Positions 1 to 64,000 of a stretch of DNA of 64,000 nucleotides are shown piece after piece (within the stretch, counting starts at the first letter, position 1; the number at the start of each line of letters is the position of its first letter). Made by a program: the position numbers and the translations under genes. The notes under the pieces were generated by a model that had not been told where the DNA came from, ran no database searches, and saw nothing but the letters and a program-made list of their open reading frames with translations. This stretch comes from Desulfobacteraceae bacterium (GTDB lineage: Bacteria > Desulfobacterota > Desulfobacteria > Desulfobacterales > Desulfosarcinaceae), in contig JABDIN010000065.1 of the NCBI GenBank assembly GCA_013003715.1, positions 1 through 64,000 of the forward strand, in the 5' to 3' direction.

Positions 1-1614
1 AGCATGCACGCCATATTCGATCAACAGGGGAATGTGATCTATTTAGTGCCGGAGGGGCGCGATGTTACGGATCGCAAAAAACAGGAAGAGTTGCTCCGTC
101 GCAGTCAAAAGATGGATGCGCTGGGAAAACTTACCGGTGGTATTGCCCATGATTATAACAATATGCTTTGTATTATCAGGGGCTACACAGAATTACTCAG
201 TGAGAATTTAGTGGCCGATCCCAAATTGTTGAAATATGTCAATGATATACAACATGCGGCAGATCGTGGTATCAAGCTTACACGTAAATTGCTCGCATTT
301 ACACACCAGATAATCCCTGAAGTAACAACTTGTGATATCAACATATTGTTGAATGAACTGCATCTCATGCTGGAGAAAACCCTTACGGTAAAGGTGAACC
401 TCCTATACGAACTTGCGGAAAACCTTTGGCCGGTTAACTTGGATAAAAACGATTTGGAAGATTGTATCATAAATATATGCATCAATGCCGTACATTCGAT
501 GGCCATAGGTGGTCGGTTAACAATTCGTACCACAAATGAGCATCTGGATACGAAAGCCGCTGCACACGTCAATCTGGCACCCGGTGACTATGTGGCCTTG
601 AGTATTGCCGATACAGGCTGTGGAATGGATGATAAAACATTAGAAAAGATATTTGATCCATTTTTTACAACAAAGAAAGACAAGGGTACAGGTTTGGGAA
701 TGAGCCAGGTATTTGGTTTTGTACAAAGTACCAGCGGGAATATTAAGATATATTCCGAACCAGGCCACGGCACTCGAGTTGTCCTCTATTTCCCGCGAAG
801 CCATGAACTGGTAAAAAAAACGCGCGATACAGAACATAGGAGTAGCGGTTTGAGAGGTAGCGAAAGCGTGTTGGTTGTAGATGACGAGGTCGCTATCACC
901 GAGTTTGCATACGAGATTTTGATGGCGCACGGATACAGTGTTTTGACGGCCAATAGCGCTGAGAAGGCGTTGGAAATATTAAAAAGGGAATCAATTGATC
1001 TGGTAATTACTGATGTAATAATGCCCGATATTGATGGATATGAGTTATCCTCAATTATTAGAAAGAAATATCCACAAGTTAAGATTCAAATTGTCAGTGG
1101 TTTTGAAGATGATCGCCACAAAAATAAAGAAGGCCATAAGTTAAGGGCGAATATCGTCTATAAACCCTATACTGCGTATAAGCTGTTAGCCTGCGCTCGT
1201 AATTTGCTGGAAGTGAATGGCATCGCCGATCCGCTTATCGGCCGTATTATCATGATAATGGACGACGAGATGTATACCCGCGAGTTATTTAAAATAAGTG
1301 TTGAAAAAATGGGATGCCAGTCAATAACTGCCCGTAATGACAGTGAAGCCATTGACTGTTTTCGACAAGCAATAGACAGCGGTAATCCAGTTGATATCGT
1401 CGTACTCGATATCGCTATACCCGGAAGCAAAGGGGGGGTTGAGGTTGCCGACAAAATACGGGAATTAAAACCGGACGCTATCATCATCGTCAGCAGTGGT
1501 GACACAGAATGCGAAGAGATGAAGCATTTTCACCGCTTCGGTTTCAACGGAGCACTTGATAAAGCGAGTGACTTCGTAGCAATGGAGAAACTTTTCAGGA
1601 AGCTGTTGATTTGA
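1..1614 (+). CDS. Hybrid sensor histidine kinase with two receiver domains (5' truncated by window edge)
   Basis: The frame is open from base 1, and the first residues (IFDQQGNVIYLVPEGRDVTDRKK) look like the tail of a PAS/PAC domain, so the gene begins upstream of the window. It continues into a HisKA H-box (GGIAHDYNNML), an HATPase_c domain with the N box (NICINAVHSM) and G boxes (DTGCGMD, GTGLGMS), then two CheY-like receivers. Receiver 1 has VVDDE and the phosphoacceptor TDVIMPD; receiver 2 has IMDDE and LDIAIPG. Such proteins autophosphorylate and relay to their own receivers in the cytoplasm. No output domain follows the second receiver. The coding sequence is visibly more A+T-rich than later genes, which suggests different ancestry. 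Input signal and partners are unknown. Confidence 0.9.
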   Translation, partial: SMHAIFDQQGNVIYLVPEGRDVTDRKKQEELLRRSQKMDALGKLTGGIAHDYNNMLCIIRGYTELLSENLVADPKLLKYVNDIQHAADRGIKLTRKLLAFTHQIIPEVTTCDINILLNELHLMLEKTLTVKVNLLYELAENLWPVNLDKNDLEDCIINICINAVHSMAIGGRLTIRTTNEHLDTKAAAHVNLAPGDYVALSIADTGCGMDDKTLEKIFDPFFTTKKDKGTGLGMSQVFGFVQSTSGNIKIYSEPGHGTRVVLYFPRSHELVKKTRDTEHRSSGLRGSESVLVVDDEVAITEFAYEILMAHGYSVLTANSAEKALEILKRESIDLVITDVIMPDIDGYELSSIIRKKYPQVKIQIVSGFEDDRHKNKEGHKLRANIVYKPYTAYKLLACARNLLEVNGIADPLIGRIIMIMDDEMYTRELFKISVEKMGCQSITARNDSEAIDCFRQAIDSGNPVDIVVLDIAIPGSKGGVEVADKIRELKPDAIIIVSSGDTECEEMKHFHRFGFNGALDKASDFVAMEKLFRKLLI

Positions 1615-1860
1615 CAAGCAGCTCCTTGGTTTTTCTGAACGATGCTAATCTTTACCAACGATTTCTAAAGCATTCGAACAATGCACAAGCGTGCTGAAAA
1701 ATCACCCAACCCGCCTGCCCTGCGCCTTATATTACCTGAATCTTCAAGAGTATTCATAACCACGAAACACACGAAAAGAAGAACTTAAAAGATTTGGTCG
1801 GCTACACCGAAGAAGAGAATATGCTCGGATATTAACCCGGCGATTGAATATATCACGTTT

Positions 1861-1923
1861 GTCATTCCAGCGAACGTCGGCATTCGGCATCGATTCTGGA
1901 TGCCGGATAAAGTCCGGCATGAC
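1861..1923. repeat. Short palindromic intergenic repeat (REP-like)
   Basis: The sequence starts gtcattccagcg and ends ggcatgacg, so its outer ends (gtcat/atgac) are inverted. Inside is a perfect hairpin: atgccgga (1900-1907), loop taaag, tccggcat (1913-1920). This looks like the dispersed palindromic repeats common between genes of deltaproteobacteria. It abuts the 89-bp tandem array. Between the kinase stop and this element (1615-1860) I see only A+T-rich non-coding sequence. Confidence 0.55.
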
Positions 1924-1932
1924 GAGGTGAAA

Positions 1933-2241
1933 CGTTTATTCTTCTATATTGTAAGTAGGCATCCCGGATGGCTAAAGGTGAGACGGATATTTGGGGCAGT
2001 TGTAGGGTGTTTACTTTTGAACGTTTATTCTTCGGTATTGTAGATAGGCATCCCGGATGGCTCGAGGTGAGACGTATATTTGGGTTGATAGGAATGGACT
2101 TACTTTTCAACGTTTATTCTTCTATATTGTAAGTAGGCATCCCGGATGGCTCAAGGTGAAACGTATTTTTTGGGTAGTTGTAAGGTGGTTATTTTTCAAC
2201 GTTTATTCTTCTATATTGTAAGTAGGCATCCCGGATGGCTT
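1933..2241. repeat. Tandem array, 89-bp period, four copies of the mlaA tail-coding segment
   Basis: A conserved 41-bp segment (cgtttattcttc ... cccggatggct) starts at 1933, 2022, 2111 and 2200, giving an exact 89-bp period. The fourth copy is the real 3' end of mlaA; the other three lie beyond its stop codon. On the minus strand each copy reads AIRDAYLQYRRINV. The copies at 2111 and 2022 even continue V-E-K-stop and V-Q-K-stop like the gene. The 48-bp intervals between copies are related but more degenerate. The copy at 2022 differs from the others at four bases inside the 41-mer, and all four are synonymous in the mlaA frame. No transposase or CRISPR-like spacer variation is seen. Confidence 0.9.
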
Positions 2242-3124
2242 CGTAGGGGTCGATGGCGGCGGCCTTGAGTGATTCGTAGTCCCCCAGTCTGAAGGAAAGT
2301 CCGTTGATTCGCTCGTATGCGCTGAGGCCGTAGGATACCTCCGAGGGGTTTACGTAGGATACGGGGTGCATGAACCGGTCACCGATCATGCCGACGGTGT
2401 CCCGCAGGGTTGACGGGCCGAGAACAGGCCAGATGATGAACACCCCTTCACCGACACCCCAGCTGCCGAAGGTTTGTCCCAGATCCTCATTGCTGGGTGA
2501 TAGTTCGGGGAACTCTTTGGCGGGGTTGCCAAATCCGAGCACACCGACGGTGCTGTTCATGAAGAAGCGCACGAATTCGGCGTCGGCCGCTTCGCCCTTG
2601 CCCTGCAGGAGGCAATTGACAAAACGCAATGGTCCGGTGAGGTTTGTGAAAAAATTACTCACCCCGATGCGGATTTTCGATGGAAAGAGGGCGCGGTAGG
2701 CATCGGCCACCGGGCTTAGGATGCCTTCATACAAAAAATCATTCACATGATACATGGCCCGATTGAATCCGGACAGGGGGTCGGAGGTGGCGGTGAATTG
2801 CATATCATCTGTATCATCGAGCCAGTCCGGTTCATCTTCGTCCAACCAGTCCGGTTCATCCTCGTCCAGCCAGTCCGGGTTTTCGGTGGCATCCCCATCA
2901 TCCGCTGCCAAAGCGATATCGCCGGTGCCGGCTGCGTCGGTATCCTCCCCATCGGTGACCGGGGCGTTGTTCGGGTCCTCTGGAGAACCCGGTGCTGCGA
3001 CTGTTGATGTCATGTCGGGTTGTCGGGGGTTGCTCTGCTGGTGAGCGCACCCGGAAAAAACCAGACCTGCAGCAGCGGTGAGGAAAATCAATACGGCAAT
3101 CGCTGGGGTGTTGACTCTAATCAT
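2189..3124 (-). CDS. mlaA: MlaA/VacJ-family outer-membrane lipoprotein
   Basis: MlaA is the outer-membrane component of the Mla system, which moves mislocalised phospholipids between the outer membrane and the inner-membrane MCE complex. The 311-residue protein has a lipoprotein signal (LVFSGC, Cys26). A low-complexity acidic linker holds three consecutive PDWLDEDE-type units (about residues 83-104). The MlaA domain (from DPLSGFNRAMYHVND) follows, with the family features GPLRFVNCLLQG and FGNPAKEFP, and ends in the conserved RDAYLQYRR tail. It is the last gene of the mlaE-F-D-C-A operon, 37 bp after mlaC. Its final 41 bp are repeated downstream in the 89-bp tandem array. The acidic repeat linker is not a usual part of MlaA. 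Confidence 0.93.
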   Translation of the reverse strand: MIRVNTPAIAVLIFLTAAAGLVFSGCAHQQSNPRQPDMTSTVAAPGSPEDPNNAPVTDGEDTDAAGTGDIALAADDGDATENPDWLDEDEPDWLDEDEPDWLDDTDDMQFTATSDPLSGFNRAMYHVNDFLYEGILSPVADAYRALFPSKIRIGVSNFFTNLTGPLRFVNCLLQGKGEAADAEFVRFFMNSTVGVLGFGNPAKEFPELSPSNEDLGQTFGSWGVGEGVFIIWPVLGPSTLRDTVGMIGDRFMHPVSYVNPSEVSYGLSAYERINGLSFRLGDYESLKAAAIDPYEAIRDAYLQYRRINVEK

Positions 3125-3161
3125 GTGCCAAAATCCGTAAATAGAATGACCGGGTTTCAGG

Positions 3162-3767
3162 TTAGTCCTGGTTTTTCAGTTTTTCACTGAGCTTTTCAAT
3201 GAGTTGGGCGGGCTTCTCTTTTTGGAGGATTTTTTCGAATTGGCTGCGGTAATTTTTTACCAGACTAACCCCTTCCACACTTACATCATAAACCTTCCAT
3301 TGGTCATTGGATTTAATCAGTTTGTAATCCACCGGTATTTCCAATGTTTCACGCACGATCTGGGTTTTGACCAGGGCATATTTTTCTTTGGCAATCTCCT
3401 GGCTGACAAAAACAATTTTTTCATTGTGGAATTCGCCCTGGATTTTATCCATATAGGTGTTGCCCAGAAAACGTGAAAACACCCGCGTAAATTCCGTCTT
3501 TTCGGCCGGGCTGAAACTTCGCCAGTTTCTGGCCAGGGTGCGCTTGCTCATTTCTTCAAAGTCGAAGATGGTCCGGACGGTTTCCCAGATTTTATCGCGC
3601 TGGGCTTCGACCAGGTCCGGCTCTTTGTAGACCGGGTCGTTCAGAATGGTGATCACATCGTTGATCGGGCCTTTTATGGCCTCCATCGGCTCTGCCATTA
3701 TCGCCGATGCCGTTGATGCGAAGAGCAGGCACACCAGTAAGATTGTCAACATCGTATACATTTTCAA
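3162..3767 (-). CDS. mlaC: MlaC periplasmic phospholipid-binding protein
   Basis: MlaC shuttles a phospholipid across the periplasm between MlaA and the MlaFED complex. The 201-residue protein has a signal peptide (MKMYTMLTILLVCLLFASTASAIMA). It has the features of the Tgt2/MlaC family: FDFEEMSKRTLARNWRSFSP, followed by FTRVFSRFLGNTYMDKI, and the C-terminal YDVSVEGVSLVKNYRSQF segment. Length fits the family. It lies between mlaD (92-bp gap) and mlaA on the same strand, so it is very probably co-transcribed. The start is the Met beginning the signal peptide. Confidence 0.93.
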   Translation of the reverse strand: MKMYTMLTILLVCLLFASTASAIMAEPMEAIKGPINDVITILNDPVYKEPDLVEAQRDKIWETVRTIFDFEEMSKRTLARNWRSFSPAEKTEFTRVFSRFLGNTYMDKIQGEFHNEKIVFVSQEIAKEKYALVKTQIVRETLEIPVDYKLIKSNDQWKVYDVSVEGVSLVKNYRSQFEKILQKEKPAQLIEKLSEKLKNQD

Positions 3768-3859
3768 TGGGATATCCTTTCAAAGTGTTTTTGTATATCG
3801 GGTCTAAAAGTGCAAATCATCACTGATACATATATATGCGTTATTTGTCACAGGGCTTA

Positions 3860-4309
3860 TTATTCCACACCCCCGAATACATATTTCCCAACGAGTTCCT
3901 CGATGTCCAGTGATGATTCCGTTTCAAAGATCTCCCCGCCAGGTGGAATGATGTCATCGGACCCACCCGGAGACAGCTTAATAAACTTATCGCCAATCAG
4001 GCCCGCAGTCTTAACCGATGCAATGACATCTTCGCTCAATTCCACGCCATTTTGTATTTTTAACAATACCTTAGCCATGAATTTTTCTTTGTCCAGAATG
4101 ATGGAATCGACCTGGCCGACCTCTACACCGGCGACTTCGACCGAGGCGCCGGGTTTCAAACCGGACACGGAATAGAACTTGGCGACGACCTTGTAATGAT
4201 CATCCCCTAACAGCTCGATTTTACCCAGCTTGATGGTTAAATAACCGACGCAGATCAAACCAATCAGCATGAACAAGCCCACTGCGGCTTCCAAGGTCAC
4301 ACGCTTCAT
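3860..4309 (-). CDS. mlaD: MlaD-type MCE-domain protein
   Basis: This is the membrane-anchored MCE subunit that forms a lipid-binding ring on the periplasmic side of the MlaFE transporter. It has 149 residues: an N-terminal transmembrane helix (AAVGLFMLIGLICVGYLTIKLG), then one MCE domain with the typical FYSVSGLKPGASVEVAGVEVG motif and ...TAGLIGDKFIKLSPGG. A clear ribosome-binding site (ggagg) lies a few bases before the ATG. It is downstream of mlaF (168-bp gap) and upstream of mlaC. Length is typical of single-MCE MlaD proteins. Confidence 0.94.
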   Translation of the reverse strand: MKRVTLEAAVGLFMLIGLICVGYLTIKLGKIELLGDDHYKVVAKFYSVSGLKPGASVEVAGVEVGQVDSIILDKEKFMAKVLLKIQNGVELSEDVIASVKTAGLIGDKFIKLSPGGSDDIIPPGGEIFETESSLDIEELVGKYVFGGVE

Positions 4310-4477
4310 ATATCCTCCGTATTGCTCCGGCGGTTAGATACACAACAACCGCATTATTGATTTGGTACTTTAGACAGTGGTCGCACTCATGGGCGGTTCC
4401 GGCACAAACCGCCGGAAAGCGCTGTACTATTTCAGTATGTGTCCGATTACCTATTCGATCGCCTGGTTAATATTGTG

Positions 4478-5689
4478 TCAACAGACGCGAAATTCGTAGA
4501 ACGAGTTATTGCCGGCGTCTGCCTGTTCGATCAGTTCTTCGAGTTCGCTGTTTTCAGCCGCCACGGAAAATCCGGCGCTGATGGAGATACATGTGTCCTT
4601 GGTCGGTTTGATATGCATGGTGGGATCTCTTTCCATCTCCCGGGCCAGTTCGGTGCAGAACATTCTTGCCCTGGAAATTTCGCCGGCGCTCAACAACACC
4701 ATGATTTTGTTCAAACCATATCTGGAGCATGTATCGGTAATACCTAAACAATTTTGCACATGTCCGGCCAAACGTTTCAGAATCGTCTGTCCGGCTACAT
4801 GACCTTCGTATTCGGTCAGTACTTCCATGTTGTTTACGATCAGGAGTACAAGGGAAAATTTGATGTGATGGCGCTGAAACTGCGCCATGTCCCGGCGGAA
4901 CTGGGCAACACCCTGGGGTTGGGGCGGCAAACCGGTAAGTGCGTCGTGCCGGCTCTCCAAACCATTGATGAACTGCAGGATGACCGGATCCGTGCTTTTC
5001 TGGATCTCTTCGGATGTGCCTTGGAAAATTATTCGTCCCTCATCGAGCATGGCCACGTGCTGGGCGATATAAAATACATCGGGAATTTCATGGCTGACCA
5101 CAACTCCGGTGAAACCGAACCGCTGCTGGTAATCGGAAATCATGCTGTGTACCGTGTTTTTCCGGATGGGATCCAGGCCTGTGGTGGGCTCGTCGAACAA
5201 TACGATTTCCGGATCGGTCACCAGCGCCCTGGCCAGTGCCACCCGTTTTTTCATCCCGCCGGATAACTGGGATGGATACTTGTCCTCGATGCCGACCAGA
5301 TCGAGCGGTTTCAATTTTGCGTTCACTTTTTCCCGGATTTCGCTCGGGTGATAGGTGGTCCTCTCTTTCAGTGGCAGTGCGATGTTGTCGTAAATGGTCA
5401 TGGAATCGAACAATGCATTGCCCTGAAACATGTAGCTGAAACGTGTCTTCAGTTTGCGCCGTTCCGGTTTGGTCATATCGTTCAACGCCGTTCCCTGGAA
5501 GTAGATGTCTCCGTCGTCCGGGTCCAGCAGGCCGATCATATGCTTGAGAAGAACACTCTTGCCCATGCCGCTCTTGCCGATTACCGTGGTGATCTCGCCC
5601 TTGTTGATATGCAGATCAACACCGTTGAGCACGATGTTGGCACCGAACGATTTGGTCACTTTTTTTAATTCTATTAAGGGTGTGTCCAT
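4478..5689 (-). CDS. mlaF: MlaF-type ABC ATPase fused to a degenerate GGDEF-like domain
   Basis: Residues 1-245 are a complete MlaF-class ATPase: Walker A GKSGMGKS (38-45), signature LSGGMKKR (142-149), Walker B IVLFDEP (162-168) and H-loop His200. It would power phospholipid transport by MlaE. Typical MlaF ends near residue 260, but this protein runs to 403. The extra part starts RHDALTGLP and continues [23 protein letters not shown]...ILKRLAGHV...[13 protein letters not shown], which follows the GGDEF fold signature. The catalytic GGDEF motif is replaced by GLNKI (about 325-329), so cyclase activity is not expected. No frameshift is needed: the fusion is one open frame. It is 11 bp after mlaE. 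The extra domain could act as a regulatory or dimerisation module; that is inference. Confidence 0.92.
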
Positions 5690-5700
5690 AATTATTCTAA

Positions 5701-6504
5701 TCAGAGCAGTAAAGAGGTCAGAACATAATCAAAGACCAACACGGCCACACAAGACAATACAACGGCTGATGTTGTGGAGAAGCTGACACCTTTAGCCCCG
5801 AAGCCTTCAGCTCTTAGATGAGTATAGTAGCCTTTGTAACAACAAATGGCGGCCACCAGCGCCGCGAAGCAAATGGATTTCAGAAATCCGCCGGTAATAT
5901 CGTGCATGATCACACTCGACTCGACCTTTGAAAAATAAACCCCTTTTCCGATCCCCAGCAATAGCGAACCGGTGAGGTATCCGCCGATAATCCCGACGGT
6001 ATCAAAGAGGGCGGTCAACAAGGGGAAGCTGATAAGTGCTGCGGCCAGGCGTGGACTGATGAGATAGCGGATGGGATTGATATCCATGGTTTCAAGAGCA
6101 TCGATCTGTTCTGAGATGCGCATGATACCGATTTCGGCCGCAATTGCGGAACCGGCCCGGCCGATGATCATGATCGCACTGAGTACCGGTCCCATTTCCC
6201 GGATAAGCGACAAGGCCACAGCAGCCCCAAGTAATCCTTCGGAACCGAATTTGACCAGTGTGTAATACCCCTGGAGCCCCAGCACCATCCCGGTAAATGC
6301 GCCCGTCAGGCAGATGACGAACACTGATTTCATACCTATAAAATAGATTTGCTCGATGATTTTGCCGGGCTGAAGGGGAATGCTGAACATATGCACGAAC
6401 GCGTGGACGAAAAAAAGGGTGATTCGCCCCAGATCCTGGAGAACGGACAGGCCCTTTCTACCCAGCTCCTCAAGAGGATTCTTGATCACGGAATTCATAT
6501 CCAT
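5701..6504 (-). CDS. mlaE: MlaE-type ABC transporter permease
   Basis: This inner-membrane permease of the Mla phospholipid transporter pairs with MlaF and carries MlaD. The 267-residue protein shows the MlaE family signature ([20 protein letters not shown]...[26 protein letters not shown]...EQIDALE) and about five or six hydrophobic segments. It is the first gene of the operon. A sigma-70-type promoter is visible upstream (6548-6576). No MlaB (STAS) gene is seen in the cluster, unlike the enterobacterial arrangement. Confidence 0.94.
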
Positions 6505-6547
6505 CGCCGATTATCCAATGCAAATTTTAGTGGGAAATTTAAGCTCC

Positions 6548-6576
6548 AAAATATAGATAAAAACAGATCATGTCAA
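6548..6576 (-). promoter_or_regulatory. Sigma-70-type promoter of the mla operon
   Basis: On the minus strand TTGACA (6576-6571), a 17-bp spacer and TATTTT (6553-6548) precede the mlaE start codon by about 44 bases. The -35 is a perfect consensus and the -10 matches 4 of 6. No operator-like repeat was seen here. Confidence 0.55.
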
Positions 6577-6674
6577 GCCTAAGCACATCTGGCGGGCACT
6601 ATTTTTTCGGTTATTTTCAATTTGTTACAATTTGTATCGCCAGCATCCATCACTGATAAAACTCTTTTTCCCGC

Positions 6675-7421
6675 TTATTCGGTGAGGGTGAATTTCCACG
6701 CACAATACCAGGCGTCGGGATGCGCATCCGGCGGACAACCCACACACTCGGTGTGAAGCCGTGGGTCAATGGTCCGGGCAAATGTCGGATATTCGACCAT
6801 GCCGGCGGATTTGCACGGGTAGTCCGGGAGGCCCTTTCTTTTCCGGGCCACCTGCACCCGGCACTGGTTCATCTGGAAAATAAAACTCTTTTCGTCAATA
6901 TCCTCAATGGATTGTTCGTTTATTTGTGAGTACAACCTGAACCCAAGCGCTTTTTTCATGGCCGTGATACCGCCGTTCGCCGGCAACTCCAGTAAATTTT
7001 TGATCCGGGCGGCTTCAAATGGTGAAAACCGTGTCCAGCAGGTATCATTGCATCTTTTCGCATCGAACATGCCGAATTTTCGTTCCACCGCTTGAAACCA
7101 GATACCGTCGTTGGCTACCCAATTAATGGCGATGGCTTTGAGCACTTCACGTTTTGTCCCGGCGGGCAGGGCGGATACGGCTTCAGGAATACCGTCTTTT
7201 ACCTCGAATCCCAGCAAGGTGCCGAGCCGTGTCATCTGGTTTTTTAAACTCGCGTTCCAGACCGTGTTTTCCAGGTCTAAAGCAGTCTCCAATCCCAATT
7301 GGTGTTCGACCTCGGCAAACCATTGACCATAGTGAACGATAATTCTACGGAATCCATCCATGATAAGTTCCGTGAGTTCATGATCCTCAATTTTGTCGGG
7401 CAGCAAGATTTTTTCCGCCAT
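6675..7421 (-). CDS. Cys-rich cytosolic protein of unknown function (DUF6125-like)
   Basis: The protein has 248 residues, no signal peptide and no membrane helix. I place the start at MAEKILLPDK because gaggaggtatag lies just before it; a Met nine codons upstream has no such site. The C-terminal part holds spaced cysteines and aromatic residues: NQCRVQVARKRKG, DYPCKSAG, then TECVGCPPDA and WYCAWKFTL. These look like a conserved ligand-binding or redox region. It resembles a family of deltaproteobacterial cytosolic proteins I recall as DUF6125, but I cannot confirm that without a search. It stands alone on the minus strand, upstream of mlaE (about 170 bp). Function is unknown. Confidence 0.75.
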   Translation of the reverse strand: MAEKILLPDKIEDHELTELIMDGFRRIIVHYGQWFAEVEHQLGLETALDLENTVWNASLKNQMTRLGTLLGFEVKDGIPEAVSALPAGTKREVLKAIAINWVANDGIWFQAVERKFGMFDAKRCNDTCWTRFSPFEAARIKNLLELPANGGITAMKKALGFRLYSQINEQSIEDIDEKSFIFQMNQCRVQVARKRKGLPDYPCKSAGMVEYPTFARTIDPRLHTECVGCPPDAHPDAWYCAWKFTLTE

Positions 7422-7692
7422 ACCTATACCTCCTCTCGACACATTCATTCACATTATACCCCACCCTGATCTGTTCATAACGTATTTTGCAGAGTGTGGC
7501 GAGTGCGAATTCAGGGGAGCCCCTTTTCTGTTTTTTAGCCAACGGCGCCCAACACCTTGCAAAATGCACAAGTGTACTGAAAAAACACCAGGCCCGCACT
7601 CTATACCGTCCAGTGAAAAACGTTCGGGCCTTTTCTCCGGCTGGGTCAAGTGGCCGGGTGTCACCGAAAGTCACATATGCGGGGTAAAGCGG

Positions 7693-7721
7693 TTGACAAA
7701 ATTAAATTGAAAATCTAATCA
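7693..7721 (+). promoter_or_regulatory. Candidate promoter and operator of the GntR regulator
   Basis: TTGACA (7693-7698), a 17-bp spacer and TAATCA (7716-7721) precede the GntR gene by about 60 bases. The 8-mer AATCTAAT (7712-7719) overlaps the -10 and recurs inverted as ATTAGATT (8693-8700) just before the neighbouring oxidoreductase gene. That makes it a candidate shared operator. The rest of the 7422-7783 gap shows nothing I can support. Confidence 0.35.
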
Positions 7722-7783
7722 GATAGAGAATCAGGTATTGCCGGGAACCCAAATTCTGTCGGAAAACCCCCATAAAGGCCGCC

Positions 7784-8485
7784 ATGACGAAAAAAACTGC
7801 AAATACACGGAAAAAAAACGGTGCCGGGCATACCCATGCTGCTTATATGGGTATCCGTAAAATGTTGTTTCACAATGAAATCGCACCGGGTCAGAAAATT
7901 TCCTATCGTGACCTGGCGGATCGCTTGGGCATGAGCCAGACACCCATAATTCAAGCGTTGAAATGGCTGGAATTTCAACAGCTGGTGTGCCATGTGCCGA
8001 ACCGTGGCTACTATACCGCTCAGATCAGCCTGAGGGAGGTTGAAGAAATATATGATTTCCGGGAGATGATCGAGTTGTCGTTGTTGATGAAAACCATGAA
8101 CGGTCTCAATGATGCCGCTATCTCCAAACTCGAATGCGCGCTGAACGCGCATATTGCCGCCACCAGGGAAGTTTATTTATACGATCGTCTTGTGAAGGAT
8201 ATGGAATTCCACCTGACACTGGCTTCCCTGGCCGGTTGCCGGGTCCAGGAAAAGGCGCTGCAAAATCTTTTCGATCTCCTCTATCTCAAATACGGCGGGA
8301 GTATTTTGTTTTCGACCTCCATGGAACTGGCCGCTTCAAATCACCGTGCCTTGTTTGAACATATCCGCTCAAAATCATCAGAAAAAGCGGGGATGATACT
8401 CGCCGGCCATATCCATGAGGTGAAAAAGCATGTGTTAAAGGGGTTGACCCGAAATATCGAAGAAAAAAAACTGTCCACCGTCTGA
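7784..8485 (+). CDS. GntR-family transcriptional regulator (FCD type)
   Basis: This is a DNA-binding regulator of 233 residues. The N-terminal winged helix-turn-helix contains the GntR signature (APGQKISYRDLADRLGMSQTPIIQALKWLEFQQLVCHVPNRGYYTAQIS). It is followed by an all-helical FCD effector domain (EVEEIYDFREMIELSLLM ... DRLVKDMEFHLTLASLAGC ... NHRALFEHIRS). Such proteins usually repress neighbouring catabolic genes and are released by an organic acid. The 2-oxoacid oxidoreductase genes start 230 bp downstream on the same strand, so these are the likely target. The effector is unknown; a 2-oxo acid or its precursor is a guess. Confidence 0.9.
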   Translation: MTKKTANTRKKNGAGHTHAAYMGIRKMLFHNEIAPGQKISYRDLADRLGMSQTPIIQALKWLEFQQLVCHVPNRGYYTAQISLREVEEIYDFREMIELSLLMKTMNGLNDAAISKLECALNAHIAATREVYLYDRLVKDMEFHLTLASLAGCRVQEKALQNLFDLLYLKYGGSILFSTSMELAASNHRALFEHIRSKSSEKAGMILAGHIHEVKKHVLKGLTRNIEEKKLSTV

Positions 8486-8627
8486 CCTCATGTTTACGGA
8501 TAACGGTGTTCGTAAAATTACCTCACAGATCCCCTTTTCACTTAATATTCCGGTCGGTTCAGCCGATACGTGATACAGCGGTATAACACCGGGGTCATGT
8601 GCGGTCATCGTTGGATTCAAATATCTA

Positions 8628-8700
8628 TTGACACCGGATCATAGATTGCGTAACAGGTTTTTTGTTTGATAATAAATTTGATCAAAAATAAAATTAGATT
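8628..8700 (+). promoter_or_regulatory. Regulatory region before the 2-oxoacid oxidoreductase genes
   Basis: A perfect -35 hexamer TTGACA (8628-8633) is followed 17 bp later by a weak TAACAG. Downstream are an inverted repeat tttgat (8665-8670) / atcaaa (8681-8686) and the 8-mer attagatt (8693-8700), which is shared in inverted form with the GntR promoter. A strong ribosome-binding site (ggaggg) then precedes the ATG at 8716. The operator assignment is inference. Confidence 0.35.
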
Positions 8701-8715
8701 AATCGGAGGGAAAAT

Positions 8716-9837
8716 ATGGGGTTGTCATTTTTGGAGGGCAATGAAGCGATTGCCCATGGTGCCGTGGCGGCCGGGTGCAATTTTTTTGCAGGCTATCCGA
8801 TCACACCGGCAACGACGGTGTATAACACCATGCTCAGTCTTTTACCGCCCAGTGGCGGTGTCTGTCTTCAGGGGGAAGATGAGATTGCGTCCATGGGATT
8901 CTGCCTCGGGGCATCCATGGCCGGGAAAAAAGTGCTGACGGCAACATCGGGACCGGGCATCAGTCTTTACAGCGAGCAGATTTCCTTTGCCATCGGCAGT
9001 GAGATTCCAGTCGTCATCGTCGATGTGCAGCGTCTCGGCCCTTCCACCGGCTCTGCCACCCGGGGCGCGGATGGTGATGTCCAATTTCTCCAATGGGGCA
9101 GCAGCGGCGGTTTACCGGTTATCGTGCTGGCACCGGCGGATGTGAGGGATTGTTACCTGCTCACCGTTCATGCATTCAACCTGGCGGAAAAGTTTCGCTG
9201 CCCGGTTTTCCTGGCGTCCAACAAGGAAATTGCCATGACCAAGGAGAGTATTGATCTGTCGGCGATCCCGTTGCCGGACATCGTTGAACGACAACCGGCC
9301 GGCCCGAACCAGCCGTTTCGGCCGTTCGCCAGCGAAAACAACCATTCCGCACCACCATTTCTACCCATCGGCGGCGATACCCTGGTGCGGCAGACATCTT
9401 CCACCCATGGAACGGATGGATACATCACCATCGATCCGGCGGTGATTGAATCAATGCAACAGCGGTTGGATCAAAAACTGATGGCGCATGTGGATGCGTT
9501 AACCTTCTATGACACGGATATCCAGGAAGGGGCGGATACACTGGTGATCACCTATGGCGTGACCTCTCGATCCGCTGTTGATGCCGTGGCCAGCCTCAGG
9601 TCCGAGGGCAAGGCGGCGTCTCTCCTGGTATTGAAAACCCTATGGCCCGTACCCGAAGCAGTCATCCGGCAATTGGCGGCGCCGGTATCCCGGGTGGTTG
9701 TCACGGAAATGAATATGGGGCTTTATCTCCGGGAAATAGAGCGTCTGCTGCCGGATAAGACCATTGGTTTTATGGGCCATATGAGTGGGAAACTGGTTAC
9801 ACCGCATGAAATAAGGGAGGTGGTGACAAATGGGTAG
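8716..9837 (+). CDS. korA: 2-oxoacid:ferredoxin oxidoreductase, alpha subunit
   Basis: This subunit of a thiamine-diphosphate enzyme oxidatively decarboxylates a 2-oxo acid to an acyl-CoA with ferredoxin as acceptor. The 373-residue protein has the KorA/PorA pyrimidine-binding domain (EGNEAIAHGAVAAGCNFFAGYPITPAT, GEDEIASMGFCLGASMAGKKVLTATSGPGISLYSEQ, VDVQRLGPSTGSATRGADGD). A C-terminal transketolase-like domain II follows (LVITYGVTSRSA ... LLVLKTLWPVPEA ... VVTEMNMGLY). The next gene overlaps by 8 bp, indicating translational coupling. No gamma domain is fused at the N terminus here; it is at the end of the partner. Substrate is not certain (2-oxoglutarate-type by similarity). Confidence 0.88.
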   Translation: MGLSFLEGNEAIAHGAVAAGCNFFAGYPITPATTVYNTMLSLLPPSGGVCLQGEDEIASMGFCLGASMAGKKVLTATSGPGISLYSEQISFAIGSEIPVVIVDVQRLGPSTGSATRGADGDVQFLQWGSSGGLPVIVLAPADVRDCYLLTVHAFNLAEKFRCPVFLASNKEIAMTKESIDLSAIPLPDIVERQPAGPNQPFRPFASENNHSAPPFLPIGGDTLVRQTSSTHGTDGYITIDPAVIESMQQRLDQKLMAHVDALTFYDTDIQEGADTLVITYGVTSRSAVDAVASLRSEGKAASLLVLKTLWPVPEAVIRQLAAPVSRVVVTEMNMGLYLREIERLLPDKTIGFMGHMSGKLVTPHEIREVVTNG

Positions 9838-11134
9838 CTTCTTGAATACAGACAGACCGCCGGTGTTTTGCCCGGGGTGTGCACATGAACGCGTCACCAG
9901 CGCTTTGGATGAAACTTTTCAGCAGATGGAACTGGAGGCTTCAGAAATTGTTATTGTCTCGGATATCGGCTGTTCGGGTTTGTTTGACACTTTTTTCAAT
10001 ACGCATGCATTCCATGGTCTGCATGGCCGGGCCCTGACCTATGCCACCGGATTGAAACTCGCGCGTCCCGAACTGACAGTCATCGTCACCATGGGCGATG
10101 GGGGGCTGGGCATCGGCGGCGCCCACGTGCTCAGCGCCTGCCGCCGCAATGTCGATTTGACCCTGATGGTGCTGAATAATTTTAATTACGGGATGACCGG
10201 CGGACAATTTTCCGCCACCACCCCTTCGGACGCAAAGGTGGGATCCTCTTTTCTAAACCAACTGGAAATGCCCATTGATGCCTGCCGGGTGGCCGCCTCC
10301 GCCGGTGCCGGTTGGGTTATGCGTGCAAGTATTTATGAAAAGCATGTTGCAGATCAACTGACCGCTGCCATCCGTTACCCCGGTTTCTCGATGATTGACC
10401 TGTGGGGGGTTTGCCCCGGTCGTTACACCAAACAAAACAATCTCACGCCAAAATCCCTTCGGGCCATCATGGACGGTCTGCCGTCTGCTGATGGACCGGT
10501 GCCTGAAAATCAGCGCAAGGAATATGGAAAACACTATGCCGAGATTGCCGCCGGGTTGAAACCCCAGGGACCGCCGCCGCAGATCGAAGCCCGGCAAAAC
10601 GCTCCGGACCACGGAAAGAACGGGATATCGATTTTAGGCAGTGCCGGGCAGAGAATCATTACGGCCGGCGAAATCCTGTGCCTGGCGGGGATGAGCGCCG
10701 GGCTGCATGCGACGCAGAAAAATGATTACCCCATCACCGTGCTGCGGGGGCATTCGGTCAGCGAACTATTGCTGTCGGATACGACAATCGGATACACCGG
10801 CATTGAGCAGCCGGCGGTGGTGATCGCCATTGCCGACGAGGGCGTGGCGCGGCGAAAGTCGATGATTGACCGTCTGGATGAAAACTGCCTGGTGATAAAA
10901 GCCACGGATGTCGATGTGCCGGCATCCCGGGCACAGGTCCATGAAATTGATTTCAAGGCCTGGAAAATTAAATCCCAGGACCGGGCACTGGCATCCCTGG
11001 CCGTCCTGGCGGGGTTGGACCGGATAATTTCTGCGGATATGCTTCGTGCGGCCATATCGTTCAGATTCAAGGACGCCATTGCTGCAAGCGCCCTTGTATT
11101 GATGGATAATGTTGCGGGTCATCTGGCGGCCTGA
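9830..11134 (+). CDS. korB: 2-oxoacid:ferredoxin oxidoreductase, fused beta-gamma subunit
   Basis: Residues 1 to about 220 are the thiamine-diphosphate-binding beta subunit: FCPGCAHERV near the N terminus, SDIGCSGLFDTFF, the Mg/TPP motif GDGGLGIGG (about 88-96) and NNFNYGMTGGQ. From about residue 264 a second domain begins (GISILGSAGQRIITAGEILCLAG) and runs to the end with SVSELLLSDTTIGYTGIEQPAVVIAI. That is the gamma subunit of this enzyme class, normally a separate protein or fused to the alpha chain. No ferredoxin-like delta subunit is present nearby. The start overlaps korA by 8 bp, and gggaggt provides the ribosome site. A strong terminator follows at 11201. Confidence 0.88.
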   Translation: MGSFLNTDRPPVFCPGCAHERVTSALDETFQQMELEASEIVIVSDIGCSGLFDTFFNTHAFHGLHGRALTYATGLKLARPELTVIVTMGDGGLGIGGAHVLSACRRNVDLTLMVLNNFNYGMTGGQFSATTPSDAKVGSSFLNQLEMPIDACRVAASAGAGWVMRASIYEKHVADQLTAAIRYPGFSMIDLWGVCPGRYTKQNNLTPKSLRAIMDGLPSADGPVPENQRKEYGKHYAEIAAGLKPQGPPPQIEARQNAPDHGKNGISILGSAGQRIITAGEILCLAGMSAGLHATQKNDYPITVLRGHSVSELLLSDTTIGYTGIEQPAVVIAIADEGVARRKSMIDRLDENCLVIKATDVDVPASRAQVHEIDFKAWKIKSQDRALASLAVLAGLDRIISADMLRAAISFRFKDAIAASALVLMDNVAGHLAA

Positions 11135-11200
11135 ATTCAAAATCGGAACCGGCCACCCGCTTTTCAGGCGGGTTGATTGAATACGGACAATTGGAATGGG

Positions 11201-11237
11201 AAAAAGCCTTGCTGTGCGATCAGCAGGGCTTTTTTAT
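11201..11237 (+). terminator. Rho-independent terminator after korAB
   Basis: A 14-bp stem (11201-11214 with 11221-11234, one G-T wobble) with loop tgcgat is followed by a T run. It sits 66 bp after the korB stop and closes that transcript. A smaller acccgc/gcgggt hairpin lies just upstream (about 11155-11173). Confidence 0.85.
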
Positions 11238-11672
11238 ATCCGCCGATCAGTATATCTTCCGTATTATTGGCGGGTTGTGGGATTCAACCCAAAAAATCCA
11301 GGCCGGGTGTTAATGTAATTGATGGCGGGTGTCGATAATGCTTTAAAGATCTATTTTCCTTAATTACAAGGTGTTGCATGTCCGCATGGTGGCGGACATC
11401 GGGACTATAAGGAGAATCTGTCGATCATTGCTGTGAAGCCGGAGATGTCAATGGTCTTGCCATCTCACGAGTGAAAGTGTATGGTGACAGCTGGTAAATG
11501 CGGGATCTCTCTTAATCGCATGATCATCAGCCGGAACACACCACTATTTACTTTTCTCACTGATAAACACATTTTAAATTGATTCAAATGGATGTGCGGA
11601 CCGCAGCTTTTTGCTGATCGGATCGTTTGAATTAACCATTTTGGCACATTAGATCGATCGGAGGGAATCGCC
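11238..11672. other. Intergenic stretch before the dCache sensor gene
   Basis: About 435 bases without a credible gene. No strong repeat, RNA or palindrome was recognised. The only clear element is a ribosome-binding site (gaggg) just before the ATG at 11673. It may hold the promoter of the sensor gene, but I could not assign one. Confidence 0.4.
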
Positions 11673-12923
11673 ATGGCGAAAAAGGGGAATCAAATCACAG
11701 GGCTGTCAATCAGGTATAAAATCACCATCATTATCGTTTTGCTGGTGCTCTTCACGCTCTCTTCAGTGGGTATTTTCGTGAGTATCAACTTCAGAAATGC
11801 GCTGACAGCACAAGCCCAGGAGTATCTACTGAAAATAGCCGATCAGAAAGCAACGGAATATCAGCTTGCCTTCGAGCGCATCAGTGATGAAGTGGCGGCC
11901 ATGGTGAATTATGCCACCGATGTCTTTGCAAGAGAGGGTATCGTAGAGGATTTCGAGATGGGGGAGGTACTGATGCCCTGGACGGGTTCGGGTTACGGCA
12001 GTCCCGAACTGGAAAGACAATTGCATTATGAAATTCTGATAATGCAGCGGGTCGGTGTGGTGCTCAAACCCTTCATCGCGAATAACCCTCACTTGAGCCT
12101 GGGATATCTCGGGACGGAAAACGGCGTTTCAATATTCAGCGATGTGGAAGCCACAAAAACCATTGGACAACTGCAGGGATATATTGTGAACAAGCGTCCC
12201 TGGTATCTGCTGGCAAAAGACACGGGAACCGTGGTGTGGACAGAACCTTACGTCGATGCCAATACAAAGGAACTGGTGGTGACCTGTGCCGCGCCGGTGT
12301 ATAAAAAAGACAGAAGTGTTGCGGGCGTCATCGGATTTGACGTGCTGCTTGCCACCATTCAGGAGGATATCCTCTCCCTGGATATCGGCTACAATAGTAC
12401 GGCCTTTCTCGTGGACAGTTACGGCAAAGTCCTGGTGCGTCCGGGAATGACACGTGAAAATGTTCGCTGGGATGAGACCTACAACACCACCGATCTGCTA
12501 ACGTCTGAAAACCTTGAGTTCCGGGATCTCGTGGAAGAAATGGTAAACGGCGTGACGAGTATCGGCACTTACACCGCAGAGGATGAAGTGAAATACCTCT
12601 CCTTTGCCCCCCTTAAGTCCATTGGGGCCAGTCTGGGCATCGTGGCTTCCAGGTCAGAGGTGGTCAAGCCCGCCACCCGGATTCAGTACGCCATCATGCT
12701 CATCATCGGCATTGTCTTTATTATTGCGGTCATCATCGGTCTTTTCATCGGCAACAACCTGACCAAACCCATCAAAGAGTTGACCATGGTTACGGATCTG
12801 ATGAGTCAGGGGAAAATGAACCTGGACCTGTTGCCCGAAACCAGAACCGATGAGTTGGGTGTGCTCATCCAGTCCATCAACCGGATGGTCTCCAGCTTGA
12901 AAATCGCCCTTTCCAGGCGTTAG
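11673..12923 (+). CDS. Orphan membrane sensor: dCache domain plus HAMP, no output domain
   Basis: The 416-residue protein has an N-terminal membrane helix (ITIIIVLLVLFTLSSVGIFVSINF) and a periplasmic dCache domain. The Cache signatures are NKRPWYLLAKDTGTVVWTEPYVDANTKELVVTCAAPVY and GVIGFDVLLATIQEDI. A second helix (AIMLIIGIVFIIAVIIGLFIG) and a HAMP domain (NNLTKPIKELTMVTDLMSQGKM ... DELGVLIQSINRMVSSLKIAL) complete it. Chemoreceptors and kinases with this layout continue into a signalling or enzymatic domain; here translation stops just after HAMP. A terminator starts about 27 bp later, so this is not an obvious frameshift. It may act on a separate partner. Ligand unknown. Confidence 0.88.
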   Translation: MAKKGNQITGLSIRYKITIIIVLLVLFTLSSVGIFVSINFRNALTAQAQEYLLKIADQKATEYQLAFERISDEVAAMVNYATDVFAREGIVEDFEMGEVLMPWTGSGYGSPELERQLHYEILIMQRVGVVLKPFIANNPHLSLGYLGTENGVSIFSDVEATKTIGQLQGYIVNKRPWYLLAKDTGTVVWTEPYVDANTKELVVTCAAPVYKKDRSVAGVIGFDVLLATIQEDILSLDIGYNSTAFLVDSYGKVLVRPGMTRENVRWDETYNTTDLLTSENLEFRDLVEEMVNGVTSIGTYTAEDEVKYLSFAPLKSIGASLGIVASRSEVVKPATRIQYAIMLIIGIVFIIAVIIGLFIGNNLTKPIKELTMVTDLMSQGKMNLDLLPETRTDELGVLIQSINRMVSSLKIALSRR

Positions 12924-12950
12924 ACCGCCACTCAACTGACCAAAAAAATC

Positions 12951-12987
12951 AAAGCCGTACCCGCCGTATCGGGTACGGCTTTTTTTA
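12951..12987 (+). terminator. Rho-independent terminator after the dCache-HAMP gene
   Basis: Stem agccgtaccc (12953-12962) pairs perfectly with gggtacggct (12971-12980), loop gccgtatc, and a run of seven T follows. It immediately follows the truncated-looking sensor gene, showing that the transcript ends there. Confidence 0.88.
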
Positions 12988-13103
12988 TGTGGTTGAACTA
13001 ATCATACGGTTGCTGTAGTTTAAGGGCATTGACGCCATTTCAGGGTTTACGCAAAAATAAATTGATAGATTTTTGAGGGTCCTTTGACCATTGTGACGCC
13101 ATC

Positions 13104-13841
13104 ATGAAGGCTGTGGAACCAAATAGCCGGACTCTATCCGCACTGAGATCCTGGACAGGGGTGGTGCTGTTTGCCATCGCCTTTGCCTGGGTGGAGAGCG
13201 CTGTGGTGGTTTATCTTCGTGAGATTTATTTTGACGGTGGCTTCAGTTTTCCACTGCTCATAAAGTGGGAATCCGGAAGACATATCATTGACCCCCTGGT
13301 CCGTATAGAGTTCGGTCGTGAAATCGCCACCATTATCATGTTGGCCGCCACCGGATGGCTTGCCGGAAATAAACCACTGAACCGGTTCAGCTATTTTCTG
13401 ATCGCTTTCGGGGTGTGGGATCTGTTTTACTATATCTGGTTACGCGTCATGGTGAACTGGCCGGAAAGCGTCTGGACATGGGATCTGTTGTTTTATGTGC
13501 CCGTGCCGTGGGTGGGACCGGTGCTCACGCCGGTGCTGATTGCCGGTGTCATGGTTATCGCCGGAACATTGATCGTTTATTATGACGCCAGGGGCATCAT
13601 CATACGATGGCATTGGTATGATATGGCGGTGGAACTGGGATTGGGATTGATATTGATTGTCTCTTTCTGCTGGGACTGGAAAAACATTCTCCAGCTTCCG
13701 GGTGACCCATCGCGCACCGGAATCCCCAATCCGTTTGCGTGGTGGATTTATATCCCGGCTTTATCGGCGGCGATAGTCTATTTTATGTTCAGATTGTACA
13801 GGATCGTCACCGATGATTCCCAGGAGCGAACTCGGTGTTGA
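13104..13841 (+). CDS. Multi-pass membrane protein of unknown function
   Basis: The 245-residue protein is very hydrophobic and rich in tryptophan, with about six predicted membrane segments (for example VVLFAIAFAWVESAVVVYL, FSYFLIAFGVWDLFYYIWL, LTPVLIAGVMVIAGTLIVYY, LGLGLILIVSFCW and YIPALSAAIVYFMFRLY). I recognise no family or catalytic motif. Its 3' end overlaps the convergent HD-domain gene by 35 bp, so both stop codons lie inside the other gene. No operon partner on its own strand is evident. A function cannot be given. Confidence 0.75.
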   Translation: MKAVEPNSRTLSALRSWTGVVLFAIAFAWVESAVVVYLREIYFDGGFSFPLLIKWESGRHIIDPLVRIEFGREIATIIMLAATGWLAGNKPLNRFSYFLIAFGVWDLFYYIWLRVMVNWPESVWTWDLLFYVPVPWVGPVLTPVLIAGVMVIAGTLIVYYDARGIIIRWHWYDMAVELGLGLILIVSFCWDWKNILQLPGDPSRTGIPNPFAWWIYIPALSAAIVYFMFRLYRIVTDDSQERTRC

Positions 13842-14571
13842 TCACCCTGTACAACTCTTCACCGATGGCAATGCCCATATCGATGAACTGCAGCCCGTAT
13901 TTTTTCCCGGTTTCAGTACGAAAGGTTTTTTTAATTCTATGAAGTCCCTGCATGCCGTCCGGATAGTGGTCGATGAAGGTGTTCAAGGGGGTGTTGAAGG
14001 ATGATACCATGTCCCACACCGTATCCGCAAAATTGTCAGGTCCCCACCTGAATTTATCCGCATCGTATAGACAATCCGATATGAGCACACCGTCCCTGGA
14101 TTCCGGGGCCGTTGTGGGTGTGAATGCTTCATGGCTGCGGATGGCGTAACAGATGTGGCTGATTTCGGTTTCCGTCAATGAGTATGATGACAGAAGTCTG
14201 CCGGCGTGGTCCGCACCTTTGACCGCATGGTCGTGGCGTTTTCGTTTCACATCGTGCAATAAGCCCGCACATTGCACTATGATCGTGTTGCGTTCGGTGA
14301 CCTTCTCGGACAATCCGCGCCGCCTGGCCTCGACCTGCATGAGCGTTCCCGCATCCACCGTGACTTTATTGGCATGCCGGATACCGTGGCCGAAGTCGTT
14401 TTCAAGATGACGGCCCACTTGTTTCCTGAGTTCAAGGATGATGCTGTCGGATTCAAAAATACGGCGAGAGTTTTTCCCTTCGGCCTTGAAGTCGACATAA
14501 AAGTCGGCCGGTGGATATGTGGATATGATTTGACGGGCGCGTTTTCGTATGCGCAGGTAAACTGGGTCCAT
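13807..14571 (-). CDS. HD-domain metal-dependent phosphohydrolase-like protein
   Basis: The protein has 254 residues from the ATG at 14571 (a TTG two codons earlier is less likely). It carries an HD-domain pattern: HGIRHANKV, then AGLLHDVKRKRHDHAVKGADHAG with the His-Asp pair, SHEAF and DCLYDADKFRWGPD. These are the metal ligands expected of HD phosphohydrolases. The substrate cannot be inferred. It converges on, and overlaps by 35 bp, the membrane-protein gene on the other strand. The next gene upstream (14639-15130) is on the same strand 67 bp away, so the two may be co-transcribed. Confidence 0.8.
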   Translation of the reverse strand: MDPVYLRIRKRARQIISTYPPADFYVDFKAEGKNSRRIFESDSIILELRKQVGRHLENDFGHGIRHANKVTVDAGTLMQVEARRRGLSEKVTERNTIIVQCAGLLHDVKRKRHDHAVKGADHAGRLLSSYSLTETEISHICYAIRSHEAFTPTTAPESRDGVLISDCLYDADKFRWGPDNFADTVWDMVSSFNTPLNTFIDHYPDGMQGLHRIKKTFRTETGKKYGLQFIDMGIAIGEELYRVINTEFAPGNHR

Positions 14572-14638
14572 TATCAACCTGCGGATTTATAACGGTGGTT
14601 GTCGGACGAGTCCGCGATCCCCATGACGGATTACCGTC

Positions 14639-15130
14639 TTATACGTCGGTCAACAGCGAGAATGGAGAACCGCATACTTTCCATTGTCCATCTTCCTGGA
14701 CGACGTCGATATATTCATCCACCTCGTGTGTCTGCCCGAGGCGAAATAGTGTGGCTACCCAGGTAAAGGCCGGATTGATGCCGGTCCTTCTTTTTGCGGT
14801 CAAATGGATTCTAACGGATGTGTCATCCGGTTCCACGATTTCCGTATGGATATGCGACAGGGACTGTTTCAGGAAGCCGATGTCGTAGCCTTTTGCGGAA
14901 GCTTCCTGACCGGCATTGTAAATGTAGTCACCAATTACATCTTCATTTTCAAGGATCCGGCTGCAGAGCCGATCACTCATGTCGGTGTCAAAGGTAAAAT
15001 AGGCCTTGGAAAATTCAATCACCGCCCGACTGGGGCTGTCCATTGAATCCGCCTGGATTAGAAAAATCTGCAGGAAAATACCCAGTAAAATCACGATAAC
15101 GAATATTGCACCCTTGTTGTCCTGACCCAT
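14639..15130 (-). CDS. Small membrane-anchored protein of unknown function
   Basis: The start is taken at MGQDNKGAIF because aaggagg lies just before it; an earlier in-frame Met eight codons upstream has no site. The 163-residue protein has one N-terminal helix (AIFVIVILLGIFLQIFLI), then an extracytoplasmic alpha/beta domain of about 130 residues that ends VVQEDGQWKVCGSPF. That ending is typical of NTF2-like or DUF4878-like folds that ride beside other proteins. No catalytic motif is visible. It sits upstream of the HD-domain gene on the same strand. Function unknown. Confidence 0.7.
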   Translation of the reverse strand: MGQDNKGAIFVIVILLGIFLQIFLIQADSMDSPSRAVIEFSKAYFTFDTDMSDRLCSRILENEDVIGDYIYNAGQEASAKGYDIGFLKQSLSHIHTEIVEPDDTSVRIHLTAKRRTGINPAFTWVATLFRLGQTHEVDEYIDVVQEDGQWKVCGSPFSLLTDV

Positions 15131-15334
15131 TACTTCCTCCTTGATACCCATCACATTGTAGAGCCGGCTTTTGCGCCAGTTGTCTTCGATGGTCCATATG
15201 TGGAATCTTGTGAATTACAGCAAAACGGCACCTGAAAAGATCAGCTAAAGCACCATAATGACAAAAATCGTGAATAGCATGTAATACGCTTCAAAACAAG
15301 GGTTAATCCGGAGCGCCCAGGGTGATCGACGGTA

Positions 15335-15471
15335 ATAATTTCAAATGACAAAATCCAAATGCCAAATGGCGGAATGGTGTCGTTTAATCTTCAATTTGTA
15401 ATCAAAGCGATCTTTAAAAAAGATAGCATACCTTCATTTAGAATTTGAGCTTTATCATGTGACATTACATT
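15335..15471. repeat. MITE-like dispersed repeat, copy A
   Basis: A 36-bp core at 15341-15376 (tcaaatgacaaaatcc ... ggcggaatg) is identical to one at 33822-33857. A related inverted end (about 15440-15471, tttagaatttgagc...tgtgacattacatt) gives a roughly 135-bp element with imperfect terminal inverted repeats and no coding capacity. It lies in the 15131-15795 gap. The remainder of that gap holds a candidate sigma-54 promoter and nothing else I can support. Confidence 0.65.
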
Positions 15472-15684
15472 TTCTGGTTTCATCGGACACTGTTCCTACC
15501 CTATCATTTTTACATGCGGTAGCCCTGGAAGGTCTTCACCCGTGTTATCGACCGGTTGACCCCTCTGCCGGATTGCGGTAGTCTGGTCAGGTAAAAAAGA
15601 TTAGCTTAGTATAAACCCGGATGCGAAATAGGTAAAGAGACATATGTTTGATTTGCGTGAGGCGTTTCCGGCGGAATGTACCGG

Positions 15685-15700
15685 GGGCACCTTTCCTGCA
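15685..15700 (+). promoter_or_regulatory. Candidate sigma-54 promoter before the heme sensor kinase
   Basis: GGGCACC tttc CTGCA has GG (15686-15687) and GC (15698-15699) separated by exactly 10 bases. It matches GGCAC of the -24 element and TGC of the -12. It lies about 95 bp before the kinase start. Chance occurrence cannot be excluded. Confidence 0.35.
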
Positions 15701-15795
15701 GCCATTGTCTCCCCTAAACCAGCAAAACGAATTATGCGTAATGATCCGCCGGAGAACTGTCCGGCCCATCACCGATTCCGGAAGGAATGTCCCAC

Positions 15796-18078
15796 ATGTT
15801 TGGTTTGTTTCGAAAAGCATTCAGCCGCCTTGTTCCAAAACTGATTTTCAGCGTCGGGACAATTTTTTTCCTCTCACTGTCGACATGGGGGTATTTCAAC
15901 ATAAACTATCTGCGGGATGAAATGATGGACAACATCACTGCCGGCGCCGACCGCCTCAGCAACACTATCCGCCTCGGCACCCATTATGCCATGATGTTGA
16001 ATTCGCGGGACGATATCCAGCAGATTATCAACAATGTCGCACGGCAGCACGAGATACAGACCATCCGTATTTACAATAAACAAGGTGAGATAAAATTCTC
16101 AAATAAAGCCGGTGAAATCGACAAAATCACCAATATCAAGGATGAGGCCTGTTTCATCTGTCATCGTTCGGAGCCGCCATTGGCCACCGTCGGATTGGTT
16201 GACAGGGTCCGCCTGGTCAAAGACAAGGACGGCAGGCAGTTGCTGGGAGTGATCAGCCCCGTATTCAATGAGCCGGGATGTGCCGCCGGCGGCTGTCATG
16301 TGCACCCTGCGGACAAGAAAGTGCTGGGGGCGCTGGATCTCGTGGTGTCACTTGAGGAAACCGACCAGGAGATCAGCCGCTATGAAAATACGTTTATCGT
16401 CACCATGCTCTTTCTGTTTTTGATCACATCGGCCATCATCGGCTGGTTTCTCAATCGATTTGTGAACCATCCCATAAAAAAACTCATTCGCGGCACCCGT
16501 AACATCGCCCGGGGGGATTACCATAGCGGGATGGATATCTCCCAATCCGACGAGATGGGTCAATTGGCGGAAGCCATCAACAAGATGGGACAGGAGATCG
16601 GTGCCAAACAGGATCAATTGAACAAACAAAAGGTGGAGTATCAGACACTGTTCGAGCAGGTGCCCTGCATTATTTCCGTCCAGGACAAGGCCTACCGGCT
16701 GATCGGCTATAACCGGGAGTTCGCCGATACCTTCGGTCCCGAATTGGGAGAGCATTGTTACCGGGTGTACAAGGGGCGTGATCATAAATGCGACGTGTGT
16801 CCGGTAGAAAAGACATTTGCTGACGGCCAATCACACTACAGTGAGGAGAGCGGACCCAACCAGGACGGCATTGTCCGGCACTGGATCGTCAGGACCACTC
16901 CCATTCGGAACGAAAATGGCGATATCGTCGCCGCCATGGAGATGAACCTGGATATCACCCAGCGCAAACAATTAGAAGACAGACTCGAGAAATCGGAGAA
17001 GAAATATTACGAAATTTTCCATAATATTCCGAATCCGGTTTTCATGATGGATTCCGCCACACTTGAAATTCTGGATTGCAATGTCAATGCCACCACCTTG
17101 TACGGGTACAGCCGTGATGAAATTATCGGCATGTCGTTTCTCCACTTGTTCGCCGACGAGAATCCAACGTCCTTCATGGACAAGCTGAATACGCGGCCGT
17201 TATTGGATCAGATCATGCACCGGAGCAAGAGCGGGGAAATTATTTTCGTGACGATTCGTGTGTCTCCATCGGCCTATCACAGCAAACAGATACTTCTGGT
17301 GACCGTCAGTGACGTTACCAAACGACTGGAAACCGAACAGCAACTGATCCAGGCGAGCAAGATGGCGACGTTGGGAGAAATGGCCACCGGGGTGGCCCAT
17401 GAACTCAACCAGCCCCTTTCGGTGATTAAAACCGCAAGTAATTATTTCATGAGGAAAATAAAGAGAAAACAATCCATCCCCGATGACATTTTACTGACCA
17501 TGTCCTCCGAAATTGACAGCCACGTCGAACGGGCCACTAAAATAATCAACCACATGCGGCAATTCGGGCGAAAATCCGAAATTCTGGTGGAACGCATGCA
17601 TGTCAATGATGTCATGCAAAATGCATCGGAGATATTCAGTCAGCAGCTGCGCGCCCGCGGTATCGAGGTGGTGTGGGATCTTTGTGAGAATTTGCCGGCC
17701 GTCACCGGCGACTCCCACCGTCTGGAACAGGTGTTTATCAATTTAGTGATCAACGCCAGGGATGCCATAGACGAAAAAGAGCGTCTTCACCCTCAGGGGC
17801 CGACGGGCAATCATATACACATCTCCACAAAGCTGGACGACAATAAGGTCGTCGTGAAAGTCTGCGATTCCGGGTTGGGGATACCGGATCAATTGTTGAA
17901 TAAGGTTTTCGAACCCTTTTTCACCACCAAGAAAGTCGGCAAGGGAACCGGTCTTGGACTCTCGATCAGTTACGGGATAATAAAGGAGTTCGGTGGCCGG
18001 ATAAATGTCCGTCACAATGAGTCCGGCGGGGCGTGTTTTATTATCAAATTTCCAATCCCGGAAGAAAACAATGAATAA
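15796..18078 (+). CDS. Membrane histidine kinase with a c-type-heme sensor domain and Cys-rich PAS
   Basis: Two starts are possible (15787 and 15796). The second has ggaagga at a normal distance. After one membrane helix comes a periplasmic domain with CFICH and CAAGGCH, a CX2CH and a CX4CH covalent-heme motif about 40 residues apart. Then a second helix, HAMP, a PAS domain bearing CYRVYKGRDHKCDVCPV and TFADGQSH, a second PAS, HisKA (GVAHELNQPLS) and HATPase_c (DSGLGI, GKGTGLGLS) follow. It would sense periplasmic redox state or a ligand of c-heme and phosphorylate a receiver. The next gene overlaps by 8 bp and begins with a receiver, its likely partner. Confidence 0.92.
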   Translation: MFGLFRKAFSRLVPKLIFSVGTIFFLSLSTWGYFNINYLRDEMMDNITAGADRLSNTIRLGTHYAMMLNSRDDIQQIINNVARQHEIQTIRIYNKQGEIKFSNKAGEIDKITNIKDEACFICHRSEPPLATVGLVDRVRLVKDKDGRQLLGVISPVFNEPGCAAGGCHVHPADKKVLGALDLVVSLEETDQEISRYENTFIVTMLFLFLITSAIIGWFLNRFVNHPIKKLIRGTRNIARGDYHSGMDISQSDEMGQLAEAINKMGQEIGAKQDQLNKQKVEYQTLFEQVPCIISVQDKAYRLIGYNREFADTFGPELGEHCYRVYKGRDHKCDVCPVEKTFADGQSHYSEESGPNQDGIVRHWIVRTTPIRNENGDIVAAMEMNLDITQRKQLEDRLEKSEKKYYEIFHNIPNPVFMMDSATLEILDCNVNATTLYGYSRDEIIGMSFLHLFADENPTSFMDKLNTRPLLDQIMHRSKSGEIIFVTIRVSPSAYHSKQILLVTVSDVTKRLETEQQLIQASKMATLGEMATGVAHELNQPLSVIKTASNYFMRKIKRKQSIPDDILLTMSSEIDSHVERATKIINHMRQFGRKSEILVERMHVNDVMQNASEIFSQQLRARGIEVVWDLCENLPAVTGDSHRLEQVFINLVINARDAIDEKERLHPQGPTGNHIHISTKLDDNKVVVKVCDSGLGIPDQLLNKVFEPFFTTKKVGKGTGLGLSISYGIIKEFGGRINVRHNESGGACFIIKFPIPEENNE

Positions 18079-19207
18079 TACCCTGTTGCTGGTGGACGAT
18101 GAGTCGGGAATTCGAAAGGTGCTGTCAATTTCCCTTCGGGATCTGGGCTATGAGGTGATCACTGCCCGAAGCGGCCGTGAAGCGCTCCGTCTGTTTGAAG
18201 AGAAGAGAACGGATATCGTGCTTACCGATATAAAGATGCCGGAGTTCGACGGCATAGAGTTGTTGAAAAAAATAAAAAAGATACATCCGGACACGGAAGT
18301 CATCATGCTCACCGGCCATGGTGAAATGGATTTGGCCGTTCAGAGTCTTAAACATCAGGCCACGGATTTCATCACCAAGCCGATTCACGATGAGGCGCTG
18401 GAAATTGCACTGGAACGGGCAAAGGAACGCATTCGGCTCAAGCAGCAGTTGAAGGACTATACTGAGAATCTGGAAGCCCTGGTGGCCGAAAAAACCGAAA
18501 AACTCATCGAAGCGGAAACCCTGGCTGCTGTTGGGGAGACTGTGGCCGGACTCTCCCATGCCATCAAGAATATTGCGGGCGGGCTTTCCGGCGGCGCGTT
18601 CGTGCTTGAGAAAGGCATTGATCTGGATGATAAGGAATATTTACAGCAGGGATGGGAGATGATTCGCAATAATGTGGACCGGATTACCCATCTGTCCATG
18701 GACTTGTTGAATTTCGCCAAGCCCAATCCACTCTCCTTCAAGCCCGGTGATCCGAATACGCCGGCAAGGGATGTGCTCACCCTCATGGCACCGGCCGCTA
18801 AAAAAGCCGGTATCCGCCTGTCTGCCAAATTGGCCTCCGACCTGTCCGATGTGCACTTTGACGCTGAGAATATTTACCGGAGCCTGTTGAATCTGGTGGC
18901 CAACGCGGTGGATGCATGCACGGCTCCGGAATCGATCGAAACCTCAAAGGAGGTCCGCATTGAAACCCGCCGTGTACAGGGGTGGGGTGTGGAATACCTT
19001 GTGGCGGATAATGGATGCGGGATCGGAGATGTGCAGCGGGAGAAGATTTTTCAACGCTTTTTCACCACCAAGGGCAGCAGGGGCACCGGTATCGGCCTGA
19101 TGCTTACGCGGCGGATTGTCGATCAACACAAGGGCCGGATCCGGTTTGAATCTGAGCCCGGCACCGGTACCCGGTTTTTTATCAGGTTGCCCGTGAACCC
19201 GGCATAA
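18071..19207 (+). CDS. REC-histidine kinase (receiver at N terminus)
   Basis: The protein has 378 residues, starting at the ATG that overlaps the heme kinase stop by 8 bp. The receiver occupies about 1-120 (VDDES, phosphoacceptor Asp53 in LTDIKMP, Lys in ITKP). A coiled coil (DYTENLEALVAEKTEKLIEAE) leads to the H-box AGLSHAIKN (His163), then a dimerisation helix pair and HATPase_c (NLVANAVDAC, DNGCGIG, GTGIGLMLTRR). It has no membrane segment. The overlap suggests the heme kinase phosphorylates this receiver, which in turn controls its kinase domain, a phosphorelay without a visible DNA-binding output. It is closely related to the longer protein at 43178-45163. Confidence 0.92.
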   Translation: MNNTLLLVDDESGIRKVLSISLRDLGYEVITARSGREALRLFEEKRTDIVLTDIKMPEFDGIELLKKIKKIHPDTEVIMLTGHGEMDLAVQSLKHQATDFITKPIHDEALEIALERAKERIRLKQQLKDYTENLEALVAEKTEKLIEAETLAAVGETVAGLSHAIKNIAGGLSGGAFVLEKGIDLDDKEYLQQGWEMIRNNVDRITHLSMDLLNFAKPNPLSFKPGDPNTPARDVLTLMAPAAKKAGIRLSAKLASDLSDVHFDAENIYRSLLNLVANAVDACTAPESIETSKEVRIETRRVQGWGVEYLVADNGCGIGDVQREKIFQRFFTTKGSRGTGIGLMLTRRIVDQHKGRIRFESEPGTGTRFFIRLPVNPA

Positions 19208-19389
19208 TGACCATTGGTTTAAAAGGCCGAAAACCCGCGTTCGACGGCCTTGGGGAGCTTTTGCCGGTCATTCTTTGAACCGCCATTGCCAGCGCATTCC
19301 CCTGGCTTGCCACGGGGTGAGCGGGTGCAACCCGGATCAGAAGGATTACCATGTGGTCGGTGTTCCCCCGCAGCTCGCTGGCAGGCGCT

Positions 19390-19764
19390 TCAATTTTCCC
19401 CCAGGGCTTTTCGAATAGATGCCAGGAGTTCATCATTGTCCGCCGGTTTTTGAAAAAAGGCGAATGCGCCGGCTTTAAGCGACCGTTCTTTGTTCGCCTC
19501 GGGGTCCCGGGCGGTGAGAATGATCACCGGGATGTCGGCCACCTCGATGAAGTCTTTCATGCGATCCATGACGAGGAAGCCATCGCCCAGGGGCAGACCG
19601 ATATCGAGGATTATGAGATCGGGTGAATCGTTCCTGGCCGCACGGGTGGCCTCATAGCCGTCGGCGGCAAATGTCGTATCATAATTGTTAGCCTTTAACC
19701 TGAGATCCAGTGCCTTTAGTAAATCCTTATCATCGTCGACGATGAGAATTCTTTTTTTACTCAT
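19390..19764 (-). CDS. Single-domain response regulator (CheY-like)
   Basis: A 124-residue stand-alone receiver: VDDDK acidic pocket, phosphoacceptor in ILDIGLPLGDG, conserved Thr in ILTA and Lys in QKPAD. No output domain. Its start lies inside the end of the upstream kinase gene (8-bp overlap), with aaaggag as ribosome site. So it is translationally coupled to that kinase and probably receives phosphate from it. Confidence 0.93.
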   Translation of the reverse strand: MSKKRILIVDDDKDLLKALDLRLKANNYDTTFAADGYEATRAARNDSPDLIILDIGLPLGDGFLVMDRMKDFIEVADIPVIILTARDPEANKERSLKAGAFAFFQKPADNDELLASIRKALGEN

Positions 19765-21715
19765 TTGTATGACTCCTTTTATTTATTTTTTCGGTGATTA
19801 AGGTTTTAAGCTGGTTGATTATACATCCGGCCGGGTCCTGGTTGTCGCCGGTTACGGCACATTCGGGAAACCGGGCACTGGCTGATGTGATGATGGGTTT
19901 TAGGTCGCTGTCACCCAACCGGGGACATTGTCTCATCTGGGCGTTTATCCGCCTGATCATGGCCTTGATACCTTCGGGTGGTGAACCGGCTGCAATAAAG
20001 AAGATCTCTCCATTGTCCAGGCGGCCCATCCGCGGTAATACCAAATCCAAATCCGGCATCACACAATATTTCAGGATATCCCATATTTCAGAGAGAACTT
20101 TTCCATCCTGGTTGGTCAGTGGCCTGTTTTCATCGGGGAAGACCTCGACGGTGATGAATCCGAAGTTCTCCGCGGAAATGGCTTCGGGTGTCAAAATCGG
20201 CACCAAAAGGGTTTCCAGGGAAAATACGGGAATGGTGAAACAGAAGGTGCTGCCGGTGCTTGAATTGCTGTCCACCCAGATTCTGCCCCCGTGCCGCTCC
20301 ACGATTTCACGGCAAATGTAGAGGCCGATACCCAGGCCCTTGCGACTGTCGTCGATGGCGGTATCCGACTGGTAGAGGTATTCAAATATTTTTTCCCTGT
20401 CCGGTGCGGATATGCCGTTACCGCTGTCGGACACTGACACCCGGATAAATCCAGGGTCTTCCGGATCGATCCTTGAGTGGATATTCACCGTACTGTTTTC
20501 CGGTGCGTACTTGATCCCATTGTTGATCAGATTGTTGAGCACCTGGCGGATGCGCTGTGGGTCCGCATGGGCTGCCGGCAGATTTTCAGGTGAGTCGGCG
20601 GCCAATTGGACATCGTTTTTGGCGGCGATGGTCCGCAGCATGCTCAGGGTTTCCCCCACAAGTTCCGGCAATATCACGCGTTCCGATACCACCCGGACAT
20701 TCTCCGGATTATGCCGCGATACTTTGAAGATGTCATTGATTTCCGAACGGGCCACTTGCAGCAGATCATCGATCATGGCCGTCAGCTCTTTGACATTGCG
20801 GAAAATAATATTCAAGTGGTCCTGCTGGTCGCCGTTTACCGTACCGGATATACCGTCCAGAAGCAGGGTCGTGAATTGGTGAATCACGCTTAAGGGACTT
20901 CTCAGTTCATGGGAGACTTTGGACAGAAATACATCCTTCATCTGCAATTCCTGCTGGCGTGTCTGCTCCAGTTCGGCGATCATGCGCTTGTGCTCGGTTA
21001 TATCCCTGAGAGATGCCAGATGTGCTTTTCTCCCCTCCCAATTGATGTCCACCACTCTCATTTCGGCCACGATGACGTTGCCGTTGTGGTCAATGATTTC
21101 GATTTCCAGGTGTTCTTCATTTCTGGGAATGGGAAAGCCGAACACCGTCCCGATGAGTTCATCTAAATGTCGTCCGAAAAGATCGGCCACCGCGGGATTG
21201 GCAAAACGGACGATAAAGTGCCGGTCGATGATGATAATGGGATCCGCATTTTTTTCGATCATCTGCCGGAAGCGGTCGTCGGATGCCTGCAACGCGACCT
21301 GGGCGCGCTTTCGCTCGACCGCATAGAAGATGGTCCGCGCAAGCAGGGCGATCTCATTGTCGCCTTTTATCAGGTAGTCCTGGGCGCCTTCATGGAGGGC
21401 CTGGATCGCCAGTTTTTCGTCGCTGTGACCGGTGAGCATCACAATCGGCAAATCCCTTTTCCGGGACACGACGCTGCGCAGGGTATCGATGCCGCTGCTG
21501 TCCGGAAGGGTCATATCCAGCAGGATAACATCAATATTCCCCTGTGAAAGAAATGTCAGTCCGTCTTCAAGCCGCAGTGCGGATGTCACCTCGAATTCCG
21601 GTTGTACCGACCGGGCCAGGATCCTGCGGACGAGACCTGTATAATCCGGGTCATCCTCGATGATCAGAACTTTCAATGCGTCTATTTGCAGGGACTGGTT
21701 TTCCGGGTAGTTCAT
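19757..21715 (-). CDS. REC-PAS-histidine kinase with a C-terminal degenerate GGDEF-like domain
   Basis: The 652-residue cytoplasmic protein has a receiver (IEDDPDYTG; LLDMTLPDSSG), a PAS domain (ADPIIIIDRHFIVRFANPAVADLFG), HisKA (KVSHELRSPLSVIHQF) and HATPase_c (NLINNGIKYAPE, DSGNGI, GLGIGLYICREIVERHGG). After the ATPase, about 150 residues remain. They read FGFITVEVFPDE...GKVLSEIWDILKYCVMPDLDLVLPRMGRLDNGEIFFIAAG...ITSASARFPE, which follows the GGDEF domain pattern but with the active-site motif lost. It is therefore a likely pseudo-cyclase. It is followed by, and overlaps, a lone receiver. It is transcribed divergently from the PilZ gene. Confidence 0.88.
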   Translation of the reverse strand: MNYPENQSLQIDALKVLIIEDDPDYTGLVRRILARSVQPEFEVTSALRLEDGLTFLSQGNIDVILLDMTLPDSSGIDTLRSVVSRKRDLPIVMLTGHSDEKLAIQALHEGAQDYLIKGDNEIALLARTIFYAVERKRAQVALQASDDRFRQMIEKNADPIIIIDRHFIVRFANPAVADLFGRHLDELIGTVFGFPIPRNEEHLEIEIIDHNGNVIVAEMRVVDINWEGRKAHLASLRDITEHKRMIAELEQTRQQELQMKDVFLSKVSHELRSPLSVIHQFTTLLLDGISGTVNGDQQDHLNIIFRNVKELTAMIDDLLQVARSEINDIFKVSRHNPENVRVVSERVILPELVGETLSMLRTIAAKNDVQLAADSPENLPAAHADPQRIRQVLNNLINNGIKYAPENSTVNIHSRIDPEDPGFIRVSVSDSGNGISAPDREKIFEYLYQSDTAIDDSRKGLGIGLYICREIVERHGGRIWVDSNSSTGSTFCFTIPVFSLETLLVPILTPEAISAENFGFITVEVFPDENRPLTNQDGKVLSEIWDILKYCVMPDLDLVLPRMGRLDNGEIFFIAAGSPPEGIKAMIRRINAQMRQCPRLGDSDLKPIITSASARFPECAVTGDNQDPAGCIINQLKTLITEKINKRSHTNE

Positions 21716-21872
21716 CGGTCTTTCTTCATTTTAATGCGCTTGCGACTGCGGACCAGTTAAAAAAGGGTATAGCCACATTCCGGCAGCATCGGCCGCGGCT
21801 GTAAATAGGACATAAGCAAGATGAATGCCCGGATTCCAAGATCTTCTCATAAAAGATGATTTTTCCCCTTTT

Positions 21873-21888
21873 TGGCAAAAATATTGCA
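21873..21888 (+). promoter_or_regulatory. Candidate sigma-54 promoter upstream of the cNMP-PilZ gene
   Basis: TGGCAAA aata TTGCA shows GG (21874-21875) and GC (21886-21887) exactly 10 bases apart, matching TGGCA of the -24 and TTGCA of the -12 fully. It reads toward the gene at 22113, leaving a leader of roughly 210 bases. The rest of the 21716-22112 gap shows no gene. Confidence 0.45.
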
Positions 21889-22112
21889 GTATTATAGCTA
21901 TATATGCCACAGAATCAGGTCTGTGAACCGAAAAATGCCGCGATTGTTCCCGGTTTGGTTCGACTTGCCTGCTGTGGTTCTGACGCTCGGGGCTGTGCCG
22001 GGGCAGCCTTGAAAACAAATTATTGACGCCGCCGGACATGCCGGTTTCAATTTGAAAGGATTCGGCCGGCTCAGTTGTGCTTTGCCGGTATGGACGGAAA
22101 CGGTATACGTAC

Positions 22113-23120
22113 ATGGATACGAACCTTAAGGATATATTGATTGCCAACAGCATCAGGGACGGCGATAACGGCCTTGCCGTTCACCTTATTCTCGATGCCA
22201 TTGCGGATCATGCCAAAAAGAAGGATTTCGTTTCCGCTGAAATCTATCGTGACCGGTTATACGATGTCGATGCATTGGCGTTGGACGCCATTATCAGGGC
22301 CAATGAAATGATCGATGCCGAAAAACATACTCATTCTTCATCGGCGGACCGGATCATCCGGGAAAAGTGCATTCGGTACCTGTCCGGGGATGAAATCGGA
22401 GCGCTGGTGCCGGCCATGGCATCGTTAGTGGTGGAACCCGGTGAGACCCTGATCGAACAGGGACGCTCGAACCAAAGGCTTTATATTGTCAACCGGGGGG
22501 AATTGAAATGCGTGCACATCGGCAGGCACGGGGATGTACTGGTCAATCACCTGGGCACCGGCAGTATGGCCGGATATGATACCTTCTTTTCAATCAACGT
22601 GGCCACCAGCGCCGTGATCGCCCTGACACGTGTCCAAGTGCAATACCTGGATAAGTCCGGGTTGCGCCAACTGGCCGGCAAGCATCCTCACCTGGAAACC
22701 CATCTTAAATCCTGTTGCGATGCGGAAACAACGGTTCACGGCAGTCTCATGGGCAGGGGCCTTGATCGCAGATTGTACCACCGGTATGACATTTCAGCCG
22801 GATTGATGGCCACCGTGATCAAACCCGACTCGGGAACACCCCTTAGCCGGCCCATCACCGGGAGCATAAGCGATATCTCGGCGGGTGGTCTCTGCTTTTA
22901 CCTGAACTCCAAACAGGTAAAAAACCTGCGCATGCTCACCGGTCGGTTTCTGCGCATTCAAATCACCTTGCCGGTGGGAGGCGGTGTGGAATGGGTGAAT
23001 TTATCCGGCCTGGTCCGGGGTGTTCAGGATCATCCGCAGCACAAGTATTCAATCCACGTTGAATTCGACAAGGTATTGACCCATGAGCGGCTAACCTTTT
23101 TTCAACAGCAGGCCGGTTGA
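22113..23120 (+). CDS. Cyclic-nucleotide-binding-fold and PilZ two-domain protein
   Basis: The 335-residue soluble protein has a short helical N terminus (1-85), then a cNMP-binding-type beta-barrel (about 90-200: VVEPGETLIEQGRSNQRLYIVNRGELKCV ... HLGTGSMAGYDTFF). The phosphate-binding cassette reads INVATSAVIAL rather than the usual RSA, so the arginine that grips the cyclic phosphate seems missing. The C-terminal PilZ domain keeps both c-di-GMP motifs, RLYHR (220-224) and DISAGG (254-259). It is therefore a probable c-di-GMP receptor with a modified sensor barrel. The start is chosen at the ATG of MDTNLKD; 12 upstream in-frame codons are possible. Confidence 0.82.
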   Translation: MDTNLKDILIANSIRDGDNGLAVHLILDAIADHAKKKDFVSAEIYRDRLYDVDALALDAIIRANEMIDAEKHTHSSSADRIIREKCIRYLSGDEIGALVPAMASLVVEPGETLIEQGRSNQRLYIVNRGELKCVHIGRHGDVLVNHLGTGSMAGYDTFFSINVATSAVIALTRVQVQYLDKSGLRQLAGKHPHLETHLKSCCDAETTVHGSLMGRGLDRRLYHRYDISAGLMATVIKPDSGTPLSRPITGSISDISAGGLCFYLNSKQVKNLRMLTGRFLRIQITLPVGGGVEWVNLSGLVRGVQDHPQHKYSIHVEFDKVLTHERLTFFQQQAG

Positions 23121-23134
23121 CATCCCCGCCGTGT

Positions 23135-24529
23135 TCAGGGGTCTTCAGGGAAAATTTTTCCCGGGTTCAATATCCCCTTTGGGTCGAAAAGATTCTTGAT
23201 CCGTTTCATCAATTCAAGGCTCCGCCCATGTTCGGCTTCCATGAATTTTCGTTTGCCGATCCCCACACCATGTTCACCGGTGGCCGTGCCGCCCAGCGAT
23301 AAGGCGTTGTTGACAATGCGCAGCACCATTGCGTCGATTACCTGCCAGTGGTCCGTATTGCCGGTCTCACCGGCGATATTCAAATGGAGGTTCCCGTCTC
23401 CCGCATGGCTGAATACATAACCGGTGAGACCGCTCTTGGCGATTTCACGCCTGGCGAATCCGATCATCTCCGGATAGGCGGACGGTGGTACGGCCACGTC
23501 CATCACCAGAATGGCGCATCCCGGGTGGTTTCTCACGATCATTTCGCCGAGATCATGGCGTGCTTCGAACAGCCGGTCTCTTTCCTGTCTGCCCAGACCC
23601 GCCTCGAATTGTTCACTGCCATTTTCCTCGCAGATCATTCGGCAGATATCGATCATTTCGGCCATGTATGCTTTGGACGCGCCATGAAATTCAATGAACA
23701 GTGTGGGCGATACCGTCAGTCCCAAATCCGCCTGGATATTGAACAATTCAATGCACTCCGGCCCCAGCAGTTCGAGGGCGGCCGGGCTCAAGCCTGATCT
23801 GCGGATTTCGAACACCGCCTTACCGGCTGATTCCACTGATGGAAAGGTGGCAATGACCGCTGAAAAATCTTCGGGTGTTCCGGTGAGCCTCAGCGTCGCT
23901 TCCACGATGATACCGAGGGTGCCTTCGGAACCAATGAACAGCTGATTCAGGTTATACCCGGAAGAGGATTTGGCGCTCCTGCCGCCGATTTCCACGATAT
24001 CTCCGTTGGCCATCACCACCTTCAGGCGGAGGACATAATCCTTTGTGGACCCATAATAGACCGTTCGGGTTCCGCTGGCGTTATTGGCTATCATTCCGCC
24101 GATGGTGGCCCTGGCGCCGGGGTCCGGCGGAAAAAATAAACCGGTATGGCGCAGGGCGTGATTCAAATCCTGATAGACCAGTCCGGGTTGCACCACCACC
24201 TGAAAATCCGCTTCACGGATGTCGAGGATTTGATTCATTTCGGAAAAATCGAGGATCACGCCGCCACAAACCGGTATGGGGTTTCCTTCCAGGCTGCTCC
24301 CCGACCCCCATCCCACAATCGGGATACCATGGGTATTGGCGTATGCGAGGATCTGTGAGACCTCCTCCGCCGTTTTGGGCCAGACCACCGCATCCGGGGG
24401 GCAGGGGGGATGAAAGGACTGGTCCCTGGCGTGAAGGTTGCAATGGGATTCTCCGTCGGAAAAACGATCCGGCGATATGAGTTTCCGTATGGATCTCTTG
24501 TGCTTTTCATCCAGGCGTGTAAACGGCAT
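23135..24529 (-). CDS. FAD-linked oxidase, GlcD / D-lactate dehydrogenase type
   Basis: The 464-residue flavoprotein oxidises a D-2-hydroxy acid such as D-lactate or glycolate. The FAD_binding_4 domain shows VVWPKTAEEVSQILAYAN, PIVGWGSGSSLEGNP, PDPGARATIGGMIANNASGT and GSEGTLGIIVEATLRL. The C-terminal FAD-oxidase domain ends VFSHAGDGNLHLNI ... GTATGEHGVGIGKRKFMEAEHG ... LFDPKGILNPGKIFP. The start at MPFTRLDEKHK is supported by ggagga seven bases before; longer open frame upstream lacks support. No adjacent Fe-S (GlcF) or electron-transfer subunit is seen, so the acceptor is unknown. Confidence 0.92.
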   Translation of the reverse strand: MPFTRLDEKHKRSIRKLISPDRFSDGESHCNLHARDQSFHPPCPPDAVVWPKTAEEVSQILAYANTHGIPIVGWGSGSSLEGNPIPVCGGVILDFSEMNQILDIREADFQVVVQPGLVYQDLNHALRHTGLFFPPDPGARATIGGMIANNASGTRTVYYGSTKDYVLRLKVVMANGDIVEIGGRSAKSSSGYNLNQLFIGSEGTLGIIVEATLRLTGTPEDFSAVIATFPSVESAGKAVFEIRRSGLSPAALELLGPECIELFNIQADLGLTVSPTLFIEFHGASKAYMAEMIDICRMICEENGSEQFEAGLGRQERDRLFEARHDLGEMIVRNHPGCAILVMDVAVPPSAYPEMIGFARREIAKSGLTGYVFSHAGDGNLHLNIAGETGNTDHWQVIDAMVLRIVNNALSLGGTATGEHGVGIGKRKFMEAEHGRSLELMKRIKNLFDPKGILNPGKIFPEDP

Positions 24530-24710
24530 GGCGAATTCCTCCGGTTTTATCTGTTTCATTGCAGATCGGGTTATAATACATGTGGTTGCATGTGCCAAAT
24601 ATAAAGCATTCTTTAAGATTTTATGATAAAACACAAGGCATCGGCGGCCCGAATCCAGGGCCAACGCATGTATAAATGACAGAATGGAATAGTGTCCGAT
24701 GAAAACAGGT

Positions 24711-24757
24711 AATGTCAAACGACAATTCGCAAATTTCAAATGACGGTATGCTATCCG
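24711..24757. repeat. MITE-like dispersed repeat, partial copy B
   Basis: aatgtcaaacgac ... tttcaaatgacggtatgctatccg resembles the left end of the element at 32501-32636 (caaatgtcaaatggcggtatgctgtccg). Only one end is clear, so this is a degenerate or truncated copy. It lies just upstream of the sirtuin gene. Confidence 0.45.
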
Positions 24758-24782
24758 ATTCAACCCTGTAAAAGAGGCGGCC

Positions 24783-25517
24783 ATGGACATTGCTGAAAAG
24801 ATAAAACATTGTAACGAAATGATCAATTCGTCGCACCGGATGGTGGCCTTCACCGGGGCCGGTATTTCGGCGGACAGCGGTATCCCCACCTATCGTGGGG
24901 ATGACGGGGTATGGCATAAATACGATCCTGCGAAATATGCCGATATCAACCATTATCATCAAAATCCCGCCTATTACTGGCGATTTTTTCGGGAAGTGCG
25001 CTATCCGTCGATAAAAGGCGCCGAACCCAATGCCGCCCACCACCGGTTGGCGGCGCTTGAGGAACAGGGGGCATTAACCACCTTGATTACCCAGAATATC
25101 GATGGGCTGCATCACCTGGCGGGATCGCGGAATGTGCTGGAGCTTCACGGCAACACGAGCCGGATCCGGTGTCTGAAATGCGGTATTCAATATTCCATGG
25201 ACGATGTTTATGGCATGCTCGACGAGATGTTGCCTCCGGATTGCCCGGCGTGTGGCGGAACCCTTAAACCGGATGTGGTTTTTTTCGGCGAATCCCTGGA
25301 CGCCGGGACACTGGAAGCGGCCGTGGCCGCCATACGGGCGTGTGAGCTGTTTGTGGTTGTCGGCAGTTCACTGGTGGTTCAGCCTGCGGCCACCCTGCCG
25401 GTGACGGCAAAAGAAAACGGTGCCAGGGTGATCATCATCAACAAAGACCCCACGCCGCTGGATGACCTGGCGGATGTGGTCATTCATGCGGGCGCGGCCG
25501 ACGTGTTGGCCGGATGA
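24783..25517 (+). CDS. cobB: NAD-dependent protein deacylase (sirtuin, Sir2 family)
   Basis: Sirtuins remove acyl groups from protein lysines using NAD, for example controlling acyl-CoA synthetases. The 244-residue protein has the Rossmann motif FTGAGISADSGIPTYRG, the catalytic segment TQNIDGLHHLAGSRNVLELHGN (active-site His), and four zinc cysteines (CLKCG and CPACGG). PDVVFFGE and GSSLVVQPAATLP complete the NAD site. Length and motifs are those of bacterial class III sirtuins. A PrpE-type acyl-CoA synthetase, a classic sirtuin substrate, is encoded at 51170-53083. The glutaminase gene starts 40 bp downstream. Confidence 0.94.
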   Translation: MDIAEKIKHCNEMINSSHRMVAFTGAGISADSGIPTYRGDDGVWHKYDPAKYADINHYHQNPAYYWRFFREVRYPSIKGAEPNAAHHRLAALEEQGALTTLITQNIDGLHHLAGSRNVLELHGNTSRIRCLKCGIQYSMDDVYGMLDEMLPPDCPACGGTLKPDVVFFGESLDAGTLEAAVAAIRACELFVVVGSSLVVQPAATLPVTAKENGARVIIINKDPTPLDDLADVVIHAGAADVLAG

Positions 25518-25557
25518 CCCTCTTAACCGGATGACCTAATCATAGGCTGGTCAATTC

Positions 25558-26472
25558 ATGGATATCCAGAAAATTATAGAAGAGATTCAACAGGAAATAA
25601 CACCCTGCATCCCCCGGGGAAAAGTGGCTGACTATATTCCCAAGCTGGCGGCGGTACCCAGGGAAAAGTTCGGTATGGCCGTCCATACCATCGACGATAA
25701 TCAATACCATGTCGGCGATGCGGCTGAACCGTTTTCCATCCAGAGCATTTCCAAGGTGTTCATTTTCACCCTGGCGTTTCAAATGATGGGCGACGACATC
25801 TGGCGGCGGGTGGGCCGGGAACCGTCCGGGAATCCTTTTAATTCTCGGGTGCAATTGGAATATGAAAACGGGATACCGCGAAATCCGTTTATTAATGCCG
25901 GTGCGCTGGTCATGGTCGATGCCGTGATTTCCCACCATCGGCATCCCGAAAACCTCATCCTTGATTTCGTGCGCATGCTTGCCGATCACCCGGGTATTGG
26001 CGTTGACCCTGAAGTTGCTGAATCCGAAAGAATCACCGGCCATAGAAATGCCGCCATGGCCCATTTTTTGAAGAGTTACCAAAATCTTGAAAATGAGGTT
26101 GAAGCGGTATTGAACCTCTATTATTATCTATGCGCCATATCCATGAGCTGTCGGGATCTGGCCAAAAGTTTCATGTTCCTGGCCAATGCGGGGGCCTGTC
26201 CATGGCATAAGGCGCCCATTGTCAACGCCAGCCAGGCCAAAAGGATCAACGCCCTGATGATGACCTGCGGTACTTATGACACGGTGGGTGATTTCGCTTA
26301 CCTGGTCGGATTACCCGGTAAAAGCGGTGTGGGGGGCGGCATCAGCGCCGTTATCCCCGGCCGGATGACCATCTGCGCCTGGTCGCCGGGGCTCAATGAC
26401 AGCGGTAATTCACTGGCCGGCACACTGGCGCTGGAATTGTTTACCACAAAAACCGGTATCTCCATATTTTGA
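25558..26472 (+). CDS. glsA: Glutaminase
   Basis: Glutaminase hydrolyses L-glutamine to glutamate and ammonia. The 304-residue protein shows the serine-dependent active-site segment PFSIQSISKVFIFTLAFQ (Ser-X-X-Lys), PSGNPFNSRVQLEYENGIPRNPFINAGALV, YYYLCAISMSCRDLAKSFMFLANAG and the final GKSGVGGGISAVIPG...GLNDSGNSLAGTLALELF. All are typical of the GlsA family and the length is standard. It is downstream of the sirtuin, and the next kinase gene starts at its stop codon (TGATG overlap). Confidence 0.95.
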   Translation: MDIQKIIEEIQQEITPCIPRGKVADYIPKLAAVPREKFGMAVHTIDDNQYHVGDAAEPFSIQSISKVFIFTLAFQMMGDDIWRRVGREPSGNPFNSRVQLEYENGIPRNPFINAGALVMVDAVISHHRHPENLILDFVRMLADHPGIGVDPEVAESERITGHRNAAMAHFLKSYQNLENEVEAVLNLYYYLCAISMSCRDLAKSFMFLANAGACPWHKAPIVNASQAKRINALMMTCGTYDTVGDFAYLVGLPGKSGVGGGISAVIPGRMTICAWSPGLNDSGNSLAGTLALELFTTKTGISIF

Positions 26473-28412
26473 TGAAAAAACTTTCCACCAAATTAAAATT
26501 TCGTATGGGATCGGCCGTTATTTTAATCCTTTTCTGTGCAGTGGCCGCCATTGCGGTCTACAATTACCAGATTAAAATCGCCACCAACGATATCTACCGG
26601 GAAACCGAGATTTTCATCGCTACAGCCGACGCCACCCGCACCTACGTGAAGGATGTCCTCAGGCCGACCATCACCGAACTCCTGCCCGAAGGCGCTTTTG
26701 TTCCCCATGCCATGTCCACCTCTTTCGTGGGCAGGGAGATCATGGAGCGGTTGAAACAACGATTTCCCCGGTTTATATATAAACGCGCCGCCGGAAATCC
26801 CATGAATCCCATCAACCAGGCGGACGGATTCGAAACCGCCATGCTGGCCTGGTTTTCCGGTCACCGGGATCAGAATGAATGGCATGGTATCATCGAGAAG
26901 GACCATCGAGCCTATTACACGCGGCTGAGGGCCATATACGCTGAAAATGAATGTCTTGCCTGCCACGGACGCCCGGAGGACGCGCCACCGGCCGTCAAGG
27001 AGATATATGGTGAGAACAGCGGTTATTATTACACTGTCGGCGAGGTTGTTGCCGCCGATACCATTTACATCCCCGTGGATGTGACATTTATTCGAATCAA
27101 GGAAGCGGCCTGGATGGTGTTTCTCATCGCCATGCCGTCCCTGTTCTTTCTGCTGGGGCTTTTTCACCTGCTGTTTAACCGGACGGTTGTTCTGGAGTTG
27201 AAAGGCATCTTGTCCAAGTTCCGAACCATTCTCGGCCCGGGTGAAAAAAAGGCCGACATTCAATTGATCGGTTCAGGTGATGAAATTGATCAGCTTAAAT
27301 CCGCCTTCGAAATTGCCGCCATGGATCTTCAAAAAGCCCATGACGACCTGTCCGATTCCGAATCCAAATACCGGATGCTGTTCGAAAGCTCCCAGGACCC
27401 GATATTGATCATTGATCGAAATGCCCGGATCATGAATATCAATCAGGCGGGCATGGCGTTGTTCGGGTTTGCGGATATCACTGCGGTCTGTTCACAAGGA
27501 ACCGTGTACCCGCTGTTCTGGAACAAAGCGGACGGCGAATCGCTCTTTGATGAAGCCAAGACAAACCACTCCATCCGCGGCCGGGAACTTTATATGAGGG
27601 ATCGCAATGGCAAAAAATTGATGGTGATGCTATCGGCAACGGTTCGTCTGGGTGAAAACGAGGAATTTGCGGGGATGGATGCAACCCTCAGGGACATCAC
27701 CGACAAGCAGCGCCTCGAGAACCAGTTGGCCAAGACTGAAAAATTGGCCTCCATCGGTCAATTGGCCTCGGGTGTCGCCCATGAAATTAACAATCCCCTT
27801 GGTGTCATCCGCTGCTACACCAATCTGATTGAAAAATCCGCCGGGCCCGAAACCCCGATCATGAACGACATCCGGATTATTCGTAAACACACCGACCAGT
27901 GTAAAACGGTGGTTGAAGCCCTGTTGAATTTTGCCCGGGTTCCCGAGGCCAAAAAGAGGCAGATGGACATCCACTCATGTCTCGATGATGTGTTAAACGT
28001 GCTTGAAATCCAGATGGACAAGCAGCATTTCATCGTTCAGCGTGAATTCAATGGGGATGTACCGTTGATTGTCATGGACGTATACCAGATCCAGCAGGTA
28101 TTCATGAATCTGCTGATCAATGCAAAACAGGCCATGCCGGAGGGGGGTAGAATCCTGGTCCGCACCCGCTTTCATAAAGACCGGTCCATGATTGCAGTTG
28201 ACATAAGCGATACGGGGCAGGGAATTCCCGAAGATCACATCAATAAAATATTCGATCCGTTCTTCACCACCAAGCAACCCGGTCAGGGGACCGGTTTAGG
28301 CTTATCGGTAAGCTATGGCATCGTCAAACAACACGGCGGGGATATCGAGGTCAACAGTAATCCCGCTATGGGAACGACGTTTACGGTATTGTTGCCCATC
28401 GAGCAGTGCTAA
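26472..28412 (+). CDS. Membrane histidine kinase with Tll0287-like (DUF3365) heme sensor domain
   Basis: The start ATG shares a base with the glsA stop. The 646-residue protein begins with a membrane helix, then a periplasmic domain with RAAGNPMNPINQADGFE and a single heme-attachment motif CLACH (161-165). This is the pattern of Tll0287-like/DUF3365 heme sensors. A second helix (about 213-235), a HAMP-like linker, a PAS domain (DPILIIDRNARIMNINQAGMALFG), HisKA (GVAHEINNPLGVIRCYTN) and HATPase_c (NLLINAKQAMPEGG, DTGQGIP, GQGTGLGLS) follow. The NtrC-type regulator 104 bp downstream is its likely partner. It probably senses periplasmic redox state or a heme ligand. Confidence 0.92.
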   Translation: MKKLSTKLKFRMGSAVILILFCAVAAIAVYNYQIKIATNDIYRETEIFIATADATRTYVKDVLRPTITELLPEGAFVPHAMSTSFVGREIMERLKQRFPRFIYKRAAGNPMNPINQADGFETAMLAWFSGHRDQNEWHGIIEKDHRAYYTRLRAIYAENECLACHGRPEDAPPAVKEIYGENSGYYYTVGEVVAADTIYIPVDVTFIRIKEAAWMVFLIAMPSLFFLLGLFHLLFNRTVVLELKGILSKFRTILGPGEKKADIQLIGSGDEIDQLKSAFEIAAMDLQKAHDDLSDSESKYRMLFESSQDPILIIDRNARIMNINQAGMALFGFADITAVCSQGTVYPLFWNKADGESLFDEAKTNHSIRGRELYMRDRNGKKLMVMLSATVRLGENEEFAGMDATLRDITDKQRLENQLAKTEKLASIGQLASGVAHEINNPLGVIRCYTNLIEKSAGPETPIMNDIRIIRKHTDQCKTVVEALLNFARVPEAKKRQMDIHSCLDDVLNVLEIQMDKQHFIVQREFNGDVPLIVMDVYQIQQVFMNLLINAKQAMPEGGRILVRTRFHKDRSMIAVDISDTGQGIPEDHINKIFDPFFTTKQPGQGTGLGLSVSYGIVKQHGGDIEVNSNPAMGTTFTVLLPIEQC

Positions 28413-28516
28413 TGCTTACCGGCAAATGCCCATTGCCGCATGGCATTGGAGAATACCGTCTTTCTGAGCGACACCTGCCGTTCTGACCGTTTTTGAGCAT
28501 AAGGTATGGGACAATA

Positions 28517-29902
28517 ATGGACACTATACTGATCGTTGATGATGAAATTGATCTGATCCATGGCTTGGAACGCACCATCGCCATGGAAATCGATTGCAGG
28601 ATCCTGATGGCCGATAATGGTGCCAAGGCCATGGAAACCTTACACAATGAACCGGTGGATGTCCTTCTGGCGGACATCCGTATGCCCGTAGTGGATGGGA
28701 TTTCCCTGCTGAAAGCCGCCAAAGAGATCTCTCCGGCCATCTCGGTGATCATCATGACCGCTTACGGCACCATTGCCCGGGCCGTGGAGGCCATCAAGGC
28801 CGGGGCATTTGATTTCATCCAAAAACCCCTCGACGAAGAGCGCCTGTTCCATTTGCTGCGAAAAGGATTGGAATTGAACCGGCTGGTGCGTGAAAATGCC
28901 CGGTTGACGGCCAAGGTGCGTGAAAAGGAGCCGTTTGAGCACATCGTGGGAAACAGCAAGCCCATGCTGGCGCTATATTCCAAGATCAAAATGCTGGGGA
29001 AGAGTGATGTAAATGTATTGATTCTCGGGGAGACCGGCACCGGCAAGGAGATGGCCGCCACGGCCATCCACCGTCTAAGTGGACGAAGCCACAGGGAGAT
29101 CATCACGGTGAATTGCCCGGCCCTGCCGGAAACCATACTGGAAAGCGAATTGTTCGGTTACAAAAAGGGCGCCTTCACCAACGCCGATACGGATAAAAAA
29201 GGGTATTTCGACCATGCCCATTTGAGCACTATCTTCCTCGATGAGATCGGCGATCTCAACCTGTCCCTGCAAACCAAGCTGCTGCGGGTGTTGCAGGATA
29301 AACGCATCACCCCGTTGGGTGATACCCGAAGCCATCCTGTGGATGTGCGAATCATCGCCGCCACCAATCAGCTCCTGCAACAAAAAATAGAGAGCGGCCA
29401 ATTCAGGCAGGATCTGTTTTACCGCTTGAATGTGGCCACCCTCACCATACCGAGACTAGAAGAAATCCGGGCGGACATCCCCCTTTTGGCCACGCATTTT
29501 ATGAAGAAAATCGCCCTGGAGCAGAACACCGACACCAAAAAACTATCACCGGGTGTGATGAATTGTTTGCTGAAACGAAAGTGGCCCGGTAATATCCGCG
29601 AGCTGGAAAACACCCTGCGGGGATGGTGTGCGCTTACTCCTTCTCAAACCATTCACCAAAAACATATACAGCCCGATGAGGCCGTCATTCCATGTCTGGC
29701 GGATAACGATGGCATTACCCGGCCTTATAAAGAACTGAAAAATGAAGTCATCGATCGATTCACCATCGATTATCTTCATGGGCTATTGGCGCACACCGGG
29801 GGCAATGTTTCCCTGGCGGCCCATATCAGCGGCATCAAACGGCAATCCCTCCAGAAAATAATCCGACGCTACCAGGTGGATGTCAGCCGGTACCGGCCCT
29901 GA
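28517..29902 (+). CDS. Sigma-54-dependent response regulator (NtrC family) with variant GAFTNA loop
   Basis: The 461-residue protein has a receiver (VDDEID; Asp53 in LADIRMP; Lys in QKPLD), then an AAA+ domain with Walker A GETGTGKE (171-178), Walker B region LDEIGDL (241-247) and ATNQ. A Fis-type helix-turn-helix is at the C terminus (GNVSLAAHISGIKRQSLQKIIRRYQ). The sigma-54-contacting loop reads GAFTNA (218-223) instead of GAFTGA. It should activate sigma-54 promoters after phosphorylation by the preceding heme kinase. A good -24/-12 promoter lies about 300 bp downstream in front of the YeiH-type transporter gene, the obvious target. An earlier TTG start is in frame but less likely. Confidence 0.93.
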   Translation: MDTILIVDDEIDLIHGLERTIAMEIDCRILMADNGAKAMETLHNEPVDVLLADIRMPVVDGISLLKAAKEISPAISVIIMTAYGTIARAVEAIKAGAFDFIQKPLDEERLFHLLRKGLELNRLVRENARLTAKVREKEPFEHIVGNSKPMLALYSKIKMLGKSDVNVLILGETGTGKEMAATAIHRLSGRSHREIITVNCPALPETILESELFGYKKGAFTNADTDKKGYFDHAHLSTIFLDEIGDLNLSLQTKLLRVLQDKRITPLGDTRSHPVDVRIIAATNQLLQQKIESGQFRQDLFYRLNVATLTIPRLEEIRADIPLLATHFMKKIALEQNTDTKKLSPGVMNCLLKRKWPGNIRELENTLRGWCALTPSQTIHQKHIQPDEAVIPCLADNDGITRPYKELKNEVIDRFTIDYLHGLLAHTGGNVSLAAHISGIKRQSLQKIIRRYQVDVSRYRP

Positions 29903-30160
29903 AAATCGGCCCGCCTTCCCAGTGGGTCATTATTGACCCGCAATTCAAAAATGGCGGTGCAAACTTCGGGCTGCACCCAGTGGATCCACGATCAACAATG
30001 TGAATCGTTTCCGATTTTCGCGCAACGTTATACCACCAGACGATTCTTTCTCACCACATCCCATGGCAACACCGGATCGTCGGCATTTTTAAAATCAGTG
30101 CAGCCCGGAGGCTGCATACCATCCACGTATTCACCGGGCGATGTTAATTATAAGTTTAGA

Positions 30161-30207
30161 CATAACAACCGGTTATGACGTATTGTGTCTTCGGCATGTC
30201 TTTTGCT
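30161..30207 (+). promoter_or_regulatory. Sigma-54-type promoter and inverted repeat before the YeiH-type transporter
   Basis: CGGCATG tctt TTGCT (30192-30207) has GG and GC exactly 10 bases apart, with a perfect TTGC at -12. Upstream is the inverted repeat cataac (30161-30166) / gttatg (30172-30177), a candidate activator site. The start codon is about 100 bp downstream. A leader hairpin gagccg/cggctc lies at 30245-30269. The rest of the 29903-30310 gap shows no gene. Confidence 0.5.
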
Positions 30208-30310
30208 GATAGAGGTCTGACTTACAGTCTGCAGCGTCGGAACAGAGCCGATATGCGACAAAACGGCTCATTTCATATTTCATCGTCACCAATATAGAAG
30301 GAGGATCTCA

Positions 30311-32062
30311 ATGGCAGACAATGCATCAAGTGGAAACGAACAGGTCGTGACAGACAAGGCCACGTCCAAACTGTCGGACCTGTGGACAAAAGAGGACTAC
30401 TGGGCGATTTGGCTCGGATTCCTCATGCTGATTTTCGGAATTCTGATCTTTTTCAACAACACCCCAGCCGACATGCAGGCAAAAATCGACACGGCAAACC
30501 AGACGCTTACAGCAGAAGCTGCAAAAGCCCCATTTAAAACCATTGCCTGGTACCAGGCTGTGGAGGCGAAGCAAAAACTCAAGGCGACCAGTTCCCCCAT
30601 CGGGAAGAAAATCGCCTCATTCACCAGTAAACCCAAGGGGTGGACTTCCAATCCGCTGGATGCCATCTTCATGGGAAAAGCCAAGGCGGACGCCAAGGTC
30701 CAGTCGGCCACTGCCAAATATGACGCGGCAAGCGCAAAGCTGGCAGAGGCGTTCACGGCCGCCCAGGCCGCCGAGACGGTTGCCGCCCAGGCCAATTTTA
30801 CCGATGATACCTTGAACGGGACGGCTGAAAAATCAATCGCCGACTGGCGTGCGGCCAGTGCCAAGGCCTCCAGCGCCAAGAAAAAAGTCGGCGCAAAACC
30901 GTATAATGTGATCCCCGGCCTGATCGGCCTGATGATCGTTTTGGCCATCTTTTTCGGCATCGGTATGCAGGCCATGGGCGGTTCCTTGGGAAAATTCATG
31001 GCCGGTTTTGCGATTGTATTTTTCATCGCCGTTATAGCCTATGCGGCATCATCCAATGCCACCATGAAGCAATACGGTATTGGTTATGCCGCCTGGGCTA
31101 TTCTGTTCGGACTTATCATCAGCAATACGGTGGGCACCCCCAAGTGGGTGATGCCGGCCGTTCAGACCGAATATTACATCAAAACCGGTCTTGTGCTGTT
31201 GGGGGCTGAAATTCTGTTCGGTAAAATTCTGTCCATTGGTGTGCCGGGGATTTTCGTAGCGTGGGTGGTTACGCCGATAGTGCTTGTCACCACCTATATC
31301 TTCGGCCAGAAAGTCGTCAAGATTCCATCGAAAACACTTAATATAACGGTGTCCGCGGATATGTCGGTATGCGGTGTTTCCGCTGCCATTGCCACTGCCG
31401 CCGCCTGTCGGGCCAAAAAAGAGGAGCTGACCCTGGCTGTCGGCCTTTCCCTGGTGTTCACCTCCATCATGATGATTGTCATGCCCGCCTTCATCAAGGC
31501 GGTGGGGATGCCGGAAATTCTCGGTGGCGCATGGATGGGCGGAACCATCGACGCCACTGGCGCCGTTGCGGCCGCCGGTGCGTTTCTGGGGGATAAGGCC
31601 CTTTATGTGGCGGCCACCGTTAAAATGATACAGAATGTTCTCATCGGTGTCATCGCCTTCTGCGTGGCGGTTTATTGGTGCGCCCGGGTGGATTGTATTC
31701 CCGGCCAGAAAGTGGCCGCCGTCGAAATCTGGCATCGATTCCCCAAGTTTGTTCTGGGTTTCATCGGCGCTTCCATCATCTTTTCACTCCTCGACCAGGG
31801 ACTTGGCAAGGATGTGAGTTATGCGGTTCTCGATCATGGCGCCATTCGCGGTATGTCGAAGATTTTTCGCGGCTGGTTCTTCTGCCTGGCGTTTGTGAGC
31901 ATCGGTCTGGCCACCAATTTCAGGGAGCTGAAACATCAGTTCAAGGGCGGAAAACCCCTTATCCTTTATGTGTGCGGTCAGTCGCTTAACCTGATCCTGA
32001 CCCTGACGATGGCCTACATCATGTTTTATAAAGTGTTTCCTGAAATTACGGCGAGAATTTAA
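30311..32062 (+). CDS. YeiH-family (UPF0324) putative anion/sulfate exporter with large Ala-rich insert
   Basis: Residues from about 195 to the end form the polytopic core of the YeiH family (PF03601), with LKQYGIGYAAWAILFGLIISN-like helices and the signature KIPSKTLNITVSADMSVCGVSAAIATAAACRAKKEELTLAVGLSLV...GGAWMGGTIDATGAVAAAGAFLG. Members are annotated as putative sulfate exporters, not proven biochemically. Unusually, the first helix (IWLGFLMLIFGILIFF) is followed by about 150 Ala/Lys-rich, probably helical, residues before the core begins. A strong ribosome site (gaaggagg) precedes the ATG. The upstream heme kinase/NtrC pair and sigma-54-type promoter suggest redox-responsive control. Confidence 0.85.
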   Translation: MADNASSGNEQVVTDKATSKLSDLWTKEDYWAIWLGFLMLIFGILIFFNNTPADMQAKIDTANQTLTAEAAKAPFKTIAWYQAVEAKQKLKATSSPIGKKIASFTSKPKGWTSNPLDAIFMGKAKADAKVQSATAKYDAASAKLAEAFTAAQAAETVAAQANFTDDTLNGTAEKSIADWRAASAKASSAKKKVGAKPYNVIPGLIGLMIVLAIFFGIGMQAMGGSLGKFMAGFAIVFFIAVIAYAASSNATMKQYGIGYAAWAILFGLIISNTVGTPKWVMPAVQTEYYIKTGLVLLGAEILFGKILSIGVPGIFVAWVVTPIVLVTTYIFGQKVVKIPSKTLNITVSADMSVCGVSAAIATAAACRAKKEELTLAVGLSLVFTSIMMIVMPAFIKAVGMPEILGGAWMGGTIDATGAVAAAGAFLGDKALYVAATVKMIQNVLIGVIAFCVAVYWCARVDCIPGQKVAAVEIWHRFPKFVLGFIGASIIFSLLDQGLGKDVSYAVLDHGAIRGMSKIFRGWFFCLAFVSIGLATNFRELKHQFKGGKPLILYVCGQSLNLILTLTMAYIMFYKVFPEITARI

Positions 32063-32064
32063 TC

Positions 32065-32379
32065 ATGAACCCAGTGATAAGTGCGATTTCCTGTATGAAG
32101 GACCTGGACGGACCGACCTGCAATACCGTTTCCGTCCGCGGCAAGGGTATCATCAAATTGCTCTTCAGCATCATTGTGATCGCATTTTTGATGCTGTTTG
32201 CCATGCCCCGGCTGGTGCCGGTGCTGGGACTCAAGCCCATGGCCGAATTCATCGAGGAACGCAACATCGACGCCAACATGTATTTCTACACCGAAGTCGC
32301 GGAATTCTCTGAAGCGAATATCCACATGGACAACACCTGGGCGTATACGCCCACAGGGCCGCGAAACACTAATCCTTAA
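32065..32379 (+). CDS. Small single-helix membrane protein following the transporter
   Basis: The 104-residue protein starts two bases after the stop of the transporter gene, so it is translationally coupled to it. It has one membrane helix (GIIKLLFSIIVIAFLMLFAMPRLVPVLGL) and a hydrophilic C terminus rich in Asn and acidic residues (EERNIDANMYFYTEVAEFSEANIHMDN). I recognise no family. The tight coupling suggests an accessory subunit of the transporter; that is inference. Confidence 0.7.
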   Translation: MNPVISAISCMKDLDGPTCNTVSVRGKGIIKLLFSIIVIAFLMLFAMPRLVPVLGLKPMAEFIEERNIDANMYFYTEVAEFSEANIHMDNTWAYTPTGPRNTNP

Positions 32380-32409
32380 TCAGATGTAACTTGGCGGAAT
32401 CCCGTGCCG

Positions 32410-32445
32410 ACTCCCGGGTGGGCTTTACAGCCTCCCGGGAGTTTG
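32410..32445 (+). terminator. Terminator-like hairpin after the transporter operon
   Basis: actcccggg (32410-32418) pairs perfectly with cccgggagt (32434-32442), with a further ggct/agcc pairing inside the loop. A short T-rich tail (tttgtc) follows, so termination is probable but the T run is weak. Confidence 0.6.
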
Positions 32446-32500
32446 TCAAGGGACATGTGTGTAAAAATGATATCGTGAATATTCATTTCCGTTGCAGACC

Positions 32501-32636
32501 AATAATGACAAATTTCGAAGCTCAAATGTCAAATGGCGGTATGCTGTCCGTTTTACAGAACCACCTCAAAAATAAAGTGAATAGAAAACGACAGCATTCC
32601 ACGATTCGGAATTTGGATTTTGTCATTTGAAATTAT
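32501..32636. repeat. MITE-like dispersed repeat, copy C (most complete)
   Basis: This 136-bp element has imperfect terminal inverted repeats. The left end aataatgacaaa...ggcggtatgctgtccg mirrors the right end, whose reverse complement is aatttcaaatgacaaaatcc...ggaatgctgtcg. It is non-coding and related to copies at 15335, 24711 and 33815. It fills much of the 32380-32706 gap. Confidence 0.65.
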
Positions 32637-32706
32637 ATTTACATGTTGTATCCTGACGCGAACAGCGCATTAAATCATATAACGCCAAACCACCCTCTGA
32701 CCCCTT

Positions 32707-33288
32707 ATGCATATACCTGAAAACAGAAAACAGATGATCCTGGACGCCGAGGAGCAGTTTGCCAATACCCTGGCCGCCCGGGTATTGAAAGTCCCGAAAC
32801 TCAGTATCTGGATGATTCTCATCCCTATCATCATTGTTCATCACATCTATCGTCATCAACGGGTCGTAAAAGGCCGGCAGGCCTTTGTCGAGAATTACCT
32901 GATTTCCCGGAAAAGAGCGCTGGAAGAGGCATGGGCCGCTGCCGAAAACGGCTGCGATCCGGATATTGAAAATATCATTCGTGTGTCGGAATTACCCGAA
33001 GAGACCTTTGCAGACTATGGAAAATGGCTTGGTCTCCTCGTCGAGCACTACTCGGACCTGCTCAATGCCGAGGGGAATTCATACGAAGCGCTGATCCGCG
33101 ATCTCTACAAAAACCGGTCCGGTTTTCTCCTGTTCCTCAACCGCCTCAATCAAGTGGAAAAGCAATTCAACGCCGTCCTGGAACCCCACCTCGTCCGGAC
33201 CACCCCGGAGGCGGGAGACATCATCATGGCCATGGAGAACAATTCAGAAACACTGCGCAGGAAAAGCGCGGAAGATATATTTCGCTAA
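32707..33288 (+). CDS. Conserved-looking protein of unknown function with one membrane segment
   Basis: The 193-residue protein has one hydrophobic segment (LSIWMILIPIIIVHHIYRH, about 32-50) flanked by charged helices, then a helical C-terminal domain of about 140 residues with many Glu and Arg. No enzymatic motif or known domain is apparent. It stands alone between the transporter operon and the Rrf2 regulators; the convergent Rrf2 gene ends 28 bp away. Codon use looks normal for the window. Function unknown. Confidence 0.7.
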   Translation: MHIPENRKQMILDAEEQFANTLAARVLKVPKLSIWMILIPIIIVHHIYRHQRVVKGRQAFVENYLISRKRALEEAWAAAENGCDPDIENIIRVSELPEETFADYGKWLGLLVEHYSDLLNAEGNSYEALIRDLYKNRSGFLLFLNRLNQVEKQFNAVLEPHLVRTTPEAGDIIMAMENNSETLRRKSAEDIFR

Positions 33289-33316
33289 ATTCATATGCCA
33301 CTGATTTTTAGTGCTG

Positions 33317-33766
33317 TTAAGAGCCGTCGGCGAATTGTTCACCCATTTGAACCTGTCCTTCGGTTTCAATCAGTTGGCGGATGGTGGTGCGGTCGTAAAT
33401 CCGGTTCATGGCATCCTGAACTTCGTGCCACATGGGCATGAAGGCGCAATTGCCTTCGAACGGGCAGTCTTTTTTGGTCTCGCAGGATAGACACTCTTCC
33501 GGCGATTTTGATTGATCGAGAAAGCGGAATATTCCGCCCACCGTCAATTCCTCCGGTGCGGGTATCAGTTGGTAGCCACCGTAATATCCGCGTTTTGCCG
33601 CCACGATGCCGGACCGTTTTAGCTGGCTTAAAATGACTTCCAAAAACCGCGTTGGGATGGCTTGGATCTCGGCAATTCGGGCGCTTTTCACGGGGCCTTT
33701 TCCCTGGTGTTTGGCAAGTTCGAAGACAGCGCGAAGCGCGTATTGTTTTTTTTGAGTGATCAGCAT
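33317..33766 (-). CDS. Rrf2-family transcriptional regulator (minus-strand paralogue)
   Basis: The 149-residue protein begins at MLITQKKQYALRAVFELAKH. The frame is open 22 codons further, but Rrf2 proteins start here. It has the Rrf2 winged helix-turn-helix (IAEIQAIPTRFLEVILSQLKRSGIVAAKRGYYGGYQL) and a CX2CX5CX5C cluster motif (CLSCETKKDCPFEGNC), as in Fe-S-binding members such as IscR. It may therefore sense Fe-S, oxygen or NO status. It is divergent from a close paralogue at 34132, separated by 365 bp containing a MITE-like element. Its own promoter has no IscR-type box that I can see. Confidence 0.92.
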   Translation of the reverse strand: MLITQKKQYALRAVFELAKHQGKGPVKSARIAEIQAIPTRFLEVILSQLKRSGIVAAKRGYYGGYQLIPAPEELTVGGIFRFLDQSKSPEECLSCETKKDCPFEGNCAFMPMWHEVQDAMNRIYDRTTIRQLIETEGQVQMGEQFADGS

Positions 33767-33814
33767 GGTATCGGATACTTTAAAAAAGTGTTCATGTTTT
33801 GATACAAGGTGGGT

Positions 33815-33975
33815 TACAATGTCAAATGACAAAATCCAAATGCCAAATGGCGGAATGCCGGCGAATCATCATGATACGCGGCCCCGATGTTGTTTTACAA
33901 TTGGTAATCGTCCAACCCCTTATCTTTTATTCTTAAAAAATTCAAGAATTAGAAATCTGCGCCTTTAAATGAGAC
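33815..33975. repeat. MITE-like dispersed repeat, copy D
   Basis: The 36-bp core at 33822-33857 is identical to copy A at 15341-15376. A weaker inverted right end lies at about 33945-33975 (agaaatctgcgcctttaaatgagacat). The element sits between the two divergent Rrf2 genes. Confidence 0.6.
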
Positions 33976-34059
33976 ATATTTTATATACGAGTTGATTGTG
34001 ATTTAACTATTTGAAATAATATTGTAAAATTGAGTGTTCTGTTTTTCTTGAAAAATTGA

Positions 34060-34124
34060 TTGACATTGGTATTGTTTCTTGACTAATACAGTCGGAAAGT
34101 AAGCCGACTGTATTAGTCAAGAAA
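34060..34124 (+). promoter_or_regulatory. Promoter with twin IscR-type-1-like (Rrf2) boxes before rrf2-hmc
   Basis: TTGACA (34060-34065), an 18-bp spacer and TAATAC (34084-34089) form a sigma-70 promoter. It is overlapped by a perfect 21-bp inverted repeat, arms 34075-34095 and 34104-34124 with an 8-base loop. Each arm contains a motif of the form YYGACTRWWWYAGTCRR (TTGACTAATACAGTCGG), the E. coli IscR type 1 core. Thus two boxes lie 25 bp apart, centre to centre. The rrf2 start codon follows at 34132. Autoregulation by Rrf2 is inferred. Confidence 0.8.
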
Positions 34125-34131
34125 GGCATGG

Positions 34132-34551
34132 ATGTTTTTTTCACAACGAAAAACACAATACGCACTTCGCGCCATCTATGAGTTGGCAAAGCGACACGGT
34201 GAGGGGCCCACCAAGATTTCTGAAATCGCAAAAGTGCAAGGCATCCCCACCCGGTTCCTCGAAGTCATCCTCAACCAACTCAAAGCCAGCGGCATGGTGG
34301 AATCCAAGAGGGGTTTCTATGGCGGCTACCGGTTAATCCGGCAACCCGGAGATATCACCATTGGCGATGTCCTGCGGTATATGCAGAAAAGCGCCGGACA
34401 CAGTGCCTGCATTGCCTGTGTAGCCGAGGAGAGTTGTCCGTTCGATGGCAATTGCGTGTTTTCGGATATGTGGAAACGGGTGCATACGGAGGTTTACAAA
34501 ATCTTTGACGGTACGACGATCGAAGATCTGGTTCATCACGGATCCTCTTGA
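34132..34551 (+). CDS. rrf2: Rrf2-family redox regulator of the hmc operon
   Basis: The 139-residue winged-helix protein (QYALRAIYELAKRHGEGPTKISEIAKVQGIPTRFLEVILNQLKASGMVESKRGFYGGYRL) has the CX2CX5CX5C motif CIACVAEESCPFDGNC, which likely holds an Fe-S cluster. In Desulfovibrio vulgaris the founding Rrf2 is encoded with the hmc genes and controls them. Here the gene lies directly upstream of hmcA (67 bp), on the same strand. It has its own promoter carrying twin IscR-type boxes, so it probably represses itself and hmc in response to redox state. ATG at 34132 is preceded by agaaagg. Confidence 0.93.
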   Translation: MFFSQRKTQYALRAIYELAKRHGEGPTKISEIAKVQGIPTRFLEVILNQLKASGMVESKRGFYGGYRLIRQPGDITIGDVLRYMQKSAGHSACIACVAEESCPFDGNCVFSDMWKRVHTEVYKIFDGTTIEDLVHHGSS

Positions 34552-34618
34552 TTCTTTTTGTCGCCCAATCGGATTCGCGTACAGGCTTGGGCAGACCGGC
34601 ACTAATCATAAGGGTAAA

Positions 34619-36208
34619 ATGAAGATGCGGATTGTAAAAACGACACAGGGGCAAAACATTTTTCTGATGACGACTATCACCGCCTTGATCTTTGCGGCCG
34701 CCTGTTACGGGGTCGCGACGATGCTGGCGCCGGACACCGAAGGACGGGCGGATATCATCATCATCGATGCTGTCGCGGCATTCGGCGACCTGGAAAGATC
34801 CGGTGTGATTTTTTATCATTCCCGGCACACCCAGGCATTGGAGAAAAGTGGCAAGGATTGTTCGGCCTGTCATCAAACAATGGACGGGCGCTTGAGTCCA
34901 AAATTCATGAGGGTGGAAGATATCAGCCGATCTATGGTTATGGATACCTATCATGACAATTGTATTTCCTGTCATCAGGACACCCTGGACGCGGGCGAAA
35001 AAAGCGGCCCGGTGACCTGCGGTGAATGCCATATTCGCGAATCCGCGCCAATGTCCACCCGCCGGCCCATGGGCCTGGACAAATCACTCCACTACCGACA
35101 TGCAAAAGCCCTGGACAACAAGTGTGAGCAATGCCACCACGAATACGACGAGGGTGCAAAGAAATTGTTCTATGCCGAAGGCAAGGAGGGTGCCTGTCTA
35201 TACTGCCATCGAACGACGGCCGAGGAAAACCGTATCTCCCTGAAAGATGCATCCCATCAGGATTGTATCGGTTGTCATCTGGAACGGACAGCGAAAAATC
35301 TGGACGCCGGTCCGGTGACATGCCTGGGCTGTCATGACCCGGCGGAGCAGAAAATCATCGAGAAGGCAGATAATCTCCCCCGGCTCAAACGGAAACAACC
35401 GGATGCGGTTTTACTCCGCGCGGCATCAGCCGGCGACGGCGGGCTTCAGAGCCGGATGGATGCCGTGGCCTTCAATCACAAGGCCCACGAGGCGTACAAT
35501 GATTCCTGCAAGGTCTGCCACCACGCGGAATTGATGGATTGCCGCTCCTGCCATACCCAGACCGGATCCGAGAAGGGTAACCACATCAAACTTGAACGGG
35601 CCATGCATCAAACCGGTGTCGACACCAGTTGTATCGGATGCCATACACGGGAGCAGCAAGCCATCGAATGTGCCGGCTGCCACTCGGCCATCGTTAAATC
35701 GCCTCCGCAGCAACAGGCCTATTGCAAGACCTGTCATGCGACGCCGTCCACCGCCGTTACGGCGGCCGGCAATCCCGCTCAGGTGGAAACCGCCCGCATC
35801 GCACAGCAGCAGCTCGACAGCCGGAAACCCATGTATGGCACCTATGCCGATGCCGACATTCCCGATATAGTCATCATCGGGCAATTGGTCAGCCAGTACG
35901 AAGCGGTTGAATTGCCCCACCGAAAAATCGTAACCACACTGGTTCGCAATCTCGAGAATAGTAAATTGGCCGCCTACTTTCATGCCGACCCGGGAACGGT
36001 ATGCCAGGGATGTCACCACAATAGTCCGCCGGCCGAAAAACCGCCATTGTGTGCAAGCTGCCACGGGGTGCCGTTTGACGAGAAAAATCCCTCGAAACCG
36101 GGGTTGTCCGGGGCATATCACCAGCAGTGTATGAATTGTCATGACCGGATGGGGATTGTAAAACCGGATTCCCGGGACTGCGAGTCCTGTCATAAAGAAA
36201 AAAAATGA
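34619..36208 (+). CDS. hmcA: HmcA, 16-heme high-molecular-weight cytochrome c
   Basis: Starting at MKMRIVK (aaggg before the ATG), the 529-residue protein has an N-terminal signal or anchor helix (IFLMTTITALIFAAACYGVATM) followed by exactly 16 CXXCH motifs, from CSACH to CESCH. That is the heme count of Desulfovibrio HmcA, and the length is close. HmcA sits in the periplasm and exchanges electrons with type I cytochrome c3, passing them to the membrane subunits HmcB-HmcF. Extra free histidines near the motifs supply the second axial ligands. It is the first structural gene of hmcABCDEF, 36 bp before hmcB. Confidence 0.95.
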   Translation: MKMRIVKTTQGQNIFLMTTITALIFAAACYGVATMLAPDTEGRADIIIIDAVAAFGDLERSGVIFYHSRHTQALEKSGKDCSACHQTMDGRLSPKFMRVEDISRSMVMDTYHDNCISCHQDTLDAGEKSGPVTCGECHIRESAPMSTRRPMGLDKSLHYRHAKALDNKCEQCHHEYDEGAKKLFYAEGKEGACLYCHRTTAEENRISLKDASHQDCIGCHLERTAKNLDAGPVTCLGCHDPAEQKIIEKADNLPRLKRKQPDAVLLRAASAGDGGLQSRMDAVAFNHKAHEAYNDSCKVCHHAELMDCRSCHTQTGSEKGNHIKLERAMHQTGVDTSCIGCHTREQQAIECAGCHSAIVKSPPQQQAYCKTCHATPSTAVTAAGNPAQVETARIAQQQLDSRKPMYGTYADADIPDIVIIGQLVSQYEAVELPHRKIVTTLVRNLENSKLAAYFHADPGTVCQGCHHNSPPAEKPPLCASCHGVPFDEKNPSKPGLSGAYHQQCMNCHDRMGIVKPDSRDCESCHKEKK

Positions 36209-36244
36209 TGGTATCAACGATAGATTCAGGTTGAGGAAGAACAT

Positions 36245-37366
36245 ATGTCGATTTCACGGAGAAAATTTCTGGGATGGATCGGCGCCGCGGGGATGACGTC
36301 TGCCGTTGGCCGGAAAGCCCATGCCGCATCCAATAAACAGTTTACAGGCTATGCGGAAGCCAATGCGGTGTTGCATGATATTTCATTGTGCATCGGTTGT
36401 CGCAAATGTGAGGATGCCTGCAACAAGGTGAACGACCTCCCGCCACCGAAAGCTTCGTTTTCCGACCTTTCGGTGCTGGAAGCATCGCGTCGCACGGACG
36501 CTTACACCTATACCGTGGTCAATCAGAAACAGACGTCCGGCAATGCCAAACCGGTATTCTTTAAAAACCAATGCAATCATTGCCTTGAACCGGCCTGCGC
36601 ATCGGCCTGTTTCGTACAGGCATTCCGGAAAACCGATACCGGCGCCGTCACTTATGATGAAACGGTCTGCGTGGGGTGCCGCTATTGCATGGTGGCGTGT
36701 CCGTTTGAAATTCCGGCATATGAATATGATAAGGCGCTGACCCCCCGGGTTACCAAATGTACCATGTGTTATCCACGACTGATCGACGGTAAATTGCCGG
36801 GATGCGTGGAGGCCTGCCCGGCGGAGGCATTGTCCTTTGGCAAGCGTGATGACTTGCTCGCCCTTGCGCGGGAGCGGATTCGTAAATTCCCGGAACGGTA
36901 TGTGAACCATGTTTATGGTGAGCATGAAATGGGTGGCACCAGTTGGCTATATCTGTCCAATGTCCCCTTCGACCGGATCGGCATGCGCATGGATCTGGGC
37001 ACCAGGCCGGCCGGAGAACTGACGGCGGGCGCGTTGGGCGCTGTCCCCATCGTGGTGGGATTGTGGCCCATATTGCTGGGGGGCATCTATGCGGTGAGCA
37101 AACGCAAAGACAAAATCGCCGCCGAAGAACAAGCGGAAGCGGTGGCCGCCGCCCTTGAAGAAGCCAATGCCGCAGCCGATGCCAGGTTGACATCGGAATT
37201 GGAAAAGGCGGAAAAACAAAAACAACTGGCCATCGAAAAAGAAGTTCAAAAAGCACTTGAAGAACAGGCCGCAGCCGCAGCCGAAAAGGCAGCCGGAGCG
37301 GATGGTACCGCCGACGTCGATAAACCGGAAGCGGGTGATGACGACAGCCGGTCATCCACCGAATAA
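36245..37366 (+). CDS. hmcB: HmcB, periplasm-facing four-[4Fe-4S] ferredoxin-like subunit
   Basis: The 373-residue protein has a twin-arginine-type signal ([13 protein letters not shown]), then four cysteine clusters: [35 protein letters not shown] and CTMC...CVEAC. They bind four [4Fe-4S] clusters as in DmsB/HmcB proteins and wire HmcA to the membrane subunit HmcC. A single membrane helix follows ([23 protein letters not shown]). About 85 residues of Ala/Glu/Lys-rich, probably coiled-coil tail then end in an acidic stretch ([15 protein letters not shown]). A 163-bp gap with a perfect hairpin separates it from hmcC. Confidence 0.94.
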
Positions 37367-37450
37367 CCGGAGATGTGGATTCAACCGGGAAATCCGGTCC
37401 GAAGTTTTTTTCATAATGAATGTCATTAAAATTCGTTATCGTTTGGTTAG

Positions 37451-37483
37451 TGTCCATCCAGAGATGCTATTTATGGATGGACA
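37451..37483 (+). other. Intra-operon hairpin between hmcB and hmcC
   Basis: tgtccatcca (37451-37460) is perfectly complementary to tggatggaca (37474-37483), with a 13-base loop. No T run follows, so it is unlikely to be a terminator. It could be an RNA-processing or stabilising element inside the hmc transcript, about 50 bases before the hmcC start. Confidence 0.6.
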
Positions 37484-37529
37484 ATAGTTAATATTCAGAA
37501 ATACAGAGCATTCAAGAAGAGGTTCGTTT

Positions 37530-38702
37530 ATGTCTGATCATACCGCTGAAACCGGCAAATCCGTGTTTACACTTTTCAACCTGGTGGCCGGGATAATCGT
37601 CGTGATGGGTTTGATCCTCACGTTCTTGAGATTCACCGGCGGTCTTTCCACCGTTACCAATCTGTCCGATTACAATCCCTGGGGGATTTGGATCGGATTT
37701 GACTTACTGACCGGTGTGGCATTGGCCGCAGGCGGTTATGTAACCTCCGCCGCCGTTTACATCTTCGGCATGAAAAAATACCATAGCGCGGTCCGCCCCG
37801 CAGTCCTCACCGGGTTTCTCGGTTATGCCCTTGTGGTGCTCGCCCTGAACTACGACGTGGGGCGCCCCTGGCGGCTGCCGTACCCCTTTATCATGCAACA
37901 GGGAACCACCTCCCTGCTCTTTGAGGTAGCCGCCTGCGTGGCCTTGTATCTGAGTGTTTTATTTCTCGAATACTCACCGGCGGCATTGGAATGGCTCGGT
38001 CTCAAGCGAGCCCGCAACCTGGCGATTAAACTGACCATGGCGCTCACCTTTTTCGGCGTGATTCTCAGCACCCTGCATCAGTCCTCCCTGGGGGCGCTCT
38101 ATCTGATTGCACCTTCGAAACTGCATCCGCTTTGGTATTCGACATACCTGCCGGTCTATTTTTTCGTGAGCAGTATCATCGCCGGCATCTCCATGGTTCT
38201 CTTCGAGAGCACATTATCACACCGGTATTTCAAGGATAAGATGAGCCGGACCTACCTGGATGAGCATAATCCGGTGACACTTGGATTCGGAAAAGCCGCA
38301 TCTTATGTGTTGGCCGGATATTTCATCATAAAAATCATCGGCATATCAGTGGACAACAACTGGCACCTTTTAGGTACCGGATACGGTGTCTGGTTTCTGG
38401 TGGAACTTCTCGGGTTCGTTGCCCTGCCGTGTTTTTTGTATGCCGTTGGCGTGCGGGAGAAAAATCTGCTGCTTATTCGCTGCACGGCGGTATGGACGGT
38501 GCTCGGGGTGGTGCTGAACCGGTTGAATGTCTCACTGATCGCATTCAACTACCATCTGCCGTCCACCGAAAGATATGTGCCCCATTGGATGGAAGTGGGA
38601 ATAACCCTGTTTATCGTAACTCTCGGTGTATTGGCGTTTCGATTCATTGTCACCCGGATGCCGATTTTTTATGAACATCCGGACTATGAAGACGCGCACT
38701 GA
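37530..38702 (+). CDS. hmcC: HmcC, NrfD/PsrC-type membrane subunit
   Basis: The 390-residue polytopic protein of the NrfD family has about ten membrane helices, with LTGVALAAGGYVTSAAVYIFGMKKYHSAVRPAVLTGFLGYALVVLALNYDVGRPWRLPYP and LHQSSLGALYLIAPSKLHPLWYS as family signatures. HmcC anchors HmcB and is thought to interact with quinone or pass charge across the membrane without binding metal cofactors. It is the third hmc gene; aagaggttcgttt provides the start context. The small hmcD gene follows at 27 bp. Confidence 0.95.
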   Translation: MSDHTAETGKSVFTLFNLVAGIIVVMGLILTFLRFTGGLSTVTNLSDYNPWGIWIGFDLLTGVALAAGGYVTSAAVYIFGMKKYHSAVRPAVLTGFLGYALVVLALNYDVGRPWRLPYPFIMQQGTTSLLFEVAACVALYLSVLFLEYSPAALEWLGLKRARNLAIKLTMALTFFGVILSTLHQSSLGALYLIAPSKLHPLWYSTYLPVYFFVSSIIAGISMVLFESTLSHRYFKDKMSRTYLDEHNPVTLGFGKAASYVLAGYFIIKIIGISVDNNWHLLGTGYGVWFLVELLGFVALPCFLYAVGVREKNLLLIRCTAVWTVLGVVLNRLNVSLIAFNYHLPSTERYVPHWMEVGITLFIVTLGVLAFRFIVTRMPIFYEHPDYEDAH

Positions 38703-38728
38703 TCCGGGAATCGAAAAAGGACGGAAAA

Positions 38729-38860
38729 ATGGGCGATGTTTTTTTGACCCTTCAGGATTTCATGACGTTTACAAAGGGTGTAACCTACTTGATCATGGTT
38801 GCCGCACTATGCGGGATCGGACTGTTTTGGCGTTTTCTCAATGCAAGGGATGATGATTGA
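38729..38860 (+). CDS. hmcD: HmcD, 43-residue single-helix subunit
   Basis: A short open frame (MGDVFLTLQDFMTFTKGVTY...) of 43 codons with an acceptable ribosome site (aaaagg) encodes one membrane helix (about residues 17-36, YLIMVAALCGIGLFWRF) and ends NARDDD. It lies exactly where hmcD is found in Desulfovibrio, between the NrfD-like hmcC and the NarI-like hmcE. The Desulfovibrio HmcD is likewise a very small one-helix protein. Ordinary length cut-offs would miss it. Its role in the complex is unknown. Confidence 0.82.
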   Translation: MGDVFLTLQDFMTFTKGVTYLIMVAALCGIGLFWRFLNARDDD

Positions 38861-38934
38861 GATGTATGGTGAACCCTTGAGCCACCAATCGTCGTTGCGG
38901 ACAAAAACCGAGTTGATTTTTTAAGGAGTGTTTC

Positions 38935-39615
38935 ATGTATGATTTCGTATCCGGCCCCCTTGCCTGGCTGTCGTTTATAATCTTTTTCGTCGGTATCATC
39001 TATCGCATTATCTGGTATGTCCGCGGTCTGGATTGGCAGATGGACCGGGTGGCCTATCGTCCGCACCGAAAATACGGCATCAAAGGGGCGGCGCGGTCCA
39101 TTTTCTACTGGTTGCTGCCGTTTGGTACGCGCAGCTGGCGTTATTATCCGTCATTTACGATAATGGTCTTTGTATTTCATTTCGGATTATTGTTCTCTCC
39201 GCTGTTTTTGCCCGCGCATAATATTATGCTGGAGCAGGCCGTCGGCTTCGGCCTGCCGACCATTTCCGAATCCGCTGCGGACGTGCTCACCATCCTGGTG
39301 ATCCTGGCCGCCGTTTTCATCATTATGCGCCGGATTGCCCTGCCCGAGGTCCGGATTCTGACCAAGCCCTATGATTTTCTGGTGCTGGCCATTGCGGTGG
39401 CCCCCTTTATCACCGGGTTTCTGGCCTATCACCAGGTGGGGAACTATCGGGTGATGCTCACGGCCCATATTCTCTGCGGGGAAATCATGTTGGTGGCCAT
39501 ACCCTTTACAAAGCTTTCCCATTTCGTGCTGTTTTTCATGTCCCGTGCCCAGTTGGGGATGGATTACGGCATCAAGCGAGGCGGCATGAAAAACGCCAAG
39601 GGAATGACCTGGTAG
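38935..39615 (+). CDS. hmcE: HmcE, NarI-like cytochrome b membrane subunit
   Basis: The 226-residue protein has about five membrane helices and conserved histidines in helices (MVFVFHFGLLFSPLFLPAHN, FLAYHQVGNYRVMLTAHILCGEIMLVAIPFTKLSHFV), as in the NarI-like b-heme subunits HmcE, TmcC and DsrM. It would carry electrons across the membrane to HmcF. aaggag precedes the ATG. It is paralogous to TmcC at 46788-47447, sharing the FLAYHQ and CGEIMLVAIPFTKLSH region. Confidence 0.93.
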   Translation: MYDFVSGPLAWLSFIIFFVGIIYRIIWYVRGLDWQMDRVAYRPHRKYGIKGAARSIFYWLLPFGTRSWRYYPSFTIMVFVFHFGLLFSPLFLPAHNIMLEQAVGFGLPTISESAADVLTILVILAAVFIIMRRIALPEVRILTKPYDFLVLAIAVAPFITGFLAYHQVGNYRVMLTAHILCGEIMLVAIPFTKLSHFVLFFMSRAQLGMDYGIKRGGMKNAKGMTW

Positions 39616-39741
39616 GTCGGTTTTCCGGCCGGATGATTTTTTACTGGTTTTTGAAATAATCCCCGTATAAAATTGTAGCATGTTGTCGATATTCCGGTAT
39701 TGGGGTAAACTTAACTCATAACACATTTCAGGAGACGAACC

Positions 39742-41127
39742 ATGCCTGAAGGCATCCTTTGCAACAAGAAAACGGTGGATGAAAAATCGCAGCTCGACGC
39801 GCTTCTCGCCGATAAAAGCGGTAAACAATATTATGAAGAGATGAACCATCTGGAAGTGGATTCGGATGCATTGTGGGCCGCCATTCAAAAGACGTGTAAA
39901 TCGCGCATTCGGACCTGGCTGGAGATTTGCGCCCATTGCGGTATGTGTGCGGACAGTTGTTTTTACTACCTGGCAAACCATAAGGATCCCAAGCAGGTCC
40001 CTTCATATAAAATTCAATCCACCCTGGGTGAATTGATCCGCCGTAAAGGGAAAGTGGATAACGCCTTCATGCAGATGTGCATGGATACCGCCTACTCCAA
40101 GTGCAGTTGCTGCACCCGCTGCGGGCTCTACTGTCCGTTCGGCATTGATATGGGTATCATGTTCGGCTATTTGCGCGGGCTGTTGTTTTCCCAGGGATTT
40201 GTGCCGTGGGAAATGAAAATCGGTACGGGAATGCACCGGATATTCCGCGCCCAGATGGATATTACAACTGAAGACTGGGTGGAGACCTGTGAATGGATGG
40301 CCGAAGAATACGAGGAGGACTGGCCGGGGCTGACCATCCCCATCGACGTTCAAGATGCGGATATCATATACACGGTCAACGCCCGGGAACCCAAACACTA
40401 CCCCGAGGATCTGGCTGAGGCCGCTATCCTTTTCCATGTGGCCGGTGAAAACTGGACGGTTCCCAGTGAAGGATGGGAGGAGACCAGTCTGGCCATGTTT
40501 GCCGGGGATTGGGCGGCGTGCAAAATGCAGGTTGAGAGTGTTTATGCTGCCATGGATCGCCTCAAACCCAAACGGATGGTGGTGACCGAATGCGGGCACG
40601 CTTATCGCGCAACCGTCATTGAAGGACCTTACTGGGCGGGCTTGCCTTCGGGCCAGACGCCCATTGAAAGCATCCATTATGTGGAGTGGGTGGCCGAAGC
40701 ATTGCGGACCGGTAAGCTGAAAATTGATCCGGCAAAGAAAATCAAGGAACCGGTGACCTACCAGGATTCATGCAATTATATCCGAAACGGCGGCCTGGCC
40801 GATGTCGCACGTGAAATCATGGGATATATCGCGGAGGATTTCCGTGAAATGACCCCCTGCCGTGAACACAATTTCTGCTGCGGCGGCGGCGGCGGTCTGA
40901 ATGGCATCGGAAGATACCGTCCGGAGCGTAATATCGGGCTTAAGGTAAAGCGCGACCAGATTCTGGCCACCGGTGCCAAATTGGTCGTGGCACCGTGCCA
41001 CAATTGCTGGGATGCCATCAGGGACCTGGAAGAAGTCTATAAGGTTGGTATCAGGTGGTCCTTTTTGAAGCCGCTGTTGCTGAACATGATCATTGTCCCC
41101 GACCACCTCAAGCCCACGGAGGAATAA
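39742..41127 (+). CDS. hmcF: HmcF, cytoplasmic Fe-S protein with CCG domain (HdrD-like)
   Basis: The 461-residue protein has two N-terminal [4Fe-4S] motifs ([29 protein letters not shown]) and CCG-type cysteine-rich regions related to heterodisulfide reductase ([31 protein letters not shown]). It is the cytoplasmic end of the Hmc complex, where electrons pass to or from a thiol/disulfide or other cytoplasmic carrier; the true partner is not established. It is the last hmc gene, 126 bp after hmcE. Its paralogue TmcB is at 47491-48822. Confidence 0.94.
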
Positions 41128-41236
41128 ATTGCTGTTGTCTCAGCAACCGGGTGAATCCGCAACACCGGCGAATGCTTCCGTTTAACCGTTGTGCGCCGAT
41201 GGATGGGGCAATCAGTTAATTTGAACGGGAAAATTG

Positions 41237-41773
41237 ATGGACACGATCACGCTTCAGGCGGATGGTTATCTTAATCTCGACGGGAAAAAGGTGGAAGCCA
41301 GTCCGCTGGTCCACCTTGGCGCGATGATCTCGGTAGAAAAAAAAGCGACATTGCGCAGCTATTTTTATATGCTCTCGAAATACCCTCAGCTGCAGGAGTT
41401 GAACTCTTTTTTTCCGACAATACTGGACATGTACCACCAATGCGACCACCATTCATGCCGCAATGATCAATTTGATTTTCTTGAACTGACCAAAACCATC
41501 GAAATGGTCGGTTTTCCGGGCGAACCCCGGTTGGAGTTCTACCAGTCATTTCACGGTACACGTGGTGAACAGACGTTCGAAATCCGGGACTATGATCTCA
41601 GCACGATCTTGGACATGGACATCAGGATAGGCCGGTTGAAACATGTTATTTTCGGTGACCGGATGGATGTTTTCAAATTCGACACTGTTTTTACGCTTTT
41701 TGAATTTATTGACGGGATTGCCTGGGAGCTTGGTTTTCAATGGGCGCCCACCGAGTGCCAATTAAGGAGCTGA
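41237..41773 (+). CDS. Soluble protein of unknown function downstream of hmcF
   Basis: The 178-residue protein begins at the ATG after aacggga. It has no signal or membrane helix. A central motif YHQCDHHSCRNDQFDFLELTKTIEM combines Cys and His in a way that could bind metal (CX4C with three His nearby). The C-terminal half alternates hydrophobic and acidic residues (DLSTILDMDIRIGRLKHVIFG). I recognise no family. The universal stress gene starts 3 bp after its stop, so the two are coupled. Placement after hmcF suggests an Hmc-associated role; that is inference. Confidence 0.75.
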   Translation: MDTITLQADGYLNLDGKKVEASPLVHLGAMISVEKKATLRSYFYMLSKYPQLQELNSFFPTILDMYHQCDHHSCRNDQFDFLELTKTIEMVGFPGEPRLEFYQSFHGTRGEQTFEIRDYDLSTILDMDIRIGRLKHVIFGDRMDVFKFDTVFTLFEFIDGIAWELGFQWAPTECQLRS

Positions 41774-41776
41774 ATT

Positions 41777-42700
41777 ATGTTTAATAAAATTCTTTTTGCC
41801 ACAACTGCTTCTCCAACCTGCGATAATGCCGCGAAAGTCGCTTTCGACCTGGAGTTGAAGTGGAATGCCAAACTTTTCGTGTTCCATGTGCTCGGGGTAC
41901 CCACGCGGGGGTACAGCCCGTTTGTCACGGATGCAAGAACCGGCGAAGAAGAAACGGTGGATCCGGATTATATCGATTGGGTAAAAGAGGAGATGAAAAA
42001 CACCTATGCCGATCTTCTCGAAGACAGCGATGCCGAGTTGTGCTCGGCCGTGGGCGCGCCACATCGTGAAATTCTCAGAATGGCTCGAAAGGAAAATGTA
42101 GATCTCATTGTCATGGGCGCGCATACACGGGAAGAGGATGTCGGTGCCACGCGTCATCGTGCGGTGGTCGGCAGTACCATGCAAAAGGTCGCCAAGGCCG
42201 CCCGCTGTCCGGTGGTGATTATCAGCCGTCCCTGCACCACCTGCTGGAAGTTGTTTTCCAATATTGTCATTGGTACCGATTTTTCCAAGGCGTCTTACTC
42301 GGCTTTCCTGTTTGCCTACAAGCTCGCCAAGGAAGTGGGGGCGAATCTCCACATTTTTCATGCACTCGACATCAACGACGGCAGGAGCGGACCTCCGGCA
42401 GCCCAGGAAGAGATCGAGGCGAAGATAAAGGCTGCCCGTGAAAAAATCGAGTCCGCATATGTGTCCAAGATAAAGGATTTCGACAAGTATACCATCGATA
42501 TCTGGGAAGGCATACCTTATGTGGAAATATTGAAATTTGCCAGGGATAAAGGCTCGGACCTGATCGTGATGTCCCATCATACCCGCGAAATCGATCCTGA
42601 AAAAGCCCTCCTGGGCAGTACCGTCGAACAGGTTGTACTACGATCGGCATGCCCTGTCGCCAGTGTCAATAAACCGGACAAGGTCAAGGATGCTGTCTAA
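41777..42700 (+). CDS. Universal stress protein with two UspA domains
   Basis: The 307-residue protein has two tandem Usp folds. The first (MFNKILFATTASPTCDNAAKVAFDLEL ... DLIVMGAHTREEDVG ... VVGSTMQKVAKAARCPVVII) and the second (FSNIVIGTDFSKASYSAFLFAYKLA ... DLIVMSHHTREIDPEKALLGSTVEQVVLRSACPV) each carry the G-S-T nucleotide loop. In the second domain the first glycine of the ATP motif is replaced, so the halves may differ in binding. Usp proteins act in stress and energy status. It is translated with the preceding gene and 6 bp before the receiver gene, forming a four-gene unit between hmc and tmc. Confidence 0.9.
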   Translation: MFNKILFATTASPTCDNAAKVAFDLELKWNAKLFVFHVLGVPTRGYSPFVTDARTGEEETVDPDYIDWVKEEMKNTYADLLEDSDAELCSAVGAPHREILRMARKENVDLIVMGAHTREEDVGATRHRAVVGSTMQKVAKAARCPVVIISRPCTTCWKLFSNIVIGTDFSKASYSAFLFAYKLAKEVGANLHIFHALDINDGRSGPPAAQEEIEAKIKAAREKIESAYVSKIKDFDKYTIDIWEGIPYVEILKFARDKGSDLIVMSHHTREIDPEKALLGSTVEQVVLRSACPVASVNKPDKVKDAV

Positions 42701-42706
42701 ATCGGG

Positions 42707-43129
42707 ATGATTGATAACGCCATGCCGGGTCCTGCGCCCAAGAAAAGAATTCTCATCGTCGACGATGAGATGGATATGAGAATTTTTATTTCCACTGTTT
42801 TCAAAACCAGTGGATTTGAAGCGATGACCGCCAAAAATGGCGACGAAGGATTCAAAGCTGCTGAAAAAGAGTCGCCGGATTTGATCATTCTGGACATCAT
42901 GATGCCCGGCGAAGGCGGCGCCTTGATGTATAAAAAGCTCAAGTCCGATTCAACGCTCAAGTCCATCCCGGTTATCATGGTGTCGGCCGTTGGAGAAGAG
43001 ACGTTCAATCATTATCTGACAATGCTGAACACGCAAGCTGATATCCCGATTCCCGCCCCCGACGCCTACATCGAGAAACCGCCGGAGGCAAATCTGGTAC
43101 TTGAGACCGCCATGGCGCTGTTGAACTGA
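42707..43129 (+). CDS. Single-domain response regulator between hmc and tmc (Rrf1-like position)
   Basis: A 140-residue receiver: VDDEM, phosphoacceptor in ILDIMMPGEGG, Ser/Thr in MVSAV and Lys in IEKPP, with an insert (MLNTQADIPIPAPDA) before the last helix. No DNA-binding domain. In Desulfovibrio vulgaris the hmc operon is followed by rrf1, also a receiver protein, so this gene occupies a comparable position. Orthology is not proven. It starts 6 bp after the Usp gene and is followed by a REC-kinase 48 bp later, a probable partner. Confidence 0.88.
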   Translation: MIDNAMPGPAPKKRILIVDDEMDMRIFISTVFKTSGFEAMTAKNGDEGFKAAEKESPDLIILDIMMPGEGGALMYKKLKSDSTLKSIPVIMVSAVGEETFNHYLTMLNTQADIPIPAPDAYIEKPPEANLVLETAMALLN

Positions 43130-43177
43130 TTCGGTAGGCGCTTCAATCCATTCAAAACCTGAGTCAGCCGTGTGACA

Positions 43178-45163
43178 ATGGAAAAGAAAATACTTCTGGT
43201 GGATGATGAGCTCGGCATTCGAAAGGTTCTGGGGATTTCACTGGCGGACCTCGGATATGAAGTGATGGTTGCGGAAAACGGCCGGGAAGCGCTTGAATTG
43301 TTCCATCGAAACACCCCCCCCATTGTTCTCACCGACATCAAGATGCCGGTCATGGACGGCGTTCAGCTTCTCCAGCATATTAAACGCGCGAGCCCTGAAA
43401 CCGAGGTGATCATGCTCACCGGGCATGGTGATATGGATCTGGCCATAAAGTGTCTCAAACTCGAGGCGCTGGACTTCATCACCAAACCCATCAACGACGA
43501 TGTCCTGGAGATCGCCCTCAAGCGTGCCTGTGAAAAAATCATCATGAAGCAGCAGCTTCGGGACTACACCCAGAACCTTGAGCGAATGGTATCGGAAAAG
43601 TCCGCTCAATTGATTGAAGCCGAGCGCAGGGCCGCTGTCGGCCAGACACTGGAGGGATTCAGCCGGGCCATCAGCGATCTGGCCGGAGACCTGGACAGCG
43701 GCATCAATTTTTTCAACGAAATGCCCTGCTACGTATCCCTCCATGATAATCATTACCGCATTGTCGGTACCAACCGGCTCTATAAGGAGCGATTCGGTGA
43801 CCGTGTGGGCCAGGGAAGCAATGGTATCTACTCCGGTGACGCCGGTTTGAAAGATCAATGCCCGGTGGCGGGCACATTCCTGAATGGCCGGGGAGAGCAG
43901 CGAAATGAAACCGTCATCGGACTTAATGGGGTTGAAACACCGGTGATGGTTCACACCGCCCCGATCCGGAATCGTGAAGGTGCCGTGGAACTGGTGATGG
44001 AAATCGCCGCGGACATCGCTGAAGTCAAACGGCTGCAGGAGCAACTCCGTACCACCCGGCAGCTATATCAGCAATTGTTCGACGAAGCGCCCTGCTATAT
44101 CACGCTTCAGGACAGAGCCTTCAATATCGTGGCGGCCAACCGGCGGTTCAAAAAAGATTTCAACGATAAACCCGGGGGGAAGTGTTATTCAGTCTACAAG
44201 GATGAATCGACCTCATGTCCGGACTGCCCGGTGGCCAGAACTTTCGATGATGGGAAGTCTCACCAATGCGAAATGGAAGTCACGTCGAAAGACGGCCGCA
44301 AATACCAGTTGTTGATCTGGACGGCACCCATCCGGAATATCTCCGGCAAAACCACCCAGGTCATGGAAATGGCGACCAATATCACCCAGGTCAGGGAGCT
44401 GCAGGATCAATTGGCCGGTATCGGCGTATTGATCGGTTCGGTCTCCCATGGGATTAAAGGCCTTTTAACCGGGTTGGACAGCGGTATTTATCTTCTCGAC
44501 AGCGGCCTGGATAAAAAAGACCCGGACCAGTTGAGAGAGGGGTGGGATATCGTTAAAATGATGGTGGGACGGATCCGGAGCATGGTCATGGACATACTGT
44601 TTTACGCCAAGCAGCGGGAATTGAACTGGAAACCGGTGGAGGTGATTCATGTTGTACGCGAACTAGCGGACGCCATCCGGTCAAAAGCCGATGCGAGGGG
44701 CATGGCGGTCGACCTCGACATCGACATCGATGTCCGGGAACCCCTGGGCAGTTTTGAAGTCGATACCGTGGCCCTCAACAATGCGTTGACCAGTATAATA
44801 GATAACGCCATGGATGCCTGTGAAACTGCGGAAGCCGGGAAGCGGCACCGGATATCGTTTTCCGCCCGCCGTTCCGACGATTATCTGGTTTTTGATATCG
44901 GTGACACCGGTCCCGGCCTTTCCAAGGAGGCCCGGGAGAAGATCTTTACGATATTTTATACATCGAAAGGAGAAAAAGGCACCGGCATGGGGTTGTTCTT
45001 GTCCTATCGCATTGTCCGTCAGCATGGCGGAGATATCACGGTGGACTCATCTGCGGGGACCGGAACCCGTTTTCGTATCCGCTTGCCCGCACGTCTCCCT
45101 GACGCCGTCAAGAAAATGTATCCCCCATCGAATGCGATCCCGTCCATTGGCAGCACGTCATGA
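43178..45163 (+). CDS. REC-PAS-PAS histidine kinase with a lost first H-box
   Basis: The 661-residue cytoplasmic protein starts at the ATG of MEKKILLVDDE. The receiver (Asp53 in LTDIKMP) and coiled coil align without gaps to the REC-kinase at 18071, including the H-box region. Here FSRAIS has Arg163 where the other has LSHAIK with His163. Two PAS domains then follow (EMPCYVSLHDNHYRIVGTNR; EAPCYITLQDRAFNIVAANRR), the second with CYSVYKDESTSCPDCPV and TFDDGKSH. A new H-box GSVSHGIKGL (His424) and HATPase_c (SIIDNAMDAC, DTGPGLS, GTGMGLFLSYRIV) complete it. It probably works with the adjacent lone receiver and regulates energy metabolism between the Hmc and Tmc loci. Confidence 0.9.
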   Translation: MEKKILLVDDELGIRKVLGISLADLGYEVMVAENGREALELFHRNTPPIVLTDIKMPVMDGVQLLQHIKRASPETEVIMLTGHGDMDLAIKCLKLEALDFITKPINDDVLEIALKRACEKIIMKQQLRDYTQNLERMVSEKSAQLIEAERRAAVGQTLEGFSRAISDLAGDLDSGINFFNEMPCYVSLHDNHYRIVGTNRLYKERFGDRVGQGSNGIYSGDAGLKDQCPVAGTFLNGRGEQRNETVIGLNGVETPVMVHTAPIRNREGAVELVMEIAADIAEVKRLQEQLRTTRQLYQQLFDEAPCYITLQDRAFNIVAANRRFKKDFNDKPGGKCYSVYKDESTSCPDCPVARTFDDGKSHQCEMEVTSKDGRKYQLLIWTAPIRNISGKTTQVMEMATNITQVRELQDQLAGIGVLIGSVSHGIKGLLTGLDSGIYLLDSGLDKKDPDQLREGWDIVKMMVGRIRSMVMDILFYAKQRELNWKPVEVIHVVRELADAIRSKADARGMAVDLDIDIDVREPLGSFEVDTVALNNALTSIIDNAMDACETAEAGKRHRISFSARRSDDYLVFDIGDTGPGLSKEAREKIFTIFYTSKGEKGTGMGLFLSYRIVRQHGGDITVDSSAGTGTRFRIRLPARLPDAVKKMYPPSNAIPSIGSTS

Positions 45164-45510
45164 ATTCGCCCTGCAATCAGGTATTGATTTGCCCAACCCC
45201 ATGATTTTTGTTAAGCATATTCAAGGCGCCGTGCCCGTCCCGGCTTTTTTTGCACCACCGACCGGCCGGTAGTCATCAGATGCACCTTCGACGGTGGTTG
45301 CAGCGCCGGTAACATATCCCGTACCCGAATTGTTACACCGTCAATCGTGGTAAACGGATAGTTCATCCCGCCGCCCGCGGTTACCCTGTAACTAAAAGTC
45401 AGGTGGGTTTGCATTCTGTATTTTAATTGTGTATAGGGTCTTCTTTTTCCGGCGTTGATTTTTCATAGATGCCGGCCTGGATTAGAATTCCTTTGTCTGA
45501 GGAGGATACC
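45164..45510. other. Gap between the REC-kinase and tmcD
   Basis: About 350 bases without a confident gene. A minus-strand open frame (45211-45366, start MNYPFTTIDGVTIRVRDML) of about 50 codons has plausible protein-like composition and a G-rich stretch before its ATG, but no recognisable family. A short gccg/cggc hairpin followed by seven T (about 45233-45248) could end the kinase transcript. The tmcD ribosome site (gaggagg, 45499-45505) closes the gap. Confidence 0.35.
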
Positions 45511-46773
45511 ATGGGGCACCCCGACACCTGGGATTGGGAAAACGGAGATCGGCAGATCGCCTTCGGTGAGTGGAAAAAAAAATTCCGCTGGGTTGAGGAG
45601 CCTTATGCCAGTCCCGACGGCGAGAAAATTGCCGCGATCGTAAATGTTGATGAAGGTGAATTCAACGTATGCGTCAACGGTGAAACAGATGAAACATCCC
45701 ATGATAAGATCTGGTATCTGAGATTCTCCCCGGATAACCGGTTGACGACGCTGGTATCCGATATGGGGGAGTGGACGGTGGCCGTCGACAACGTCAGTTG
45801 GGGGCATCAATTCGGATATGTCTGGAACACGATGTTCAGTGATGACGGCAGTCACATTGCCGTGGCTGTCCAGCAGGACATGACCTATGGTATCGCAGTG
45901 GACGGCATCCTCTGGGCGAACACCTACCCCAACATGACCTATTTCACCTTCGGTCGGGACGGCGGACATTCCGCGGCCGTGGTACAGGTGGAAGATTTCG
46001 ATTCCGGTGACATCGAGACATTTAAAAAAGGCGCCTTCACTGCGGCCTTTGACGGGCAAGCCTGGGATAAACGGTTCGTGAATCTCTGGCATTTGTCGAT
46101 CAGTGATGACGGCAAAGACCTGGCGGCCGAAGCCCGCCTCTCATTGTATGATTATGCCATTATCGTCAACGGCATACCGTGGGAAAAAACATACGACTGT
46201 GTGTGGCAGCCGGTTTTCAACCCAGCCACCAATACTGTGGCCGCCCCGGTACGGACCGGGGGCCGTTGGTTCATGGCCCAGGACGGCGGTATCCTGTGGG
46301 ATCGGCCGTATACGCAGCTCTGGCACCAGCAGTTCAGCGCTGACGGCAATACGTTGGCGGCCATTGCCGCCACCGGTTTCGGGAAATGGACGGTGGTCGT
46401 GGACAACCGCCCGTGGCCGGTCACCTTCGAAGACCTGATTACGGATATGGTGCTGACGCCCGGCGGTGACCGGATTGCGGTCCTCGTAAAGGAGAAAGGG
46501 AAGTGGCGGATCGTCGTTGACGGCACCCGGTGGTCGAACGCCTTCGACATGGCATGGAAGCCTGTTTTCAGCCCCGATGGACAACATGTGGCGGCAAATG
46601 TCGAGAAAAACGGCAGTTATACATATGTTCTTGACGACCGGTTGTGGCCTTGTGAATGTGAAGCTGCATGGCCCCCTGTTTTCAGCAGCATGGGTGATAA
46701 AATACTCCTGAAATATATCCATGACGGTATTTATCACCGGCGGGTGGTCCCGCTTGCCGATTTCTCATCGTAA
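45511..46773 (+). CDS. tmcD: TmcD, Trp-rich beta-propeller-like subunit of the Tmc complex
   Basis: The 420-residue protein starts at MGHPDTWDW after a perfect ribosome site. It has no signal peptide. It is built from repeated units of about 45 residues with the pattern W...FS.DG..IA..V...G...VAVDG..W (for example IWYLRFSPDN, VWNTMFSDDG, LWHLSISDDG, VWQPVFNPAT, LWHQQFSADG, AWKPVFSPDG), about eight copies, which suggests a beta-propeller. TmcD of Desulfovibrio is described as a cytoplasmic tryptophan-rich protein, which fits. It is the first gene of tmcD-C-B-A here, the reverse of the Desulfovibrio order. Confidence 0.85.
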   Translation: MGHPDTWDWENGDRQIAFGEWKKKFRWVEEPYASPDGEKIAAIVNVDEGEFNVCVNGETDETSHDKIWYLRFSPDNRLTTLVSDMGEWTVAVDNVSWGHQFGYVWNTMFSDDGSHIAVAVQQDMTYGIAVDGILWANTYPNMTYFTFGRDGGHSAAVVQVEDFDSGDIETFKKGAFTAAFDGQAWDKRFVNLWHLSISDDGKDLAAEARLSLYDYAIIVNGIPWEKTYDCVWQPVFNPATNTVAAPVRTGGRWFMAQDGGILWDRPYTQLWHQQFSADGNTLAAIAATGFGKWTVVVDNRPWPVTFEDLITDMVLTPGGDRIAVLVKEKGKWRIVVDGTRWSNAFDMAWKPVFSPDGQHVAANVEKNGSYTYVLDDRLWPCECEAAWPPVFSSMGDKILLKYIHDGIYHRRVVPLADFSS

Positions 46774-46787
46774 AAAAAGGGGGAGCG

Positions 46788-47447
46788 ATGCATACAGCCT
46801 ACGACATGTTAACCGGCCCTTGTGCCTGGACGGCGTTTATCCTTTTTTTCGGCGGTTGCCTGTATCGCCTGATTAAAATGCTGTGGCTGGTGTGGAAGAA
46901 GGAGCGGTTCATCTTTTCCTATATGAGCCTGAGATACAGCCTGCGTTCACTTGTTCACTGGATGGTTCCGTTCATGGCGGTGAACTGGCGGCGTCAACCC
47001 GTGTTGACAATTGCCACCTTCGCCTTCCATCTATGCCTGATCCTCACGCCGCTCTTTGTGTCCGCCCATATCATTTTATGGGAAGAAGCCTGGCAATTCA
47101 GTTGGTGGATGCTGCCGGATGGACTGGCGGATGCCATGACAATGGTTGTCATTGTCTGCGCCGGTTATTTTTTCATCCGGCGGTTGGTTTCTCCGGAGGT
47201 CAGGTATGTCACGGGACCGTCGGACTGGATAATACTCTCGATCGTGGCCGCCCCGTTCATCTCCGGATTTCTGGCCTACCACCAATGGTTTGCGTATCGA
47301 TTTTTTACCATGTTTCATATTTTTTCCGGAGAAGTCATGCTGGTTGCCATCCCCTTTACCCGGTTGAGCCATATGATAATTTCCCCCTTTACACGGGCGT
47401 ATATGGGGTCTGAATTCGGAAAAATCCGGCACGCGAGGGATTGGTAG
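46788..47447 (+). CDS. tmcC: TmcC, NarI-like cytochrome b membrane subunit
   Basis: The 219-residue protein with about five membrane helices and helix histidines (TIATFAFHLCLILTPLFVSAHI; FLAYHQWFAYRFFTMFHIFSGEVMLVAIPFTRLSHM) resembles NarI and is paralogous to HmcE. In the Tmc complex it links periplasmic cytochrome TmcA to cytoplasmic TmcB through b hemes. It starts 14 bp after tmcD with gggggag as ribosome site. tmcB follows at 43 bp. Confidence 0.92.
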   Translation: MHTAYDMLTGPCAWTAFILFFGGCLYRLIKMLWLVWKKERFIFSYMSLRYSLRSLVHWMVPFMAVNWRRQPVLTIATFAFHLCLILTPLFVSAHIILWEEAWQFSWWMLPDGLADAMTMVVIVCAGYFFIRRLVSPEVRYVTGPSDWIILSIVAAPFISGFLAYHQWFAYRFFTMFHIFSGEVMLVAIPFTRLSHMIISPFTRAYMGSEFGKIRHARDW

Positions 47448-47490
47448 CAGGTGGTGACAACCGAGTCGTATTATGCAGGAGGGACCTGAA

Positions 47491-48822
47491 ATGGGCGAAG
47501 CAGCAAAGGGAGAGACCAAAATAACCGATCAAGGTTTGGACGGTGGTGTCGGCAGGCTCGATGAATCACGTATCCGGGAAGTGATCAACACTGTGCTGAA
47601 AAATGAAACCGGCGCACGACTGAAAACATACGTGGAAACCTGTATCCATTGCGGACTCTGCTCGGAAGCCTGCCATTACTACCTGTCCAATGATAAAGAC
47701 CCCGCTTTTTCTCCGGTGGGAAAGGTCAAACGAACATTATGGGAAATGCTCAAGCGCAAAGGAAAAGTTACTCCGGCGTTTATCAGAGAGGCCGCGGTGG
47801 TGGCACATACCGAATGCAACCTGTGCAAACGATGCGCCCAGTATTGTCCGTTTGGTATTGATATCGCCTACCTCATGAGCGTGGTCCGCCGGATCGTTCA
47901 CCGGCTGGGTTGTACCCCGCTGTATATTCAGGATACGGCGAACAGCCATTCCGTCCACATGAATCAGATGTGGGTGAAAGGTGATGAATGGCCGGACACC
48001 CTCCAATGGCAGGAGGAGGAAGCCCAGGCTGAAATCCCTGCCCTGCGGATTCCCCTGGAAAAAGAAGGCGCGGATATCATGTATTCCGTGATTGCCCCGG
48101 AGCCCAAATTTCAGGCCCAGTTAATCTACCAGGCCGCCGTGATAATGGATGTCGCCGGGGTAAACTGGACCATGCCGGCGTCCATGGGCTGGGACAACAG
48201 TGACATGGCCATGTTCACCGGCGACAATGAGCTGATGGGCCGCCTGAAGCGCACGCATTTTGAAACAGCCGCCCGGTTGAAAGTCAAGAAAATCATCATG
48301 GGGGAATGCGGGCATGCTTTCCGATCCGTCTATGATACGGGCAACCGATGGCTGGGGTGGCGCGTGCCCCCGTTTCAGATCGTCCATGCCATTGAATTTT
48401 ATTATGATTTAATTAAATCCGGCCGTATTAAAATTAAAACGAAATACCCCCATGCCGTCACTTTACATGATCCCTGCAATGTCTCCCGCGGCGCGGGTCT
48501 TCACGACAAGGCCAGGTTCGTTGCAAAGGCCGTCGCGGCGGAATTCGTCGAAATGGAACCCAACCGGGAGCACAATTATTGCTGCGCGGCCGGCGGCGGC
48601 GCCATTAATTGCGGTCCGCCCTATAAAATGAAACGACTCCAGGGTAACAAGGTGAAGGCGGAGCAATTGTTCGCCGCAAAAACCCGCGGTGCCGGCGTGC
48701 TCATCGCTCCCTGCCATAATTGTCACAGTGGGTTGCACGATATCCTTCACCATTACGGTATCGGGTTGGACATCAAGTTTTTAGGGGATATCATTTACGA
48801 AGTCATGGAAAAACCCGCGTAA
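47491..48822 (+). CDS. tmcB: TmcB, cytoplasmic Fe-S protein with CCG domain
   Basis: The start is taken at MGEAAKGETK (caggaggg before it), giving 443 residues. N-terminal [4Fe-4S] motifs CIHCGLCSEACHYYL and CNLCKRCAQYCPFG are followed by CCG-type cysteine regions (HDPCNVSRGAG, REHNYCCAAGGG, APCHNCHSG), as in HdrD, HmcF and DsrK. It is the cytoplasmic catalytic end of the Tmc complex. Gene order and paralogy with hmcF (39742-41127) support the call. The tmcA gene follows on the same strand. Confidence 0.93.
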   Translation: MGEAAKGETKITDQGLDGGVGRLDESRIREVINTVLKNETGARLKTYVETCIHCGLCSEACHYYLSNDKDPAFSPVGKVKRTLWEMLKRKGKVTPAFIREAAVVAHTECNLCKRCAQYCPFGIDIAYLMSVVRRIVHRLGCTPLYIQDTANSHSVHMNQMWVKGDEWPDTLQWQEEEAQAEIPALRIPLEKEGADIMYSVIAPEPKFQAQLIYQAAVIMDVAGVNWTMPASMGWDNSDMAMFTGDNELMGRLKRTHFETAARLKVKKIIMGECGHAFRSVYDTGNRWLGWRVPPFQIVHAIEFYYDLIKSGRIKIKTKYPHAVTLHDPCNVSRGAGLHDKARFVAKAVAAEFVEMEPNREHNYCCAAGGGAINCGPPYKMKRLQGNKVKAEQLFAAKTRGAGVLIAPCHNCHSGLHDILHHYGIGLDIKFLGDIIYEVMEKPA

Positions 48823-48890
48823 AGGTTGGTATCATGTCCGGACAAGGCAATAAGCCCCAAAACGGTTGCCCGGATCGAGGAGACAAGGGA

Positions 48891-49271
48891 ATGAAAAAAA
48901 GTATTGGTTCCATTCTTATTTTATGCACGATTTTTCTATTCGGTTGGGTATCGGTGCATTCCCAGGAAGAGATGGAAGTTGTGGATAATTCCGTTTTCGA
49001 TCAACCCCGGCGGACATCATCCTTGTTTATGCATGACGACCATAACGAGAGCGCCGGGATTGAAGAGTGCCATGTGTGTCACCACGTATACGAGGATGGA
49101 GAGTTGCTGGAAGATGAGTCTTCGGAGGATTCGAGCTGCTCGGAATGCCATGAGATAGACGCCTCCGGTGACATGCCGGGGTTGATGATGGCCTATCACC
49201 TGAATTGCAAGGGGTGTCATTTGAAAGAGAAGAAGGGGCCGGTGCTCTGTGGTGAATGTCACCACAAATAA
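48891..49271 (+). CDS. tmcA: TmcA, periplasmic tetraheme cytochrome c3 (acidic/type II)
   Basis: The 126-residue protein begins MKKSIGSILILCTIFLFGWVSVHS, a cleavable signal peptide, preceded by a gagg-type site. It has four CXXCH motifs (CHVCH, CSECH, CKGCH, CGECH) spaced as in class III cytochrome c3. The region between hemes 1 and 2 is strongly acidic (EDGELLEDESSEDS), matching the acidic character of type II cytochrome c3 (TmcA). It accepts electrons from type I cytochrome c3 or hydrogenase and feeds the Tmc membrane subunits. It ends the tmcDCBA cluster. Confidence 0.92.
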   Translation: MKKSIGSILILCTIFLFGWVSVHSQEEMEVVDNSVFDQPRRTSSLFMHDDHNESAGIEECHVCHHVYEDGELLEDESSEDSSCSECHEIDASGDMPGLMMAYHLNCKGCHLKEKKGPVLCGECHHK

Positions 49272-49409
49272 TAGCATAAGAATACGCGTGATGAAGCGCC
49301 TTTGGTTAACGGAAATCACTGAAGGGGACGGATAGCCTCCGGCACAGCGCTGTGGGCAGGCTTCATTGACGAGCTTCGAATACTATCCATCGGACAGGAG
49401 TAATTTGAC

Positions 49410-49760
49410 ATGGCCAAGAAAATATTGATCATTGACGATGATCCGATTGTGGTGAAATACCTCGCCTCATTATTTGAGGATAACGGGTATGAAACCGTCA
49501 GCGCGGGCAGTTCCGTGGAAGGGTTGAAGGTGGTCCGGGTGGAGAAGCCGGACCTGATTACCCTGGACTTGCAGATGCCCGGCGATTGGGGCCCCCGGTT
49601 TTACCGGAATCTGAGGAAGGAAAAAGACCTGAAAGATACACCCATCGTCGTGGTGAGCGGCATTGACGGCGACCATGCCATAAAAGATGCGGTGGCCTTC
49701 GTGCCCAAACCCTTTGACGCGGAAAAGCTGCTGGGGATTGTGAAGAAAGCCATCGGTTGA
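49410..49760 (+). CDS. Single-domain response regulator after tmcA
   Basis: A 116-residue stand-alone receiver (IDDDP; phosphoacceptor in TLDLQMPGDWG; VVSG; Lys in VPKPFD). The Desulfovibrio hmc neighbour rrf1 is a similar protein. A ribosome site (caggag) precedes the ATG. No kinase is adjacent on this side; the REC-kinase at 43178 could be its source of phosphate. Function is probably within the same redox signalling network, but that is inference. Confidence 0.9.
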   Translation: MAKKILIIDDDPIVVKYLASLFEDNGYETVSAGSSVEGLKVVRVEKPDLITLDLQMPGDWGPRFYRNLRKEKDLKDTPIVVVSGIDGDHAIKDAVAFVPKPFDAEKLLGIVKKAIG

Positions 49761-49780
49761 ATTGGAAACGGGTATTCTAT

Positions 49781-50263
49781 ATGACACAAGATCTCAGATG
49801 CAGTGCAAAACGTGTGCAGGATTTCCTGTCGGGAAAAGGATTTGCCTTTGAGGTGAAAGAACTGCCGGGGTCCACACGGACAGCTCAGGAGGCGGCGGAA
49901 TCCATCGGATGTAAGGTGTCTCAAATAGCCAAATCCCTCGTATTCAAGGAGGCAAAAACCGGTCTTCCGGTTCTGGTGATTGCATCGGGGTCAAACCGGG
50001 TGGATGTGGATAGCGTCGAGCGGATGACAGGGTTGAAACTGGGGATGGCGGATGGCAAATATGTGAAAGAAAAGACCGGATTTGCCATCGGCGGTGTACC
50101 GCCGGCAGGCCATGATCAACCCCTTGAAACCATTTTGGACAATGACCTGAAACAATATGACACGATCTGGGCGGCGGCCGGCACCCCTTTTGCGGTTTTC
50201 AAATTGAAACCCATCGACCTGGAGCCGCTCACCAATGGAAGATGGGTGGATGTCTGTAAATAA
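49781..50263 (+). CDS. YbaK/ProX-family aminoacyl-tRNA deacylase
   Basis: The 160-residue protein shows the YbaK/EbsC fold: STRTAQEAAESIGCKVSQIAKSLVFK (with the conserved Lys), VLVIASGSNRVD, and AIGGVPPAGHDQPLETILDNDL followed by AAAGTPFAVFKL. Members hydrolyse mischarged Cys- or Ala-tRNAPro. The start is the ATG of MTQDLRCSAK; an in-frame TTG eight codons earlier overlaps the preceding receiver gene. It is unlikely to be functionally linked to the receiver. Confidence 0.9.
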   Translation: MTQDLRCSAKRVQDFLSGKGFAFEVKELPGSTRTAQEAAESIGCKVSQIAKSLVFKEAKTGLPVLVIASGSNRVDVDSVERMTGLKLGMADGKYVKEKTGFAIGGVPPAGHDQPLETILDNDLKQYDTIWAAAGTPFAVFKLKPIDLEPLTNGRWVDVCK

Positions 50264-50436
50264 ATGGGCGCTCATCGGGGGATGAGGGTACTTCATCACC
50301 CGCATGTCGGCCAGGGAAACCGCGATTTGCCAGAAATCACTGGAGATCAAACGGGAAATTTTCGGCGATCGCATATTTGATTTGATGGTATGGGTCGATC
50401 GAAAGTTGCCGGTTTATTTTTAAAAAGAGCGTTGAT

Positions 50437-51036
50437 ATGAAAAAGATATTGTTCCCGATTTTTCTGCTGATACTTTTTTCTGCCAATGTGCACGGCAATC
50501 CCGGTAAAGACCTTGTCACCGCCGCCCGTGATCAAATCGGGAAAACCATACTTTATGATCCCAGCTACAAGGTCCTGGGCTATCCGAACGGGGATGCCGC
50601 CATGGACCGGGGGGTTTGCACGGATGTGATCATTCGGGCCCTGCGATCCGCTCTTGACCTTGATCTTCAGAAATCCGTCCATGAAGATATGGCGCTTCAT
50701 TTTTCAGAATACCCTCAGCAGTGGGGGCTGACCTCTCCTGATAAGAACATCGATCACCGGCGTGTGCCCAACCTGCGGACATTTTTCCGGCGGAAGGGAT
50801 GGTCGCTGGATATTTCAGGGACGGCTGCGGAATACAGGGCCGGGGATATCGTCACCTGTATCGTACCGCCGCATTTGCCGCATATTATGATGGTGAGTGA
50901 TAAAAAGAACGGTCATGGCGTCCCCCTGGTGATTCATAATATCGGCGCCGGTGCGCAGGAGGAGAATCGCCTGTTCGAGTTCGAACTGACCGGACATTAC
51001 CGGATTACGGGGATCGTACAGGCAACTGGACCGTAA
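50437..51036 (+). CDS. Secreted DUF1287-family protein
   Basis: The 199-residue exported protein has a signal peptide (MKKILFPIFLLILFSANVHG). It shows the DUF1287 pattern: AARDQIGKTILYDPSY, AMDRGVCTDVIIRALR with the probable catalytic Cys, then YRAGDIVTCIVPPHLPHIMMVSD and VIHNIGAGAQEENRLFEF with conserved His. The layout resembles cysteine hydrolases of the NlpC/P60 type, so a role in cell-wall turnover is possible but unproven. It stands alone between ybaK and the convergent acyl-CoA synthetase gene. Confidence 0.88.
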   Translation: MKKILFPIFLLILFSANVHGNPGKDLVTAARDQIGKTILYDPSYKVLGYPNGDAAMDRGVCTDVIIRALRSALDLDLQKSVHEDMALHFSEYPQQWGLTSPDKNIDHRRVPNLRTFFRRKGWSLDISGTAAEYRAGDIVTCIVPPHLPHIMMVSDKKNGHGVPLVIHNIGAGAQEENRLFEFELTGHYRITGIVQATGP

Positions 51037-51169
51037 AGATGAATGGCCGCGGACGATAGACCCGTTCACCCCCGGCGTATCGCGGCGGCCGGTGAAAAAT
51101 CCCCCTTTCTATCCCTAAGACCGGATCATTCGAAGAGAAGCAAAGGGCCTCACGTGTATGGCTCGGTCA

Positions 51170-53083
51170 TTAACTTTTTGATCTTGCTTTACCGTAACCG
51201 ATTTTCATCAGGGCGTCGGACATTTCCTCGAGAATTGCCGGATCGTCTATGGTTGCCGGTACTTTATGTTCTTTGTTGTCGGCGATTTTCTGAATCGTGC
51301 CCCTGAGGATTTTACCGGAACGGGTCTTTGGCAGCCGTTTGACCACGGTTGCCGTTTTAAAGGCCGCCACCGGTCCGATGCGATCCCTTACCATTTTTAT
51401 GGTTTCGGCGATTATTTCATCGGGGTCGCGATCCACGCCGGCATTGAGTACGAGAAATCCCACCGGAACCTGCCCTTTCAATTGATCTTCCACACCGAGC
51501 ACGGCGCATTCGGCCACTTCCGGATGGTCGGCCAATATTTCTTCCATGGCGCCGGTGGACAGGCGGTGACCGGCAACATTGATGATGTCGTCCGTACGGG
51601 TCATGACAAATGCGTATCCCTCTTCATCGATGAATCCGGCATCCGCTGTTTTGTAAAACCCGGGATATTCATCCAGGTATGATTCAAGATACCGCTTGTC
51701 GTTTTGCCATAAGGTCGGCAGCGCCCCCGGGGGCAGTGGCAGTTTCACCACCAGCGCTCCGATGTCGCCGGCCTTGACCGGCGCCGTGGTTTCGGGATCC
51801 AGCACCTGTAGGTTCCATCCCGGTGCCGGTTTTGTCGGCGAGCCTTCCTTGACCGGAAATTTGTGCAGACCCAGACAGTTTGCGGCAATGGCCCACCCGG
51901 TCTCGGTCTGCCACCAATGATCGATCACCGGTACACCGAGCTTGTTCTCCGCCCACCTGAGGGTGTCCGGGTCGAGACGTTCCCCGGCCAGAAACAGGGC
52001 TTTAAATGCCGACAAATCATAATCCCTGATAAGATCTCCCCGGGGATCTTCACGTTTGATGGCACGGAAGGCAGTGGGGGCGGTGAACATGGCCTTCACC
52101 TTGTGTTGTGATATGACCCGCCAGAAAGCACCGGCATCCGGTGTGCCCACCGGCTTCCCTTCAAATACGATCGTGGTGCAGCCCTTGAACAACGGACCAT
52201 AGACGATGTATGAATGCCCCACCACCCAGCCCACGTCCGAGGCAGCCCAGTAAACATCTCCGGGCGCAACATTGTAAACAGCCCCCATGGTCCATTTCAA
52301 CGCCACCATGTGGCTGCCGTTGTCTCTGACCACTCCCTTGGGTTCCCCCGTGGTGCCGGAGGTATACAGGATATACAAGGGGTCGGTTGCCGCCACCGGT
52401 ACGCAGTCATGGGGTTCGGCGGCGGCCACGGCCTCCTGCCAATCCAGGTCCCGCCCGTCGATCATGGACGCCTTTTCCATTGGGCGTTGCAGAATAATGC
52501 ATTTCTCGGGTTTGGCATTCGCCATGTCGATTGCACCGTCCAGCAGTGGCTTGTAGGCAATTATTCTTTTAACTTCTATGCCACAGGATGCCGAGACGAT
52601 GACCTTGGGTTTGGCGTCATTTATCCGGGTGGCCAACTCGTTCGCGGCGAAACCGCCGAAGACGACGGAATGAACGGCGCCGATACGCGCACAGCCGAGC
52701 ATGGCAATCACCGCCTCGGGAATCATGGGCATGTAGATGAGGACCCGGTCTCCCTTGGCCACCCCCTGGCCGGCCAGGACACCCGCGAATGCGGCAGTTT
52801 CATCCTTGAGTTGGGCATAAGTGTATTTTTTGATGGTGTCGGTGACCGGGCTGTCATAGATCAACGCCGTCTGATGTCCACGCCCCTGGTCCACATGAAG
52901 ATCCACGGCGTTATAACAGGTGTTGACCATGCCCCCGGTGAACCAGCGGTAAAAAGGCTTGTTCGTGTCATCGAGGACTTTATCCCATTTTTTATACCAA
53001 TGACAATCTTCCGCGGCTTCTCCCCAGAATCCATCAGGATCATTGATTGATCGATCATAGGCCTCTTCGTACAAATTGGTCAT
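51170..53083 (-). CDS. prpE: PrpE-type propionate/acetate-CoA ligase (AMP-forming)
   Basis: The 637-residue protein activates a short-chain carboxylate to its CoA thioester via an acyl-adenylate. The N-terminal region (YEEAYDRSINDPDGFW ... GGMVNTCYNAVDLHV) and the length point to the PrpE/ACSS3 branch rather than Acs. Other motifs are the P-loop YTSGTTGEPKG, DVGWVVGHSYIVYGPL, WWQTETGWAI, the A8-like MTRTDDIINVAGHRLS, and PKTRSGKILRG with the catalytic lysine that sirtuins regulate. A strong site (aaggagg) precedes the ATG. Sulfate reducers use it to oxidise or assimilate propionate or acetate; exact substrate is uncertain. Confidence 0.9.
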   Translation of the reverse strand: MTNLYEEAYDRSINDPDGFWGEAAEDCHWYKKWDKVLDDTNKPFYRWFTGGMVNTCYNAVDLHVDQGRGHQTALIYDSPVTDTIKKYTYAQLKDETAAFAGVLAGQGVAKGDRVLIYMPMIPEAVIAMLGCARIGAVHSVVFGGFAANELATRINDAKPKVIVSASCGIEVKRIIAYKPLLDGAIDMANAKPEKCIILQRPMEKASMIDGRDLDWQEAVAAAEPHDCVPVAATDPLYILYTSGTTGEPKGVVRDNGSHMVALKWTMGAVYNVAPGDVYWAASDVGWVVGHSYIVYGPLFKGCTTIVFEGKPVGTPDAGAFWRVISQHKVKAMFTAPTAFRAIKREDPRGDLIRDYDLSAFKALFLAGERLDPDTLRWAENKLGVPVIDHWWQTETGWAIAANCLGLHKFPVKEGSPTKPAPGWNLQVLDPETTAPVKAGDIGALVVKLPLPPGALPTLWQNDKRYLESYLDEYPGFYKTADAGFIDEEGYAFVMTRTDDIINVAGHRLSTGAMEEILADHPEVAECAVLGVEDQLKGQVPVGFLVLNAGVDRDPDEIIAETIKMVRDRIGPVAAFKTATVVKRLPKTRSGKILRGTIQKIADNKEHKVPATIDDPAILEEMSDALMKIGYGKARSKS

Positions 53084-53464
53084 GGTTCAGCCTCCTTCTT
53101 ATATTTTTGCGGGTGGGAAAATATATATAAAAAACTGAAATTTATAAATAATATGGAAACCGATGTGCTTCCGGACGAGTCCGGTTCGGGCTGATCGCAG
53201 TGAATCCACGGGTGTGGTCCGCGCCGGGTAATTATGAATATGAGCTTTCTGTAGCACATTGTCACAATAGGGATAAACAATGATTAAAGTCAAGTAAAAG
53301 TAATGAATGATATACAGTAGATGAATGGCAATGTAGGCAACAGCTTTTCACCGGCCGGCGAATTCGATAAAACGGTTTTTTCGCCGGAGATGAGGACCGC
53401 CACCAATTTAGTGCATTTGCGGGGGATCGGCGTTGAGGGCGGCAACAACTGCTCGGGCGGCCGG
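53084..53464. other. Gap between prpE and nrdG
   Basis: About 380 bases, A+T-rich near 53100-53160 and around 53280-53330. Small open frames on both strands lack ribosome sites and protein-like composition. The minus-strand promoter of prpE must lie here, but no convincing hexamer pair was found. No repeat or RNA recognised. Confidence 0.4.
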
Positions 53465-54157
53465 TCATCTGACGATACAATTGTCCACATATGCAGAGGC
53501 GATCAATTGATATTCATTTAATTGTCGTCGGGTAATTGCGGGATCGGAGGCGTTGAAAAAATCAATGTTCAACACGGTGGCGGCTTCATAGGGTTGCAAT
53601 GCCCAGGTTGCTGCGCCCTTGATGGTGCGGCCGATATTGCGGATGATGGTTTCATTGATAAACGGGGATACGCAGGTGGTTCTGAATTCATAGGGGAGGG
53701 GTGCCTTTTTCAACAGATCGATGCTGTCGAGGATAGGCTCGGCCCCGCATGCAGTGGTAAGGTCGGGGGTGTATCCGGATGGTTCCGTTTTTATATCCAT
53801 GGCGATATAGTCCACCAGGGATAATTCGATTAAGGCGTTCAATATTTCCGGACGACTGCCGTTGGTATCCAGCTTGATCGAATAGCCCAAGCTGTGAATG
53901 CGTTCACAGAGCCCTGCCAGCTCGGGGCTGAGCGTCGGCTCGCCGCCGGTGATCACGACCCCGTCCAGAAAACTGCGGCGCTTTTCCAGAAATTCAAAAA
54001 GCCGGGTTTCGGGGATGATCTGGTCCGGCTTGCCCATGGCCAGGCCCGGATTGTGGCAGTAGGGGCAATGGAAATTGCATCCGGAAAGAAAGACCACGCA
54101 ACTGATTTTTCCGGGATAATCAATGAGGGAGTTTTTATGGAGACCGCCTATGACCAT
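53465..54157 (-). CDS. nrdG: Anaerobic ribonucleotide reductase activating protein (radical SAM)
   Basis: The 230-residue radical-SAM enzyme uses S-adenosylmethionine and a [4Fe-4S] cluster to make the glycyl radical in NrdD. The signature is CNFHCPYCHNP (CX3CX2C) near the N terminus, after LIDYPGKISCVVFLSG. GVVITGGEPTLSPELAGLCE and LDTNGSRPEIL follow the family fold. It lies 29 bp downstream of nrdD on the same strand, as expected. The start at MVIGGLHKNSL has an acceptable upstream site. Confidence 0.94.
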   Translation of the reverse strand: MVIGGLHKNSLIDYPGKISCVVFLSGCNFHCPYCHNPGLAMGKPDQIIPETRLFEFLEKRRSFLDGVVITGGEPTLSPELAGLCERIHSLGYSIKLDTNGSRPEILNALIELSLVDYIAMDIKTEPSGYTPDLTTACGAEPILDSIDLLKKAPLPYEFRTTCVSPFINETIIRNIGRTIKGAATWALQPYEAATVLNIDFFNASDPAITRRQLNEYQLIASAYVDNCIVR

Positions 54158-54186
54158 GACCTACCCCGCCTGGGTAATCGCTGGCC

Positions 54187-56424
54187 TCAAACCGTACTGG
54201 CCCGCCGAACGGGCACGTCATCGGTCTTCTCCGGTATACGATTCAACTTGCACCCGCCACCATCGACGTTGTCCACATCCACCGGCAATGGAGCCTTGAC
54301 GGCGGCTTCCACTCCTGACCCAACGGTTTCCTTTTCGTCGACCCGGAAGGTCTTTCGGCGTTTGTATTCGGCCTGTTTGCCGTCATTCCATTGTTTCACC
54401 GGACGCAGGTAGCCGACAACCCGTGAATAGATTTCGGTCTCCTGGCTGCATTGGGAACAGGTGTGCTGTTCACCGGCCAGATAGCCGTGGGACGGACAAA
54501 CGCTGAAGGTCGGCGTGAGGGTAAAATAGGGCAGGTGGTAGTTGGTTGAGATTTTTCTGATCAGCGATTTCAGGCTTTCGGTGTTCTTGACCTGTTCTCC
54601 GAGGAAGATGTGTAGAACCGTACCGCCGGTATATTTCCGCTGCAAATCATCCTGAAGTTCCAGGGTTTCGAAAATATCGTCCGTGTAGTTCACCGGCAAC
54701 TGGGTGGAGTTGGTATAGTATGGTGCGGCGCCATCCCTGTAGTCCTGTTCATTAGCGCAAAGGATGCCCGGATATTTCTTTTTGTCGAGCATTGCGAGCC
54801 GGTAGGATGTGCCTTCTGCCGGCGTGGCCTCCAGATTATAAATGTCACCGGTTTCATCCTGGATCCCGGCAATCATGTTTCGCATGTCGTCCATGACGTC
54901 CAGGGCGAATTTCTGTCCATGGGCGCTGGCAATGTCCTCGCCCATGTAGTTGACGATGGCTTCATTCATCCCGATGATCCCGATGGTGGAGAAATGGTTT
55001 TTCCAATAAAGGTCATTGCGCTCTTTTATCTGGCGCAAATAGAATTTGGAATATGGATACAGGTTTTTCTCCGTGAATTGTTCGAGCACCTTTCGCTTGA
55101 TGGTCAGGCTTTCGATGGCCAGGCGCATGTTTTCTCTCAAGGTGTTCAGAAATTCATCCCGGGAACTGCTGCGGAAACCGATTCGTGGCAGATTGATGGT
55201 CACCACTCCAACTGAACCGGTCAACGGGTTGGCGCCAAACAGACCGCCACCGCGTTTGAGTAGTTCCCGATTGTCCAGACGCAACCGGCAACACATGGAT
55301 CGGGCGTCTTCCGGCGACATATCCGAATTGACGAAATTCGAGAAGTACGGAATTCCGTATTTACCGGTCATCTTCCAGACCATGTCGAGATTGGGGTTGT
55401 CCCAATCGAAATCGATGGTAATGTTGTAGGTCGGGATCGGAAAGGTGAAAACCCGGCCACTGGCGTCCCCTTCCATCATGACCTCGGCAAAAGCCCGGTT
55501 GATCAAATCCATTTCAGGCTGAAATTCCCCGTATGTTTCTACCTGGTGTTTCCCGCCCAGGACAACCGGTTGATCCTTTAGCGTACCGGGGACATAAAGA
55601 TCCATGGTGATATTGGTGAACGGCGTCTGAAATCCGACGCGGGTGGGGATATTGATGTTGAACACAAATTCCTGCAACGCCTGTTTCACCTTTTTATAAT
55701 TCAAATTGTCGAACCGGACGAAGGGCGCAAGAAGTGTGTCAAAATTGGACAATGCCTGGGCACCGGCCGCTTCACCTTGCAGGGTGTAAAAAAAGTTGAC
55801 GATCTGGCCCAGGGCGGAGCGAAGGTGTTTGGGGGGGGCGCTTTCCACCTTGCCTTCAACCCCCTTGAACCCGTTGATGAGAATGTCATTGAGGTCCCAT
55901 CCGACACAATACACGGACAACAGGCTTAAATCGTGGATGTGAATATCGCCGTTTTTATGGGCGCGCCGGATTTCCGGCGGATAGATGCGGTTCAACCAGT
56001 ATTCGGAGGTGATGTCTGAAGAGATATAGTTGTTCAATCCCTGGAGAGAATAACACATGTTGCTGTTTTCTTTAATCTTCCAATCCAATTTGCGGATATA
56101 GTGATCCACAAGGTCAACATTGGCTTCGGTGGCAATGCTGCGGATCTGGGCGTGTTGTTCCCGATAGAGAATATATGCTTTAGCGGTTTTGTAGAAGGGT
56201 GAATCCAAAAGAACGCGTTCCACGATATCCTGGATCTCTTCGACCTCAGGCTCCGACCCCAGTCGCAATTCGTGGGCCAGCGTTAAAACACGCAGCGTCA
56301 GTTTCTTGGCATCTCTCTCGGAGAATTCACCGGAAGCCTTACCGGCTTTTGCGATGGCTGCGGTGATTTTAGATGAATTGAATTCCACAACTCTGCCGTC
56401 ACGTTTTTTGATTTGATCGAACAC
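54187..56424 (-). CDS. nrdD: Class III anaerobic ribonucleoside-triphosphate reductase
   Basis: The 745-residue enzyme reduces ribonucleotides using a glycyl radical and works only without oxygen. The N-terminal ATP-cone (KKRDGRVVEFNSSKITAAIAKAGKASGEF) is followed by the catalytic barrel. C-terminal zinc-type cysteines (CPSHGYLAG ... CSQCSQE) precede the glycyl-radical segment YSRVVGYLRPVKQWNDGKQ. About 50 further residues, mostly charged or small, follow the usual end (RRKTF), an unusual tail. Upstream (56574-56627) two NrdR boxes flank a -35/-10 pair, so expression is probably repressed by NrdR. nrdG is the next gene. Confidence 0.95.
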   Translation of the reverse strand: MFDQIKKRDGRVVEFNSSKITAAIAKAGKASGEFSERDAKKLTLRVLTLAHELRLGSEPEVEEIQDIVERVLLDSPFYKTAKAYILYREQHAQIRSIATEANVDLVDHYIRKLDWKIKENSNMCYSLQGLNNYISSDITSEYWLNRIYPPEIRRAHKNGDIHIHDLSLLSVYCVGWDLNDILINGFKGVEGKVESAPPKHLRSALGQIVNFFYTLQGEAAGAQALSNFDTLLAPFVRFDNLNYKKVKQALQEFVFNINIPTRVGFQTPFTNITMDLYVPGTLKDQPVVLGGKHQVETYGEFQPEMDLINRAFAEVMMEGDASGRVFTFPIPTYNITIDFDWDNPNLDMVWKMTGKYGIPYFSNFVNSDMSPEDARSMCCRLRLDNRELLKRGGGLFGANPLTGSVGVVTINLPRIGFRSSSRDEFLNTLRENMRLAIESLTIKRKVLEQFTEKNLYPYSKFYLRQIKERNDLYWKNHFSTIGIIGMNEAIVNYMGEDIASAHGQKFALDVMDDMRNMIAGIQDETGDIYNLEATPAEGTSYRLAMLDKKKYPGILCANEQDYRDGAAPYYTNSTQLPVNYTDDIFETLELQDDLQRKYTGGTVLHIFLGEQVKNTESLKSLIRKISTNYHLPYFTLTPTFSVCPSHGYLAGEQHTCSQCSQETEIYSRVVGYLRPVKQWNDGKQAEYKRRKTFRVDEKETVGSGVEAAVKAPLPVDVDNVDGGGCKLNRIPEKTDDVPVRRASTV

Positions 56425-56573
56425 CTATGGCTCCTCGTTAAGGTTTCCGGTTGTCGTGAATCCGATGACTAAGACTTCAATTGGGACGTCGGTTGTGACG
56501 TCTGTCACTATTGTCTGTAAATTGGGTTTGGACAAGGGTTACAGTGGAAAAGATTAAACCGAAGTGAGAATGT

Positions 56574-56627
56574 TTGTTAGCACAACATGTTGTTGTGTGT
56601 CAATGAGAAAAAAACTATATGTAGTAC
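56574..56627 (-). promoter_or_regulatory. nrdD promoter with two NrdR boxes
   Basis: On the minus strand gtaCTACATATAGTtt (56627-56612) and caaCAACATGTTGTgc (56595-56580) both match the conserved positions of the NrdR consensus acaCwAtATaTwGtgt. Their centres are 32 bp apart, about three helical turns, as in known NrdR operators. TTGACA (56603-56598) lies between them. The second box sits in the spacer before a weak -10 (CTAACA, 56580-56575), consistent with repression. Confidence 0.75.
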
Positions 56628-56630
56628 TTG

Positions 56631-57596
56631 TCAGGTGTGTTTTTTGAGATTGAACCGGGAGGGTTTAGGGGTGATCCAGATATAATCCCCATAGGAGGCA
56701 TCCACCTGCTGCCCGTCGATCAACGGATAAATCGTACGATAGGAGGCGCCGGACCGAGAGAACACCCGGTCCGGTATTCCGAATTTTCTGACAATGTGGC
56801 CGTTTCCGGCCAATACGATCATGGGACCACCGGCAAGATGACCGGCAACGGCTTCGGCCATGGCATCTTCCCACACGCATTGCGCACTGTAGAAGAATTC
56901 AAAATTCTCCCGTCCCGGTATCTGGTGCTGGTCATGCACGGATTTCACATATGCCCGGTGATCGGCATTGGCGGTGTCAATTTTATTCGGCAGGTACCGG
57001 CGCTCCTCGGGTCTGAGATTGTCCAACCCCCCCACGGCGATTTTCGCCGGAATATGAAAGGGAATATTCAAGGCGATGAGGGGAATTCGGTACTCGCTGA
57101 TAATATCCAAAATCCCGGCATAGAGCCCAAAGTCATATTTCCAGTTGGCATACCAATGGGATTTTTCGATAAACGCCTGCCGTTCAAGACTTCCCGAAGA
57201 CCATTCATCGAGTATCCGCTGATAGCTCCGGTCAAACATCTCCATGCCTATCTTCAATGATGAATGCCGCTCCTGCAAGGCCCGGATCACTTGGGTCTGG
57301 ATGGTATGATGGTCGGCATTGTTATGCTGTTCACCGACATAGACGATTTTTACCGATGCCAGATCCTCGATCAATGTCTCAAAGCTGACAATCTTGCCGG
57401 ATTGGGCGTGTATGATATCCCCGGGTTGATAAGGTGACACCGGAGAACCGGTGTGATCCGATGAATGTCCCGGGGCCATGGCGCATCCGGTCATGATCAT
57501 CAGAATGGTCAGCAGCATTGCCGCAGGGTGACTGCGGCCACAACGGTATGGCGGTAATGTTTCATGAAAATAGTTCGGGTAATCTGTTGATTGCAT
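56631..57596 (-). CDS. ChaN-like (DUF399) lipoprotein
   Basis: Proteins of this family are lipoproteins related to ChaN and the Tiki/TraB superfamily, some binding heme. The core shows VKIVYVGEQHNNADHHTIQTQVIRALQERHSSLKIGMEMFDRSYQRILDEW and ends PMIVLAGNGHIVRKFGIPDRV, with the paired His/Glu expected of the family. A lipobox-like MIMTGC follows a hydrophobic stretch. The start is uncertain: MQSTDYPNYFHE (caggaaacc before it) gives an unusually long n-region, while MLLTILMIMTGC has no site. The gene is 206 bp from nrdD and on the same strand; its stop lies just beside the NrdR boxes. Confidence 0.78.
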   Translation of the reverse strand: MQSTDYPNYFHETLPPYRCGRSHPAAMLLTILMIMTGCAMAPGHSSDHTGSPVSPYQPGDIIHAQSGKIVSFETLIEDLASVKIVYVGEQHNNADHHTIQTQVIRALQERHSSLKIGMEMFDRSYQRILDEWSSGSLERQAFIEKSHWYANWKYDFGLYAGILDIISEYRIPLIALNIPFHIPAKIAVGGLDNLRPEERRYLPNKIDTANADHRAYVKSVHDQHQIPGRENFEFFYSAQCVWEDAMAEAVAGHLAGGPMIVLAGNGHIVRKFGIPDRVFSRSGASYRTIYPLIDGQQVDASYGDYIWITPKPSRFNLKKHT

Positions 57597-57688
57597 TGAT
57601 GGTTTCCTGATAAGGGAAAGCACGGCCGATTGAGATGCGAGCCGTCCAATATACATGAACTGCCGATTATTTGTGAGTTGCTGCTGCC

Positions 57689-57934
57689 ATGCGTCTGAAA
57701 GAAAACCCCATATTCAGGAAAGTGATCGTCCCGTGGTATGACTCGGAGTCCATCCGCATCTCCCTGATCATATGCATGATAGCCGTGGTGGTCTTCAGCT
57801 TCCTGGGGATCCGCGTGGCCACGGAAATGCCCGGTTACCGGCAATTCATGTGGGTGCCGGTATTATTATTATCTCTATCCTTGATTGTTCTGTTGTCCGT
57901 CATCCGGCGAATGTTGAATCGACGTCGCGGTTGA
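57689..57934 (+). CDS. Small two-helix membrane protein of unknown function
   Basis: The 81-residue protein has two membrane helices (ISLIICMIAVVVFSFLGI and FMWVPVLLLSLSLIVLLSV), a charged N terminus (MRLKENPIFRKVIVPWYDSE) and a basic C terminus (RRMLNRRRG). It is transcribed divergently from the ChaN-like gene and converges on the thioredoxin gene. No family was recognised; its composition is that of a real small membrane protein, but no ribosome site is strong. Confidence 0.55.
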   Translation: MRLKENPIFRKVIVPWYDSESIRISLIICMIAVVVFSFLGIRVATEMPGYRQFMWVPVLLLSLSLIVLLSVIRRMLNRRRG

Positions 57935-57971
57935 AGTCGCCGGGCGTCAGCGGTGTTTCCGGATTTGTCCG

Positions 57972-58457
57972 CTATTCCCCGGACTTCTCCGTGAAGTCTT
58001 TCAGACTCATGTTCTGGTAGCTTTCTGAATAAACATACTTCAAGAGGATCAACATTGTATCCGCAGGTATGTATCCCGGCCTGAACCCGATTTGTTCACC
58101 GCTTTTCGACAGGAACAGCGTCGTGGGCAATCCGCGGACATTATACCGCGCGGCAGTCTTTTGTTCCAGATCCGAATTGACTTTAATCGGAATGAAATTA
58201 TGGCTGATATAGTTGATGACATCGGTATTCGTAAACGTGTTTTTATCCATTTCCTTACAATATGCGCACCAGTCGGCATAAAAATTAACAAACATTTTCT
58301 TGCCGGTGGCTTTCCCCACCGCCATGCCTTTTGTGTAGGGCATCCACTCGATTTTGGATGATGAAGAGACACTCTGTGTCACCGATATGCCCATGAACAG
58401 CATAACAATGGCCGAAAGGATCAATATGCGCCTGGTGGAAATCATAGATTTTGTCAT
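57972..58457 (-). CDS. Exported thioredoxin-fold protein
   Basis: The 161-residue protein has an N-terminal helix (ILILSAIVMLFMGISVTQSVS), probably a signal or anchor. A thioredoxin fold follows with active site ADWCAYCKEMD (CXXC) and cis-Pro region RGLPTTLFLS. It should reduce periplasmic disulfides. It is encoded directly after a CcdA homologue (4-bp gap), its obvious electron donor across the membrane. The pair probably keeps apocytochrome cysteines reduced for heme attachment, in line with the many c-type cytochromes here. Confidence 0.92.
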   Translation of the reverse strand: MTKSMISTRRILILSAIVMLFMGISVTQSVSSSSKIEWMPYTKGMAVGKATGKKMFVNFYADWCAYCKEMDKNTFTNTDVINYISHNFIPIKVNSDLEQKTAARYNVRGLPTTLFLSKSGEQIGFRPGYIPADTMLILLKYVYSESYQNMSLKDFTEKSGE

Positions 58458-58461
58458 AAGC

Positions 58462-59157
58462 CTAAAAATTGAGCAGATACAGTTTGTTGGTGATCAGCAG
58501 CACGCCGATACCCATCAGTAATAAGCCGGCCGCCGCATTGATATACCGGATAATCCGCGACATGCGGCGAACCACATCGATTAATACATGGACAAATAGC
58601 GACAGCAACAAAAACGGCAGCGCCAGGCCGGCGCTGAAAAAGCTTAACAGCAGCATTCCCTGGCCAACCGTTTCCTGGTTTCCCGCAATGATCAGTATCG
58701 ATCCCAACAGCGGTCCGATGCAAGGGCTCCAGCCCGCGGCAAAGGCCATTCCCACCATAAAGGTTCCAAACAGGTGAACCGGCTTGTCGTGCAGGTCCAG
58801 GCGTTTGTCGACGTCCAGGAATTTAATCCTGTAAATTCCGCATATATGAACGCCTAATATAATGATTAAAATGCCGCCGGCAATGCGTATCCACTCTTTG
58901 TATTCGAAAATCACCCCGCCAATCACTGACGCCGAGGCACCCATCAGGATAAAAACAAATGAAAATCCAAGGACATAGGATAGGGTAGCCATGAAAATCC
59001 GACCTTGGACCTTTCGCGTTTTTGATCCGGTCAATTGCTCCAGCGATAATCCGGTGATAAATGAAAAATACGCAGGGATCAGCGGAAGAATGCACGGCGA
59101 CAGGAATGATAGAAGTCCGGCAACAAAGGCCGCCGGGAAGGATACGGTTTCGATCAT
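58462..59157 (-). CDS. ccdA: CcdA-family thiol:disulfide transmembrane electron carrier
   Basis: The 231-residue polytopic protein has about six helices and the two conserved membrane cysteines in SFLSPCILPLIPAYFSF and AAGWSPCIGPLLGSIL. This is the CcdA/DsbD-beta family, which passes reducing equivalents from cytoplasmic thioredoxin to periplasmic thiol carriers. The thioredoxin-like gene follows at once, and a MauE/DoxX-like gene precedes it by 45 bp. Together they look like a cytochrome c maturation or disulfide-reduction unit. Confidence 0.94.
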   Translation of the reverse strand: MIETVSFPAAFVAGLLSFLSPCILPLIPAYFSFITGLSLEQLTGSKTRKVQGRIFMATLSYVLGFSFVFILMGASASVIGGVIFEYKEWIRIAGGILIIILGVHICGIYRIKFLDVDKRLDLHDKPVHLFGTFMVGMAFAAGWSPCIGPLLGSILIIAGNQETVGQGMLLLSFFSAGLALPFLLLSLFVHVLIDVVRRMSRIIRYINAAAGLLLMGIGVLLITNKLYLLNF

Positions 59158-59202
59158 GATAAATCGGCCGATTGAGGTGTCAGTAATATGTTAAGGTGCC
59201 GG

Positions 59203-59661
59203 CTACATTTCATTTATGATTCTGGTGCGGTCGCTTTTGAACTTGTAAAAAAAAACCCAGAGACCGGCCGTTAAAATACCAAAATCTCTGACCAGGTAAT
59301 AGCTTATCGAATGTCCGGGCTGCGTTTGAAGTGAAAAACATCCGCAATTCGTATCAAATCCTCTGAATTTATTAATGATGAACAGAGAGACAAACACCAC
59401 CATCAATACCGTGACAATTAGTGCGCCGCCCTTGCTCCAGAAACCGGTTATCAGTGAAAGGCCGCAGACCGCTTCAATATAGGGCAACAGGTAGGCCGTC
59501 GGGTTGACCAGTTGCGGTGGCAGAACTTTATAGTTGGCAACAATCTGGGCAAAAGCTTCAGGATTCAGGATTTTATTCCAGCTGGCGGCCAGAAAGATAA
59601 CCCCCAGAAGGATTCTGACAAGGTGGTACAACATTTTCAGATGCCGTTTGGTCGGTTTCAT
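59203..59661 (-). CDS. MauE/DoxX-family membrane protein
   Basis: The 152-residue membrane protein with four helices belongs to the DoxX/MauE group (VRILLGVIFLAASWNKILNPEAFAQIVANYKVLPP; YIEAVCGLSLITGFWSKGGALIV). A loop with GFDTNCGCFSLQ carries two close cysteines, as in MauE-like proteins linked to disulfide chemistry. It precedes ccdA and the thioredoxin gene in the same direction and follows proC by 35 bp. A redox role with CcdA is likely but unproven. Confidence 0.85.
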   Translation of the reverse strand: MKPTKRHLKMLYHLVRILLGVIFLAASWNKILNPEAFAQIVANYKVLPPQLVNPTAYLLPYIEAVCGLSLITGFWSKGGALIVTVLMVVFVSLFIINKFRGFDTNCGCFSLQTQPGHSISYYLVRDFGILTAGLWVFFYKFKSDRTRIINEM

Positions 59662-59696
59662 AAGATCTATGGATCACTGGTGAATCTATAAGGGCA

Positions 59697-60548
59697 TTAA
59701 TGGCCGTTATTCTCGGAGAAATTTTTGATCATCATCTCCCCGAGTTCCTTGGATCTCAGTGTAGCCGCTTCCACGGCATTGATCAAGGTGGTTCGCAGGC
59801 CGCCTTTTTCCAAGGTGTGTAATCCGGCAATGGCCGTGCCGCCGGGTGAGGTTACCATGTCCTTCAGTTGTCCCGGATGTGACTTGGTTTCCATGAGCAA
59901 CTGGGCGGCACCGAGTACCGTCTGAGTGGACAGACACAACGATTCCTGCCGGGACAACCCCATTTTAACCCCGGCATCCGCCAAGGCATCGATAATCAAA
60001 AAGATATATGCGGGGCCGCTTCCACTCAATCCGGTGACCGCATCCATCAGGTTGTTTTCTTTAAGGAAGATGCACTTCCCCACCGAATTAAAGATTTCCA
60101 TGGCCAGCGCGATATCTTCTTTTTGGGTATGGGCGCCGGCAGCAATGGCTGAGGCGCCCTGTTTTACGGATACGGCGACATTCGGCATCACCCGTATCAA
60201 GCGCAGATCTTTACCCAGAGCTGATTCGATGGCCGCCATGGGGACACCGGCAGCCGTGGATATTATGATTTTCGTCATATCCAGATGCGGCGCGGTCTCT
60301 TTGAGCACCGATGCCATTATCTGAGGTTTAATGGCGTAAATGATGATGTCCGACGCCTTGACGAGTTCGAGATTGTCGGTGGTGGTAGTGATCCCGTATT
60401 TGGTTTCCAACTCTTCAAGGACGTTCTCTCTGACATCTGAACAAAAAATGTTGGTTTTACGGGCTGAACCCGAGCTTAACAGCCCGCTGATAAGGGCCTG
60501 GCCCATGTTGCCGGTTCCGATGAACCCGATTTTTTTATCGTTGAGCAT
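59697..60548 (-). CDS. proC: Pyrroline-5-carboxylate reductase
   Basis: This enzyme makes L-proline from pyrroline-5-carboxylate using NAD(P)H. The 283-residue protein has the Rossmann motif GFIGTGNMGQALISGLL, the family segment IIISTAAGVPMAAIESALG and MPNVAVSVKQGASAIAAG. The C-terminal dimerisation domain shows DAVTGLSGSGPAYIFLIIDALADAGVKMGLSRQESL and VTSPGGTAIAGLHTLEKGGLRTTLINAVEAATLRSKELG. All match ProC at normal length. A sigma-70-type promoter lies upstream (60612-60640). It leads the proC-mauE-ccdA-thioredoxin run. Confidence 0.96.
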   Translation of the reverse strand: MLNDKKIGFIGTGNMGQALISGLLSSGSARKTNIFCSDVRENVLEELETKYGITTTTDNLELVKASDIIIYAIKPQIMASVLKETAPHLDMTKIIISTAAGVPMAAIESALGKDLRLIRVMPNVAVSVKQGASAIAAGAHTQKEDIALAMEIFNSVGKCIFLKENNLMDAVTGLSGSGPAYIFLIIDALADAGVKMGLSRQESLCLSTQTVLGAAQLLMETKSHPGQLKDMVTSPGGTAIAGLHTLEKGGLRTTLINAVEAATLRSKELGEMMIKNFSENNGH

Positions 60549-60611
60549 GAGTCTGTCTCCCGGTTGATGCGTGGCTGGATCCTGATTTCCATCTAATAAA
60601 TACAGTTGGTT

Positions 60612-60640
60612 ACAGTATGACCTGGTTTTGGTTTAGTCAA
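60612..60640 (-). promoter_or_regulatory. Sigma-70-type promoter of proC
   Basis: On the minus strand TTGACT (60640-60635), a 17-bp spacer and TACTGT (60617-60612) lie about 64 bp before the proC start. Spacing is ideal and both hexamers are near consensus. This and the divergent operator below account for the 60549-60873 gap. Confidence 0.5.
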
Positions 60641-60714
60641 GTAAAATATCAGCTCTGTTTATATCCGACCCCGCGATGCCGATAATTACACTTTTCGGTT
60701 GTTTTTCTATTCCC

Positions 60715-60753
60715 TTGACAGGATTTCCTTCTAATGGTTAAACCATTAGAAGG
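60715..60753 (+). promoter_or_regulatory. Promoter with perfect FadR/GntR-type operator
   Basis: TTGACA (60715-60720) is followed after 17 bp by TTAAAC (60738-60743). Overlapping the -10 is a perfect 13-bp inverted repeat, arms 60727-60739 and 60741-60753 around one base. Its centre tggttaaacca fits the FadR-subfamily form TGGTnnnACCA. The GntR gene starts at 60874, so autoregulation and control of the following oxidase genes are likely. Confidence 0.8.
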
Positions 60754-60873
60754 AGCTGCGCCATACAGCGCTTTGGTCGTTTGGAATGGTTATGGAAAAT
60801 AATGGGTCAGAGCCTATTGCAGTCGGATGGCAAAAGGTTGAAGACCATGGTTTGAAATTGAAGGTGATCCCGT

Positions 60874-61587
60874 ATGTTTCGTGCGGCAAAACAAAACAGA
60901 ATTTTCCAGGATGTGGTCGATCAGATTCAGGAGACGATATTGACCGGTAAACTGGCACCGGGAAACACGTTGCCGGCCGAGCGGGAACTCAAGGAGATGC
61001 TCCAGGTCAGCCGGGGCACCCTGCGGGAAGCGCTCAGGGTGCTGGAACAAAAGGGGTTGATCGAGATCAAGCTGGGTGTCGGCGGCGGTGCGATTGTCAA
61101 AGGCGTCGGTTACGAACAAGTGGGCGAGAGCCTGGCCTTACTTATCAGATACCAGAAGGTATCCCTGTCGCATCTGGCTGAATTCCGGAAAACAGTGGAA
61201 GGCGATGTCGCCGCCCTGGCGGCCAAGCGGGCTCAAGCGGACGATATCAAGCGATTGACGGACTTGCTCGATAAAGCCCGCGACTTCGTGGAAATGGGAC
61301 ATGCGTATGTGCCTGAATTCATAGGCGTCGACAAGGAAATACATCTGGCGATTGCGGAAATTTCCCAGAATCCGGTGTATGTATCACTCCAGCACACCGT
61401 GCACGATAACATCGATCAGTATTACGAAACCTTTCTGTCGATGAAAGAACGGGAAATGAAAGAAAATTACCAGGACCTCTGCGATATCGTCGGCGCCATC
61501 AAGAAAAAGGACAAAATCCAGGCACGCAGCATCGCCAGGGAGCATGTGCTGCGGTTTAATCACTATATGGAAGGAACGGGACATTAA
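60874..61587 (+). CDS. FadR-type GntR-family transcriptional regulator
   Basis: The 237-residue regulator has a winged helix-turn-helix at the N terminus (LAPGNTLPAERELKEMLQVSRGTLREALRVLEQKGLIEIKLGVGGGAIV) and an FCD effector-binding domain (LAEFRKTVEGDVAALAAKRA ... FIGVDKEIHLAIAEISQNPVY ... GAIKKKDKIQARSIAREHVLRF) with the usual metal-site His residues. The perfect 27-bp operator 121 bp upstream matches this subfamily. It lies 12 bp before the oxidoreductase pair and so very likely controls it. Effector unknown; a product of amino-acid or opine breakdown is a guess. Confidence 0.93.
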   Translation: MFRAAKQNRIFQDVVDQIQETILTGKLAPGNTLPAERELKEMLQVSRGTLREALRVLEQKGLIEIKLGVGGGAIVKGVGYEQVGESLALLIRYQKVSLSHLAEFRKTVEGDVAALAAKRAQADDIKRLTDLLDKARDFVEMGHAYVPEFIGVDKEIHLAIAEISQNPVYVSLQHTVHDNIDQYYETFLSMKEREMKENYQDLCDIVGAIKKKDKIQARSIAREHVLRFNHYMEGTGH

Positions 61588-61599
61588 GGATCCGCGTTT

Positions 61600-63690
61600 A
61601 TGAAACAACATAGAATCACCTCCCATCCCATCCTCGATACCCCGAAGAATCAAGTGGTGACATTCACCTGGAACGGGCAACCCATGTCGGGGTACCAGGG
61701 AGAAATGATTTCGTCGGCCCTTTTTTCCAATGATGTCAAAATATTCGGTCACCATCACAAAGATAACAGCCCCCAGGGTATTTTTTGTGCAAATGGGCAA
61801 TGCAGCCAGTGTCTGGTGATTGCCGACAATCTGCCGGTAAAATCCTGCATGACACCGCTTCATGACGGTATGAGCATCCGGAGCGTGGACGGCCTGCCCA
61901 GACTTCCGGAGGACGATACACCGGTTGCCGTTGCCGAAATACCGGTCATCGATGTGGAGGTGCTGATTCTCGGCGGCGGACCTGCCGGACTGACGGCAGC
62001 CATCGAACTCGGAAAACTGGGTATAACCACCATCATCGTGGATGATAAGGACAGGCTGGGTGGGAAACTGGTCTTGCAGACCCATAAGTTTTTCGGGTCC
62101 GTGGAAGACTCCCATGCCGGCACCCGCGGGTTCGAGATCGCGGTCCTCCTCCAGCAGGAGATCGAAACATACAAATCGGTGCGGGTGTGGTTGAACGCCA
62201 CCGTCATCGGCGTCTTTTCGGATGGTATCGTCGGTGTGGCCAGCAACGATGCCTATCGGAAAATACGGCCGGAGAAACTGCTGGTCGCCACCGGTGCCCG
62301 GGAAAAGATGTTGTCATTTCCCGGTAATTCTCTGCCGGGTGTATATGGTGCCGGGGCGTTTCAAACCCTTGTGAACAGGGATTTGGTGAAATGTTCGAAG
62401 AAAGTGCTCATCGTCGGCGGCGGCAATGTGGGATTGATTGCCGGCTATCATGCCATTCAAGCCGGCATCGAAGTCGTGGCCCTGATCGAGGCGATGCCCG
62501 AGGTCGGCGGATACAAAGTGCACGCCGACAAGCTTGTACGCCTTGGGGTACCCATTTTGACCGGACATACGGTGGTATCCGTCCAGGGCAGCGATCATGT
62601 CGAATCCGTAACCATTGCACAGCTTGATGCGAACTGGCAGGTGATCGAGAGGACGCACCGAACCTATGGGGTGGATACGGTATTGATCGCCGTGGGCCTG
62701 GCCGAGGTCAATGAGTTTTTCATCAAGGCACGGTATTTCGGCATGGATGTTTTTGCCGCCGGGGATGCCCGGGAAATCGCCGAAGCATCGGCCGCCATGT
62801 TTGCCGGGAAAATTGAAGGACTGAAGATCGCCAAGGCCTTGCAACGATATGATGGGGATATCCCCAGGGAATGGGATGAAAAAGCCGAGATACTGAAATC
62901 CAAACCCGGCCGGATTACGGAGTCCCGCGTCCCCGAACGTGAAAGCGGGGTGTTCCCTGTTTTTCATTGCACCCAGGAGGTACCGTGCAACCCCTGCACA
63001 TCGGTGTGTCCGGAGAATGTGATCCGAACTGAAAAAGACCTTATCACGGGGCTTCCTTATGTGACCGATTATGAGCAATGCAAGGGATGCATGGCCTGTA
63101 TCGCCATCTGTCCGGGACTGGCGGCGACACTGGTCGACTATCGCAAAGATCCGGAGCAGCCGATGGTTACCCTTCCCTACGAAATCCGGAGAGACAAGGT
63201 GCGAAAGGGTCAACTTGTCTTGGTGACCGATGTGGATGGCGCATGGCTTGGGCGTTACCCGGTCGAACGTGTGATTGCCAACAAGAAGAAACATCCCGGA
63301 ACGCTTCTGGTGCAGGTACGGATGGCCCGTGAAGTGGCCAAGCGGGCCGTCGGTATCTGGGTGCAGGAAAAACAGACCGATCCCTCGAAAATATACGAGC
63401 AGGGGGCATTACCCGATGACGCCGTCATCTGCCGGTGTGAGCGTGTGACAGCCGGTGAAATCCGGTCGGCGATCAGAAACGGCGTCAAGGACATGAACCA
63501 GTTGAAGGCGTTGAATCGAGCGGGTATGGGGGCGTGTGGTTCTAAAACCTGCAGACCCATGATCTGGCGCATCTTCCAGGAGGAGGGCGTGGACCTTGGG
63601 GAGGTCACGGATCGGGTGGATCGACCCTTGTTCGTGGAGGTCCCGTTGGGTATTCTGGCCGGAATCCGGAGAGGTGATACGGATGCGTAA
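61600..63690 (+). CDS. Multi-cofactor oxidoreductase, opine/sarcosine-oxidase alpha-like
   Basis: The 696-residue protein is modular. Residues 20-90 form a [2Fe-2S] ferredoxin domain (Cys63, 68, 71, 83; FCANGQCSQC). Next is a pyridine-nucleotide-disulfide-type flavoprotein (LILGGGPAGLTAA, TGAREKMLSFPGNSLPGVYGAGAFQ, LIVGGGNVGLIAG, AAGDAREIAEAS). Then come two [4Fe-4S] motifs (CNPCTSVCP; CKGCMACIAICP) and a C-terminal BFD-like [2Fe-2S] domain (CRCERVTAGEIRSAIRNG ... GACGSKTCRP). It resembles the alpha subunits of opine, hydroxyproline and sarcosine oxidases (SoxA/OoxA/HcnB), with extra ferredoxin clusters. The partner gene overlaps by 8 bp. Substrate unknown; probably an amine or imino acid. 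Confidence 0.88.
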   Translation: MKQHRITSHPILDTPKNQVVTFTWNGQPMSGYQGEMISSALFSNDVKIFGHHHKDNSPQGIFCANGQCSQCLVIADNLPVKSCMTPLHDGMSIRSVDGLPRLPEDDTPVAVAEIPVIDVEVLILGGGPAGLTAAIELGKLGITTIIVDDKDRLGGKLVLQTHKFFGSVEDSHAGTRGFEIAVLLQQEIETYKSVRVWLNATVIGVFSDGIVGVASNDAYRKIRPEKLLVATGAREKMLSFPGNSLPGVYGAGAFQTLVNRDLVKCSKKVLIVGGGNVGLIAGYHAIQAGIEVVALIEAMPEVGGYKVHADKLVRLGVPILTGHTVVSVQGSDHVESVTIAQLDANWQVIERTHRTYGVDTVLIAVGLAEVNEFFIKARYFGMDVFAAGDAREIAEASAAMFAGKIEGLKIAKALQRYDGDIPREWDEKAEILKSKPGRITESRVPERESGVFPVFHCTQEVPCNPCTSVCPENVIRTEKDLITGLPYVTDYEQCKGCMACIAICPGLAATLVDYRKDPEQPMVTLPYEIRRDKVRKGQLVLVTDVDGAWLGRYPVERVIANKKKHPGTLLVQVRMAREVAKRAVGIWVQEKQTDPSKIYEQGALPDDAVICRCERVTAGEIRSAIRNGVKDMNQLKALNRAGMGACGSKTCRPMIWRIFQEEGVDLGEVTDRVDRPLFVEVPLGILAGIRRGDTDA

Positions 63691-64000
63691 TTATGATGTG
63701 ATCGTTGTGGGCGCCGGATCGCTGGGCGTTCCCACAGCAATGGCCCTCGGGGAAATGGGGATAAAAACCCTGGTGGTGGATAAGAAACCCTCCCCCGGAC
63801 AAGGTGAGAACAAACACGCCATCGGCGGGATCCGTGCCACCCATTCAGCACCGGCCAAGATTCTTGTGGGGTTGAGATCCCTTGAAATCTTTGCCCATTG
63901 GGCGCAAATCCATGGGGATGATATCGAGTGGATGCAGGGCGGCTATCTCTTCCCTGTTTATCGATCGGCAGAGGAAACCGCCCTGAAAGGGATTCTGCCA
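63683..64000 (+). CDS. DAO-type FAD-dependent oxidoreductase, beta-like partner (3' cut by window end)
   Basis: The first 106 codons show a flavin Rossmann start (YDVIVVGAGSLGVPTAMALGEMGIKTLVVDKK) and the beginning of a D-amino-acid-oxidase-like (DAO) domain (HAIGGIRATHSAPAKI ... MQGGYLFPVYRS). This is the catalytic subunit type (SoxB/OoxB/HcnC) that pairs with the preceding alpha-like subunit. The genes overlap by 8 bp. The frame is open to base 64000, so the gene continues past the window. Confidence 0.88.
   Translation, partial: MRNYDVIVVGAGSLGVPTAMALGEMGIKTLVVDKKPSPGQGENKHAIGGIRATHSAPAKILVGLRSLEIFAHWAQIHGDDIEWMQGGYLFPVYRSAEETALKGILP

Follow-up and report, generated by a model that had tools for sequence, protein, structure and literature searches.

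A tandem array made of the end of the mlaA gene in a Desulfobacteraceae genome

The window analysed here is a contiguous stretch of 64,000 nucleotides in which an mla operon runs along the minus strand in the order MlaE, MlaF, MlaD, MlaC, MlaA. The Pfam MlaA match of the last gene product extends to residue 306 of 311, and therefore most of the mlaA tail is native MlaA. A kinase-like ORF on the plus strand, whose function was assigned by eye from its translation, ends at 1614 and is convergent with mlaA. The features of this region are as follows.

1855-1931, no strand: dispersed palindromic repeat, abutting the array and truncated on that side (by eye)
1933-1973, minus strand: fourth core, same as the gene core; its own interval is almost wholly missing
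1974-2021, minus strand: interval 3, differing from interval 1 at 10 of 48 positions
2022-2062, minus strand: third core, differing from the gene core at four synonymous sites; may be an older allele
2063-2110, minus strand: interval 2, differing from interval 1 at 14 of 48 positions
2111-2151, minus strand: second core, same as the gene core; a stop codon stands in frame directly before AIRD
2152-2199, minus strand: interval 1, holding the last mlaA codons, the stop and the 3' flank; 13 C, 3 G
2200-2240, minus strand: core in mlaA, 41 bp, AIRDAYLQYRRIN plus 2 bases
2189-3124, minus strand: mlaA, 311 aa, last gene of the mla operon (Pfam MlaA, 6.1e-67)

Tandem Repeats Finder delimits the array at 1931-2240, with a period of 89, 3.5 copies, 0% indels and a score of 452. 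The 41-bp core that forms the end of mlaA is found again at 2111, 2022 and 1933, in steps of exactly 89 bp. This confirms the first-pass annotation, according to which the last 41 bp of the gene recur three more times at an exact 89-bp period (starts 1933, 2022, 2111 and 2200). A 24-base word of the core, searched with up to 3 mismatches, occurs four times in the window, always inside the array, for a chance expectation of 0.00. The same annotation had described the 48-bp intervals as more divergent than the cores. The greater divergence stands, and the number of intervals has to be set at three, not four, because only about 10 interval-like bases follow the 1933 core before the dispersed repeat begins (by eye). 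The interval once present there may have been lost through a deletion between ACGTT words, as judged by eye.

The adjoining dispersed repeat is found at eight places of the genome at E <= 1.3e-16, including 1855-1931, and at two weaker ones. By eye, the other genomic copies continue past this edge, apparently into the other arm of a longer palindrome; at this locus the repeat stops at the array. A single contig (C101) of the same genome carries three copies in about 0.84 kb.

All three copies outside the gene encode the same 14 residues. After these, the 2111 copy ends like the gene with VEK-stop, and the 2022 copy ends with VQK-stop, an E-to-Q change; both translations agree with those given previously. 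The 1933 copy has neither of these ends and continues as VSPRH... into the dispersed repeat. On the other side of the core, the in-frame stop codon of the 2111 copy immediately precedes AIRD. In the 2022 copy, 15 open codons separate a stop from AIRD; ATG, GTG and TTG occur neither in these codons nor in the core. The 1933 copy lies within an 82-residue frame that has a TTG start and a different end. Judging from these frames, none of the copies has a good or convincing route to the translation of an MlaA tail, and they appear untranslated.

All four core differences sit in the 2022 copy, which reads TAT CTA ... TAC CGA where the gene reads TAC TTA ... TAT AGA (TAC>TAT, TTA>CTA, TAT>TAC and AGA>CGA). 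The codon comparison agrees with the earlier claim that these differences are synonymous in the mlaA frame (Arg, Tyr, Leu, Tyr); read in any of the five remaining frames, they alter two residues. The all-synonymous pattern holds inside the 41-mer and fails just outside it, where the E-to-Q change is non-synonymous. When three transitions and one transversion were placed at random, all four were synonymous in 0.46% of trials (naive P = 0.0046); two adjacent-pair events were synonymous in 0.02%. The tails of relatives mostly carry the state of the 2022 copy: CGN at the Arg site in 28 of 29, TAT at the first Tyr site in 20 of 29, and CTN at the Leu site in both of the relatives that have Leu (n = 2 sequences only). 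At the second Tyr site there is a slight lean to the gene's state, with TAT in three and TAC in two of the five relatives with Tyr. The 2022 copy thus has the commoner state at three sites out of four, and so it may hold an older mlaA state, or an allele from another strain. The synonymy would then be explained by the history of the gene itself and not by selection on the copy. A difficulty is that an old untranslated fossil should meanwhile have drifted on its own.

Across the three units, 4 of 41 columns are variable in the core versus 19 of 48 in the intervals (Fisher P = 0.0015). Pairwise, the intervals differ at 14, 10 and 15 of 48 positions, i.e. they are 69-79% identical. In a simulation of drift at the interval rate, which assumes equal rates and equally old units and does not correct for multiple hits, two unchanged free cores together with a third carrying at most 4 changes were obtained in 1 of 100,000 runs. 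Under these assumptions, the similarity of the free cores far exceeds what they would show after drifting independently at the rate of the intervals. The Fisher, synonymy and drift-simulation tests were picked once the pattern was known and are mutually non-independent.

The array has one match in its own genome (115 contigs), and a dispersed family of the array was rejected on this ground. The first-pass annotation had proposed to align the copies to other MlaA 3' ends of the genome; no match to a second mlaA was found there. A DNA search of 60 genomes, its own included, did not find the array in the 59 others. At E <= 0.001 the non-self matches, in five genomes, are all confined to the stretch of the query that codes for MlaA; the weaker matches, with E up to 0.1, span 18-42 bp, and four lie entirely downstream of the gene. 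In a search of 389 genomes, with up to two candidates scored per listed genome, the array was absent from the 388 others (which partly overlap the 59), and the seven other matching genomes match only query positions 252-330, the gene end. Within the genus, the search yielded the window's own genome alone, and the comparison genomes lie outside it. Direct inspection of 31 relative loci, 28 of them usable (L046 and L060 have no MlaA-like tail, and L048 has only 57 nt of flank), gave no gene-end repeat behind mlaA above the best of 50 shuffles. Among further loci, L113 was negative, L114 is the same locus as L039, and L112 and L115 were left out for lack of the tail motif. A mobile origin was rejected: one exact degenerate core pattern had no match in IMG/VR, and blastn at E 0.01 against plasmid and phage records gave none either. 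No report of this array was noticed in the accessible text of the open-licence literature.

Gene-end repeats were also scored in a sample of 724,518 bases, which includes the window and amounts to about 13% of the genome; of the 597 ORFs retained there (100 aa or longer), one was skipped because its flank was lacking. Only mlaA among the 596 ORFs tested has such an array, and a genome-wide habit of gene-end repeats was rejected. A score of at least 20 was reached by mlaA (50) and by two ORFs of L105 (29 and 21) located in apparently repetitive coding sequence (by eye). The other Tandem Repeats Finder rows that touch an ORF 3' end in this sample are two in L077, two in L080 (periods 20-40) and one in L110 (period 200). 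The L110 repeat (19132-19507) is a 200-bp tandem partial duplication with 89% matches that appears, by eye, to comprise a minus-strand gene's 5' end together with the flank upstream of it.

Minisatellites consist of head-to-tail units of about 10-100 bp, as this array does with its period of 89 and 3.5 copies. In bacteria (VNTR; MIRU of mycobacteria) they are imperfect head-to-tail units of tens of bases at the edge of genes, and the array behind mlaA resembles them in this respect. Unlike VNTR and MIRU, it occurs at a single locus, and its unit starts inside the coding end and derives from it. Integrative elements duplicate their attachment sites at gene 3' ends and leave the gene end repeated downstream with synonymous differences, a pattern also seen for mlaA. 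The array does not fit such an origin, as only 48 bp of mutually homologous DNA, with no room for cargo or a recombinase, separate the cores. Nor does it fit a CRISPR array, the intervals being related to one another and not unrelated spacers. The array is real and of a common type, and it stands out in a single statistic.

The explanation that we favour, with a probability of about 0.62, is that of a small, ageing minisatellite which arose by partial duplication of the mlaA end and in which short recombination with the gene keeps the cores similar. Slippage or illegitimate recombination would probably have produced a tandem duplicate of the final 41 bp of mlaA with 48 bp of its 3' flank, and the 89-bp unit would have multiplied to four. 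The last interval would then have been lost beside the truncated dispersed repeat. Selection on MlaA would preserve the core within the gene, short recombination between identical cores would carry the gene's sequence into the free cores, and the intervals would drift meanwhile. The 2022 core would have escaped recent exchange, or would have come from the allele of another strain, and would thus have kept an older synonymous version. The exact 89-bp register without indels argues for tandem duplication. Repeated partial duplication of a gene was one of the two options offered by the first-pass annotation, and it fits best in view of this register, the native MlaA core and the divergence pattern. 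Beyond the anatomy, the single occurrence and the divergence pattern, which are observed, we infer exchange between gene and copies from one sequence, the array being present in one genome. Such exchange is the simplest way to obtain alike cores together with diverging intervals. Gene conversion should be expected to enter the intervals too, and only their high divergence would explain why the tracts end near the core edge. If gene and copies do exchange, the locus would be a compact natural case for how short a shared stretch (about 41-48 bp) stays alike, and the selected mlaA copy could serve as an anchor for such a measurement in bacteria. Without this exchange, the array is an ordinary repeat.

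It is unlikely that the 41-mer is kept by a role at the DNA or RNA level, e.g. as a protein site, a Rho-dependent terminator or a processing site, its coding content being irrelevant. Conservation of cores with no visible translation route would suit such a role, as would the bias of C over G downstream of mlaA, but changes that are all synonymous are not predicted by it. No RNA structure is supported in the array (z = -0.23), no compensatory pairs are found among 6 predicted RNA pairs, and Rfam gives no match up to E = 1 in 1-8000; a structured RNA was rejected on these results. No intrinsic terminator was found behind mlaA, and the one promoter-like match (2154-2126, minus strand) does not exceed what shuffled sequences yield. 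The 200 nt that follow mlaA contain 58 C and 25 G; of the 147 genes whose 3' flanks are free, two show an excess of C this large (33), mlaA being one of them. As set out in the accessible text of PMC6407284, the first step of RhoTermPredict looks for a 78-nt window with more C than G and cytosines every 11-13 nt, ahead of a pause site. With this rule re-coded for the present analysis, the best rut-like 78-nt window has a C/G of 2.5, reached by 11 of the 147 genes, again counting mlaA; these composition tests were picked after the fact. A C/G above 1 is seen in 46% of the 147 controls, and rut-like composition is common. Moreover, the C-rich part of the array is the variable interval and not the core, which speaks against a role of the 41-mer. 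For an ageing minisatellite, a function is unnecessary. At most, its C-rich, G-poor transcript might help Rho-dependent termination ahead of the convergent kinase-like gene, for which the composition is only suggestive.

Pure chance, i.e. a plain tandem duplication with uneven divergence, four lucky synonymous hits and no exchange, appears distinctly improbable. There are only four changes, perhaps two adjacent-pair events, and the sample is small, with tests chosen after the pattern had been seen. Nevertheless, the core versus interval contrast, the synonymy and the single simulated run in 100,000 all speak against it, even as non-independent tests.

The other option of the first-pass annotation, a store of 3' ends, has little to recommend it. 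The free copies would be kept as gene-conversion templates that rewrite the mlaA tail, for variation or repair. Silent cassettes such as pilS of Neisseria and vls of Borrelia are partial, start-less gene copies near the full gene, and the array likewise has partial copies without a start near the full mlaA. The amino acids of the mlaA frame are kept in the copies, with a rightly placed stop in two of them, the cores resemble the gene more than the intervals resemble each other, and the 1933 copy, if used, would yield a different, longer end. Unlike the silent cassettes, two of the three copies specify the same tail as the gene, with zero or one residue changed, and the shared piece is 41 bp. 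We know of no variation of mlaA, a lipid-transport gene. Given these near-identical tails, no second mlaA and no translation route, the store is unsupported; the array is also absent from every relative inspected and without parallel among the sampled ORFs. What survives, by inference, is a weak, non-adaptive form of gene-copy exchange. Slightly less doubtful than the store, and still improbable, is that recombination copies the functional 3' end into the flanking untranslated copies and back, so that the array would record past mlaA alleles and could restore the tail.

An assembly artefact, in which alleles of several strains were woven into one array, is very improbable: the genome is in 115 contigs and one copy resembles a different allele, but the intervals are mutually different, so that the units would be separated by stretches longer than the shared 41-48 bases.

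Two other features of the operon were seen. Within mlaA, three 24-bp repeats (2814-2885) code for an acidic EPDWLDED-like repeat located after the signal sequence and before the MlaA domain. The MlaF-like ATPase (4478-5689, minus strand) carries a GGDEF domain at its C-terminus (Pfam 8.2e-15), whose signature looks degenerate by eye (RYGLNKI). Among the matches listed, this MlaF-GGDEF protein is found near full-length at 54-63% identity in 6 of 39 other genomes and at 42-43% in two; the best listed matches from genomes of the same family end at about residue 244-253, and one weaker match reaches residue 360.
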